Assembly (NCBI GenBank): GCA_913775175.1
Contig: CAJYKU010000013.1
Coordinates: forward strand, 17,639 to 81,638
Direction of reading: 5' to 3'
Length of the DNA: 64,000 bases
Origin: an uncultured Pantoea sp.
GTDB taxonomy: Bacteria > Pseudomonadota > Gammaproteobacteria > Enterobacterales > Enterobacteriaceae
Shown here: piece by piece, positions 1-64,000 of the stretch
Layout of the letters: each line of letters opens with the position of its first letter
Position numbering within the stretch: the first letter of the stretch is position 1
Position numbers and translations under genes: made by a program
The notes under the pieces: model-generated
The model's input: only the letters and a program-made list of their open reading frames with translations
Told to the model about the DNA's origin: nothing
Databases searched by the model: none

Positions 1-1317
1 AACGCCCAGAATCATATCGCCCTTTTTCAGGCCGATGCGCGCCGCAGCACTGTTTGGTTTGACGCTGTCTACACGTACACCTTTACGGCCATTGCTTTCA
101 ACGTTGCTGAGATCGGCACCTTCAATGCCATTGTAGATAGTTGCGGATTGCACCTTGTCTTTAGAGCTCTGCTGCAACTCTACTGTCACACTCACAGGTT
201 TTCCATCGCGCAGCAGTCCCAGCTGCAGTTTGGTGCCCACCGGCAGTGAGCCAACCTCAGCGCGCAGTGCGGCAAAGCTGCTGAGCGGTTTGCCATTCAT
301 CGATACCACTACGTCACCCGCTTTCACGCCAGCCTTAGCCGCCGCAGAGTTTGGTACCACCTGGCTGACAAACGCACCGCGCTGCGCATCAACTTTCATT
401 GCTTTCGCCAGCTCGGAGTTCAGCTCAGTGCCAAGGATCCCCAGCTCACCGCGTTTTACCTGGCCAAACTCAACCATCTGCGCGGTCAGGTTTTTCACCA
501 TTGAACTTGGAATGGCGAAGCCGATACCGATGTTTCCGCCGTCCGGAGCCAGAATAGCCGTGTTGATCCCAATCAGTTCGCCGTTAAGGTTTACCAGAGC
601 ACCACCTGAGTTCCCGCGGTTAATCGCCGCATCGGTCTGAATAAAGTTTTCATAATTCTCTACATTTAACCCGCTGCGACCCAGTGCAGAGACAATGCCG
701 GAAGTCACGGTTTCACCCAGGCCATAAGGGTTACCGATTGCAACGGTATAGTCACCAACCCGCAGTGAATCAGAGTCAGCGATTTTTATCGCTGTGAGGT
801 TTTTCGCATCCTGCAGCTGAATCAGTGCAATATCAGACTGTGGATCTTTACCAATAATTTTGGCGTCGTAGTGACGACCATCACTGAGCTGAACCTGAAT
901 TTTAGTCGCGTTATCCACCACATGATTGTTGGTGACCACATAGCCTTTCTCAGCGTTGATAATTACGCCAGAGCCCAGCGCACGGAACGGCTGTTTTGCT
1001 GCATTACCTGGCGCGCCGCCATTCGTGCCCTCCCCCTGGCAGAGCGGCGATCCCTGGAAAGGCGATCCATCCTGACAGAATGGCGAGTTATCACCAAAGA
1101 ATTGCTGGAACTGCTGCGGCATACGCGGATTTTTAACCGCTGTACTGCCCTCTACGCTGATGCTTACCACGGAGGGCATTACTTTTTCCAGCATCGGCGC
1201 CAGACTTGGCAATTGCTGGCTGGAGGAAGAGGCTGTCTCAGCGGCAAATAGTGAAACCGGAGCGAACGCCATGCCAAGACTCAGCGCCAGTGCCAGCGTT
1301 AATGTGCTTTTTTTCAT
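1..1317 (-). CDS. degP: Periplasmic serine protease DegP/HtrA (3' end outside window)
   Basis: Minus-strand reading from CAT at 1315-1317 gives MKKSTLTLALALSLGMAFAPVSLFA...; catalytic GNSGGALVNLNGELIGINTAI and two PDZ regions are visible. Absent from the ORF track because it runs off the left edge. Confidence 0.96.
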   Translation of the reverse strand, partial: MKKSTLTLALALSLGMAFAPVSLFAAETASSSSQQLPSLAPMLEKVMPSVVSISVEGSTAVKNPRMPQQFQQFFGDNSPFCQDGSPFQGSPLCQGEGTNGGAPGNAAKQPFRALGSGVIINAEKGYVVTNNHVVDNATKIQVQLSDGRHYDAKIIGKDPQSDIALIQLQDAKNLTAIKIADSDSLRVGDYTVAIGNPYGLGETVTSGIVSALGRSGLNVENYENFIQTDAAINRGNSGGALVNLNGELIGINTAILAPDGGNIGIGFAIPSSMVKNLTAQMVEFGQVKRGELGILGTELNSELAKAMKVDAQRGAFVSQVVPNSAAAKAGVKAGDVVVSMNGKPLSSFAALRAEVGSLPVGTKLQLGLLRDGKPVSVTVELQQSSKDKVQSATIYNGIEGADLSNVESNGRKGVRVDSVKPNSAAARIGLKKGDMILGV

Positions 1318-1452
1318 TTGTTTTATCTCTCTGAAGGTTGCAGCCTGACCATTGCTGTGGTCACAAGAACGGAGCTAAATTTTATACGCAAAAAACTTCA
1401 TAAAGTTTTGATTAAAAGTAAATCTTTGTTCTGCGTCTTTACAAAACTTCGC

Positions 1453-2946
1453 CTATTCCACCGCCATCATGCGCCGGTATTCATCCCATGCATAATTATC
1501 GGTCATACCGCTAATATAATCCTGAATCAACCGGCAACGATAATAACGCTCCCAGAGTAAGCGCTGATATTTATGCTCAACAATTCGCGCACGCATCTGC
1601 TGCTGATACGCTTTGCGATGTTTACCAGAAAGTTTGTGGAACAGACGTGTCTCAATCGGATGTCCCGCCAGATAATCGTCATTCATTAACGTGGTAAATT
1701 GCTCATAGCTAAGCTGCATCAGTGACTGATATATTTCCAGCAAACCTTTAATCACCCGATAGCCCTGTAATTCCAGCTGCTCAACCTCAGGATGATTAAA
1801 TACCCGCTGCCGCGCCACCATTTTAAAGAGCTTTAATAACTGTGCCTCATCATCATCGCCCTCCAGCAGCGCATGATTGAAGTTGCCGGTAAAAATCGCC
1901 GGCAGATTATCGACAAAGCGCCGTACCGCATGGCTTACCAGCAGGTTTTGCACATTCACGCGCAGCGACATAAAAAACTGGTCACTGATACTGCGCCGTT
2001 TTTTCTGATTCGCCTCTTTCCAGGCTTCACCAATAGTGCGGCTGAAAATATCGCCCGGCGTGACCTCACCCCACGCCTTTAATAACGCGTGATAGAGCGT
2101 TTCCACCGTAAAGATTGCTTTCTCAACTGCATCATCTAAATCAGCAATACAATAGGAGATATCATCCGCAGCCTCCATTATCCAGGTCAGTGGATAACGG
2201 TGATGCTCTGCGATATCTGTTGCCGCACGCAGATCGGCCACATATTCCCGTTCCGAAAGATAGAAGCCAGGCTTTTTCATTAATACGCTAAATTCAGCGG
2301 GCTTTTCTCCCTGCCACCACGCGGGCGCAGTATATTTAAGAATACAGGCAACCTGGGCGTAGCTTAAATTTAACTGCAACAGCGTATGAACTAAACGAAT
2401 CGCCTGAGCATTGCCTTCAAAATGGCACAGATCCTGACGAATCATTGCATTCAGCTGGCTGAAATCAGCCTGTTGTCCGGCATCGGCAACGCCGGCGACC
2501 AGCGGATCAACCAGCTCGGCTGGCAGGTTTTCATCAAACCAGTCATTAATGGCAGCTTCACCAAAATGACCAAAGGGTGGATTGCCAACATCATGCAGCA
2601 GGCAGGCCATCTCTACCAGTGTCTCCACCGCACCTTCGAAGTTATCCAGCCCATACTGCTCGAGACCGCCTCCCTGGGTTTTCAGCGTATAGAGGATCTC
2701 TTTGGTAATATAGCGTCCGGTCTGCTGCACCTCCAGTGAGTGCGTCAGGCGCGAGCGTACTGCCGCATTACGCTCCAGCGGAAACACCTGAGTTTTCTGC
2801 TGCAGCCGGCGAATGGCGGCAGAATTGATAATGCGCCCGCGATCGCTTTCAAAATGGCGGGTAATCGCATATTCACCTTCCGGCGCTTTACGGCTGGTAT
2901 AGGGGCGTGTGAACCCGATCTTCTTCCTGAAATTAATCGCCGTCAT
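1453..2946 (-). CDS. dgt: Deoxyguanosinetriphosphate triphosphohydrolase
   Basis: [11 protein letters not shown]...[44 protein letters not shown] and the HD motif [15 protein letters not shown]; start trimmed to MTAINFRKK. Confidence 0.96.
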
Positions 2947-3042
2947 CGCTGGCCCTCTTTTTCGTGAATTCATCGCTTTAAAGCCATGATAGACTATGCC
3001 TTAGTTTCTATTTATACATCTATAAACACAGCGAGATTCTTC

Positions 3043-3741
3043 ATGAAAGCAGGCATCATTGGCGCAATGGAGCAGGAAGTTACCCTGCTGCGTGACAAAA
3101 TTGAAAACCGTCAGACGCTGGCACTGGCCGGATGCGAAATCTATACCGGCACACTGAATGGTGTTGAGGTTGCTCTGCTGAAATCAGGCATTGGTAAAAC
3201 GGCTGCCGCGCTCGGCACGACACTGCTGCTGCAGCTCTGCAAACCCGATCTGGTTATCAATACCGGATCAGCGGGCGGTCTGGCTCCGGCGCTGCAGGTT
3301 GGTGATATTGTGGTATCTGATGAAGTGCGCTATCACGATGCGGATGTTACCGCATTTGGTTATGTGCCAGGCCAGATGGCAGGCTGCCCGGAAGCGTTTC
3401 GTGCTGACAGCAAACTGGTTACAGCAGCGGAAGAGACTATCCGCGCGCTGCAGCTGAACGCCGTGCAGGGTCTGGTGGTAAGTGGTGATGCGTTTATTAA
3501 TGGCGCAGAGCCATTAGCACGCATTCGTTCAGCCTTCCCGCAGGCGATTGCTGTTGAGATGGAAGCCACTGCCATCGGGCATGTCTGCCATCAGTTTAAT
3601 GTGCCGTTTGTCGTCGTGCGCGCCATTTCTGATGTAGCCGACAAAGCGTCACACCTGAGCTTTGATGAGTTTCTTAGCGTCGCGGCTAAGCAATCCTCGC
3701 TGATGGTGGAGAACCTGCTGACACGGCTGGCGCATGGCTAA
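3043..3741 (+). CDS. mtn: 5'-methylthioadenosine/S-adenosylhomocysteine nucleosidase
   Basis: [25 protein letters not shown]...; start trimmed to the ATG at 3043. Confidence 0.97.
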
Positions 3742-4531
3742 ATTTCTGCTGGCCGGGCTACTGCTGCTGTGGAGTAGCCTGCCCGCTGCCGCACCACGCG
3801 TTATTACCCTTTCACCTCATCTTACCGAAATGGCATTTGCCGCCGGGATTGTGCCGGTGGCAGTCAGTGCCTGGTCCGACTATCCTCCTGCAGCACAAAC
3901 GCTGGAGCAGGTGGCGAACTGGCAGGGAATCAATATAGAGCGCGTGTTGCAGCTCAAACCCGACGTGGTGCTCGCCTGGCGTGGCGGCAATCCGGCACGC
4001 CAGATAGATCAGCTGCAGCAGTTTGGTATCAGGGTGGTGTGGATCGATCCGCAGACGCTGGAGCAGATGATCGATGCGTTGCAATCGCTGGGTCGCTGGA
4101 GCCCACAGCCACAGCAGGCACAGGCAGCAGCAGAGGCGCTGCGCGCTCAGGAAAAAGCGCTGCGCCAGCAGTATCAGCAGCGTCAGCCGGTACCACTCTT
4201 TTTGCAGTTCGGGCAGCAGCCACTCTTTACCGCATCACGCAACACGTTGCAGAACGAGGTGGTTACGCTGTGCGGCGGACGCAATATTTTTGCGGACAGC
4301 GCCGTAAGCTGGCCACAGGTAAGCCGGGAACAGGTGCTGACGCGTCAGCCGCAGGCAGTTGTCATCAGCGGCGATGCCCGTCAGGCAGCCAGTGCTGCAC
4401 AATTCTGGCAGCCGCAGCTCAGTGTGCCAGTGATTGCTATTAACAGTGACTGGCTGAGCCGTCCCGGCCCGCGCCTGCTACTGGCCGCACGTCAGCTCTG
4501 TGCGGCTCTGCATCCAACGAAAAATCCCTAA
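3734..4531 (+). CDS. btuF: Vitamin B12 ABC transporter periplasmic binding protein
   Basis: Signal peptide followed by [33 protein letters not shown]; overlaps the mtn stop, as in the E. coli mtn-btuF arrangement. Confidence 0.95.
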
Positions 4532-4576
4532 AAAAGCCTAAAGATCGGCCAGTGTTTGCCGACAATCAATATAGCA

Positions 4577-4609
4577 GGCTCAGCGGCCATGTAAGCTCTG
4601 AGCCCTTTT
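4577..4609 (+). terminator. Rho-independent terminator downstream of btuF
   Basis: GGCTCAG...CTGAGCC stem followed by CTTTT. Confidence 0.7.
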
Positions 4610-4643
4610 AGCGTTATACGCTTTGACTTCACCAGGAACCACT

Positions 4644-4895
4644 ATGACCAGAGCTCTGTTGCTGATCATGGCGCTGACATATCTTATGCCCGCCCTGGCA
4701 GCAAGCAGCAGTGGTACTATCGCTGTATCGCTGGTTATTCAGCCGCGCTGCGATATTTCACGTGCAGAGAAGCACAGGCTGCCAGCAGCAAACTGCGGTG
4801 GCCACAGTCGCGCGCAGCCACGTATCACACAGCAGACCCTGCAGCAGGATCCACAGCGCCACGAAACAACCAGACTGACTACGGTGGAGTGGTAA
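4644..4895 (+). CDS. Small predicted exported protein, unknown function
   Basis: AGGA upstream of ATG at 4644; MTRALLLIMALTYLMPALAASSSGTIAVSLVIQPRCDISR... has a Sec-type signal peptide; 83 aa with two cysteines. Confidence 0.5.
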   Translation: MTRALLLIMALTYLMPALAASSSGTIAVSLVIQPRCDISRAEKHRLPAANCGGHSRAQPRITQQTLQQDPQRHETTRLTTVEW

Positions 4896-4928
4896 GAGGG
4901 GGCTGCCAGAATAGCAGCCAGAGCAGCA

Positions 4929-5276
4929 TCAGATGCTGAAAGAGGAGCCGCAACCGCAGGTGGTTTTGGCATTCGGATTCGTCACGATAAAGCGCGAGCC
5001 CTCCAGACCCTCAGTGTAATCCACTGAGCCGCCCACCAGATACTGCAGGCTCATGGGATCCACAACCAGTGCCACACCCTGTTTTTCGATGGTCATATCA
5101 CCATCATTCATCTGATCGTCAAAGGTAAAACCATACTGAAAGCCGCTGCAACCGCCGCCAGTGATATAGACGCGTAGTTTCAGCGCCGGATTCTCTTCAT
5201 CCGCAATCAGATTTTTTACTTTATTCGCTGCTGCATCAGTAAACTGTAAAGGCAGCGCTGCTACGTCATCACTCAT
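4929..5276 (-). CDS. erpA: Iron-sulfur cluster insertion protein (A-type carrier)
   Basis: A-type carrier cysteines [11 protein letters not shown] ... CGCGSSFSI at the C-terminus. Confidence 0.96.
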
Positions 5277-5505
5277 GTTTTACTCCGGGTAAACGTCCAG
5301 GTCAGAAAACAACCTTAATTTCACTATTATCTGCCAGCCGCCCGGTGCAATCAAGTGGTGCCCTTGACACTGTGTGCCTCTGCTATGGGCTACAGTTTAT
5401 ATCCGACATGTGCGAAGCCAGGCTGTATGCAGTATCACGGTTCACCGTTGCCCTGTATTCCCGTAGAATAAGCACAGAATTTTTCCGAACAGCAGGAGCC
5501 GAACA

Positions 5506-6786
5506 ATGAGTAAGTCAGAAAACCTGTACACCGAAGCGCAACGTCTGATCCCAGGCGGCGTAAACTCTCCGGTACGCGCGTTTACCGGTGTCGGCGGCGT
5601 ACCGCTGTTTATCGAACACGCCGATGGTGCCTTTTTATACGATGCCGACGGCAAGGCCTATATCGATTATGTGGGCTCGTGGGGCCCGATGGTGCTTGGT
5701 CATAATAACGCCACCATTCGTAATGCGGTAATAGATGCCGCAGCGCGCGGGCTGAGCTTTGGCGCACCCACCGAGATTGAAGTAAAGATGGCAGAGCTGG
5801 TCTGCGAACTGATGCCAAATATGGATATGGTGCGTATGGTTAACTCCGGTACGGAGGCCACCATGAGTGCAATCCGTCTGGCTCGCGGCTATACCCATCG
5901 CGATAAAATCATCAAGTTTGAGGGCTGCTATCACGGCCATGCTGACTGTCTGCTGGTTAAAGCAGGATCAGGCGCGCTGACGTTAGGCCAGCCCAACTCC
6001 CCGGGTGTACCCGCTGATTTTGCCCGTCATACGCTGACCTGCACTTTTAACGACCTCGACTCAGTACGCGCAGCTTTTGAGCAATATCCGCAGGATATCG
6101 CCTGTATTATTGTTGAGCCGGTTGCGGGCAATATGAACTGCATTCCACCGCTGCCAGAATTTCTGCCAGGCCTGCGTGAGCTGTGCGATGAGTTTGGTGC
6201 GCTGCTGATTATTGATGAAGTGATGACGGGCTTCCGCGTGGCGCTGGGTGGTGCACAGGCACACTATAATGTGAATCCTGACCTCACCTGCCTTGGCAAA
6301 ATTATCGGCGGCGGTATGCCGGTGGGCGCATTTGGTGGTCGTCGTGACGTAATGGAAGCCCTGGCACCTACCGGGCCGGTTTATCAGGCGGGTACGCTAT
6401 CTGGCAATCCAGTGGCGATGGCGGCGGGTCTGGCCTGTCTGACACAAATTGCACAGCCAGGTACTCATGCCACTCTGACCGAACGCACCACGCAGCTGGC
6501 CAATGGCCTGCTGGCCGCGGCGCAGGCAGAGAATATTCCGCTGGTGGTAAACCATGTAGGTGGCATGTTTGGTATTTTCTTCACCGATGCTGACAGCGTA
6601 ACCTGCTATGCCGATGTCACCCGCTGCGACGTTGAACGTTTTAAGCGTTTCTTCCATCTTATGCTGGCTGAGGGCGTTTATCTGGCACCCTCGGCCTATG
6701 AAGCAGGCTTTATGTCGCTGGCGCATACACCGGAAGATATTGATCGCACCATCAATGCGGCACGGCGCTGCTTTGCTCAACTCTGA
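5506..6786 (+). CDS. hemL: Glutamate-1-semialdehyde 2,1-aminomutase
   Basis: [26 protein letters not shown]...; PLP lysine region [19 protein letters not shown]. Confidence 0.97.
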
Positions 6787-6856
6787 GTCACCGCCTGAGC
6801 ATCGGAACAGAGTAGCAGAGAGACAAACCTATTCTGTGACCTGAACCTGCGAGAAA

Positions 6857-6882
6857 AGATGCGCCGTGGCGCATCTTTTTTT
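6857..6882 (+). terminator. Terminator between convergent hemL and fhuB
   Basis: AGATGCGC-CGTG-GCGCATCT followed by a T run. Confidence 0.8.
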
Positions 6883-8857
6883 ATGCCCGCCGCAGCAGCC
6901 AGATAAAATAGGGTGCGCCAAAAAAGGTTGCCATCAGACCCGCCGGGATCTGATCCGGAAAAGCCAGCATCCTGCCACACCAGTCAGCCACCACCATTAA
7001 CATTGCGCCAGTTACGCCCGCCATGGCCAGCTGCGGCAGTGCACGCCGGAAGCCAAGCATACGCACGATATGCGGCGCCATCAGACCGACAAAGCTCAGC
7101 GGCCCAATCGTTAATGTTGCCGCTGCAGTGAGTGCGGCTGCCAGCAGCAGCAGTGCCAGGCGCGCGCGGGTCAGAGAGAGTCCGGCCGAACGCGCGGTGG
7201 TACTCCCCAGGGGCAGCAGTGTCAGCCAGCGACTTGCCAGTGGTGCCAGCGCCACCAGAACGGCGGCGATTGCTGCGCTCTGTAGCGCCTGAGAGAGCGT
7301 AACGTTGTAAGTCGAGCCGGAGATCCAGCTCAGTAATCCAGCCATACGCGGGTCACCACTGGCCATCAGCAGCATCAGCAGCGTCACAAACGCGCTGTTA
7401 AGCGCCATGCCCGCCAGTAGCATACGCTGCGGCGAAAAACCGCCACGACTGGCGACCAGCAGAATAATTATCAGCGTGACCGCCGCGCCGGCGATACCCG
7501 CAGGCAGCAGCCATTCCAGCGCATCACCGGGTACAAAAAACAGCATCAGTACCACACCGCAGGCCGCACCGGAACTGATCCCCAGCACTTCCGGGCTGGC
7601 CACCGGGTTACCGGTTAGCCGCTGGATCAGCGTACCCGCCACACCCAGCATCATCCCTACCGTCAATGCTGCCAGCACGCGCGGCGCACGCCACGGCACC
7701 AGCTGTTGCAACATTTCGCCGCTGCTCCATCGCCAGCCTGCCGCATCCCGGCCAAAGCTCAGACCTGCAACAGTGCAGAGCAGCAGCAATAGCAATCCCG
7801 CCAGCAGCCAGCGGACAACACGCTGACGTTCAGCTACTACCCGTTCGCCAGCCTCCAGCACCGGCGGCGGTGAGCCGGTGCGCAGTCGTGGCAGCAGCCA
7901 GAGCAATACGGGTACACCTGCCAGAGCGGTAACCGTGCCGGCTGACAGCTCCCGCCAGTGTGCGGTAAGCCACAATACGCACTGATCGGCCAGCCACAGT
8001 AGCAGCGCGCCAATCAGCGGTGTCAGCAGCAGACGGCTAAGCAGGCGACGGGCGCCAAGCATTTTTGCCAGCAGCGGTGCAAACAGGCCAATAAAGCCGA
8101 TAATGCCGGCAACATTAACCAGCTGTGCGCTCAGTATAATAGCCAGCGCCAGTGCGCTAATACGCGCTGCCGTCAGAGAGAGGCCGAGGTTCTTCGCTAC
8201 ACCATCATCCAGTCCCATCAGCGTCAGCGGCCTGAGCAGCGCCAGCGTCAGTACAAACGCCAGCAGCAGACGTGGCCAGAGCAGCGCCACATTGTGTCCA
8301 TCCAGCTGATTCAGGGCACCGGTACTCCAGAGAAACATATTCTGCAGCTGATCGTGATTAAAAATAGCGAAAACCTGATTCACCGCGCCAGCGTAAAGAC
8401 TCAGCACCAGCCCGGCGAGGATCAGCGTGACCGGCGAGAGCCGTTTGCCCCACGCCACACCGAATACCAGTGCACCGACCAGCAGGGCACCGCTCATTGC
8501 TGCAATCTGCTGCGTAAACTCACCGCCAGGCAGCTGCCAGAGTGTGGCAACCGTTATACCCAGCTGCGCACCTGATGCCACGCCAAGCGTAGCAGGCTCC
8601 GCCAGTGGATTGCGCAGCACCTGCTGAAACAGTAATCCCGCCAGCCCCAGTCCGGCACCGACCAGCAGCGCCAGCGCCAGCCGTGACAGCAGACTATAGT
8701 GAAATACCACCTGTTGAATGTCGTTTAAATCGGGCGAGTAAATTGCCTGCCACCACGCTGACAGCGGCAGTGCATGGTGCAGATTAATCAGGGTCAGCAG
8801 TAGTGCTATAGCAGCAAGCCCGACCAGCAAAGAGATGGAAAAGAGACGACTACGCAT
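6881..8857 (-). CDS. fhuB: Fe3+-hydroxamate ABC transporter permease (fused two-domain)
   Basis: 658 aa with duplicated FecCD-type permease halves; fhuACDB order. Confidence 0.96.
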   Translation of the reverse strand: MRSRLFSISLLVGLAAIALLLTLINLHHALPLSAWWQAIYSPDLNDIQQVVFHYSLLSRLALALLVGAGLGLAGLLFQQVLRNPLAEPATLGVASGAQLGITVATLWQLPGGEFTQQIAAMSGALLVGALVFGVAWGKRLSPVTLILAGLVLSLYAGAVNQVFAIFNHDQLQNMFLWSTGALNQLDGHNVALLWPRLLLAFVLTLALLRPLTLMGLDDGVAKNLGLSLTAARISALALAIILSAQLVNVAGIIGFIGLFAPLLAKMLGARRLLSRLLLTPLIGALLLWLADQCVLWLTAHWRELSAGTVTALAGVPVLLWLLPRLRTGSPPPVLEAGERVVAERQRVVRWLLAGLLLLLLCTVAGLSFGRDAAGWRWSSGEMLQQLVPWRAPRVLAALTVGMMLGVAGTLIQRLTGNPVASPEVLGISSGAACGVVLMLFFVPGDALEWLLPAGIAGAAVTLIIILLVASRGGFSPQRMLLAGMALNSAFVTLLMLLMASGDPRMAGLLSWISGSTYNVTLSQALQSAAIAAVLVALAPLASRWLTLLPLGSTTARSAGLSLTRARLALLLLAAALTAAATLTIGPLSFVGLMAPHIVRMLGFRRALPQLAMAGVTGAMLMVVADWCGRMLAFPDQIPAGLMATFFGAPYFIWLLRRA

Positions 8858-9735
8858 CAGCGGGACTCCAGTGCGTTTTCCAGCACCTGTGCAAAGCGCA
8901 CGGCAGAGAGGGTGGCACCGTAGTACCAGACTGCCGGTACACGATGAAAATGGCCGCTGCGCGCGAATGGCAGCGCCTGCCAGAGCGCTGTCTTCATAAC
9001 CTGCTGCATGTCGCGTTCGTTATCATGTGCAAAGCAGATAGCGGTGACGTCTCCGGCTTCCGCCAGGCGTTCAATACCAATTACGGCACTGCCCCAAAAG
9101 TTAGTTTCACCCTGCCAGGCACTGGTAAGGCCGAGCTGCTGCAGCACCTCAAGAAACAGGCTGTTTTGACCAAACACAATAGCGTGACGGCTATCAAGCA
9201 ATGACATCAGCAACAGCGGTCGCCCGGCTCTGGTCTGCAGGCGCTGACGCGCTGCTGCCAGCTGCTGATCCACCCATTGCAGATGCTGCTCTGCCTGCGC
9301 ACTCCGTCCGATATGTGCCCCCAGCGTCTGCAGCGAGTGCCGTGCCGCACTCAGCGGTTTACCATCGCCGCTGTGCAGGCTGAATCCCATTGTGGGTGCG
9401 ATGCGCTGCAGCGTCTCAGCGCGCGGCCCATAACCGCTGGAGTGTAAAATCAGTGAAGGAGCCAGCTGCGTCATCAGCTCCATATTGGGTTCGGTACGTA
9501 ATCCGATATCGATCGTGCCGGCTGGCAACGGCGGCTCTCCAACCCAGATAGTGTAGTTATGCACATCTGCCACGCCGAGCGGCGCCACGCCCAGTGCCAG
9601 CAGCAACTCTGTGGGCAACCACTCCAGCGCCAGAATACGTGAACTCTCTGGCAGAGCGGCACGTGGTGATGCAAACTGCATCAGCGGTGACAGAGCCAGT
9701 GCGGTGAGCAGACGCCGGCGGGTAATGGTGATCAT
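8857..9735 (-). CDS. fhuD: Fe3+-hydroxamate periplasmic binding protein
   Basis: Tat-like N-terminus TRRRLLTALALSPL; ILALEWLPTELLLALGVAPLGVADVHNY; fhu context. Confidence 0.95.
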   Translation of the reverse strand: MITITRRRLLTALALSPLMQFASPRAALPESSRILALEWLPTELLLALGVAPLGVADVHNYTIWVGEPPLPAGTIDIGLRTEPNMELMTQLAPSLILHSSGYGPRAETLQRIAPTMGFSLHSGDGKPLSAARHSLQTLGAHIGRSAQAEQHLQWVDQQLAAARQRLQTRAGRPLLLMSLLDSRHAIVFGQNSLFLEVLQQLGLTSAWQGETNFWGSAVIGIERLAEAGDVTAICFAHDNERDMQQVMKTALWQALPFARSGHFHRVPAVWYYGATLSAVRFAQVLENALESR

Positions 9736-9744
9736 CCTTGCTCC

Positions 9745-10539
9745 TTAGCAGACAAAACTTACGGGCGCACCACCCTGCGGATGTGGCAGGATCCCCATAG
9801 GAATACCGTAAATAGCGCCCAGCACATCGGCCTGCATAATCGCCTCTGGCTCGCCTTCTGCAATCACCTCGCCCTGCCGCAACGCCACCAGCCGATCGCA
9901 GTAGCGCGCCGCCATATTGATATCGTGCAGCACTGCAATCACTGTTAAGCCACGCTCGCGGCTCAGCCGCTGGATCAGCGCCAGTACGTCTACCTGATGA
10001 GCAATATCAAGTGCCGAGGTTGGCTCATCCAGCAGCAGGCAGCGGCTGTTTTGCGCCACCAGCATCGCCAGCCAGGCACGCTGTCGCTCGCCACCAGAGA
10101 GACTGTCAACCAGACGCCCGGCAAACGGTTTTAATCCCACCAGCGCTATTGCCTCTTCAACCCGCTGACGATCCTCCTGACCATAGCGCCCCAGTGCGCC
10201 GTGCCAGGGATAGCGCCCTATTGCCACCAGCTCGCGCACCGTCATACCCTCTGCAGCGGGCAGCTGTTGCGGCAGATAGGCAACCTGCCGGGCAAACGCT
10301 TTGCTGTTCCACTGCTCAAGCGGCTCACTGTTCAGCATGACCTGCCCTGCACTGGCAGCATGATGGCGTCCCAGCATTTTCAGCAGCGTTGATTTACCGG
10401 ATCCATTATGACCAATCAGGGCCGTGACTTTTCCGGGGGCAAATGAGAGCGACAGTGGTTGCAGCAGCGTGCGTCCTGGCACGCGAAAGCTGACATTTTC
10501 CAGCGCAAACGTAGTAGCGGCGTAGTGCGGATGCTGCAT
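9745..10539 (-). CDS. fhuC: Fe3+-hydroxamate ABC transporter ATPase
   Basis: Walker A GHNGSGKST, signature LSGGERQRAWLAM, Walker B CLLLDEPTSALD. Confidence 0.96.
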   Translation of the reverse strand: MQHPHYAATTFALENVSFRVPGRTLLQPLSLSFAPGKVTALIGHNGSGKSTLLKMLGRHHAASAGQVMLNSEPLEQWNSKAFARQVAYLPQQLPAAEGMTVRELVAIGRYPWHGALGRYGQEDRQRVEEAIALVGLKPFAGRLVDSLSGGERQRAWLAMLVAQNSRCLLLDEPTSALDIAHQVDVLALIQRLSRERGLTVIAVLHDINMAARYCDRLVALRQGEVIAEGEPEAIMQADVLGAIYGIPMGILPHPQGGAPVSFVC

Positions 10540-10586
10540 GGTACTCCCTGGCTGACGGGCGCAGCAGGTGCGCCCTGAGATCTAAG

Positions 10587-12782
10587 TTAAAAACGGAAGG
10601 TAGCGGTGCCGACAATCCGGCGCTCAGCGCCCCAGTAGCAGGCGTAGTCGCGATAGCAGCTGGCAACATAATCGCGATTAAACAGATTGTTGACGTTGAC
10701 GCCAACCGTGGATCCTGGCAGTCCAAAGCGAGCAAGATCGTACTTCAGCACGGTATCTACCGTGGTGTAACCCGCCACATCAAAATTTTGATTGGCGCTG
10801 GCACCACTGGCGTATAGCCCTTTGCTCTCGCCCACATAACGCACCCCGGCGCCCAGAGTCAGGCCGGATAGCGCTGTATCGTGGAAGGTGTAGTCACCCC
10901 ATAGCGAAGCCATATGTTTTGGCACCTGCACCGGCGTTCTGCCCTGCAACTGGGTATCTTTGGTATATTCCGCATCGGTGTAGGTATAGGAGGCGGTCAT
11001 ATTGACGCTGGCACTCAGCGCCGCTTTGGCCTCCAGCTCTACGCCGCGTGAACGGATCTCGCCGCTCTGAATACTGAAATTTTTGTTAACCGGGTCTGCC
11101 GTCAGATTTTTGTTTTTGGTCAACTGATAGAGTGCACCGGTGATGACAATCGGACGATCTTTCGGCACATATTTTACCCCCGCTTCATACTGCTTCGCGC
11201 GTGAAGGATCAAACGCCTGACCGCCATACGTTGAACCTGCATTTGGAATAAATGCTTCGCTGTAGCTAAAGTAAGGCGCAACACCATTATCAAAGACATA
11301 GTTAAGTCCACCGCGCCAGGTAAAGGCCTGATCGTTTTGTCGATCGGTTGTTCCGGCTACGCGATCCTGAACTGACGTCATGGCATAATCGTAGCGTCCA
11401 CCCAGCGTCAGTACCCAGCGATCCCACTCGATCTGATCCTGCGCATACAGTCCGGTCTGCCGCTGTTTATTAAGATGCTGATAAGGAGTGCTATATGGGA
11501 CAACAGTATCATTGCCATATTGCGGATCAATCGCACTGAGATTGCTGGCTGAACCAAACTGCGCATCAATGTCATTACGCGTCTGCTGATAGTCCACACC
11601 CAGTAACAGCGTATGATCAACCTGCCCGGTAGCAAATCTGGCCTGCGCCTGGTTATCCACGGCAAACTGATTGAGCTGCTCGTTTGAAACGGCAGAGCCG
11701 CGTGTAATCTGCTGTGATGCTGAATCATAACCATTGCCATAAATACTGCGATAGTCAGTGCGCAGCTCGGCATAACGCAGATTCTGTCTTACTGTCCAGG
11801 TATCGCTGAAACTGTGTTCAGCGTTATACCCGACCATTTTGGTGTTACGCGAAATCTTATTGCTGGCTTCGCCTTCATCAAAATCCGTGGGCAGTCTGTA
11901 GCTGCTGCCATCAGCACGTTTAATCGCGGTTACCGTGCCTTCACGCGGCAGCCAGCCGTAGTAGCCAGTTTGTGGCTCATTCTGGAAGTAAGTCAGCAGA
12001 TCAAAACGCGTACTGGCATCCGGCCGCCAGCTAAATGAAGGTGCCAGGGTATAGCGCTTCTCTTTATTGCTGGCCTGCTGTGCATCAGCGCTGCGCGCCA
12101 GCCCTGTCAGGCGGTAGCTGTAAACGCCGCTGTCATCAAGCGCGCCGCCAAAATCAAAACCGGTTGAAAACAGGTTGTCATTGCCCATCTGGAACTGCAC
12201 TTCACGCAGTGTTTCAGTCGTGGGTCGTTTGCTGACCAGCGCCACTACGCCACCGGGATTGCTTTTACCATACAGAACCGAAACCGGCCCGCGCAGAAGC
12301 TCGGCGCGCTCCAGAAAATAGGGATCGATAGCAAACTCAGAGTAGTTATCACTCTGCAGTTTCAGGCCATCAAGATATTGATTGGTGTTGGTTTCGCTAA
12401 AACCGCGAATGGAGAGTGCGTCAATCACCCCGGAGCTGCCACGGTTACCGGTCAGCACTCCAGGCGTATAGTTAAATGCGCCTTTTACGCTGGTCACCGC
12501 ATGCATCGCCATCTCTTCCTGCGTCACCACAGAGAGTGACTGCGGGTTTTTTTCAATCGGCGTATCAGTTTTGGTACCGGTTGCGCTCTGCTTTGCTGCA
12601 ATCGTTGCTGCAGGGCCCCATGCGCTCTCCTGCGCGACGCTGTTGCCTCCACTGGCGTTAACAACAATAGTCTCTTCAGCCACTGCCTGTGCGCTGAGAG
12701 TGCCCAGTGTCAGGGCAATTGATAGAGCCAGCGGACGGCGCCGCATCATAACAGAACGGGAAAAAACAGTTTGCGCACTCAT
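10587..12782 (-). CDS. fhuA: TonB-dependent ferrichrome outer-membrane receptor
   Basis: Signal peptide, TonB-box-like EETIVV, plug domain, C-terminal RIVGTATFRF; first gene of the fhu operon. Confidence 0.94.
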   Translation of the reverse strand: MSAQTVFSRSVMMRRRPLALSIALTLGTLSAQAVAEETIVVNASGGNSVAQESAWGPAATIAAKQSATGTKTDTPIEKNPQSLSVVTQEEMAMHAVTSVKGAFNYTPGVLTGNRGSSGVIDALSIRGFSETNTNQYLDGLKLQSDNYSEFAIDPYFLERAELLRGPVSVLYGKSNPGGVVALVSKRPTTETLREVQFQMGNDNLFSTGFDFGGALDDSGVYSYRLTGLARSADAQQASNKEKRYTLAPSFSWRPDASTRFDLLTYFQNEPQTGYYGWLPREGTVTAIKRADGSSYRLPTDFDEGEASNKISRNTKMVGYNAEHSFSDTWTVRQNLRYAELRTDYRSIYGNGYDSASQQITRGSAVSNEQLNQFAVDNQAQARFATGQVDHTLLLGVDYQQTRNDIDAQFGSASNLSAIDPQYGNDTVVPYSTPYQHLNKQRQTGLYAQDQIEWDRWVLTLGGRYDYAMTSVQDRVAGTTDRQNDQAFTWRGGLNYVFDNGVAPYFSYSEAFIPNAGSTYGGQAFDPSRAKQYEAGVKYVPKDRPIVITGALYQLTKNKNLTADPVNKNFSIQSGEIRSRGVELEAKAALSASVNMTASYTYTDAEYTKDTQLQGRTPVQVPKHMASLWGDYTFHDTALSGLTLGAGVRYVGESKGLYASGASANQNFDVAGYTTVDTVLKYDLARFGLPGSTVGVNVNNLFNRDYVASCYRDYACYWGAERRIVGTATFRF

Positions 12783-12819
12783 GATAAAGTCTCTCAGCGG
12801 ATAAATAACGCAAGCGAAT

Positions 12820-12838
12820 GAAAACGATAATTATTATC
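12820..12838 (-). promoter_or_regulatory. Fur box upstream of fhuA
   Basis: GAAAACGATAATTATTATC matches GATAATGATAATCATTATC at 16 of 19 positions by hand alignment. Confidence 0.75.
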
Positions 12839-12954
12839 AGACGCAAGTATTTTAGGCTAAGCGATGCACGATCTGCAAGACGAAATAGAGCACAACCGCA
12901 TGTTTACGGCGTTATCGCATTAATCATTGATCGTGAGTAAGAAATTGCAGTGAT

Positions 12955-12977
12955 GAAAAAGGGCGCCGAAGCGCCCT
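12955..12977 (-). terminator. mrcB terminator
   Basis: Minus strand AGGGCGC-TTCG-GCGCCCT followed by a T run. Confidence 0.8.
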
Positions 12978-12991
12978 GAAGAGGATGATAA

Positions 12992-15553
<2,562 letters not shown>

Positions 15554-15652
15554 GCTCTCTTCTCTCCAGGCATAGCGTTGGCTGCGGCCGTTACTCTAAC
15601 TACTTTCTCCGGCTGCGCATGGCAGAACCCTCTGAATTCGATCCACAGCGGG

Positions 15653-18091
15653 CTACGGGGAAAATTTTTTGGTGCGCTTTGTGGGCAGCGCGCTGGCCGG
15701 GTCGTCCGGCCAGAGATGTTTGGGATAACGCCCTTTCATCTCTTTCTGCACTTCAGGATATGCCCCGCACCAGAATGCTGCCAGGTCACGCGTGATCTGC
15801 AGCGGACGATGAGCCGGTGAGAGTAACTCCAGCACCAGTGGCACCCGGCCACTGGCGATAGCCGGGTTTTTTGCTTCCCCAAACATCTCCTGCAGTCGCA
15901 CGGCCAGCGCTGGCGGATTCTCCGCGTGGTAGCGAATTGGCAGGCGACTTCCGGTCGGCACAGTGTAATGAGTTGGTAGCGCACTATCCAGCTGCTGACG
16001 TTGTGACCATGTCAGCAAATGTACCAGGGCCCGGCAGAGATCAATTTTCTGTAACCCTTTTAGATCGCGCACGTCTGTCATCTCTGGCAGTAGCCAGCTC
16101 TCCAGTGTATCAAGCAATGCGCTATCGTCCAGCGGCGGCCAGTTCTCCTCGGGTAGCCACTCTGCCGCACGTTGCAGGCGCAGCCGCAGCTGCTCTGCTT
16201 CCGGCGTCCAGCCCAGCACTGCCAACCCTTTTTCCCGTATCCAGCGCAGCAGTGCCGGATGCAGAATTTCAGCATCCGGCCGCGCCTGCGGCTGGGCGCT
16301 GAGCACCAGGACGCCAATCAGTTCACGCTTCCAGGCGCGCAGCGTACCTTTCTCTTCATCCCATTCGACGTCAACCTGGCGCGTGATCAGCTGCGGTAAC
16401 TGCTGGCGTAACTGTGTCAGATCAATCGGCAGCGCCAGCAAAATACGGGCATCGGCGGCACTGGCTCCCTGCAATAAGCCGGGTGCAATCAGCGTAGCGT
16501 AACGGCTCAGACCGTGATCCTCTTCCAGCATCGCCCCCGGACCGGCAGCCAGCTGATAGCGCGCACTCTCACCCCGCCGCAGTGCGATACGATCGGCAAA
16601 TCCGGCAGCCAGTAGTGCCGGAAACCGATCGGCATCAGCGCGTCCGTCGGCAGCATGCAGTCGCTGTTGCCACTGTCGTGCCCGGCGCTGCCACTGCGGC
16701 TGCGGCCGATTAAGGGCATCGCGCAGATCAATACTTCCGTTGCGCGGTGGTTCTTCAAGGATCGCTACCAGCAGCGCCGCGCTGGCAATGGCATCGCGAT
16801 CGTCTCCTGCTGCACACAGGATTGCTGTAAGACGGGGATCGCTGCCAAGACGCGCCATTTTCCGGCCTGTGGCGTTAAGATGGCCGCTGCTATCCAGCGC
16901 ACCAAGCTGCTGAAGCAGCGCCTCGGCAGCTTGCAGATTGCGCGCGGGCGGGAGATCCAGCCATTGAAGCTGTGTCACGCTCGTGCAGCCCCACTGCAGC
17001 AGCTCCAGCTGCAGCGCGGCGAGATCACTGCTGAGGATTTCCGCTTCACTCTGATTTGGTGCCCGCAGCGCCTGCTCCTGCGCCAGCAGATGCAGGCAGA
17101 GACCCGGCTCCAGGCGCCCGGCGCGGCCGGCTCGCTGCGTCATAGATGCCTGACTGATACGCTGCGTCTGTAAGCGGGTTATGCCACTGCGGGCATCAAA
17201 CTGCGCCACCCGCTCCAGGGCGCTATCCACTACCAGGCGAATGCCCTCAATGGTCAGGCTGGTTTCTGCAATATTGGTCGCCAGCACCACTTTACGGCGT
17301 CCCACAGCAGCAGGCAAAATAGCACGCCGCTGTGCCTCCAGCGGGAGAGCACCATAGAGCGGCGCCAGATCAACATCATCACTGATCCGCGTCTCAAGCT
17401 CGCGTCTGACGCGTTCAATCTCCGCAACGCCCGGCAGAAACAGCAGCAGCGATCCATGCTCTTGCCGCAGGAGTTGTGCCACTTCGCGCGCGACCGCCGT
17501 TTCAAACCGCGTCTGCGTATCAAGGCTGGCATAACGGCGTTCTACCGGATAGCTGCGTCCTGCTGAAACAATCGCAGGCGCAGCCGGCAGCAGCGCCTGC
17601 AGCCGGGTATTATCCAGCGTGGCTGACATCAGCAGCAGTTTCAGGTCGTCGCGCAGCCCCTGCTGAACATCCAGCAGCAAGGCCAGCGCCAAATCAGCCT
17701 GCAGGCTGCGCTCGTGAAACTCATCAAGGATCACCAGCGCTACCCCTTCCAGCATCGGGTCGCGCTGCAGCATACGCGTCAGGATCCCTTCGGTAACCAC
17801 TTCCAGCCGGGTATCTTTGCTGCAGCAGCTTTCGCCGCGTAGCCGGTAGCCCACGGTTTTACCCGGCTGCTCCCCCAGCTGCTCCGCCAGCCGCTCCGCC
17901 ACATTGCGCGCAGCCAGACGCCGCGGTTCCAGCATAATAATGCGCCCCGTCAGTGCCGCCTGCTGCAGTAGCTGCAGCGGCAGCCAGGTCGATTTTCCTG
18001 CACCCGTTGGCGCTGCCAGCAGAACCTGCGGTGAACTCTCCAGTGCTGTCAGCAGCGCAGGCAACACCTCGCTGACCGGTAACTCACTCAC
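15653..18091 (-). CDS. hrpB: ATP-dependent RNA helicase HrpB
   Basis: APTGAGKSTWLPLQLL, DEFHERSLQADLALALLLDVQQGLRDDLKLLLMSATLD; GTG start at VSELPVSEVLP chosen by similarity. The track ORF extends to 18130. Confidence 0.93.
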   Translation of the reverse strand: MSELPVSEVLPALLTALESSPQVLLAAPTGAGKSTWLPLQLLQQAALTGRIIMLEPRRLAARNVAERLAEQLGEQPGKTVGYRLRGESCCSKDTRLEVVTEGILTRMLQRDPMLEGVALVILDEFHERSLQADLALALLLDVQQGLRDDLKLLLMSATLDNTRLQALLPAAPAIVSAGRSYPVERRYASLDTQTRFETAVAREVAQLLRQEHGSLLLFLPGVAEIERVRRELETRISDDVDLAPLYGALPLEAQRRAILPAAVGRRKVVLATNIAETSLTIEGIRLVVDSALERVAQFDARSGITRLQTQRISQASMTQRAGRAGRLEPGLCLHLLAQEQALRAPNQSEAEILSSDLAALQLELLQWGCTSVTQLQWLDLPPARNLQAAEALLQQLGALDSSGHLNATGRKMARLGSDPRLTAILCAAGDDRDAIASAALLVAILEEPPRNGSIDLRDALNRPQPQWQRRARQWQQRLHAADGRADADRFPALLAAGFADRIALRRGESARYQLAAGPGAMLEEDHGLSRYATLIAPGLLQGASAADARILLALPIDLTQLRQQLPQLITRQVDVEWDEEKGTLRAWKRELIGVLVLSAQPQARPDAEILHPALLRWIREKGLAVLGWTPEAEQLRLRLQRAAEWLPEENWPPLDDSALLDTLESWLLPEMTDVRDLKGLQKIDLCRALVHLLTWSQRQQLDSALPTHYTVPTGSRLPIRYHAENPPALAVRLQEMFGEAKNPAIASGRVPLVLELLSPAHRPLQITRDLAAFWCGAYPEVQKEMKGRYPKHLWPDDPASALPTKRTKKFSP

Positions 18092-18166
18092 GCCTTTCTC
18101 CTGCTCTGCCTGTGCTAATATGGCGCGCATTGTACACTACCTGGCGCAGATTACCGGAGCGCACTT

Positions 18167-18706
18167 ATGACCACTCAACGCCTGTTTTTTGCTCTGGAAC
18201 TGCCTGCAATGCTTCAGCAGCAGCTGGTGCAGTGGCGGGCGGATAATTTTGCGGCTGACGCGGGTATACCGGTTGCGGCCGCGAACCTGCATCTGACGCT
18301 GGCATTTCCTGGCACAGTTAACGATAAGACCTGTGAGCAGCTGCAGCAGCTTGCCGCGCGTATTGCACAGCCCGCCTTTACGCTTGATCTGGATGATGCC
18401 GGGCACTGGCTGCGGCCGGGGATTGTGTGGCTGGGGTGCCAGCGCGCACCACGCAGTCTGCTACAACTGGCAGGTTTGCTACGCGCTCAGGCGGCGCGTC
18501 TTGGCTGTGGCCAGAGCGCGCAACCTTTTCATCCTCATATTACTCTGCTGCGACACGCCACGCAGGGCATAGCACTGCCGCCCCGCGGTTTCCACTGGCG
18601 CACCAGGATCACACATTTTGCGCTACTCTCATCCTCTTTTTATCGTGGCCGCACCCGCTATAACGTGCTGACGCGCTGGCCTCTTATCCCTGCCACAGGA
18701 GCATAA
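18167..18706 (+). CDS. thpR: RNA 2',3'-cyclic phosphodiesterase (2H phosphoesterase)
   Basis: Two HxT/HxTL motifs, NLHLTLAFPG and FHPHITLLR; located between hrpB and sfsA. Confidence 0.92.
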   Translation: MTTQRLFFALELPAMLQQQLVQWRADNFAADAGIPVAAANLHLTLAFPGTVNDKTCEQLQQLAARIAQPAFTLDLDDAGHWLRPGIVWLGCQRAPRSLLQLAGLLRAQAARLGCGQSAQPFHPHITLLRHATQGIALPPRGFHWRTRITHFALLSSSFYRGRTRYNVLTRWPLIPATGA

Positions 18707-19432
18707 ATGCAGTTTGTTCCCCCGCTGAAACCTGCCCGCCTGGTAGCACGCTACAAGCGCTTTCTTGCTGATATTGTGACGCCAGAAGGTGAAACGTTGA
18801 CGATTCACTGCGCCAATACCGGCGCAATGACTGGCTGTGCCACGCCAGGTGATACGGTGTGGTACTCCACCTCTTCCAGTACTACGCGCAAATATCCTCA
18901 CAGCTGGGAGCTGACAAATACGCAACAGGGCCACTGGATCTGTGTTAATACGCTGCGCGCAAACCAGCTGGTGCAGGAAGCGCTGACCCGGCAGATCATT
19001 CCGGAATTGTCCGGCTATAGCCACTGCCGTGCTGAAGTGAAATATGGCACGGAAAAAAGCCGAATCGACTTTCTTCTGCAGGCAGAGGATAGAGCGAACT
19101 GCTATATTGAAGTCAAATCCGTTACCCTTTTACAGAATGGTAAAGGCTACTTTCCGGATGCGGTGACGGTCCGCGGGCAGAAACATCTGCGCGAGCTTGC
19201 TGTCCTTGCGGCAGAGGGTCATCGGGCCGTTTTGTTGTTTGCTGTTCTGCATACGGGGATCGAGGACGTTTCCCCGGCGCGCCATATCGACGCGCACTAC
19301 GCAGAACTACTGGTACAGGCACAGCGCTGTGGCGTAGACGTGTTAGCGTATCAGGCCACTCTCTCTCCTGAGCAGATGTGGCTCTCTCATCCGCTGCCTC
19401 TGATAGCGGATGCCGGATTGTCATCATCCTGA
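18707..19432 (+). CDS. sfsA: Sugar fermentation stimulation protein A
   Basis: [21 protein letters not shown]...; IEVKSVTL; context before dksA. Confidence 0.95.
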
Positions 19433-19452
19433 CGTTAAAAGGTGTCAGGATG
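19423..19452 (+). terminator. Possible hairpin terminator at the end of sfsA
   Basis: CATCCTGAC...GTCAGGATG inverted repeat; no clear T tail. Confidence 0.35.
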
Positions 19453-19657
19453 GAGCCGGAGGCGCGCTAAATACGCTTTTACTCACAGGCTTGTCAAGGT
19501 GTGTTCATGAATAATTGCCAACCTTGACTGCTTCTGCTATTTATAGCGGCCTGTTTTTTTCCCTGATGGGAATCGATAAACCCTGCGTAGCTCAGTCAGC
19601 CATATCGCGCTATAACTGAAATACAACGGGTAGTGCGTGTTATCCAGGAGAAACAAC

Positions 19658-20113
19658 ATGCAAGAAGGGCAAAACCGTAAAACATCGTCCCTGAGTATCC
19701 TCGCCATTGCTGGTGTGGAGCCTTATCAGGAGAAACCGGGCGAAGAGTATATGAACGACGCCCAGCTAGGTCACTTCCGCAAGATTCTGGAAGCCTGGCG
19801 CAATCAGCTCAGGGATGAGGTCGATCGTACTGTATCGCATATGCAGGATGAAGCGGCTAACTTCCCCGATCCGGTCGATCGTGCGGCCCAGGAAGAGGAG
19901 TTCAGCCTGGAACTGCGTAACCGCGATCGTGAGCGAAAACTCATTAAAAAGATCGAAAAAACGCTGAAAAAAGTGGAAGATGACGATTTCGGCTACTGCG
20001 AGTCCTGCGGCGTCGAAATTGGTATTCGTCGTCTGGAAGCGCGTCCAACAGCCGATCTCTGCATCGACTGCAAAACGCTGGCTGAAATCCGCGAGAAGCA
20101 GATGGCTGGCTAA
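19658..20113 (+). CDS. dksA: RNA polymerase-binding transcription factor DksA
   Basis: [33 protein letters not shown]...; zinc finger [25 protein letters not shown]. Confidence 0.98.
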
Positions 20114-20170
20114 TGGCCATATACCAGCTACCACCTCCCGGCGGAAAAAAGCACTCCGTTTCGCCGGGCG

Positions 20171-21118
20171 GTGTCTTTTAGCATGATGAACACTGCCTCT
20201 CCCTGCGTTGGCCGTTTCGCGCCCTCTCCCTCCGGCGATCTTCACTTTGGTTCTCTGCTTGCTGCATTAGGCAGCTATCTCAGTGCACGCGCGCAACAGG
20301 GGCGCTGGCTGGTACGTATTGAAGATATCGATCCGCCACGCGAAGTCCCTGGCGCTGCCACGCGTATATTGCAGCAGCTGGAGCACGTTGGCCTGGAGTG
20401 GGATGGTGAGGTGTTATGGCAGTCGCAGCGACACGAGGCGTATCGCGCTGCACTGAACTGGCTTCACACACATCAGCAAAGCTATTTCTGTACCTGTACG
20501 CGTCGCCGCATTCAGCAGCTGGGAGGCTATTACGATGGCCACTGCCGCGATCGCCATCTGCCTGCTACTCAGGCCGCCCTGCGTTTACGCCAGCATACTC
20601 CCGTTTACAGCTTTTATGACCAGCTGCGTGGTGAGTTGCAGGCTGATCGCCAGCTGGCGGAAGAGGATTTTATTATCCATCGCCGTGATGGCCTGTTTGC
20701 TTACAACCTCGCGGTAGTGGTGGATGATCACGATCAGGGCGTGACTGAAATTGTGCGCGGTGCCGACCTGATTGCACCAACGGTGCGTCAGATTGCGCTC
20801 TGTCAGCAGTTCGGCTGGTCACCACCCGATTATCTGCATCTGCCGCTGGCGGTTAATCCTGATGGCAATAAACTGTCAAAGCAGAATCACGCGCCAGCTC
20901 TGCCTGCAGGTGACCCACGGCCACTGCTGGTGCAGGCGCTGCAGTTCCTTGGTCAAAAGGTCGAGGCTGGCTGGCAGGACAACACGCTGGCGGCTCTGCT
21001 GAATCAGGCCGTTATAAACTGGAAGCCGCTGGATATTCCGCTGGACAATGCGCAAACGCCAGCCGGGATGACAACGCCATTCCTAAATGGTTCGCACCAG
21101 GCTATGATTAGCCGCTGA
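20171..21118 (+). CDS. gluQ: Glutamyl-Q tRNA(Asp) synthetase
   Basis: [24 protein letters not shown]; zinc-binding CTCTRRR...C; KLSKQN. Follows dksA. Confidence 0.94.
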
Positions 21119-21158
21119 TTTTATTACCACTCATTTTTTGTCACTGTCGAGGTGTCCC

Positions 21159-22586
21159 ATTTTTACCCGAGTCGCTAATTTTTGCCGGAGAGTCCTCAAG
21201 CGTGACGAGGAGGTGCCTGAAGAGGTGGAAGCTGAAAACCAGATGACCATTATTCCCCGGGAAAGCCACAATATCTCACGCAAAGATATCAGCGAAAATG
21301 CTCTCAAAGTGCTCTATCGTCTGAACAAAGCTGGTTTCGAGGCTTATCTGGTCGGCGGTGGCGTACGCGATTTGCTGCTGGGTAAAAAGCCAAAAGATTT
21401 CGATGTCACCACCAACGCTACTCCCGAGCAGATGCGTAAGCTGTTCCGTAACTGTCGGCTGGTGGGGCGCCGTTTTCGCCTGGCACATGTGATGTTTGGC
21501 CCTGAGGTCATTGAGGTTGCCACCTTCCGTGGTCATCATCAGCAGGAGAACGATGACGATCGCAATAGCTCGCAGCGCGGTCAGAACGGTATGCTGCTGC
21601 GCGATAATATCTTTGGCAGCATTGAAGATGATGCACAGCGCCGCGATCTCACTATCAATAGCCTCTACTACAGCGTAGCGGACTTCACGGTACGTGATTA
21701 CGTTGGTGGTCTGCAGGATCTGCAGGAGGGTATTGTCCGGCTGATTGGCGATCCGGAAACGCGCTACCGGGAAGATCCGGTTCGGATGCTGCGCGTGGTT
21801 CGCTTTGCGGCCAAACTCAATATGCAGATCGCACCCGAAACGGCCAAACCTATTCCGCGTCTGGCAACGCTGCTCAACGATATTCCACCAGCGCGACTGT
21901 TTGAAGAGGCGCTGAAGCTGCTGCAGGCGGGCTACGGCTATCGCACCTGGCAGATGCTGTGTGAATATCAGTTATTCCAGCCGCTGTTCCCGACGCTGGC
22001 GCGTCACTTTACGGAAAACGGCGATAGCATGATGGAGCGGATGGTGGCGCAGGTGCTGAAAAACACCGATACCCGTCTGCATAACGATATGCGGGTTAAT
22101 CCGGCATTTCTGTTTGCCGCTATGTTCTGGTATCCGCAGCTGGAGTCCGCTGAACGTATTGCGCAGGAGAGCGGCCTGACCTACTACGACGCCTTTGCCC
22201 TCTCAATGAACGATACGCTGGATGAAGCGTGCCGGGCACTGGCAATCCCGAAACGTATCACCACGCTGATCCGCGATATCTGGCAGCTGCAGCTGCGTAT
22301 GTCGCGTCGTCATGGCAAGCGTGCGTGGAAACTGATGGAGCATCCAAAGTTCCGCGCTGCTTATGATCTCCTGGCGCTGCGCGCTGAGGTAGAGAAAAAC
22401 CCTGAGCTGCAGCGTCTCAGCCAGTGGTGGGGTGAGTTTCAGGCAGCCGTGCCGGTTCAGCAGAAAACCATGCTTAATACGCTGGGCGACGATCCGGCAC
22501 CGCGCCGTAAGCCACGCCGTCCGCGCCGTCGCTCCAGCGGCCCGCGTCGCGATCAGAGCAGCAGCAACAGCAGTAATGCATCATGA
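21159..22586 (+). CDS. pcnB: Poly(A) polymerase I, predicted to initiate at an AUU codon
   Basis: [12 protein letters not shown]...[42 protein letters not shown] at 21149-21154 lies four nt before ATT at 21159. The track used an upstream TTG at 21138. Confidence 0.9.
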
Positions 22587-23068
22587 CGCGTCTCTATCTT
22601 GCGTTAGGCAGTAATCTGGCCGATCCGCTGCATCAGGTTGATGCAGCGCTTACAGCACTGGATGCCATCCCTGAGACCGTGCGCGTGGCAACGTCCTCAT
22701 TCTACCGTACGCCGCCCTATGGTCCGGCCGATCAGCCTGACTATCTCAATGTGGTGGTGGCGCTGGAGAGCCAGCTGACTCCGGAGGCGCTGCTGAATCA
22801 TACGCAGCGCATTGAACTGGAGCATGGCCGCGTGCGTAAAGCGGAACGCTGGGGGCCACGCACGCTCGATATCGATATCATGCTGTTTGGCAATCAGGTG
22901 ATTCATACGCCGCGTCTGACAGTACCGCATTACGATATGTACAATCGCGCCTTTATGCTGTTGCCACTGCTGGAAATTGCGCCCGGTTTGCGCCTGCCAG
23001 ATGGTCGCCCGTTAAGTGGTGTCGTGGCCGCACTGGACTGTAGCGAAATCACTCTCTGGGCGCGCTAG
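22583..23068 (+). CDS. folK: 2-amino-4-hydroxy-6-hydroxymethyldihydropteridine pyrophosphokinase
   Basis: [39 protein letters not shown] overlap with pcnB. Confidence 0.96.
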
Positions 23069-23147
23069 CGCGATAATTTCCTTCCGGTCATATCCGATCT
23101 GCAATCAATCCAGTAAACTGCGCGCATCAGAATTACCGGAGATTGCG

Positions 23148-23942
23148 ATGAAACCAACCACTATCTCTCACCTGCGCCAGCTGAAAGCCAGCGGGCGCAA
23201 ATTCGCTACGCTTACCGCCTATGATTTCAGCTTTGCACGCCTGTTTGCCGATGAGGGGATCCAGGTCATGCTGATTGGTGACTCGCTGGGTATGACTGTC
23301 CAGGGGCATGACTCCACGCTGCCGGTAACTGTAGCAGACATTGCCTATCATACCGCTGCTGTACGCCGTGGCGCTCCTCAGGCGCTGCTGATGGCCGATC
23401 TGCCCTTTATGAGTTATGCCACGCCGGATCAGACCTTTGCCAGCGCCGCGCAGCTGATGCGCGCCGGCGCCAATATGGTGAAACTGGAGGGCGGTGCCTG
23501 GCTGGCGGATAGCGTCCGGATGCTGACCGAGCGCGCTGTACCCGTCTGTGGTCATCTTGGCCTGACGCCGCAGTCAGTGAATATCTTTGGTGGCTATAAA
23601 GTTCAGGGCCGTGATGAGGCAGCCGCAGATAAGCTGCTGGCCGATGCGCTGGCGCTGGAAGCGGCAGGTGCACAGCTGCTGGTGCTGGAGTGCGTGCCGG
23701 TGGCACTGGCTGAGCGGATCACCCGGACGCTGACCATTCCGGTTATCGGTATTGGTGCCGGCAACGTTACGGATGGGCAGATCCTGGTGATGCATGACGC
23801 CTTTGGTATTACCGGCGGTCATATTCCAAAGTTTGCTAAAAATTTCCTTGCTGAAACCGGCGACATTCGCGCAGCGATTCGCCACTATATTGCCGACGTT
23901 GAGGCAGGCATCTACCCTGCCGCTGAACACAGCTTCTTCTGA
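23148..23942 (+). CDS. panB: 3-methyl-2-oxobutanoate hydroxymethyltransferase
   Basis: [60 protein letters not shown]. Confidence 0.97.
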
Positions 23943-23957
23943 ATCAGGAGACTTACC

Positions 23958-24812
23958 GTGCTGCTTATTGAAACCCTGCCGATGCTGCGTCGTGAAATCC
24001 GGCGCTGGCGTCAGGCTGGCAAACGTATCGCGCTGGTACCAACCATGGGCAACCTGCATGATGGCCATCTGACGCTGGTAGATGAAGCCCGTAAGCGGGC
24101 TGATATCGTGGTGGTCTCAGTATTTGTTAATCCTATGCAGTTTGATCGCGCTGACGATCTGGCACGCTATCCGCGCACGCTGCAGGATGATTGCGAGAAA
24201 CTCAATCGCCATAGCGTGGATCTGGTGTTTGCACCTGCGCCACAGGCGATCTATCCGCATGGCACCGACAGCCAGACGTTTGTTGACGTGCCCGGCCTTT
24301 CTGCGCTGCTGGAGGGTGCGAGCCGTCCGGGACATTTTCGTGGCGTCGCAACGATTGTCAGCAAGCTGTTCAATCTGGTGCAACCAGACGTGGCCTGCTT
24401 TGGGGAAAAAGATTTTCAGCAGCTGGCGATTATCCGCAAGCTGGTCGCGGATATGGGCTTTGATATTGAGATTGTTGGCGTACCCACGGTGCGCGCTGAT
24501 GATGGTCTGGCGCTGAGTTCACGTAATGGCTATCTCACTGCGGATGAGCGTAAGCTGGCGCCTGGTCTGAGCGCAGTGATGCGCAGTATGGCAGAGCGGC
24601 TCAGCAACGGTGAACGCTATATTGATGAGATTGTTGAGCAGGCCGAAGCCGCACTGCAGGAAAAAGGCTTCCGTCCCGACGGAGTGGCTATTTGTGACGC
24701 CGACACGCTGCAGCCGCTCACGGTGGAGAGCCAGCGGGCCGTGATTCTGATGGCAGCCTGGCTGGGCAACGCACGGCTGATCGATAATCAGCAGGTGGAT
24801 CTGATGGCATAA
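23958..24812 (+). CDS. panC: Pantothenate synthetase
   Basis: GTG start; [27 protein letters not shown]. Confidence 0.97.
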
Positions 24813-24850
24813 GCCGTCGTTTTATTACAGTTTAACAGGGTTATATCACT

Positions 24851-25231
24851 ATGATTCGTACTGTGTTACAGGGCAAACTGCATCGCGTGACGGTCACGCA
24901 GGCCGATCTTAACTATGAAGGCTCCTGCGCTATCGATCAGGACTTTCTGGATGCTGCTGGCATTCTGCAATATGAAGCGATTGATATCTACAATGTGACC
25001 AATGGTCAGCGGTTTTCTACTTACGCTATCGCCGCTGAACGTGGCTCAAAGATTATCTCTGTGAATGGTGCCGCAGCACGTTGCGCCTGTGCTGGCGATA
25101 TCATGATTATCTGTTCCTACGTGCAGGTAGAGGATGAGATTGCCCGCAGCTGGCAGCCAAAAGTGGCCTATTTTGAGGGTGATAACCAGATGAAACGAAT
25201 TGCTAAAGCGCTGCCGGTACAGCTGGCCTAG
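24851..25231 (+). CDS. panD: Aspartate 1-decarboxylase
   Basis: [34 protein letters not shown] with the Gly-Ser self-cleavage site YEGS. Confidence 0.97.
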
Positions 25232-25261
25232 TTGCCGCTGACTGCAAGAGGTTGAAACAGA

Positions 25262-25283
25262 CAGGGCGCCCATTGTGGCGCCC
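25262..25283. terminator. Probably bidirectional terminator between panD and yadH
   Basis: CAGGGCGCC...GGCGCCCTG stem followed by TTTA. Confidence 0.65.
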
Positions 25284-25304
25284 TGTTTATCGCGACAGCA
25301 GAAA

Positions 25305-26075
25305 TCAGGTGCGTAATCCGCGACCGCGCTGAATCAGCGCATAGACCAGCACATAAAACACTACGATAAATGCCACCAGCACCGACAGGGTGAACACCAG
25401 CGGCACATCATTGATTCCGAGGAAGCCGTAGCGGAATCCGCTAATCATATAGACCACCGGGTTCAGCTTCGATACGGCCTGCCAGAAAGGTGGCAGCAAC
25501 GCCAGTGAGTAGAATACCCCGCCCAGATAGGTCAGCGGTGTCAGTACAAACGTCGGGATCAGGCTGATATCATCAAACGTACGCGCAAATACCGCATTCA
25601 GCAGACCCGCCAGCGAGAACAGCACGGCGGTAAGCAGCAGAGTAATCGCCACCATTGGCCAGGAAAAGACGTGGAACGGCACAAAAAACAGTGAAACCGC
25701 CGTAACCAGAATGCCGACACAGACACCGCGAGCCACACCGCCGCCAACATAGCCGGCAATAATGATATGGGTTGGCACCGGTGCAACCAGCAGCTCCTCA
25801 ATATTGCGCTGAAATTTAGCGCTGAAAAATGAGGACGCGACGTTGGCATAGGCGTTGGTGATAACTGACATCATAATCAGCCCCGGCACAATAAACTGCA
25901 TATAGCTAAAGCCGTGCATATCGCCAATACGGGAACCAATCAGATTACCAAAAATAATAAAGTAGAGCGTCATGGTGATCACTGGCGGAACCAGCGTCTG
26001 GATCCAGATACGGGCAAAGCGATTGACCTCTTTGCTCCAGATACTTTTCAGCGCTACCCAATAGAGATGCGTCAT
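25305..26075 (-). CDS. yadH: ABC-2 type transporter permease
   Basis: LYWVALKSIWSKEVNRFARIWIQTLVPPVITMTLYFIIFGNLIGSRIG; paired with YadG ATPase. Confidence 0.95.
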   Translation of the reverse strand: MTHLYWVALKSIWSKEVNRFARIWIQTLVPPVITMTLYFIIFGNLIGSRIGDMHGFSYMQFIVPGLIMMSVITNAYANVASSFFSAKFQRNIEELLVAPVPTHIIIAGYVGGGVARGVCVGILVTAVSLFFVPFHVFSWPMVAITLLLTAVLFSLAGLLNAVFARTFDDISLIPTFVLTPLTYLGGVFYSLALLPPFWQAVSKLNPVVYMISGFRYGFLGINDVPLVFTLSVLVAFIVVFYVLVYALIQRGRGLRT

Positions 26076-26998
26076 GCTTTACCTCCCGCTTTTCCCTGTG
26101 TCAGGCCAACAAACAGCTCTTCCAGGCGATTCGCCTTATTACGCATACTCAGCACCTGAACGCCCTGCGCGCTTAGCTGACTGAATACGCCGTTCAGCCC
26201 CTGCTCACGCATCACTTCCACTTCCAGCGTTGAGGTGTCTACCAGGCGATACTGAAACCCTTCCAGCTGCGGCAGCGCACTGCGCGGCGCAAGATCAAGG
26301 ATAAAAGTTTCCGATTTCAGCTTAGAGAGCAGTCCTTTCATTGAGGTATTCTCTACCAGCTCACCGCTCTGAATAATACCAATGTTGCGACACAGCATCT
26401 CCGCCTCTTCCAGATAGTGAGTCGTGAGAATAATCGTGGTGCCTCTGGCATTCAGCTCTTTCAGAAACACCCACATTGAGCGACGCAGCTCAATATCAAC
26501 GCCAGCGGTGGGCTCATCAAGGATCAGCAGCTTGGGTTCATGCATCAGCGCACGGGCGATCATCAGGCGGCGTTTCATCCCGCCGGAGAGCATACGCGCC
26601 CGTTCATTGCGCTTGTTCCACAGATCGAGCTGTTTAAGATATTTTTCGGCGCGCTGGTTCGCTTCTGCCCGCTCCACACCGTAGTAGCCCGCCTGGTTTA
26701 CGACGATCTGCATAACGGTTTCAAACGGATTGAAGTTAAACTCCTGCGGAACCAGTCCCAGCTGGCGCTTGGCGTTTACCACATCTTTTTGCAGATCGTA
26801 GCCAAATACCCTGACGCTACCGCCTGATTTGTTAACCAGCGAACTGATAATGCCAATCGTGGTCGATTTACCCGCCCCGTTTGGTCCCAGTAAGGCGTAA
26901 AAGTCGCCCGCCTCTACGTTCAGATCAAGACCTTTCAGCGCCTGTACGCCGCCGGGATAGGTCTTGGTTAGCCCGGAAAGTTCCAGTGCATAAGTCAT
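26072..26998 (-). CDS. yadG: ABC transporter ATP-binding protein
   Basis: Walker A GPNGAGKST, signature LSGGMKRRL, Walker B LLILDEPTAGVD. Confidence 0.95.
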   Translation of the reverse strand: MTYALELSGLTKTYPGGVQALKGLDLNVEAGDFYALLGPNGAGKSTTIGIISSLVNKSGGSVRVFGYDLQKDVVNAKRQLGLVPQEFNFNPFETVMQIVVNQAGYYGVERAEANQRAEKYLKQLDLWNKRNERARMLSGGMKRRLMIARALMHEPKLLILDEPTAGVDIELRRSMWVFLKELNARGTTIILTTHYLEEAEMLCRNIGIIQSGELVENTSMKGLLSKLKSETFILDLAPRSALPQLEGFQYRLVDTSTLEVEVMREQGLNGVFSQLSAQGVQVLSMRNKANRLEELFVGLTQGKAGGKA

Positions 26999-27155
26999 TG
27001 CGAGTCCATATCCTGTTGTTGTGACATCTAAGCCTGATGAAAATCATAGTGCGCCCGCGCCAGACGTGCGGAAAATTCAGCAGAAATCATGTTGAAATCA
27101 GGCGTGTGCCCGGGGAGATAATAGGGCGCGCTGCATGGAGCAGAATATATATCAG

Positions 27156-27180
27156 GCCCGCAAGTCAGCGACTTACGGGC
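27156..27180. repeat. Inverted repeat in the hpt-yadG intergenic region
   Basis: GCCCG-c-AAGT-cagcg-ACTT-a-CGGGC; no T tail, function not assignable. Confidence 0.5.
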
Positions 27181-27229
27181 AACGCATTCTATACCGGAAC
27201 CTCAGAAAAGCCCCTGGTAGATTGTGCGG

Positions 27230-27766
27230 TTACTCTTGCAGCATGGTGACTTTGCCGATATAAGGCAGATGGCGATAGCGCTGTGCATAGTCGATCCCAA
27301 AGCCCACAACAAACTCATCAGGAATAGTAAAACCGACATACTCAACCGGTACCTCTACTTCACGACGCTCTGGTTTATCCAGCAGCGTGCAGATGGCCAG
27401 TGATTTGGGCTCACGCAGGCGCAGAATTTCCCGCACTTTGCTCAGCGTATTGCCGGAGTCGATGATATCTTCAACGATCAGCACATCTTTGCCACGAATA
27501 TCCTCATCCAGATCCTTCAGGATTTTAACATCGCGTGAAGAGGACATACCGCTACCGTAACTGGAGGCGGTCATAAAATCGACTTCATGTGAGACATCGA
27601 TTGCCCGGCAGAGGTCAGCCATAAACATAAATGAGCCGCGCAGCAGACCAACCAGCACCATTTCGCTGCCGCTATCGCGGTAAGCGTCACTGATCTGTTT
27701 GCCAAGTTCGGCAATACGGGTCGCGATCTCCTGCTGAGAAATCATCACATCAACGGTATGTTTCAT
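27230..27766 (-). CDS. hpt: Hypoxanthine phosphoribosyltransferase
   Basis: [18 protein letters not shown]-binding motif; [25 protein letters not shown]. Confidence 0.97.
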
Positions 27767-27930
27767 TGCATTTGCCTGGTTAAGGTTTTCAGAAAGCTCC
27801 GCAGTTTATCACAACGCGCCTGATGTCTGAGCGCAGCCACAAAAAGCAATCGATTACGTAGCAAAATTTACTGCGATAGCATTAACTCTATAGCACGGTT
27901 CTGTTCTCCTCTCTTTCAGCCGGAGCTTCT

Positions 27931-29226
27931 ATGACCCACTCATCCAGCAGGAAAACGCCCCGCGACCCGCGTACGCTGCATCCGGAAACGCAAATGCTAA
28001 ATTATGGCTACGATCCCCGGCTGTCGGAGGGCGCGGTGAAACCACCGGTGTTCCTTACCTCAACCTTTGTTTTCAACAGTGCTGAAGAGGGCAAAGCCTT
28101 TTTCGACTATGTTGCTGGTCGTCGTCAGCCGCCGGAGGGTGAGCGTAACGGACTGGTTTACTCCCGCTTTAATCACCCTAACAGTGAGATTGTGGAGGAT
28201 CGGCTGGCAATCTATGAAGGCGCAGAGAGTGCCGTCCTCTTCTCTTCCGGCATGTCAGCTATTGCCACTACCCTGCTCACCTTTGCGCGTCCCGGCGAAG
28301 TCATACTGCACTCTCAGCCGCTATATGGCGGTACGGAAACCCTGCTCAGCAAAACCCTGCACGACTTTGAGATCAAAGCGGTAGGGTTCAGTCACGGTAC
28401 CGATGAAAGCAGCGTCCATGACGCGGCCAGGCTGGCGTGGCAGCGCGGACGAGTTGCGCTGATTCTGATTGAAACGCCTGCCAACCCCACGAATAGCCTG
28501 GTGGATATTCAGCTGATAGCCCAGGTCGCGGATGTGATTAAGCAGCAACAGGGATCGCGTCCGGTAATCGCCTGTGACAATACGTTGTTAGGCCCCCTGT
28601 TTCAGCAGCCGCTGCAACATGGCGCGGATATTTCACTCTATTCGCTGACTAAGTATGTAGGCGGACATTCCGATTTGATTGCCGGGGCCGCACTGGGCAG
28701 CAAAGCGCTGATGAACAAAGTGCGGTCACTGCGCAGCGCTATTGGTACTCAGCTTGATCCACACTCAAGCTGGATGATTGGCCGCTCACTGGAGACGCTG
28801 GCACTGCGCATGGAGAAAGCCGCACGCAATGCTGAGCAGGTTGCTGCCTTTTTACACCATCATCCTCTGGTAACCGCACTGTTCTGGCTGCCCTATCTCG
28901 ATGCACAGAGTCAGCAGGGTCAGACCTGGCGGCGGCAGTGCAGCGGTGCAGGCTCGACTTTCTCGTTTGATATTCAGGGTGGCGAAGCCGCCGCTTTCCG
29001 TTTTCTCAATGCACTGGCGCTGTTTAAGCTGGCGGTCAGTCTTGGTGGCACAGAGTCACTCGCCAGCCATCCAGCCAGTACCACTCACTCCGGAGTGCCG
29101 CAGGAGGTACGACAGCGCATTGGCATCAGCGATGCGACAATCCGCCTGTCGATAGGTATTGAGCATGCTGATGACTTAATTGAAGATATCCGGCAGGCAC
29201 TGACGGCAGCGGAGACGCCAGTGTAG
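27931..29226 (+). CDS. PLP-dependent Cys/Met metabolism enzyme (methionine gamma-lyase / cystathionine gamma-synthase-like)
   Basis: [29 protein letters not shown] (PLP lysine), [26 protein letters not shown]; 431 aa. Confidence 0.9.
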
Positions 29227-29234
29227 GCTGCGGT

Positions 29235-30857
29235 CTATGCCACAGTAAAGCCCAGCATCATGCCGGTGTCCTCATGCTCCAGCAGATGACAGTGCGCCAT
29301 ATAGGCATGCTCCGCGCTGGCAGTATGATCAAAGCGCACCATCACTTCACTGCGCCCGCCGTTGACGTTAACCATATCTTTCCATCCGCGGCGATGCGCA
29401 GCGGGTGGTTTGCCATTTTCTGACACAATACGAAACTGTGTGCCATGAATATGGAACGGGTGCAGCATGGCATCGCCCTCACCTGAGATTGTCCACTTTT
29501 CGTTTTTGCCCCGCGGCACAGCAAACATCGGCTTCTGCATGTTAAATGCCTGACCGTTGATTTTGTTGCCATTATGGAAGTCATATTTCCCTGGGGCAGA
29601 GTGCGTCATCGCCATGGCGTGATGACTGCCTGCAGTATGCTTATTCATGGCGTCTGACATCCCGGTAGCCGTATGCTGACTCATGCCGCCAGGCATTTCA
29701 GGTCTGCTGTGCTCTGCAGCGCCCGCCATAGCCTGGTGACCATAGCGCTGCATCAGTGCCTGCATACCCAGCTTATCCAGCTGCGGATCCATTGAGAGCT
29801 GCAGCGTGCGGCTCTCCGCTCCCGCTGCGGCTGGCAACGGCGGCAGATCCGCCAGCTTATCTGGCAGCGTACCGCTTGCCATCACGCGCAGTGGCAAAAT
29901 TTGCACCAGCGGCAGCGAGCGATCAAAGGGGGGCAGCATCATGCCCATCTGCGTGACTGGCAGCGTGACCAGGTCAAAAGGCTTACCATCAGAGGTATCA
30001 ATCAGTACTTCAAAACGTTCACCAGGCAGCATGGGCAGATCGGCCACCTGTACCGGCTCGGTCAGTAATCCGCCATCGCTGCCTGTAACATAAAGTGGTC
30101 GGTTATCACTGGCAGCGATATGCAGCGAGCGTGCATTACAGCCGTTAAGCAACCGCAGTCGCAGCCAGCCGCGTGGCGAAGCGTGCTGCGGATACTGCAC
30201 GCCATTGGTCAGCATCATATCGCCAAACCAGCCCACCGCCGCGCGCATGATATCAAGCTGATAATCGATCTGCGTGCCGGCGCTGTTCAGCTGCTTGTCC
30301 TGAAAAATCAGTGGTACATCATCGGCTCCCCACTGTATCGGCAGGCGTAGCCCACCAGCAGCGTTATCCTCCAGCAGCAGCAGTCCGGCTAACCCCTGCG
30401 CCACCTGATGACCCGTTTTGCCGTGCAGATGAGGATGATACCAGCAGGTCGCGGCGGGCTGATTCGGTGTGAAACTCACCTGGCGGCTACTCCCTGGCGC
30501 TATCACCGCCTGCGGACCACCATCAACATCTCCCGAAATTGCCAGCCCATGCCAGTGCACCGTTGTGGCCTCCGGCAGGCGGTTAACGATATTTACCGTG
30601 ACCTTTTTCTCGCGCTGCAACCGCAGTGCTGGCCCCAGCAGACGACCGTTATAGCCCCAGGTTGGCACCGCTTTACCCTGCCATTGCGTAGTGCCCGCCA
30701 TCGCAGTCAGGCTAATCTGCCCGCGTGCGTCAGGTTCCAGTAATGCCGGCACCGGTAGCAGCGGCCGCGCCGCCGCCATAAGTGATCGGCTCCATAATGG
30801 CAGCGCGCCAGCGGCACTGAGCGCGGCGGTCAGTTTGAGAAAAGTGCGACGTTGCAT
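29235..30857 (-). CDS. cueO: Multicopper oxidase CueO
   Basis: Tat signal [47 protein letters not shown] copper ligands; Met-rich insert. Confidence 0.95.
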
Positions 30858-30886
30858 ATCCGTATCCTTGTGATGAACAGAGTACC

Positions 30887-30917
30887 AGCCTAAACCCTCT
30901 CCTCACGGGAAGGTCAA
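30887..30917 (-). promoter_or_regulatory. CueR-type promoter of cueO
   Basis: Minus strand TTGACC-TTCCCGTGAGGAGAGGGTT-TAGGCT: -35 and -10 separated by 19 bp with GACCTTCCCGTGAGGAGAGGGTT. Confidence 0.75.
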
Positions 30918-31023
30918 GTCAGGATATGGAAAAACCGGTAGCGCTATCCGACATGGCAAATTAAGCGGAATCCGGGCGATAACTGTGCTAACGTCAATAG
31001 ATTGTCCTTTGCTGAGAACCATT

Positions 31024-31371
31024 ATGACAAAAAGCATCAAGATCCTGCTGCTGGCGGGACTCTTTGGCTTCTCCACCAGCAGCTTTGCGCTAAGCGAATC
31101 TGAAGCGGAAGATCTGGCCGATCTTACGGCTGTATTTGTGTATCTGAAAAACGATTGCGGATACCAGGCGCTGCCTGATGCACAGATTCGCAAGGCGCTG
31201 GTATTTTTTGCTCAGCAGAACCGCTGGGATTTAAGCAACTACAGCAACTACAACATGAAAATGCTGGGTGAAGAGAGCTATAAAGATTTAAGCGGCATCG
31301 CTATCAACAACGATAAAAAGTGTAAGTCACTGGCGCGCGATTCACTGAGCCTGCTTGCCTATGTGAAATAG
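31024..31371 (+). CDS. yacC: YacC family exported protein
   Basis: MTKSIKILLLAGLFGFSTSSFALSESEAEDLADLTAVFVYLKNDCGYQ; position between cueO and yacL. Confidence 0.85.
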   Translation: MTKSIKILLLAGLFGFSTSSFALSESEAEDLADLTAVFVYLKNDCGYQALPDAQIRKALVFFAQQNRWDLSNYSNYNMKMLGEESYKDLSGIAINNDKKCKSLARDSLSLLAYVK

Positions 31372-31385
31372 CGCATTTGCTGTTC

Positions 31386-31408
31386 AGCGGTACGCACACC
31401 GTGCCGCT
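31386..31408. repeat. Short inverted repeat between yacC and yacL
   Basis: AGCGG-t-ACG-cacac-CGT-g-CCGCT. Confidence 0.45.
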
Positions 31409-31413
31409 GGTGC

Positions 31414-31776
31414 CTATCTGCCTGCCATAAACTGCCGGTAAGCAGCAATCACAGCCAGAAAATCATCCACGCCGCAGAACGATAAACTCTCTTCGTCGTA
31501 ATAAGCCATGCCCTCTTCCAGTCCATCATCCTCAATGGCCAGCTGATTGGCGCGGATCATCACTTCCTCTTCGTCCAGCCACAACGTATATTCATGTCCG
31601 ATACGCTGCCACTGCTGATGAGTCCCTTTTACCGCCCGCGCAGCTGCTTCCACTTCATCGAGCAGCGCGATATTCTCTTTAACTTCCTCATTGAACCAGT
31701 GGCCTACCGCTTCGTGATCCATCGACATGCGGACTCTGACCTGACCGGTGATATCGCGCAGAAATTCATACTCCAT
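31414..31776 (-). CDS. yacL: UPF0231 family protein YacL
   Basis: [45 protein letters not shown]; adjacent to acnB. Confidence 0.92.
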
Positions 31777-31894
31777 GGGATTGCCTCATACAGAAAGCGC
31801 GCCGGGCAGCACTTAGCTGCATTTTGTACGCAACGCGCATTATAAAGTGGGATCGCGCTCGCATTATGCCGGGAGAGTAACGGGGAAAAAAGCA

Positions 31895-31927
31895 TAAAAA
31901 AAGGGACGATGATTATCGTCCCTGTTT
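31895..31927 (-). terminator. acnB terminator
   Basis: AAAAAAAGGGACGATgattATCGTCCCTGTTTT around the 3' end of acnB; T run on the minus strand. Confidence 0.75.
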
Positions 31928-31941
31928 TAGCTCTGGCTGGT

Positions 31942-34539
31942 TTACACCGCGGTCTGGAAGATCACGCTGTCAGCTTTCTCAGTATATTGACCCAGCTGGT
32001 CAAAGTTGAGGTAGCGATAGGTGTCATCCGCAGTTTTATCAACCTGCACCATAAACTGCTGATACTCATCCGGCGTTGGCAGTTTGCCCAGCAGTGAAGA
32101 TACCGCTGCCAGCTCGGCAGAAGCCAGGAAGACGTTAGCACCCGTACCAAGACGGTTCGGGAAGTTACGCGTGGAGGTGGATACCACCGTCGCACCATCC
32201 TGTACGCGCGCCTGGTTACCCATGCAGAGTGAACAACCCGGGATCTCGATACGCGCACCGCTTTTACCAAATACGCTGTAGTAGCCCTCTTCGGTAAGCT
32301 GCGCTGCATCCATCTTGGTTGGCGGAGCCACCCAGAGACGCGTTGGCAGCTGACCTTTATGCGCATCCAGCAGCTTGCCTGCGGCGCGGAAGTGGCCAAT
32401 GTTGGTCATGCAGGAACCGATAAAGACTTCATCGATTTTTTCACCCTGCACATCAGAGAGCCAGCGTGCATCATCCGGATCGTTCGGGGCACACAGAATT
32501 GGCTCGTTGATCTCCGCCAGATCGATCTCGATAACGGCAGCGTAATCCGCATCCGCATCAGCTTCCAGCAGCTGCGGATCGTCCAGCCACTTCTGCATAC
32601 CTTCGATACGGCGCTCCAGCGTGCGGCGGTCGCCATAGCCTTCGGAGATCATCCACTTCAGCAACACGATGTTGGAGTTCAGATACTCAATAATGGGTGC
32701 CTGATCCAGCTTGATAGTACAACCTGCAGCAGAGCGCTCAGCTGAGGCATCAGAAAGTTCGAACGCCTGCTCGACTTTCAGATCCGGCAGACCTTCAATT
32801 TCCAGAATGCGACCAGAGAAGATGTTTTTCTTACCCTTCTTCTCAACGGTAAGCAGACCCGCTTTGATTGCATATAGCGGAATGGCGTGTACCAGGTCAC
32901 GCAGGGTGATGCCCGGCTGCATTTTGCCTTTAAAGCGAACCAGCACTGATTCCGGCATATCCAGCGGCATCACACCGGTTGCTGCTGCGAACGCGACCAG
33001 ACCAGAACCTGCCGGGAAGGAGATACCAATTGGGAAGCGGGTGTGTGAATCACCACCGGTACCGACGGTATCAGGCAGCAGCATACGGTTCAGCCAGCTG
33101 TGAATGATACCGTCGCCCGGACGCAGTGACACCCCACCGCGGTTCATAATGAAATCAGGCAGCGTGTGGTGAGTCGTAACATCTACCGGCTTAGGATAAG
33201 CGGCAGTATGGCAGAAAGATTGCATGACCAGATCGGCAGAGAAGCCGAGGCAAGCCAGATCTTTTAACTCATCGCGCGTCATTGGCCCGGTGGTATCCTG
33301 AGATCCCACAGAGGTCATTTTCGGCTCGCAGTAAGCGCCAGGACGGATACCCTCAACGCCACAGGCACGACCAACCATTTTCTGCGCCAGTGAGTAGCCG
33401 CGCGAGCTGGTAGCAATATCTTTCGCCTGGACAAAGACATCTGATGGCGGCAAGCCAAGTGATTCACGTGCTTTCGTCGTCAGACCACGACCGATAATCA
33501 GCGGAATACGGCCGCCGGCGCGCACTTCATCCAGCAGCACATCGGTTTTCAGGCTAAACGTTGCCAGCAACTCATCAGTGTCATGATTACGCACTTCGCC
33601 CTTATAAGGGTAAACGTCAATCACATCACCCATATTCAGGCGATCAACATCCAGTTCGATTGGCAGTGCGCCAGCATCTTCCATGGTGTTGAAAAAAATG
33701 GGGGCAATTTTACCACCGAGGCAGAGTCCGCCGCCCTTTTTGTTAGGTACATACGGGATATCTTCACCCATAAACCATAACACCGAGTTGGTGGCAGATT
33801 TACGTGATGAGCCTGTACCCACAACGTCACCCACGTAGGTCAGCGGATATCCTTTCTGCTGCAGTGCTTCGATCTGCTTAATCGGGCCAATATTGCCCGC
33901 TTCATCTGGCTCAATACCTTCACGCGGGTTTTTCAGCATCGCCAGCGCGTGTAGTGGAATATCCGGGCGTGACCATGCATCCGGCGCCGGAGAGAGGTCG
34001 TCGGTGTTGGTTTCGCCGGTCACTTTAAACACGGTGGTAGTGATTTTATCGGCCAGCTTAGGACGCTTCAGGAACCATTCAGCATCAGCCCAGGATTGCA
34101 GAATCTTTTTCGCATAGGCGTTGCCCGCTTTGGCTTTCTCTTCCACATCGTAGAAGTTATCAAACATCAGCAGGGTGTGGGACAGCGCGTCAGCTGCAAT
34201 GGGGGCCAGCGCTTCGTCGTCGAGCGCTTCAGTCAGAGCGTGGATATTATAGCCACCCTGCATTGTGCCCAGCAGTTCAACAGCTTTCTCACGTGTAACC
34301 AGAGGAGAGTGGGCTTCGCCTTTTGCGACAGCAGCCAGGAAACCGGCTTTAACATAGGCGGCTTCATCGACGCCTGGCGGGACTCGGTTAACCAGCAGGT
34401 CAACCAGAAACTCTTCTTCACCCGCAGGCGGGCTTTTCAGCAGTTCAACCAGCGCGGCCATCTGGGAAGCATCTAACGGCTTAGGTACAATTCCCTGGGC
34501 GGCACGCTCGGCAACGTGCTTACGGTATTCTTCTAGCAC
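31942..34539 (-). CDS. acnB: Aconitate hydratase B (bifunctional, 2-methylisocitrate dehydratase)
   Basis: GTG start trimmed to [16 protein letters not shown] with GAGGAG upstream; [14 protein letters not shown] and [11 protein letters not shown] cluster cysteines. Confidence 0.97.
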
Positions 34540-34878
34540 GACGTTCTCCTCGCTCTCATTGTATAGCTTTCCGGTACACCTTGATGCTGTTAAACAGTAG
34601 GGTGAGGTGCCCGGTTCTGCGTCGGCCAGCATAGCAGGATTTCGCCAGATTGTTAATCCGTTTACAAAAAAGCAACATCAATACAGCAGTTAACCCGTTT
34701 TTTTGTTTAACGCAGAAAGAGTAAAAAACCAGGCACAGGGCTGCATAAATTTATCTCGCTATGCCTCCGTCTGCGCTGCAGCATAACTTTCCGGCTTACA
34801 TCGCTGGCTTTGAATAACTCAGGGTTATCATTATCCTGAGCATCAGCACAATAATATGCGGGATTTACAGATAAAAAA

Positions 34879-34903
34879 AAACGGCTCCTGCAGGAGCCGT
34901 TCG
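34879..34903 (-). terminator. lpd terminator
   Basis: AACGGCTCCTGCAGGAGCCGTT flanked by an A run (T run on the minus strand). Confidence 0.8.
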
Positions 34904-34919
34904 TTAAGCGAGGCGAAAA

Positions 34920-36347
34920 TTATTTCTTTTTCGCTTTTGCGTTTGGCAGGTCGGTGATGCTGCCTTCAAAGACTTCAGCCGCCAGGCCTACTGACTCATG
35001 CAGCGTCGGGTGTGCATGGATGGTGAGCGCGATATCTTCCGCATCACAACCCATTTCAATCGCCAGACCGATCTCACCCAGCAGCTCGCCACCGTTGGTG
35101 CCAACTACAGCGCCACCAATCACACGGTGCGTCTCTTTATCGAAGATCAGTTTTGTCATGCCATCTGCGCAGTCAGAAGCGATAGCACGGCCTGAAGCAG
35201 CCCACGGGAAAGTGGAGACTTCATAGCTGATGCCCTGCTCTTTCGCTTCTTTCTCAGTCAGACCAACCCATGCAACTTCTGGCTCAGTATAGGCAATCGA
35301 TGGGATCACTTTCGGATCGAAGTAGTGCTTCAGACCAGAGATGACTTCGGCAGCCACGTGACCTTCGTGCACGCCTTTGTGCGCCAGCATTGGCTGACCC
35401 ACGATATCACCGATAGCAAAGATATGTGGCACGTTGGTACGCATCTGCTTATCAACACGGATAAAGCCGCGATCGTCTACCTCTACGCCCGCTTTGCCAG
35501 CATCCAGCCCTTTGCCATTGGGTACGCGACCAATTGCAACCAGTACAGCATCATAACGCTGTGCTTCAGCTGGCGCTTTTGTGCCTTCCATTGACACATA
35601 GATACCGTCATCTTTCGCATCTACTGCGGTGACTTTGGTTTCCAGCATCAGATTGAATTTTTTGCTAATACGCTTGGTAAAGACTTTGACCACATCTTTG
35701 TCAGCTGCCGGGATCACCTGGTCAAACATTTCAACCACGTCGATCTCCGAACCCAGCGCGTTATAAACGGTAGCCATCTCCAGACCGATAATACCACCGC
35801 CCATAACCAGCATACGTTTTGGTACTTCTTTCAGTTCCAGCGCAGCAGTAGAATCCCAGACGCGTGGATCGTGATGCGGAATAAACGGCAGTTCAATAGG
35901 ACGTGAACCTGCAGCGATAATCGCATTGTCGAAATTGATGGTGGTTGCACCACCCTCACCTTCTACCACCAGCGTGTTAGCACCAGTGAATTTGCCAAGA
36001 CCGTTCACCACTTTGACCTTACGGCCTTTTGCCATACCAGCCAGACCACCGGTCAGCTGATTAACAACTTTCTCTTTCCAGGTGCGGATCTTATCGATAT
36101 CTGTCTGCGGCTGGCCAAACACGATGCCGTGCTCTTCCAGCGCTTTCGCTTCTTCAATCACTTTTGCGACGTGCAGCAGCGCCTTTGACGGGATACAGCC
36201 TACGTTCAGACAAACACCACCCAGGGTGTTATAGCGCTCAACCAGTACGGTTTCCAGACCTAAGTCAGCGCAACGAAAGGCTGCAGAGTAACCTGCAGGA
36301 CCTGCCCCAAGTACCACGACTTGAGTTTTAATCTCTGTACTCATCAT
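34920..36347 (-). CDS. lpd: Dihydrolipoamide dehydrogenase
   Basis: GGVCLNVGCIPSKALLHVAKVIEEA redox motif; HAHPTLHESVGLAAEVFEGSITDLPN. Confidence 0.98.
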   Translation of the reverse strand: MMSTEIKTQVVVLGAGPAGYSAAFRCADLGLETVLVERYNTLGGVCLNVGCIPSKALLHVAKVIEEAKALEEHGIVFGQPQTDIDKIRTWKEKVVNQLTGGLAGMAKGRKVKVVNGLGKFTGANTLVVEGEGGATTINFDNAIIAAGSRPIELPFIPHHDPRVWDSTAALELKEVPKRMLVMGGGIIGLEMATVYNALGSEIDVVEMFDQVIPAADKDVVKVFTKRISKKFNLMLETKVTAVDAKDDGIYVSMEGTKAPAEAQRYDAVLVAIGRVPNGKGLDAGKAGVEVDDRGFIRVDKQMRTNVPHIFAIGDIVGQPMLAHKGVHEGHVAAEVISGLKHYFDPKVIPSIAYTEPEVAWVGLTEKEAKEQGISYEVSTFPWAASGRAIASDCADGMTKLIFDKETHRVIGGAVVGTNGGELLGEIGLAIEMGCDAEDIALTIHAHPTLHESVGLAAEVFEGSITDLPNAKAKKK

Positions 36348-36486
36348 GACCTCTTGTTAGATTGCCGGCGGTCAGAGCGACCCTTTTCCCAGGCTCATGC
36401 TACCCTGTCGCCACCGGAACGTTTCACCGCGAGAGTTTACAGAATTGTTAATAAACTGCCAACCGCGGTAACAACTGAATGCTTAC

Positions 36487-36511
36487 AACAAGGCCGGCAT
36501 TTGCCGGCCTT
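36487..36511 (-). terminator. Hairpin between aceF and lpd
   Basis: CAAGGCCGGCATTTGCCGGCCTTG inverted repeat just after the aceF stop. Confidence 0.6.
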
Positions 36512-36519
36512 GATTAACT

Positions 36520-38418
36520 TCACATCACCAGACGACGAATATCAGACAGCATATTGTTGATGATGGTAATGAAACGCGCACCATCTGCACCGTCGATAAC
36601 GCGATGGTCAAACGATAGTGAGATTGGCATCATCAGACGCGGCGCAAACTCTTTACCATTCCACACTGGCTCCATCGCTGATTTAGAGACGCCAAGAATG
36701 GCGACTTCTGGCGCATTAACGATAGGGGCAAAGTGCGTGGTACCCAGTCCGCCAAGACTGGAGATAGTAAAGCAGCCACCCTGCATATCGCTGGCGGTCA
36801 GCTTGCCATCACGCGCTTTTTTCGACGTTGCCATCAGCTCGCGCGACAGTTCGGTAATCCCTTTTTTGTTCACATCTTTGAACACCGGAACCACCAGACC
36901 GTTTGGCGTATCGACTGCCACACCGATATTGATATATTTCTTCAGCGTCAGCTTCTGTCCATCTTCAGAGAGCGAACTGTTGAAACGAGGCATCTGCTCC
37001 AGTGCCGCCGCGACCGCTTTCATAATAAATACCACCGGCGTGAACTTCACATCCAGTTTGCGCTTCTCCGCTTCAGCATTCTGCTGTTTGCGGAACGCTT
37101 CCAGATCGGTGATATCGGTTTTATCAAAGTGCGTCACGTGCGGGATCATGACCCAGTTACGGCTCAGGTTAGCGCCTGAGATTTTCTGGATACGACCCAG
37201 CTCGACTTCCTCAACTTCACCAAACTTGCTGAAGTCAACTTTTGGCCATGGCAGCATACCTGGCAGGCCGCCACCGCTGGCAGTTGCCGGCGCCGCTTCT
37301 GCGCGCTTCACTGCCTCTTTCACGTAAGTCTGCACATCCTCTTTCAGGATACGGCCTTTACGCCCGGTGCCTTTGACTTTCGCCAGGTTAACGCCAAATT
37401 CACGTGCCAGACGGCGAATCACCGGCGTGGCGTGCACGTAAGCATCATTTTCAGCGAACTCATTTTTCGCTTCAGCTTTGGCCGGGGCAGAGGCTGCTGC
37501 AGGTTTAGACTCCGCTTTGGCCGGTGCTGCTTCCTGTTTCGCTTCCTGCTTCGCTGCCGGAGCCGGAGATGGCGCGCCACCTTCAACGTCAAAGATCATG
37601 ATCAGCGAGCCAGTGTTGACTTTGTCACCCGCTGCTACTTTCAACTCTTTAACTGTACCGGCAAATGGCGCAGGGACTTCCATAGAAGCCTTGTCACCCT
37701 CAACCACAATCAGTGACTGCTCAGCAGTGATCTTATCGCCAACCTTAACCAGGACTTCCGTGACTTCAACTTCATCACCGCCAATATCCGGTACATTGAC
37801 CTCTTTCGCACCCGCTGCTGCAGGTGCTGAGGTCGCAGTTTCTTTCATTTCAGGTTTGGCGTCGGCTGCTGGTGCATCACCTTCTGCGTCAAAGATCATT
37901 ATGAGTGAACCGGTGTTCACTTTGTCACCCGTGGTGATTTTGATCTCTTTGACCACACCGGCAAAAGGCGCAGGCACTTCCATTGACGCTTTATCGCCTT
38001 CAACGGTGATCAGTGACTGCTCTGCATCGACCTTATCGCCCACTTTGACCAGAATTTCAGTGACTTCAACTTCGTCACCACCAATATCCGGTACATTGAC
38101 CTCTTTGCTGGCGGTAGCCGCCGCAGCAGGCTGTGGCGCTGCTTCAGCTTTTTTCTCTGCCGGCGCTGGTGCCGCTTCTGCGGCACCCTCTGCGTCAAAG
38201 ATCATAATCAGTGAGCCGGTGTTAACTTTGTCACCCACCGCAATTTTGATCTCTTTCACTACGCCAGCCTGCGGCGAAGGGACTTCCATCGAAGCCTTAT
38301 CGCCTTCAACAGAGATCAGCGACTGTTCAGCCTCAACTTTATCGCCTACTTTGACCAGAATTTCAGTGACTTCAACTTCGTCTGACCCGATATCTGGTAC
38401 GTTAATTTCGATAGCCAT
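36520..38418 (-). CDS. aceF: Pyruvate dehydrogenase E2, dihydrolipoamide acetyltransferase with three lipoyl domains
   Basis: Three [10 protein letters not shown] lipoylation motifs, Ala/Pro/Lys linkers, catalytic [17 protein letters not shown]. Confidence 0.98.
37590..38412 (-). repeat. Three tandem lipoyl-domain coding repeats in aceF
   Basis: Segments such as ccaatatccggtacattgacctcttt recur near 37780 and 38081, plus repeated [15 protein letters not shown]...[10 protein letters not shown]. Confidence 0.9.
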
Positions 38419-38431
38419 TACTCTTTACCCC

Positions 38432-41107
38432 TTAAGCCAGACGTGGGTTAACTTTGTCAGCGTCGATATCGAATTTAGCGATAGCGTCAGCTACCACCTG
38501 CTTCTCGATTTCGCCGCGCTTAGCCAGCTCACCCAGTGCAGCCACTACTACATATGATGCATCGACTTCGAAGTGATGACGCAGGTTCTCACGGCTGTCG
38601 GAACGACCAAAGCCATCAGTACCCAGCACGCGATAGTCGCTGGCTGGAACATAGCTGCGAACCTGTTCAGCAAACAGTTTCATATAGTCGGTTGACGCAA
38701 CAGCTGGCGCATCGTTCATGACCTGAGCGATATAAGGAACGCGTGGCGTCTCGGTTGGATGCAGCATATTCCAGCGTTCACAATCCTGACCATCGCGTGC
38801 CAGTTCGGTGAACGAGGTCACGCTGTAGACATCAGAACCAATGCCATACTCTTTCGCCAGAATCTGTGCCGCTTCGCGCACGTGACGCAGGATGGAGCCT
38901 GAGCCCAGCAGCTGTACTTTGCCTTTCTTACCTTCGACTTCTTCCAGCTTGTAGATACCCTTACGGATACCCTCTTCCGCACCCTGCGGCATCGCCGGCA
39001 TGTGGTAGTTTTCATTCAGCGTGGTGATGTAGTAGTAGATATTTTCCTGTGCTTCGCCATACATCCGCACCAGACCATCCTGCATGATCACCGCGACTTC
39101 ATACGCGTAAGACGGATCATAGGAGATACAGTTCGGAATAGTCAGCGACTGAATATGGCTATGACCATCTTCATGCTGCAGACCTTCGCCGTTCAGCGTG
39201 GTACGACCGGAAGTACCGCCTACCAGGAAGCCGCGTGCCTGCTGGTCGCCCGCCAGCCACATCAGATCGCCGATGCGCTGGAAGCCAAACATCGAATAGT
39301 AGATGTAGAACGGAATCATCGGCAGATTGTTGGTGCTGTAAGATGTGGCCGCAGCCAGCCAGGATGAACCTGCACCCAGCTCATTGATCCCTTCCTGCAG
39401 GATCTGACCTTTTTCATCTTCTTTATAGTAAGCAACCTGCTCACGGTCCTGTGGCGTATACTGCTGGCCATTCGGGCTGTAGATACCGATCTGACGGAAC
39501 AGACCTTCCATACCAAAGGTACGGGCTTCGTCAGCAAGAATTGGCACCAGACGATCTTTGATCGACTTGTTCTTCAGCATAACGTTCAGTGCACGTACAA
39601 AGGCGATGGTGGTAGAGATCTCTTTGCTCTGCTCTTCCAGCAGCGGCCTGAACTCTTCCAGAGTTGGCATCTCCAGCTTGTCAGTGAACTCAGCCTGACG
39701 GGTTGGCAGATAGCCACCCAGCTTCTCACGCTGACCGTGCAGATAGTTATACTCTTCTGACCCTTTTTCGAAGGTGACGTAAGGCAGCTCTTCGATTTTG
39801 TCATCTGCTACTGGTACGTTGAAGCGATCGCGGATGTAGCGTACGCCATCCATGTTCATCTTCTTGACCTGGTGAGCGATGTTTTTACCTTCCGCTGTAT
39901 CACCCATACCATAACCTTTAATGGTATGCGCCAGGATCAGCGTTGGCTGACCTTTGGTATCCTGCGCTTTTTTCAGTGCAGCATAGATTTTCTTCGGATC
40001 GTGACCACCACGATTCAGGGCAAAAATCTCTTCGTCAGACCAGTCTTTCACCAGTGCCGCAGTCTCCGGATATTTACCGAAGAAGTGCTCACGCACATAA
40101 GCACCATCGCGTGATTTAAAGGTCTGATAGTCACCATCAACGGTTTCATTCATCAGCTGGATCAGCTTGCCGCTGGTATCTTTCTTCAGCAGCTCATCCC
40201 AGCGTCCGCCCCAGATCACTTTGATAACGTTCCAGCCAGCACCAGCAAAAATGCCTTCCAGCTCGTTGATGATCTTGCCGTTACCGGTGACCGGGCCATC
40301 CAGACGCTGCAGGTTACAGTTGATGATAAACACCAGGTTATCCAGCTTCTCGCGGGTCGCAATGGTAATTGCACCTTTGGATTCCGGCTCATCCATCTCG
40401 CCATCGCCGAGGAAAGCATAAACTGTCTGACCAGATGTATCTTTCAGGCCACGATGCTCAAGATATTTCAGGAATTTAGCCTGATAAATCGCATTTAGTG
40501 GCCCCAGTCCCATTGAAACGGTTGGGAACTGCCAGAAGTCAGGCATCAGTTTTGGATGCGGGTAAGATGAGAGGCCGTTGCCATGCACTTCCTGACGGAA
40601 GTTATTCATCTGCTCTTCGGTCAGACGCCCTTCAAGGAACGCACGTGAGTAGATACCTGGAGAAATATGACCCTGGAAGTAGACCAGATCGCCGCCATCC
40701 TTCTCACTGCGTGCGCGGAAGAAGTGGTTGAAGCACACTTCATAGATCGTCGCGGAGCTCTGGAAAGATGAGAGGTGACCACCCAGCTCCAGATCTTTCT
40801 TCGATGCACGCAGAACTGAAACGATAGCATTCCAGCGAATTGCGGAACGGATACGACGTTCAAGAGAGGTGTTGCCCGGATACTCCGGCTCATCTTCAGT
40901 TGCAATGGTGTTGATATAGTTGCTGATAGCAGCCGCTGCACCGCCGCCACCTGCTACTTTCACACCACCTTTGCGGGCAGCGCTGAGTACCTGATCAATC
41001 AGATACTGCGCACGCTCAACACCTTCTTCACGGATGACCGATTCGATCGCCTGTAGCCAGTCACGAGTTTCGATCGGATCCACGTCATTCTGTAAACGTT
41101 CTGACAT
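38432..41107 (-). CDS. aceE: Pyruvate dehydrogenase E1 component
   Basis: MSERLQNDVDPIETRDWLQAIESVIREEGVERAQYLIDQ; GDGEMDEPES TPP motif. Confidence 0.98.
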   Translation of the reverse strand: MSERLQNDVDPIETRDWLQAIESVIREEGVERAQYLIDQVLSAARKGGVKVAGGGGAAAAISNYINTIATEDEPEYPGNTSLERRIRSAIRWNAIVSVLRASKKDLELGGHLSSFQSSATIYEVCFNHFFRARSEKDGGDLVYFQGHISPGIYSRAFLEGRLTEEQMNNFRQEVHGNGLSSYPHPKLMPDFWQFPTVSMGLGPLNAIYQAKFLKYLEHRGLKDTSGQTVYAFLGDGEMDEPESKGAITIATREKLDNLVFIINCNLQRLDGPVTGNGKIINELEGIFAGAGWNVIKVIWGGRWDELLKKDTSGKLIQLMNETVDGDYQTFKSRDGAYVREHFFGKYPETAALVKDWSDEEIFALNRGGHDPKKIYAALKKAQDTKGQPTLILAHTIKGYGMGDTAEGKNIAHQVKKMNMDGVRYIRDRFNVPVADDKIEELPYVTFEKGSEEYNYLHGQREKLGGYLPTRQAEFTDKLEMPTLEEFRPLLEEQSKEISTTIAFVRALNVMLKNKSIKDRLVPILADEARTFGMEGLFRQIGIYSPNGQQYTPQDREQVAYYKEDEKGQILQEGINELGAGSSWLAAATSYSTNNLPMIPFYIYYSMFGFQRIGDLMWLAGDQQARGFLVGGTSGRTTLNGEGLQHEDGHSHIQSLTIPNCISYDPSYAYEVAVIMQDGLVRMYGEAQENIYYYITTLNENYHMPAMPQGAEEGIRKGIYKLEEVEGKKGKVQLLGSGSILRHVREAAQILAKEYGIGSDVYSVTSFTELARDGQDCERWNMLHPTETPRVPYIAQVMNDAPAVASTDYMKLFAEQVRSYVPASDYRVLGTDGFGRSDSRENLRHHFEVDASYVVVAALGELAKRGEIEKQVVADAIAKFDIDADKVNPRLA

Positions 41108-41151
41108 GGGGTGTATTCCTTATCTGTGTCTAATACGTTGAATTATCAGGA

Positions 41152-41200
41152 GCCTGTCTGCTTGTGCTGTGTTTCTGTTTCACAACACAAGAAGACAGGC
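41152..41200 (-). promoter_or_regulatory. Long hairpin in the pdhR-aceE intergenic region
   Basis: GCCTGTCT-g-CTTGTG-c-TGTG-tttctgttt-CACA-a-CACAAG-a-AGACAGGC: 18 paired positions with two 1x1 mismatches. Confidence 0.75.
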
Positions 41201-41233
41201 CCGTCGTTGAGTTCGCACGTTCGTTGCCGTGCG

Positions 41234-41998
41234 TTATTCCTTGCGTTGCTGTAAACGACGCAGGGAGCGTTCACGACGGCTCTGCTCCCGACTTCTGTCC
41301 AGCAAGATTTCCTCTATAAACGCCAGATGACGATGTGAGGCTTCGCGTGCCTGTTCCGGCTCCCGAGCCACAATCGCCGCAAAAATACTGGCGCGGTGTT
41401 CACTTACTTTCGCCAGCATCTCGCGGCGAGCGTAAAGCAATTCAAAATTCTGACGTACGTTCTGCTCCAGCATTGGCCCCATTGAGCGCAGCAGATGCAG
41501 CAGCACCACATTATGTGCCGCTTCTGTGACTGCAATTTGATACTGCATAACAGCATCTGCCTCTGCATCAAGGTCACCACTCTCCTGCGCCTGCTGGATA
41601 TGCAGATGGCAGTCGCGGATCCGCTGCAAATCTTCATCCGTACCCCGCAGTGCTGCATAGTATGCAGCCACACCTTCCAGTGCATGACGGGTTTCCAGCA
41701 GATCGAACTGAGATTCCGGATGCTGCGCCAGCAAGCCTGCCAGCGGGTCACTGAGGCTTTGCCAGAGGTTCTGCTGCACAAATGTGCCGCCCCCCTGGCG
41801 ACGTAATAGCAACCCTTTGGCTTCCAGACTCTGGATCGCCTCGCGCAGTGATGGGCGTGAGACATCAAACTGTTTGGCCAGTTCGCGCTCGGGAAGCAAT
41901 TTCTCACCTGGCCGCAGGGTCCCTTCCATAATCAGGGATTCCAGCTGCTGTTCTATTGCATCAGAGAGCTTGGGCTGGCGAATTTTACTGTAAGCCAT
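41234..41998 (-). CDS. pdhR: Pyruvate dehydrogenase complex transcriptional repressor (GntR family)
   Basis: [64 protein letters not shown]. Confidence 0.97.
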
Positions 41999-42030
41999 CT
42001 TCCCTTCTTATAAGCCAAACATCTGGAGTA

Positions 42031-42047
42031 AATTGGTAATACCAATT
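42031..42047 (-). promoter_or_regulatory. PdhR operator upstream of pdhR
   Basis: AATTGGTAATACCAATT, a perfect match to AATTGGTnnnACCAATT. Confidence 0.9.
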
Positions 42048-42438
42048 GAAAAACGGTGCCCGTAAAGTAACAAAGTATTCACCTTGTGTCTATATGGCCA
42101 GATGCGCACTTCCTCACCGCCTCAGCCTGCGCCACGCGTAGCTTGCCTCAAGCCACGGTCCCGGCAGGAAAAAGCACCGACAGCGCGAAGTTGTTAACAG
42201 ATTTTATTTTTACCAAACCTTACACTGGCAGCGGTTATCTGATGTGACTTGTCATAAGCGAAAGCTATTCGTCTTTAAGCGTGACTCATGGCAGAAATAG
42301 CGCAAGAGAGATGCAGAGCAAACTGCTGTTTTTTCCACCACCTCTTAGCACAAAAAGCAAAAGCAGGTGCAAAGTGTCGCGCTTATCACTATTCTGGGCG
42401 TGTGAACAGCGTCTGGCAGCAGACAGCACTTCTTAATT

Positions 42439-42456
42439 CGTAAACAAAAGATTACA
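42439..42456 (+). promoter_or_regulatory. Candidate TyrR box upstream of aroP
   Basis: CGTAAA-CAAAAG-ATTACA versus TGTAAA-N6-TTTACA: 10 of 12 positions match. Confidence 0.55.
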
Positions 42457-42519
42457 CGTGAACTCACGGCCTTAAGTGCGGGTATTGCAGACGCACAATA
42501 ACAATATAATGAGGTTTGT

Positions 42520-43875
42520 ATGGAACAACAGCATGGCGAAGCGCTGCATCGTGGCCTGAAAAATCGCCATATTCAGCTGATTGCACTGGGCGGTGCGGTA
42601 GGCACAGGCCTGTTTCTGGGAAGCGCTTCAGTGATTAAATCGGCTGGCCCGGCCGTTATCCTCGGCTATGCAATTGCCGGATTTATTGCCTTTTTGATTA
42701 TGCGTCAGCTCGGGGAAATGGTTGTTGAAGAGCCGGTTGCAGGCAGCTTCAGTCATTTTGCTTATAAATACTGGGGAGACTTCGCTGGCTTTGCCTCAGG
42801 CTGGAACTACTGGGTGCTCTATGTACTGGTGGCAATGGCTGAGCTCAGCGCTGTAGGCAAATATATTCAGTTCTGGTATCCCGAGTTTCCTGCCTGGGCC
42901 AGCGCCGCAATCTTCTTTATCGCCATCAACGCGATTAACCTGACGAACGTAAAAGTCTTTGGCGAAATGGAGTTCTGGTTCGCGATTATCAAAGTTGTCG
43001 CCGTGATCGGCATGATCCTGTTTGGCGGCTGGCTGCTATTTAGCGGCAACGCAGGACCACAAGCCTCAGTCACCAACCTGTGGAATCAGGGCGGGTTTCT
43101 GCCGCACGGCATGACGGGTCTGGTCATGATGATGGCGATCATTATGTTCTCTTTTGGCGGTCTGGAGCTGGTGGGGATCACCGCCGCAGAAGCGGACAAT
43201 CCGCAAGAGAGTATTCCCAAAGCAACAAATCAGGTGCTGTGGCGTATTCTGATCTTCTATATCGGTTCACTGACGATACTGCTTTCGCTGCTGCCCTGGA
43301 CACGCGTTACTGAGGATACCAGTCCATTTGTACTGATTTTCCACGAGCTGGGTGATGCGCTGGTTGCTAATGCCCTGAATGTGGTGATCCTGACCGCTGC
43401 CCTCTCTGTCTATAACAGCTGTGTTTACTGCAATAGCCGTATGTTGTTTGGTCTGGCGCAGCAGGGTAATGCACCAAAAGCACTGCTGAAGGTTGATCGC
43501 CGTGGCGTGCCGGTAATTACTATTATGGTTTCCGCAGTCGCTACCGCCGTGTGTGTACTGCTTAACTACCTGATGCCAGGCGAAGCATTCGGCATTCTGA
43601 TGTCGCTGGTGGTCTCTGCTCTGGTGATAAACTGGGCGATGATCAGCCTGGCGCATATGAAATTCCGCCGCAAAAAAGATCAGCAGGGTGTTACAACCCG
43701 CTTCAGAGCGGTGTTCTATCCAGCCGGTAACTGGCTCTGCCTGCTATTTATGGCCGCAGTGCTGGTGATTATGGCAATGACGCCCGGTATGGCTATCTCA
43801 GTCTGGCTAATCCCGGTCTGGCTGGTAGTTCTGGGTATCGGCTACATCATTAAGAACAAAACCCAGAAAGCCTGA
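42520..43875 (+). CDS. aroP: Aromatic amino acid permease
   Basis: APC family; HRGLKNRHIQLIALGGAVGTGLFLGSASVIKSAGPAVILGYAIAGFIAFLIMRQLGEM; position next to pdhR. Confidence 0.92.
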   Translation: MEQQHGEALHRGLKNRHIQLIALGGAVGTGLFLGSASVIKSAGPAVILGYAIAGFIAFLIMRQLGEMVVEEPVAGSFSHFAYKYWGDFAGFASGWNYWVLYVLVAMAELSAVGKYIQFWYPEFPAWASAAIFFIAINAINLTNVKVFGEMEFWFAIIKVVAVIGMILFGGWLLFSGNAGPQASVTNLWNQGGFLPHGMTGLVMMMAIIMFSFGGLELVGITAAEADNPQESIPKATNQVLWRILIFYIGSLTILLSLLPWTRVTEDTSPFVLIFHELGDALVANALNVVILTAALSVYNSCVYCNSRMLFGLAQQGNAPKALLKVDRRGVPVITIMVSAVATAVCVLLNYLMPGEAFGILMSLVVSALVINWAMISLAHMKFRRKKDQQGVTTRFRAVFYPAGNWLCLLFMAAVLVIMAMTPGMAISVWLIPVWLVVLGIGYIIKNKTQKA

Positions 43876-43883
43876 TAGTACCT

Positions 43884-43913
43884 GGTGCCCGGCAGAGTTA
43901 ACCGGGCACCTCT
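43884..43913 (+). terminator. aroP terminator
   Basis: GGTGCCCGG...CCGGGCACC followed by TCT. Confidence 0.5.
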
Positions 43914-44034
43914 GCAACCCTCTGCCACCTATTCTGCCATACGCCCCCTTCCATATCGCCTGCTGCTCCTTCAGAGGATGAGAGAGATACTGTTGTGATG
44001 CTGCCCTGATATCGATTACAGCGCTCTGCGCGTT

Positions 44035-44060
44035 GTCAGGCAGTCAGGCAGTCAGGCAGT
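44035..44060. repeat. Short tandem repeat, three copies of GTCAGGCA
   Basis: gtcaggca-gtcaggca-gtcaggca-gt read directly. Confidence 0.9.
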
Positions 44061-44222
44061 ATCTAAGACCAGTCAGAACCGCCTCTGTGCACCAGAGTAA
44101 TTTGTGCAGCGTTGCATGCAGGCAGGGCGTCAGCTGTTCAGTGAACTGTAACACCCTGTTTTGCTGAGTACGGGCCAGCATATGCAGCAAGGCGCGCCCG
44201 ATTTCAGCGCACCTCTGGTTGC

Positions 44223-45068
44223 TTATACCAGTGTGCCGTAGATGGTAAGCAGTGCCACAACCACGACCAGAACCAGAGAGGTTCGTTTTGCCAGTGCCAC
44301 TGCGACACGTGGCGTTGCCACCTTATCAGTGTGTGGATCGCGTGCCAGTGAGAATTGCGCCAGACTGGTCAGCACCTGATACTGCGGACGATGCAGATCG
44401 GTTAGTGAGGCAAACCAGGCTGGTAGCGCCCGCTCACCGTGTCCCAGAAGCGCATAGGCGACCCCCGCCAGCCGCACCGGGATCCAGTCCAGTACATGCA
44501 GCAGATAGTCAACACCTGATGCGGCACGCGCCTGAGACGAGGCGTGTTTCGCCAGCCAGCTCTGCCAGGCGCGTAAAAAAGCATATCCCACTAATAGTAC
44601 CGGGCCGCCTACGGCAAACCAGAATAACGGAGCAAGATAAAAGCGAAAGTTAATCCAGATCAGGGCGTTCTGCAGTTCGCGCAGAAACTCACGTTCATTG
44701 CAGTTGGCTGGCACACCGTGGATCATCGTTAGCTCTGCGGCCATCGTCTGATGTGCCGCTTCATCATCGCGGCTGGCTGCCTGCAGATAGTTGTGATAAT
44801 GCTGCCGGGCCGGGCCGGCACCAATACAGAGCAGGCCAGTTACAATCCAGAACATCAGCTGTAGCAGCCCAAACAGCAGACCATGCAGACTCCAGATCAC
44901 CAGCCAGACCAGTAGCATTACCACGGCAACCATTAGTAGCGTGCGCAGCAGCGAAAAGTGCTGCCGACGGCGAAACAAAGGCTCCAGCCGATGATCCAGC
45001 TGCCAGTGATCGCCCATTTTAAACAGACGCTCCCACCCTAAAACCAATAACAAACTAAACAACGTCAT
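44223..45068 (-). CDS. ampE: Beta-lactamase regulator AmpE
   Basis: [34 protein letters not shown]; start trimmed to 45068; adjacent to ampD. Confidence 0.95.
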
Positions 45069-45084
45069 AACGACTCCTGCGAGG

Positions 45085-45636
45085 TCAGGAATTTTCCTGC
45101 TTAATACTCTGTTTATAGCGTACCCAGTCAAACGCAGGACCGGGATCGGTTTTGCGCGCCGGGGCGATATCGCTATGCCCGATAATACGATCGGCGGTTA
45201 GCGGATAGTGTTGCAGCAGCAGTGCTGTTACCTGCTGCAGAGTGACATATTGCGCATCGGTATAAGGCAGCGTATCTGTGCCCTCCAGCTCAATGCCAAT
45301 GGAGAAATCGTTGCAGTTTTCCCGATCGCCGAACTGCGAAATCCCGGCATGCCAGGCTCGCTCATCCAGGGAAACATATTGTACCAGCTCGCCATCGCGC
45401 CGAATCAGGCAGTGAGCCGCCACGCGCAGTTGCGCAATATCAGCAAAAAAGGGGTGTGCGTCAGCGGGCAGCGTGCCGGTAAAAAGACGGTCGATCCATG
45501 GCCCGCCAAATTCCCCCGGTGGTAAGCTGATATTGTGAATAACCAGCAGCGATGGCACTTCACTCTCCGGGCGCGTATTGCAGTGCATTGAGGGCACTTT
45601 CCGGGCCGTGCTAATCCAGCCCTGTTCGAGTTTCAT
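45085..45636 (-). CDS. ampD: 1,6-anhydro-N-acetylmuramyl-L-alanine amidase
   Basis: [52 protein letters not shown]; start trimmed to 45636. Confidence 0.96.
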
Positions 45637-45881
45637 CTCACTATTCCTTAACAAAATCTGGCTGAGGATATCATGATTTTCAGCGCGGTTTTGCGACTTC
45701 ATGCGCCAGCCCTCTCTTGTTTACTATGATAAAAAATGCGCAAAACCTGATATTACCTCTGCCGGGCAGACTGGTGCGTCATTCCTGACTATGGCGTTCA
45801 GCATGGTTATGGATATCCACAGCAACTGCTGCTTACCAGATTAAAGAACAGCTCCGGAGATGTTGCCCCTGCGATTGCAGC

Positions 45882-45963
45882 CTGCATACATCACAGCGGC
45901 AAAACCGCAGGTGAGACCAGGTCAGAGTGTGCGTTCGCTCCGCAAAACAGATGATGTATGCAG
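45882..45963. repeat. Spaced inverted repeat upstream of ppdD
   Basis: CTGCATACATC (45882-45892) and GATGTATGCAG (45953-45963), a perfect 11-bp inverted pair. Confidence 0.6.
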
Positions 45964-46070
45964 TAACGCATTACAATTGTTGTGCAATGTTTTCCAGCGA
46001 TGCGGCAATCTGCTTTTGCGCTTCTGCCACTTTGATTACCGTGACGGCTCTGTGTAAAAGGAGCCCGGCT

Positions 46071-46520
46071 ATGGAAAGACAACACGGTTTTACCCTGATT
46101 GAACTTATGATTGTTATCGGCATTGTCGCGATTCTCAGCGCGATTGGCCTGCCAGCTTATCAAAACTATCTGCAACGGGCAGCGCTGACTGACATGTTGC
46201 AGACCATGCTTCCCTACAAAACTGCTGTCGAGCTTTGCGCTATTGAGCGAGGCGGCCCCGCGCAGTGTCAGGCCGGCGAACGCGGTATTCCGCCAGCTAA
46301 AGGCTCACGCTATGTCGCGACTCTGGATGTCACAAATGGCGTGATTACCATGACTGGCCAGGAGAGCCTGAGTGGTCTGAACGTTGAGATGCAGCCAGTC
46401 TGGAGTAACACAGAAGGAACGCTAAGCTGGCAGCGCAGCTGCACCAGTGACAACATCAGCCTGCGTGATAACTGTCTGGAGCAGTTCCGCTTTGCCGATG
46501 GAGATAACAGTAATGAGTAA
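46071..46520 (+). CDS. ppdD: Prepilin peptidase-dependent type IV pilin
   Basis: MERQHGFTLIELMIVIGIVAILSAIGLPAYQNYLQRA; class III signal with G/FTLIE cleavage site. Confidence 0.95.
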   Translation: MERQHGFTLIELMIVIGIVAILSAIGLPAYQNYLQRAALTDMLQTMLPYKTAVELCAIERGGPAQCQAGERGIPPAKGSRYVATLDVTNGVITMTGQESLSGLNVEMQPVWSNTEGTLSWQRSCTSDNISLRDNCLEQFRFADGDNSNE

Positions 46521-47901
46521 GCACGATCCGGCTCTGGTCACCTTGTGCGATCGTTATCAGGCACAACTGTTACACCACGACGACAGGGTGCTACGCGTTG
46601 CGGTTGCAGAATCCCCTCACCCGCAGCTACTGGAAGCGTTGCAGTTTGCCAGTCAGTGTACAGTGGAGATTGAGTGCTGGCCTGCTGCACGCCTGGAGCA
46701 GGCGCTGCATCAATCGGAGAACGGTGCGGCTTTATCAGAGCAGCACAGCGCTGAGTCAGCCACGGAAGTCGTTGATTATCTTCTGCGCCAGGCGATACAA
46801 CGACGCGCTTCAGATATCCATATTGAACCACAGCCGCAGGGGCTGCGTATCCGGTTACGTATTGATGGTGTGCTGCACAATCTGCCCCGCCTGCCAGAGA
46901 TGCAGCCTGCTGCGGTGCTTGCGCGCCTGAAAGTGCTTGCTGCTCTCGATATCGCAGAACGGCGTCTGCCGCAGGATGGGCAGTTTACGCGCGAGCTCGA
47001 TGAGTATCAGGCTGCATTTCGCCTTGCGACCCTGCCGGTAAGCTATGGCGAAAAGGCGGTAGTACGCCTGCTACAGAGTGAAAACAGCGCTATCGCACTG
47101 GATAAACTGGGTATGCCGCTGGCGCAACTGCGCCTGCTAAAGCAGGCACTGGCAAAACCTCAGGGATTGATTCTGGTCACCGGCCCCACTGGCAGCGGGA
47201 AAACCTTTACCCTCTATAGCAGTCTCAGTGCGCTTAACGTGCCGGAAAAAAATATCTGCAGCGTCGAAGATCCGGTAGAGATACCGTTAAACGGAATCAA
47301 CCAGACTCAGGTACAACCGCGCAGCGGGCTCGATTTTAATCGCATATTGCGCGCACTGCTGCGCCAGGATCCGGATGTGATTATGGTTGGCGAGATCCGC
47401 GACAGCGAAACTGCCAGCATTGCGGTGAAAGCAGCACAGACCGGTCATCTGGTGATATCCACGCTTCACACCAATTCAACCGCAGAGACGCTGACGCGAT
47501 TAAGGCAGATGGAGATCCCGGGTTATCTGCTGGGGCCGGCCCTGCAGCTGGTGATCGCTCAGCGGCTGGTTCGTCGCCTGTGTGTACATTGCCGGCAACC
47601 GGCCCAGGCGATTGCACATTTGCCATCGGCGATCTGGCCCGGTACGCTACAAACCTGGCGTGCGCCTGGCTGCGATCACTGCTTTTCTGGCTATTATGGT
47701 CGTCTGGCGTTATTCGAGCTCTTACCCGTTAACAATAAGCTGCAAAATGCGATTTCATCGGAGATGCCGCTGGAGCATCTGCTTCAGCTTGCCAGCCAGC
47801 AGGGGATGAAAACATTACAGAGCGCCGGACTTGAAGCAGTAAGCCGCGGAGACACCTCTTTCGAGGAGATGCAGCGCATAACGGGAATGGATGATGGCTA
47901 A
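46513..47901 (+). CDS. hofB: Type IV pilus / type II secretion assembly ATPase (HofB/GspE family)
   Basis: Walker A GPTGSGKTFTLYSSL; AQTGHLVISTLHTNSTAETLTRL; CVHC...CDHC zinc motif. Confidence 0.93.
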   Translation: MSKHDPALVTLCDRYQAQLLHHDDRVLRVAVAESPHPQLLEALQFASQCTVEIECWPAARLEQALHQSENGAALSEQHSAESATEVVDYLLRQAIQRRASDIHIEPQPQGLRIRLRIDGVLHNLPRLPEMQPAAVLARLKVLAALDIAERRLPQDGQFTRELDEYQAAFRLATLPVSYGEKAVVRLLQSENSAIALDKLGMPLAQLRLLKQALAKPQGLILVTGPTGSGKTFTLYSSLSALNVPEKNICSVEDPVEIPLNGINQTQVQPRSGLDFNRILRALLRQDPDVIMVGEIRDSETASIAVKAAQTGHLVISTLHTNSTAETLTRLRQMEIPGYLLGPALQLVIAQRLVRRLCVHCRQPAQAIAHLPSAIWPGTLQTWRAPGCDHCFSGYYGRLALFELLPVNNKLQNAISSEMPLEHLLQLASQQGMKTLQSAGLEAVSRGDTSFEEMQRITGMDDG

Positions 47902-49093
47902 ACTCTATCAGTTTAGCTGGCAGGCGCTTGATAGTATGGGCGCACTACAGAGCGGAGAGTCGCTGCTGAAAGATCGGGAAGCCCTGCTGCATCAGCTTTC
48001 TGACCGGGGTTTGCTGATAGTCAGCTGGCAACGCGGCCGAGCCTGGCACTGGCGCGACTGGAAGTGGCAGCAGAAGATCGAGTTAATGGAGCAGCTCTCC
48101 ACCCTGCTTAAAGCTGGATTGCCGCTGGCTGAAAGCCTGACATTGCTGGCTCAGGATCACCCTCACAGCGGATGGCGAATTGTACTGAACGAACTCCAGC
48201 AGCAGGTGATGGCAGGCCAGCCCTTCTCACGGGCTTTGCAGAGCTGGCCTCGCCTTTTCCCGCCGCTCTTCTCCGCTCTGGTACAGGTAGGGGAAACCAC
48301 CGGGCAGCTCGATAGCTGCTGCCTGCGACTGGCCCGACAACAGATAAAACAGCGGCAGCTGCGGCAGAAGACGGCTAAAGCACTGCGCTACCCGCTGTTT
48401 ATTCTGCTGGTGGCGCTGCTGGTCAGTGCCGGTATGCTGCTGTTTGTGCTTCCTGAATTTGTGGCGGTCTACGCCAGCTTTGAAGCGCCGCTGCCCGCAT
48501 TTACTGCTGGCGTAGTCGCGCTTTCTGAGCTTCTGCAGCGGATAGCGCTACCGCTGTTAGTGCTGACTACCCTGCTGGCTTTAGCTGTACGGCAGTTCTG
48601 GCGGCGTTCAGCTCGCTGTCAACGCTGGGCTGAACAGTTGCTACTGCGTATGCCGCTCATCGCACCACTCTGGCGCGGTGCACAACTTAGCCAGATATAT
48701 GCCATTTTAGCGCTAACGCAGCAGGCCGGACTCACGCTGCTGCAGAGTTTGCAGGCCGTTGAAATCACACTGACCGCTCGTCTCTGGCGGGAAGCGATAG
48801 CTGGCCTGCAGACGCATATAGCTGCTGGTGCTCCGCTACATCAGGCATTACAACAGCACGCGCTTTTTACACCGCTATGCGCACAGCTGATTGGCGTAGG
48901 TGAGGAGGCTGGTGCGCTGGATACCATGCTGGCCCGGCTGGCAGAGTGGCACGAGACTGAAACATCGGCACGAGCAGAAGTGCTGGCAGCCGCGCTGGAA
49001 CCAGCCATGATGCTGGTGGTGGGCGCTATCGTTGGTACGCTGGTAATTGCGATGTATCTGCCGGTATTTAGCCTGGGAGAAGTGATCGGTTAA
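47891..49093 (+). CDS. hofC: Type IV pilus inner-membrane platform protein (HofC/PilC/GspF family)
   Basis: Two GspF-like domains: LSTLLKAGLPLAESL, LTQQAGLTLLQSLQAVE; VGEEAGALDTMLARLAEWHE. Confidence 0.93.
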   Translation: MMAKLYQFSWQALDSMGALQSGESLLKDREALLHQLSDRGLLIVSWQRGRAWHWRDWKWQQKIELMEQLSTLLKAGLPLAESLTLLAQDHPHSGWRIVLNELQQQVMAGQPFSRALQSWPRLFPPLFSALVQVGETTGQLDSCCLRLARQQIKQRQLRQKTAKALRYPLFILLVALLVSAGMLLFVLPEFVAVYASFEAPLPAFTAGVVALSELLQRIALPLLVLTTLLALAVRQFWRRSARCQRWAEQLLLRMPLIAPLWRGAQLSQIYAILALTQQAGLTLLQSLQAVEITLTARLWREAIAGLQTHIAAGAPLHQALQQHALFTPLCAQLIGVGEEAGALDTMLARLAEWHETETSARAEVLAAALEPAMMLVVGAIVGTLVIAMYLPVFSLGEVIG

Positions 49094-49114
49094 CGGGCGC
49101 GGCGTGCGCCCGTT
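49092..49114. terminator. Weak hairpin between hofC and guaC
   Basis: ACGGGCGC-ggcgt-GCGCCCGT; T tail not evident. Confidence 0.35.
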
Positions 49115-49122
49115 GCTGCGTC

Positions 49123-50163
49123 TTAACGGGTAAAGACGCGATTTTCCTGCTCCGCTACGCGGATAAACGTAGTGCGCTTGGTGAGCTCTTTCAGACGTTC
49201 CGCACCTACATAGGTACAGGCGGAACGCAGCCCACCCATAATATCCCGGATGGTCTCATCAACCGGGCCGCGCAGTGGCAGACGAACAGTTTTGCCCTCT
49301 GCGGCACGATATTGCGCTACACCACCGACATGCCGCTTCATGGCAGATTCGGAACTCATGCCGTAGAACAGCATAAATTGTTCGCCCTGCTCTTCAACAA
49401 TGGTGCCTTCACACTCATCGTGTGCCGCCAGCATTCCGCCAAGCATTACAAAGTCAGCACCGCCGCCAAATGCTTTGGCGACATCACCTGGAACCGCACA
49501 GCCGCCGTCACTGACAATCTGTCCGCCCAGTCCGTGTGCTGCATCAGCACATTCGATAACGGCAGAGAGTTGCGGATATCCCACACCGGTTTTTACCCGG
49601 GTGGTGCAGACAGAACCCGGGCCGATACCAACTTTCACGATATCCGCGCCTGACAGGATTAGCTCCTCAACCATCTCACCGGTTACAACATTACCTGCAC
49701 AGATGGTTTTGTCCGGAAAGTGCTCGCGGGCACGCTGCAGAAAAGTAACAAAGTGTTCAGAGTAGCCGTTAGCGACATCGATACAGATAAATTTAAGCTG
49801 TGGAGAAAGCGCCAGAATGGCATTAAGTTTACTAAAATCAGCCTCAGAGGTGCCGGTTGAAACCATGATGTAATCAAGCACGGACGCTGGCACACGCTGA
49901 ATAAATGCCTGCCATGCCCCGACACTGTAGTGTTTATGCACTGCAGTAAGCACGTTAAAATTTGCCAGGGCTTCTGCCATGGTAAAAGTACCAACGGTAT
50001 CCATATTTGCGGCAATGACAGGTACCCCGCTCCAGCTGAGTCCGGAGTGTTTAAAGGTAAATGTGCGTGCCAGCTCCACATCAGAACGGCTTTTCAGCGT
50101 GGAACGTTTCGGGCGGATTAATACATCCTTGAAGCCCAGTTTGATATCTTCTTCTATACGCAT
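49123..50163 (-). CDS. guaC: GMP reductase
   Basis: [55 protein letters not shown]. Confidence 0.97.
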
Positions 50164-50381
50164 AACAGAGGGTCCTGGTTAGTGATAACGAACCGCAGTT
50201 CGGGTAGCGCTCACGGCTCCAGTGTCGTTATCATACTCGCTATAACTGCAGTGGCAAGACTGCGAATTTCACTTTATTTACGCTACAATCCCATAAATTT
50301 AGCCGATCGTTATGCATGTGACGCTGCTCTCATTTTTGCACTGAGTCAGCAGCACGATCGCTAAACAGGGAGAACACATTT

Positions 50382-50990
50382 ATGCCGTTTACCGTTGCGC
50401 TTACCGGGGGCATTGGCAGTGGTAAAAGCACTGTTGCCAATGCCTTTTCCGCCTTCAACATAGAAATTATTGATGCCGATGTCATAGCCCGTGAGGTCGT
50501 TAAACCTGGCACATCTGCCTTGCAGGCAATTGTTAAGCGTCACGGTGAATCCATTCTCACCGCAGAGGGCACGCTTTATCGCGCCCGGCTGCGGGAGATT
50601 ATTTTTCAGCAGCCGCAGGAGAAAAACTGGCTTAACCAGCTACTGCATCCGCTGATAAACGCTCGTACGCAGCAGCTCAAGACACAGGCGTTATCGCCTT
50701 ATGTTGTCTGGGTAGTGCCGCTGCTGATAGAGAATGGCCTGCAGCATCAGGCCGATCGCGTTCTGGTCGTCGATGTCGATGAAACTATTCAGCTGCAGCG
50801 CACACGCCAGCGCGACGGCGTATCTCTCAGTCAGGCGAAAAGTATTCTTGCCGCTCAGGTCAGTCGTGAACAGCGTCTCGCCTGGGCGGATGACATTATC
50901 GATAATAGCGGCACGCCGGATCAGGTGCTGCCGCGTGTTGCTGAGCTCCACCAGCGCTATTTAAGCATGGCAGCAACCGGACGGGATTAA
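50382..50990 (+). CDS. coaE: Dephospho-CoA kinase
   Basis: [36 protein letters not shown]. Confidence 0.96.
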
Positions 50991-50994
50991 GAAA

Positions 50995-51738
50995 ATGAGT
51001 ACAGTTGTTCTGTTTGAACACCCATTGAATGAGAAAATGCGTACCTGGCTACGCGTCGAGTTTCTGCTGAATCAGCTGCATGAGACTGTGCCGGTAGATA
51101 ATTCAGTTGCGGCTCTGGGTGTGTTTCGCATTATCAGCGATCTGCTGGATATCTTTGAGCGTGGCGATATGCGTACCGAACTGCTAAAAGAGCTTGAGCG
51201 TCAGCAACAGAAACTGCGCGCCTGGCTGGATGTGCCCGGTGTGGATGAGCAGACCGTCACTCAGCTCAGCAGCCGTCTGCGGCAGCTTTCCGCGGAACTC
51301 ATGAATGCACCGCGCATGGGGCAGCCGCTACGCGAAGATCGCCTGATCGCGCTGGTGCGCCAGCGGCTCAGCATTCCGGGTGGCTGCTGCAGCTTCGATC
51401 TGCCTGGTTTACATATCTGGCTGCACCAGGAGCAAGAGCTGCGTGATACGCAGGTCAATGGCTGGCTGGCGTCACTTGATCCGCTGCGCAACAGCCTTGC
51501 CATGATCCTTGATCTGATACGCCAGTCAGGGGTGTTCCGGCATCAGACCAGCCTGAACGGTTTTTATCAGGATAACGCCGAGGATGCCGATTTACTGCGG
51601 CTAAAGCTGACGCTGGAAGATGCGCTCTACCCGCAAATTTCGGGTCACAAAAGCCGTTATGCTATTCGTTTTTTACCGCTGGATAGTGAGCAGGGTAACG
51701 TTCCGGCCCGTCTCAATTTTGATCTGGCCTGCTGTTAG
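50995..51738 (+). CDS. zapD: Cell division protein ZapD
   Basis: [26 protein letters not shown]; coaE-zapD-yacG context. Confidence 0.95.
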
Positions 51739-51746
51739 AGGAAGTT

Positions 51747-51944
51747 ATGTCTGAGGAAATGATTACCGTACCCTGCCCGGGCTGCGGCAAAGATGTCATG
51801 TGGGATGAACTAAGTCCGTGGCGTCCGTTTTGCAGCAAACGCTGCCAGCTGATTGATCTTGGTGAATGGGCTGCTGAGGAAAAGCGTATCCCCAGCAGTG
51901 GCGACCTGACTGATAGTGACGACTGGAGCGAAGAGCAGCACTAA
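51747..51944 (+). CDS. yacG: DNA gyrase inhibitor YacG (zinc-binding)
   Basis: [42 protein letters not shown]. Confidence 0.96.
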
Positions 51945-51976
51945 TCGTCACGGGGCACGTTGCCCCTCAGCAATTG

Positions 51977-52372
51977 TTACAGCTCGTCAGCGACCAGGCG
52001 TGCGATTAGGGCGTGATTTGCCGCCGGAAATTCATCGGCGACCAAATCACGCTGCGCGACCCAGCGCTGCGGCTGTCCTTCGCGTCCCCATGGCTCGCCC
52101 TGCCACTCCTCCACCAGAAAGAAGTGCAGCGTCACGCGCAGATCGTCGTAGCTGTGGTCGGCCTGGCCAATCGCGGTTGCCGCTGTGACATCAATACCGG
52201 TCTCTTCCATCAGCTCACGCTTTAGCGCCTGCTCAGCACTCTCATCCTGTTCAATTTTCCCGCCAGGAAACTCCCACTTGTTCGCCATATATGAGCTGGC
52301 GGCGCGCTGCGCAAGAAATATCTGACGGCTGGCGTTACGGATAATACCTACTGCAACCTGCAGGTGCTTCAT
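51977..52372 (-). CDS. mutT: 8-oxo-dGTP diphosphatase
   Basis: Nudix box GGKIEQDESAEQALKRELMEETGI; context next to secA. Confidence 0.95.
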   Translation of the reverse strand: MKHLQVAVGIIRNASRQIFLAQRAASSYMANKWEFPGGKIEQDESAEQALKRELMEETGIDVTAATAIGQADHSYDDLRVTLHFFLVEEWQGEPWGREGQPQRWVAQRDLVADEFPAANHALIARLVADEL

Positions 52373-52464
52373 AAACTCAATTCCGCTTTATTATGTAAGA
52401 GCGCAAAGTGTAAAACAGACCACAGCAGATGTTAATGATTCACTGCTGTGACGCATTGCCGGAA

Positions 52465-52494
52465 TAAAAAAAGGAGCCCGCAGGCTCCTTTTTA
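52465..52494 (-). terminator. secA terminator
   Basis: AAAAAAAGGAGCC-CGCA-GGCTCCTTTTT. Confidence 0.85.
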
Positions 52495-52497
52495 CTG

Positions 52498-55203
52498 TCA
52501 GGCCAGACGACCATGACACTGTTTATATTTTTTACCCGATCCGCACGGGCAGGGATCGTTGCGACTGATTTTACGCTCTCCACCCTGAGCAGCCAGCGCT
52601 TTCGCGGCGGCGGTATCATCATCCACGTGGCTCAGTTGCTGCTGCTGTGCCAGACGCTCAGCCTCTTCACGACGCTGCTGCTCCATCGCTTCAACCTCTT
52701 CCGGCATCCGCACCTGAACCTTGCTCAGCGTACTGATCACTTCATACTTCAGGGATTCCAGCATCGCTGCAAACATGGCAAAAGATTCGCGCTTGTACTC
52801 CTGCTTAGGATCTTTCTGCGCATAACCGCGCAGATGAATCCCCTGGCGCAGATAATCCATCGCCGCCAGATGCTCTTTCCACAGGGAGTCAAGCGTCTGG
52901 AGCATGACGCCTTTTTCAAAGTTACGCATCATCTCAGCGCCTACAACGTCCTGTTTCGCAGCATAGCTATCGCGGGCATGAGTCATAATGCGTTCGCGCA
53001 GCGTCTCTTCGTGCAGATCCGGCTCTTTATCCAGCCATTCAGCAATTGGCAGATCGAGGTCAAAATCATTACGCAGGCGCTCTTCCAGACCCGGAACATC
53101 CCACATCTCTTCCAGTGACTGCGGCGGAATATAGCTGTCGATAGTGGCTTTAAACACATCTTCACGGATGCTGTTAATGGTGTCGGAAACATCAGAGACA
53201 TCCAGTAGCTCATTACGCTGGCTGTAGATCGCACGGCGCTGATCGTTTGCCACATCGTCATATTCCAGCAGCTGCTTACGAATATCGAAGTTGCGGCTTT
53301 CTACTTTACGCTGAGCGTTTGCAATTGCTTTAGTCACCCACGGGTGCTCAATTGCCTCACCAGGCTTCATCCCCAGTTTACGCATCATATTAGAGACACG
53401 GTCGGAAGCAAAAATACGCATCAGCGCATCTTCCATAGAGAGATAGAAGCGGGATGAACCTGCATCACCCTGACGACCTGCACGGCCGCGCAGCTGATTA
53501 TCAATACGACGTGATTCATGGCGCTCAGTACCGATAATATGCAGACCGCCTGCTGCCAGCACCGCATCGTGACGCTGTTTCCACGCCTCTTTAATCGCCT
53601 GCACCTGCTCATCTGCAGGCGCCTCAAGCGCTGCAACTTCGGCCTGCCAGCTGCCCCCCAGCACGATGTCAGTACCACGACCCGCCATGTTGGTGGCGAT
53701 GGTCACGGCTCCTGGCTGACCCGCCTGCGCAACAATATCTGCTTCGCTGGCGTGGAACTTGGCGTTCAGCACGCTGTGCTTAATACCAGCACGTGTCAGC
53801 TCAGTTGAGACAACTTCCGATTTCTCGATTGAGATAGTACCGACCAGCACCGGCTGTCCTTTGGCAGTACAGGCCCGGATATCTTCGATAATGGCATCGA
53901 TTTTCTCTTTTTCTGTCATATAGACCAGATCGGCCATATCTTTACGCACCATCGGGCGGTTGGTCGGAACCACAATGGTGTCAAGTTTATAGATAGAGCT
54001 GAATTCAAACGCTTCAGTATCAGCAGTACCGGTCATCCCGGCCAGCTTCTCATAGAGGCGGAAATAGTTCTGGAAGGTAATCGAGGCCAGCGTCTGATTC
54101 TCATTCTGAATTTCCGCACCCTCTTTGGCTTCAATTGCCTGGTGCAGGCCATCAGACCAGCGGCGACCCTGCATGGTACGTCCGGTGTGTTCATCAACGA
54201 TGATGACCTCACCCTCTTTGACAATATAGTCCACATCACGCGTAAACAGCGCATGGGCACGCAGCGCCGCAGTAACGTGATGCATCAGCATAATATTGGT
54301 TGGTGAATAGAGTGACTCACCCTCTTCCATAATGCCCTGGCTGACCAGCAGCTCTTCAACCTTGACCAGGCCGCGCTCAGTCATATGAGCCTGACGCGCT
54401 TTCTCATCAACCCAGAAGTCGCCTTCGCCCTGGAAGTTATCCGAATCCTCTTTCTCCTGACGAACCAGGTGCGGGATGATTTTGTTTACTTTGATATAGA
54501 GATCAGAGCTATCTTCCGCCGGGCCGGAGATGATCAGCGGCGTACGCGCCTCATCAATCAGAATGGAGTCCACCTCATCGACCAGCGCATAGTGCAGCTT
54601 ACGCTGTACACGCTCTTCCGGGCTAAACGCCATATTGTCACGCAGGTAGTCAAACCCATATTCGTTGTTTGTACCGTAGGTGATATCGGCCGCATAGGCT
54701 TCGCGCTTGGCAACCGCTGGCATACCCGGCAGGTTAATCCCGATGCTCAGACCAAGAAATTCAAACAGGGCACGGTTATTTTCCGCATCACGCTGTGCCA
54801 GATAGTCGTTGACGGTAACGACATGCACACCTTTACCGCTCAGAGCATTCAGATAGGCTGGCAGCGTAGCGGTCAGCGTTTTACCTTCACCGGTACGCAT
54901 CTCTGCGATGCAGCGTTCGTTCAGCACCATGCCGCCGATAAGCTGTACATCAAAGTGGCGCATGCCAAATACGCGCTTACTCGCTTCACGTACCGTGGCA
55001 AAGGCTTCCGGTAGCAGGCTCTCCAGCGCTTCGCCCTTCTCCAGGCGCGCACGAAACTCGTTGGTTTTCGCTTTTAGCTCGTCGTCAGAGAGTTTGACGA
55101 ACTCAGGTTCCATTTTATTAATTGCATCAACAGCTTTGCGCATACGGCGCAGAGTACGATCGTTGCTGCTGCCGAATACTTTCGTTAACATTTTGATAAA
55201 CAT
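52498..55203 (-). CDS. secA: Preprotein translocase ATPase SecA
   Basis: [25 protein letters not shown]-terminal zinc motif [14 protein letters not shown]; start trimmed to MFIKML. Confidence 0.98.
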
Positions 55204-55275
55204 GATCAATTATTCTCTTTTCAGCCGCATTGTGGCGGCCTGCTAAATCTGTAAAAGGGTAAGAAAACGATATAA

Positions 55276-55776
55276 TCAGGCCACGAAAGGTCCGGCGCGA
55301 ATGCTATCAATTGCAGCCTGCCAGTCGGCAACTGCTGGGGTAGATGGCGGGGAATAAGCAGCCAGCGACTGCGGCAGATGAGTCAGCTGCGGCTGTATCT
55401 GCGATGTCAACAGCGCCTGGAGTGAGTCAATCAGCGCCAGCTTCTGCACCGCAAGCGGCAATGCAGTTTCTGCTTCTGTTTCAGTAACCGGCGACAAGCT
55501 GAATGAGAGATGGCGAATAACGGTGCGAATAGCGTGCTGATGCCAGTAATCGACATTCACCCCGGAACGCCGTGCGCTCTCCTGCAGCCGGATCAGATGA
55601 TCAAAGTGGACAACATTGCCGGTAAACAGGCTGCTGACAGGTGAGTCGTTTGCTGATGGCTCTGAACTTTGCGCGCAGGCAGGCATGCCGAGACTGGCCG
55701 CCACCATTCCCAGCAGGAGATGAGGCCAGAAATAGCGTCTGCCTAATTGTCGCCAGCGCGAAAAAATCCCGATCAC
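55276..55776 (-). CDS. secM: Secretion monitor SecM
   Basis: SRWRQLGRRYFWPHLLLGMVAASLGMPA, VDYWHQHAIRTVIRHLSFS, C-terminal W-x6-IRAGP arrest motif; directly upstream of secA. Confidence 0.94.
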   Translation of the reverse strand: MIGIFSRWRQLGRRYFWPHLLLGMVAASLGMPACAQSSEPSANDSPVSSLFTGNVVHFDHLIRLQESARRSGVNVDYWHQHAIRTVIRHLSFSLSPVTETEAETALPLAVQKLALIDSLQALLTSQIQPQLTHLPQSLAAYSPPSTPAVADWQAAIDSIRAGPFVA

Positions 55777-55978
55777 AACCCGCCCACAATCTTATCCAAG
55801 AGTCACCACTAAGGCTGGTAGAGTGCCAGCTTCTGTATGTGCGCCTGATAATAGCACTTATATACGGCTTCTACAGCAGAGATCGAGCAGCGCGCGGCTG
55901 ATTTCACGCTTTTGCACAGCGATTCAGCAGGTATCAGATAGGATTGCGAGAAAGATCGCAGAAGAAAAGCAGACAATA

Positions 55979-56033
55979 AAAAACGGCAGATACCGCTGAC
56001 CGGAGAGAGTGTCAGAGTATCTGCCGTTTTACT
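55979..56033 (-). terminator. lpxC-secM intergenic hairpin/terminator
   Basis: AAACGGCAGATA...TATCTGCCGTTT with A/T-rich flanks. Confidence 0.65.
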
Positions 56034-56041
56034 GACAGCAG

Positions 56042-56959
56042 TTACGCCAGTACTAAATTAGGGGCTTTAAACGCCAGTGGCAGTTCAGCTTCATCTTCGA
56101 AGGTCGCCCATTCCCAGGCTTCCTGCTTCGCCAGAACCGCCTGCAGCAATTTGTTATTCAGCGCGTGGCCCGATTTGTACGCCGAGAATGCGCCAATCAC
56201 GTTGTGGCCACACATAAACAGATCGCCGATAGCGTCCAGCATTTTGTGCCGAACAAACTCATCTTCAAAGCGCAGACCATCTTCGTTCAGTACGCGGAAA
56301 TCGTCGAGACCGATCGCGCAATCTAAACTACCGCCCAGGCACAGGCCTTTAGACTGCAGATACTCGATTTCGCGCATAAAGCCAAAGGTACGCGCACGAC
56401 TGATCTGGCGTACAAACGCCTCAGCCGAGAAGTTGAGCTGGTAACGCTGCGAGCTTGAATCAATAGCCGGATGTTTGAAATCGATAGTGAAGTCGAGAGA
56501 GAAACCGTTGTAAGGTTTGATCTCAGCCCACTTGTCACCATCTTCGACCCGTACCGCCTGCTTAACCCGCACAAATTTTTTCGCGCAGTTCAGCTCTTCA
56601 ACGCCTGCATCCATCAGCAGATAGATAAAAGGCGCGGCGCTGCCATCCATAATTGGAATTTCTGGCGCATCGACTTCCACAATAATGTTATCGATACCCA
56701 GACCAGCCAGCGCGGCGTTCAGGTGTTCAACGGTTGAAATACGTACGCCTTCATCATTCACCAGGCAGGTACTCAGCATGGTGTCGCGCACATATTTTGC
56801 ATCAGCCGGGAAATCAACCGGTGGATTCAAGTCAGTGCGACGATAGATGACCCCGGTGTTAGCCGACGCAGGGCGTAAGGTCAGTGTGACTTTCTTGCCG
56901 GTATGTAAACCGACACCAGTCGCCTGAACAATACGTTTTAATGTCCTTTGTTTGATCAT
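56042..56959 (-). CDS. lpxC: UDP-3-O-acyl-N-acetylglucosamine deacetylase
   Basis: [43 protein letters not shown]. Confidence 0.98.
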
Positions 56960-57060
56960 CGCATTATCTCGCAATATTACCCATCCGACCGCTAGTATAA
57001 ATTACCAGCGGGCGAAGACTTTAGCACAAAAAGCGGAAATTCCCAATTATCGGGTTATTC

Positions 57061-58215
57061 TTAATCCGCCTGTTTACGCAGGAAAGCCGGGATGTCCAGA
57101 TAATCTGGCTCTTTACCGGATGCAGCGGGCTGTTCATTCACCACTTTAGCCGCAGGTTTCTGCTCCTGAGGCAGCGGTGCCATCCCATGCTGCTGGTAAC
57201 GATGATCCATAACCGGTTGTGCAGCAGGTTTGTTGGTCACCAGCGTAATCTCAGGACGCTTATCCATACCGATACCGGTAGCCACCACGGTGACGCGCAG
57301 CTCATCGTTCATCTCTGGATCCAGAGAGGTACCAATAACCACGGTCGCATTGTCAGAAGCAAATGCGCGGATGGTATTACCCACGGTCTCAAACTCATCC
57401 AGACGCAGATCGAAGCCAGCGGTGATGTTCACCAGCACGCCGCGCGCGCCAGAGAGATCGATATCTTCCAGCAGTGGGCTGGAGATAGCCATTTCTGCCG
57501 CTTCTTCTGCGCGATCTTCGCCACATGCCACGCCAGAACCCATCATGGCGTAACCCATCTCTGACATCACAGTACGCACGTCAGCGAAGTCAACGTTCAT
57601 CAGACCCGGACGGGTGATCAGCTCGGCGATGCCCTGTACCGCGCCTTTCAGCACATCATTCGCTGCACCAAACGCATCCAGCAGCGAGATGCCGCGGCCC
57701 AGCACTTTCAGCAGCTTGTCATTTGGGATCGTGATCAGGGAGTCAACGTGCTTGGATAACTCAGCGATACCCTGTTCAGCAAACGCCATACGCTTTTTAC
57801 CTTCAAAATTGAAGGGCTTGGTCACAACAGCAACCGTCAGGATACCGAGATCTTTTGCAACTTCTGCTACTACCGGCGCAGCACCTGTACCGGTACCGCC
57901 GCCCATACCTGCAGCGATAAACACCATGTCTGCCCCATCCAGCGCAGAACGCAGTGCTTCGCGATCTTCCTCTGCTGAGGTACGACCCACTTCCGGGTTA
58001 GCCCCGGCACCAAGACCTTTGGTAATATTGGTCCCGATCTGGATCGTCTGGCCAACCGCTGTTTTACGCAACGCCTGCGCGTCGGTATTCACAGCAAAGA
58101 ATTCCACACCTTCGATACGCTCGCGCACCATGTGCTCTACGGCGTTGCCACCGCCACCGCCGACGCCGATGACTTTAATCACCGCGTCATTGGTTAATTC
58201 CATAGGTTCAAACAT
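57061..58215 (-). CDS. ftsZ: Cell division protein FtsZ
   Basis: Tubulin signature [12 protein letters not shown]-terminal [14 protein letters not shown]. Confidence 0.99.
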
Positions 58216-58287
58216 GATTTCTCTCCGTTATGTGCCTGTTCGCCTGGAGATCATAAACATTGCCAGCATGATCTCCTTTTATCAAAA

Positions 58288-59544
58288 TTAAAACTCTTTT
58301 TTCAGCCAGCTATTGATGCGTTTAAACCAATTGCCCACTGATGCTCTTTTTTCTGTTTCGGCATCACCATTCAGGTGAGACTCTTTACCATAATGCAGCA
58401 GACCTACCGCCGTGGAGTAGTAAGGCTCCTGCGCATAATCAGTCAGGCCGGTAATATTTAATGGCTGCCCGATACGCACCTGCGTATGGAATACGCGTTG
58501 TGCGCACGCAGCCAGACCTTCAATCTGCGCCGCGCCGCCGGTTAATACAATACCTGCGGCCAGATGATGTTTCACGCCCTGCTGACGCAGCTGCTCCTGA
58601 AGCTGCAGAATCTCGTCATTTACCAGATTCAGCAGTTCGGTATAGCGCGGTTCAATAACCTCAGCCAGTGTCTGGCGCTGCAGACTCCGCGGCGGTCGTC
58701 CGCCTACGCTGGGGACTTCAACATTCTCATCTTTGCCAACAATCGAGCCCAGTGCGCAACCATGCCGCACTTTGATCGCTTCTGCATCTGTAGGCGGCGT
58801 GCCAAAAGCATAGGCAATATCGCTGGTTACCACATTCCCGGCATAGGGAATGACTTTGGTGTGACGCAGTGCGCCGCCAGTGTAGACTGCGATATCCATT
58901 GTACCGCCACCGATATCGACAACACAGACGCCCAGCTCACGTTCATCTTCTGTCAATACAGAAAAACTGGATGCCAGCCCGGCAAAAATCAGTTGGTCAA
59001 CTTTGAGGCCGCAACGTTCAACTGCCTTGACGATATTTTTCGCCATATCGTTGTGACAGGTGATTAAATGTACTTTTGCCTGCATACGCACCCCGGAGAG
59101 TCCTACCGGGTTTTTGATCCCTTCCTGGTAATCAATCGCATACTCCTGCGGAATAACATGCAGAATACGATGTTCATCACGTACGCGTACTGATTTAGCC
59201 GTATGCACGACATTCTCTACATCATCCTGAGTCACTTCCTCTTCGGAAATCGGAACCATCCCGATTTCGTTCTGACAGCTGATGTGTTTTCCCGATAATG
59301 CGAGGTAAACCGACGAAATCTGGCAATCCGCCATCAATTCCGCCTGATCGATGGCGCGCTGTACACACTTCACCACCGACTCAAGATCGTTTACGCCACC
59401 TTTATCCATACCCCGGGATGGGCAGCTGCCCACACCGATAATATTGACCATGCCATCGGGCAGAATTTCTCCAACCAGAGCGGCAACCTTTGCGGTGCCA
59501 ATTTCAAGTCCTACTACCAGTTTTCTGTCCGTTGCCTTGATCAT
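58288..59544 (-). CDS. ftsA: Cell division protein FtsA
   Basis: [58 protein letters not shown]. Confidence 0.99.
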
Positions 59545-60380
59545 TGTGGTTTAGCCTGTGCCTGATTCTGTTGCTGATTACTGTCCTGTAGCTCGATCGG
59601 TAGCGGAGCCCAGCCCACTGCTGCGCCAGAGTCGTAGCGTAGATCAACATAATCAACGCGTTTGCTTTCGTTCTGGCCCTGCAACTGCAACTCCGGATAG
59701 AGCTCAATAAAACGGTTCAGACGCTTCATGATATCACTGCGCCCCAGCTCAATACGGATATCTTCGCTGGTGACCAGTTGCCATGAGCGACGCGCCGTCA
59801 TTGACGCGACCTTCAGAGTAAACTTGCTGGCCTGTAATACATCCCGAAAAGAGTGATAGCCAGCCAGCACCTCTTTTTCGCTGCCTTCAGGCCCGTAGAG
59901 CATCGGCAGCGTCTCTTTGCCCATATGACTGGCCGGTACGCTGAAAGAAACACCATCAGCATCAACCATATGTGAGTCGTTCCAGCGTGCTACCGGAACA
60001 TATTCCACCAGGTTTATCTTCAGCTCATCAGGCCACTGCTTGCGCACACTGACCTGTTTAATCCACGGCAGACGTTCAATCTGCTGCTGGATGATATCGA
60101 CATCCTGCGACATAAAGGTGCCAGGTGCGCCCAGCGATAAAATCGCCTGGCGAATATCATCGTGCGTGGTGTAGTGCGTTTGTCCTGTCACTACCAGCTT
60201 CGACAGTGGTAAACGTGAGGCGTCGTTCATCCACTTCAGCACCACCATACCACCCGCTATCATAGTGCCCAGCACCAGCAGCAGAAACATGATGCCAAAC
60301 AGGCGTGCTCCATTACTGCGTCCGGTACGGGCCCGCTCCTGAGGTTCGCGATTGCGTACGCGTAGCGCTGCCTGAGACAT
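59541..60380 (-). CDS. ftsQ: Cell division protein FtsQ
   Basis: [10 protein letters not shown]...; [33 protein letters not shown]; start trimmed to 60380. Confidence 0.98.
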
Positions 60381-60381
60381 A

Positions 60382-61302
60382 TCAGTCAGCCAGCGCCAGA
60401 ATACGCGTAACAAGCTGCGGGAAACTATATCCCGCCTGCCGCGCTGCCATCGGTACCAGGCTGTGGCTGGTCATGCCTGGTGAGGTATTCACCTCCAGCA
60501 GCTGAAAACGTCCCTCGCTATCCGTCATCACATCCACGCGTCCCCAGCCGCTGCAGCCCAGTGCACGCCACGCCGCCAGCACCAGCGTCTGCAACTCTGC
60601 TTCCCGTTCGGCACTCAAACCACTGGGGCAAAAGTACTGAGTATCCTCAGAAATATATTTTGCTTCATAGTCATAGAAGAGACTGGTGGCTTTAATCTTA
60701 ATGGATGGCAGAATTTCTTCACCGACAATTGCCACGGTATATTCATCACCGCTTAAAAAAGCTTCAATCAGCACATCATTGTCGTGACGAAACGCTTCAT
60801 CCAGCGCGGCCGGCAGGTTATCGGCACTGTCGACGCGACTGATACCAACGCTGCTGCCTTCACAGCTCGGTTTAACAAACAGCGGCAGCCCCAGCGCGTC
60901 AATGGCAGCCATAGCCGATGCATCCAGGCCCTGCTGATATTGCTGGCGTGTCAGCCAGACAAACTTTCCGGATGGCAATCCCCTGCCCTGCCAGAGCAGT
61001 TTGGTACGCAGTTTGTCCATGGTGATAGCAGAAGCCATAACACCGCTGCCGGTATAGGGCAGCTGCAGAAATTCCAGCACGCCCTGCAGGGTTCCATCTT
61101 CGCCACCACGACCATGCAGCGCAATAAAAGCTTTGGTAAATCCCTGCTGCTTTAGTGTCAGTACAGAACTGTCGCGAGTGTCTACGCCATGCGCATCAAC
61201 GCCCATCTCCTGCAAGCCAGCCACTACTGCACTGCCTGACATCAGCGAGACATCGCGCTCCGCAGAGGTGCCGCCCATCAATACGGCAACTTTATCAGCC
61301 AT
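60382..61302 (-). CDS. ddlB: D-alanine--D-alanine ligase B
   Basis: [42 protein letters not shown]. Confidence 0.98.
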
Positions 61303-62770
61303 GACGTTCCTCCCGGGCTGGTGCAGCCTGCAACTGGCTCTCAGCCAGCCGGCGTGCAATTTTTCCTATGTTGCCTGCGCCCTGAACAATCACTAAATCA
61401 TCGCCTGATAGCAGTGGTGCCAGTGCATCCGGTAGCGCATCATGTTCAGCTACCAGGATAGGGTCGACTTTACCGCGATTGCGAATAGCACGGCAAAGAG
61501 AGCGGCTGTCTGCTCCGGGGATAGGTGCTTCACCAGCCGGATAGACCTCCAGCATCAGTAGCACATCGACCTGCGAGAGCACGCTGGCAAAGTCCTCAAA
61601 CAGATCGCGCGTCCGGGTGTAGCGATGCGGCTGAAAAACCATCATTAGCTTTTTATCTGGCCAGCCAGCGCGAGCAGCTTTGATCGTGACATCAACTTCT
61701 GTCGGGTGGTGTCCATAATCATCCACCAGCATGGCACTGCCTGGTTTGCCATTTATCGCTGCAGTATCAAATTCGCCCAGCACATCAAACCGACGACCCG
61801 TGCCCTGGAAACTCTCCAGCGCAGCAAGAATGGCATCGTCAGCAATTCCCTCTTCAGTGGCAACAGCGACCGCAGCAGCTGCGTTTAACGCATTATGGCG
61901 GCCAGGTGCGTTCAGCGTCACATGAAGCAGGGGCTTGTCGTGTCGGATCAGGGTGAAATGTCCCTGCGCACCGCGCTGTTCGTAATTCTCCACCCGTACA
62001 TCAGCATCGTCACTGAAGCCATATGTGGTGATCTGCCGGCCTACACGTGGGATCAGTTCGCGGATCACTGCATCATCAACACAGAGCACTGCGCGACCGT
62101 AAAACGGCAGGTTGTGCAAAAAGTTGATAAAGGTCTGTTTCAGGTTTTCAAAATCACCCTGATAGGTATCCATGTGATCCGCTTCAATATTGGTCACAAT
62201 CGCTACCATGGGCTGCAAATGCAGAAACGAGGCGTCGCTCTCATCAGCCTCAGCAATCAGATAGCGGCTGCTGCCAAGCCGGGCATGTGTGCCCGCGGCT
62301 TTAACCAGGCCACCATTGACAAACGTCGGGTCCATCCCGCCCTCAGCATAGATACTGGTGACCATCGCCGTGGTCGTGGTTTTGCCATGCGTACCGGCAA
62401 TGGCAATACCGTGACGAAAGCGCATCAGCTCCGCCAGCATCTCTGCACGACGGATCACCGGGATACGCTGTTCGCGAGCCGCCACCAGCTCCGGGTTATC
62501 CTGTGCCACAGCGGTAGAGACCACCACTACGCTTGCATCAGTGACATTTTCCGGGCGATGGTTAAAATAGATAGTTGCTCCCAGCGATGCCAGATGTTGA
62601 GTCACCGCATTCGGTGCCAGATCGGAACCGCTGATGTGATAGCCTTCATTCGCCAACACTTCGGCAATACCGCCCATGCCGGCACCACCGATGCCAACAA
62701 AGTGGATGTGCCGGACGCGTCGCATCTCGGGCACAATAGAACGCAGTTTTGCCAGTTGTTGTGTATTCAT
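61295..62770 (-). CDS. murC: UDP-N-acetylmuramate--L-alanine ligase
   Basis: [34 protein letters not shown]. Confidence 0.98.
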
Positions 62771-62843
62771 CGCTTTCTGTTACCTGTTTTCCTGTTCGCA
62801 TCCGTTGATAACGGATGCAGGCCCACTCATCTGGCCTGAAAAG

Positions 62844-63902
62844 TTACTTTGCAGCACGCGCGACTTCCTGCGCAACACGCTCGGTGGCGTCAGGAATGGC
62901 GACCTGCCGGGCCTGCTCTGCCATAGTCAGCAGCGTTGCACGATCCCACTGTCGCAGCGTCTCTGTAACGGCCTCAACAGTGAACTGCGGCTGCTCAAAT
63001 ATTCTGGCGGCACCCGCCTTCTCCAGCGGCAGCGCATTCCAGTACTGCTGACGATCTTTATGCTGAAACGGCACAAAGATCGCCGGCAGACCTGCGGCCG
63101 CGATTTCGCTGACCGTTAGTGCACCTGAACGACAGACCACCACATCAGCCCAGGCGTAGGCGGCGGCCATATCATCAATAAATTCTGTTATCTTGTGCTG
63201 CGGCTGGCCAGCTGCGTGATACGCCTGCTCTACTACTCTCTGACCGCCTTTGCCGGTCTGATGCCAGATTGTAATGGCATCGCCCAGCTCAGCCGCTACC
63301 TGAGGTAGTGTCTGATTGAGGATCCGCGCCCCCTGGCTACCGCCAACTACCAGCACACGCAGCGGACCGTGACGATCGTGCAGTCGCTCAGCCGGTAACG
63401 GCAGAGCCAGCACATCGGTACGCACCGGGTTACCAACAATATCCGCCGCCGGAAATGCGCCCGGAAAAGCCTGCAGCACTTTGGTCGCGATCTTCGCCAG
63501 CCATTTATTGGTCAGGCCGGCAATGCCATTCTGTTCATGCAGCACCACCGGGATACCGCAGCTCCATGCCGCCAGACCACCAGGCCCTGAGACATAGCCA
63601 CCCATACCCAGTACGACATCAGGCTGCCACTGCTTCATAATGCGCCGCGCCTGACGCCAGGCGTTGAAAATGCGCACCGGTGCCAGCAATAACGCTTTGA
63701 ATCCCTTACCGCGTAATCCGCTGATACGGATAAAATCGATATCGATACCATGCTTCGGTACCAGATCGGCTTCCATACGGTCAGCAGTGCCCAGCCAGCG
63801 CACCTGCCATCCCTGTTCCATCAGGTGATGTGCCACTGCCAGTCCCGGAAAAACATGTCCACCGGTTCCACCAGCCATGACCATCAGCCGTTTGCTACTC
63901 AT
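62844..63902 (-). CDS. murG: UDP-GlcNAc--undecaprenyl-PP-MurNAc-pentapeptide GlcNAc transferase
   Basis: [33 protein letters not shown]. Confidence 0.98.
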
Positions 63903-64000
63903 CGGGCACCTCGGGTAAACGCCTGCGCTTTCGCCAGGCGCGTTTCATAATCGATACGCAGTAAAAATACGATGGCGGTCGACATAATAATCAGACTCGA
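63899..64000 (-). CDS. ftsW: Lipid II flippase / peptidoglycan polymerase FtsW (C-terminal fragment, cut by window edge)
   Basis: Minus-strand reading ends ...[20 protein letters not shown] and overlaps the murG start (ATGA). Not in the ORF track because it is open at the edge. Confidence 0.9.

Follow-up and report, generated by a model that had tools for sequence, protein, structure and literature searches.

What has become of nadC, the gene that relatives carry between ampD and ppdD, in a Pantoea genome where these two neighbours lie only 434 bp apart? The interval belongs to a 64-kb stretch of DNA (the window) from a genome assembly of 2.43 Mb in 45 contigs that is 74.65% complete (G000 among the genomes compared here). 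The features of the locus are as follows.

42520..43875, + strand: aroP, synteny marker (95% identity in L011 and L012)
45085..45636, - strand: ampD, left flank, intact (NF008758, E 1.1e-86; 87% identity to strain Russ)
45637..46070, no strand: ampD-ppdD interval, 434 bp, the nadC position in relatives, nadC deleted
45718..45735, + strand: orphan NadR-operator-like site TGTTTACTATGATAAAAA, 1 mismatch to TGTTTA-N6-TAAACA
46071..46520, + strand: ppdD, type IV pilin-like, right flank, intact (NF007862, E 4.9e-66)
46516..47901, + strand: hofB ATPase, intact synteny marker (NF007755, E 1.7e-213)
47891..49093, + strand: hofC, assigned from position and reading frame (400-aa ORF after hofB)
49123..50163, - strand: guaC, synteny marker (full-length identity 87-94% in most Pantoea loci)

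The ampD-ppdD interval

The preliminary description of this locus had reported a gap of about 430 bp with no NadC reading, lying among ampD, ppdD, hofB and hofC. Both observations hold: a tblastn search of the whole 64-kb window with E. coli NadC found nothing, and local alignment of positions 45761-46070 with the nadC genes of six relatives revealed no coding remnant (p 0.13-0.31). The family models identify ampD, ppdD and hofB as intact, while hofC is recognized by position only, and hofC followed by guaC after hofB is the usual gene order. A scan of positions 45500-46200 against Rfam found no RNA family.

A search of named genomes with AmpD yielded 80 loci. In 78 of them nadC accompanies ampD/ppdD, mostly no more than about 1.2 kb away, although the distance reaches about 4-5 kb in some Erwinia and Mixta. 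The gene is absent only from the loci of strains Russ (L011) and LMG 5346 (L012), which are the two closest relatives of the window among the 80. The ampD-ppdD interval is 306 bp in Russ and 305 bp in LMG 5346, and about 1.14-1.37 kb in most loci that carry nadC. Since 78 of 80 homologous loci have the gene and the exceptions are the closest relatives, the short gap is neither chance nor a misreading. The window does come from a fragmented and partial assembly, in which a misjoin introduced by assembly or binning might be suspected, but the same gene order with an equally short interval is present in the independent isolate assemblies of Russ and LMG 5346; the suspicion is thus refuted and we give it practically no weight.

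The interval also varies in the other direction. In L051, L053, L063, L085 and L087, from Erwinia and its relatives, nadC is about 4-4.5 kb from ampD, and other DNA has therefore entered the interval in several Erwinia.

Three empty nad loci

Neither PF01729 (QRPTase_C) nor TIGR00078 (the full nadC model) finds nadC in the approximately 75% of the genome represented by G000. Of the 62 genomes compared within the genus, those that lack nadC are G000, strain Russ (G252, P. borealis), P. eucrina LMG 5346 (G262) and G296; Russ and LMG 5346 are both 99% complete. We rejected G296 as a further loss: it has intact nadA and nadB but no close hofB (best match 48%), and since hofB is missing along with nadC while the other two genes are kept, its ampD-hofB region is probably an unassembled assembly gap. 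Both nadA and true nadB are absent from exactly G000, Russ and LMG 5346, so that these three of the 62 genomes, and no others, are without all of nadA, nadB and nadC. The only strong match to the nadB model in the three is a 588-aa protein that scores below the cut-off and occurs in essentially every member of the genus, and which we take as the succinate dehydrogenase SdhA.

The sites themselves are easily recognized. Relatives have nadA in the arrangement ada / ogt-nadA-pnuC / zitB and nadB in the arrangement trmN6(yfiC) / nadB / rpoE-rseA; in all three genomes ogt is followed by pnuC with nadA gone, and trmN6 by rpoE at a distance of about 360-380 bp with nadB gone, the neighbours being intact in both cases. 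No decaying remnants of nad genes were found at the three sites in these genomes, and the empty sites with intact flanks thus point to three separate clean deletions. The sites are unlinked and far apart in strain Russ, lying on one 2.63 Mb contig at about 0.38 Mb (nadB), 1.86 Mb (nadA) and 2.24 Mb (nadC). The loss of nadC proposed in the preliminary description therefore stands, although its extent was understated, as the event takes in the whole de novo pathway, three loci and a whole clade.

Because G000 is only about 75% complete, the case for the absence of genes from it relies on Russ and LMG 5346, each 99% complete. This incompleteness (74.65%) leaves room for supposing that nadA, nadB and nadC have moved to a part of the chromosome or of a plasmid within the unassembled 25%, and that the strain is a prototroph. 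All three genes would then need to hide in the missing quarter, but all three syntenic sites are present and empty in G000, and neither Russ nor LMG 5346 carries any of the three genes elsewhere. Such a relocation is very improbable, and nadC has been lost rather than moved in both G000 and its near-complete relatives. The search for the de novo genes together with pncB, which had been recommended as a check, finds the three de novo genes absent and pncB kept.

Two further observations concern nad genes elsewhere. The draft genome of P. wallisii LMG 26277 (G304, the source of L014) has frameshifts in nadA, nadB and nadC, with 11 of 53 genes flagged, and was considered as a case of nad gene decay; it was set aside, since the same single-base deletions occur in housekeeping genes and the frameshifts look like sequencing errors. 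The many single-base deletions in conserved genes of this draft (L139-L143) make pseudogene calls in it unsafe. In the wider family, a QRPTase_C match is lacking in 47 of 246 sampled members, a set that includes many small, symbiont-sized genomes, and thus nadC loss is not rare.

Placement of the host and a residual operator

A maximum-likelihood tree built from AmpD, AroP, HofB and GuaC places the window as sister to Russ plus LMG 5346 (support 100/100) and puts the clade among the P. dispersa/P. rodasii branches of Pantoea. An alternative topology, in which L011 and L012 group with strain Mb-10 to the exclusion of the window, is rejected (p-AU 8e-6). Mb-10 (L025, which is G317, with the same coordinates as G292) is the nearest strain on the tree that has nadC (branch support 87/91), and it keeps nadA, nadB and nadC. 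LMG 5346 is the type strain of P. eucrina, and strain Russ, filed under that name, has been reclassified as P. borealis (PMC10665919). The window genome shares about 92% identity with Russ over the four proteins, and the synonymous divergence (dS) of its pncB from those of the relatives is about 1.0, so that it represents a distinct species.

An Erwinia-like host had been suggested on the strength of the nicotinic acid requirement of Erwinia amylovora; the tree instead places the host in Pantoea, beside P. eucrina and P. borealis. The expected phenotype is the same as in E. amylovora, but the genus is another, and E. piriflorinigrans, a relative in the fire-blight group, has both nadC and nadA. 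Nor does the genome resemble that of a reduced insect endosymbiont, as 45 of 48 reference genes in four regions are intact in G000 and the remaining 3 are truncated where the compared stretches end.

The empty interval has one feature that bears on its history. The NadR operator has the consensus TGTTTA-N6-TAAACA, and the site at 45718-45735 is the only one in the 64-kb window with at most one mismatch (0.02 expected). Its distance from the start codon of ampD is 82 bp, and the same 82-bp offset is found for a NadR-like site before nadC in L013, L014, L021, L023, L024 and L025. More generally, of 35 loci from Pantoea and its close kin (L013 to L046 and L049), all but L044, hence 34, have a NadR-like site with 0-2 mismatches ahead of nadC, at a distance of 82-142 bp from the start codon of ampD; E. 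coli and the other enterobacteria examined showed none. The orphan operator-like site at this shared offset, a fossil of the nadC promoter region, is direct evidence that the interval once lay ahead of nadC. The wider distribution suggests that NadR may govern nadC in Pantoea.

Pantoea relatives also carry NadR-like sites before nadA and before nadB, in agreement with the regulon described for Enterobacterales, which comprises nadA-pnuC, nadB, pncB, niaP and nadR, with nadC not mentioned (PMC5343134); the site before nadC is an addition in Pantoea and its close kin. In the three genomes that have lost the genes, pnuC still has a NadR-like site ahead of it (1 mismatch in G000, 2 in Russ and LMG 5346), which fits a nadA-pnuC operon trimmed to pnuC alone, and none is left at the nadB site. 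In these three genomes and in G302, the stretches that carry pncB have no NadR-like site at two or fewer mismatches.

The tree needs only one change of state to accommodate the loss of the nad genes, and a single ancestral loss is the simplest account because the three genomes form one clade. We also weighed independent deletions in the window lineage and in the ancestor of P. eucrina and P. borealis, to which the different lengths of the residual nadC gaps (434 as against 306 bp), the survival of the orphan operator in the window only, and the distance of the window genome from Russ and LMG 5346 (the pncB dS value given above) could all be attributed. Against this, the clade is supported at 100/100, a single change is enough, and each of the three genomes is empty at every one of the loci; parallel loss is thus unlikely. 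We are confident in the alternative, that the nadC gap is an old, clean deletion and that three unlinked deletions removed the de novo NAD pathway in the ancestor of the clade.

Salvage and the expected phenotype

In the proposed course of events, nadA, nadB and nadC would have been deleted in the common ancestor of the window Pantoea, P. eucrina and P. borealis, removing the route from aspartate to NaMN. Aspartate cannot be turned into quinolinate when NadB and NadA are missing, and quinolinate of either origin, the cell's own or imported, cannot become NaMN when NadC is missing (PMC8207962). Lacking all three enzymes, the cell should live on nicotinate, nicotinamide or nicotinamide riboside, with NAD presumably formed from nicotinate via PncB, from nicotinamide via PncA and PncB, and from nicotinamide riboside via PnuC and NadR. 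The nadA promoter and operator would have been kept because they still drive pnuC. The likely cause is relaxed selection where plants, animals or neighbouring microbes reliably supply vitamin B3.

The salvage genes are consistent with this scheme. Full-length pncB and a pnuC gene are present in all three genomes. The near-complete Russ and LMG 5346 genomes also have intact pncA and nadR, neither of which was found in the 74.65% complete G000 assembly. Comparison of the window genome with its relatives gives dN/dS values of about 0.05 for both pncB and pnuC, and the salvage route is therefore under purifying selection. The pnuC gene of LMG 5346 (L104:2869-3596) reads in two frames near its start, which may be a draft error. 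Within the same genus, four genomes are a mirror image of the present case, with pncB absent (G274, G288) or interrupted by stops (G286, G289) and nadA, nadB and nadC kept; three of the four are small (1.4-2.9 Mb).

The best reading of these gene complements is a stable, lineage-wide vitamin B3 auxotroph, and the clade probably must take up environmental vitamin B3 to make NAD. The need for nicotinate or nicotinamide anticipated in the preliminary description is thus retained as the expected phenotype, predicted from the loss of nadA, nadB and nadC and the retention of pncB. We are more tentative, at a little under an even chance, about the fuller proposal that obligate B3 scavenging in this free-living clade dates from before the species split, that the three de novo genes were discarded while the nadA operator was kept for pnuC, and that NadR controls nadC with an operator that outlived its gene.

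Our literature search found no report that P. eucrina requires nicotinate, and two published points run counter to the expectation or stand beside it. A sponge isolate, 'P. cf. eucrina D2', was cultured in a mineral salts medium without vitamins, having been identified by 16S only and inoculated as washed cells from rich broth (PMC7504411). Carry-over is possible because of that inoculum, and a firmer identification has been asked for (PMC10665919); we take this culture as a weak hint against auxotrophy. Palmer et al. (2018) scored nadABCX in 21 of 21 Pantoea, including the P. eucrina genome MIPP (PMC5808187). That scoring is not reproduced by our search of the MIPP assembly.

Events of this kind are already known. 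Shigella and some E. coli have likewise lost de novo NAD synthesis and kept salvage, and niacin is expected to restore growth; in these, mostly nadA or nadB is mutated, while nadC is kept and quinolinate remains usable (PMC8207962). In the Pantoea clade all three genes are cleanly deleted, and quinolinate should therefore not rescue growth. Tatumella, in the same family (Erwiniaceae), lacks the whole pathway (nadABCX in 0 of 3), but is a separate lineage, and every Pantoea in that table, P. eucrina among them, is scored as gene-positive (Palmer et al., 2018; PMC5808187). What is new here is the clade, the complete and clean loss at three loci, the operator left behind as a fossil, and the occurrence in Pantoea of a NadR-like site ahead of nadC, with the suggestion that NadR governs this gene.

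In summary, P. eucrina and P. borealis, species with isolates from both clinical and environmental sources, are predicted to depend on external vitamin B3, and the published table that counts P. eucrina as pathway-positive (PMC5808187) is corrected. Defined media for these species may need nicotinate. Since Mb-10 keeps all three genes, it and the clade offer a clean natural comparison for understanding the ecology that allows NAD synthesis to be lost in a widespread bacterium that is not a symbiont.
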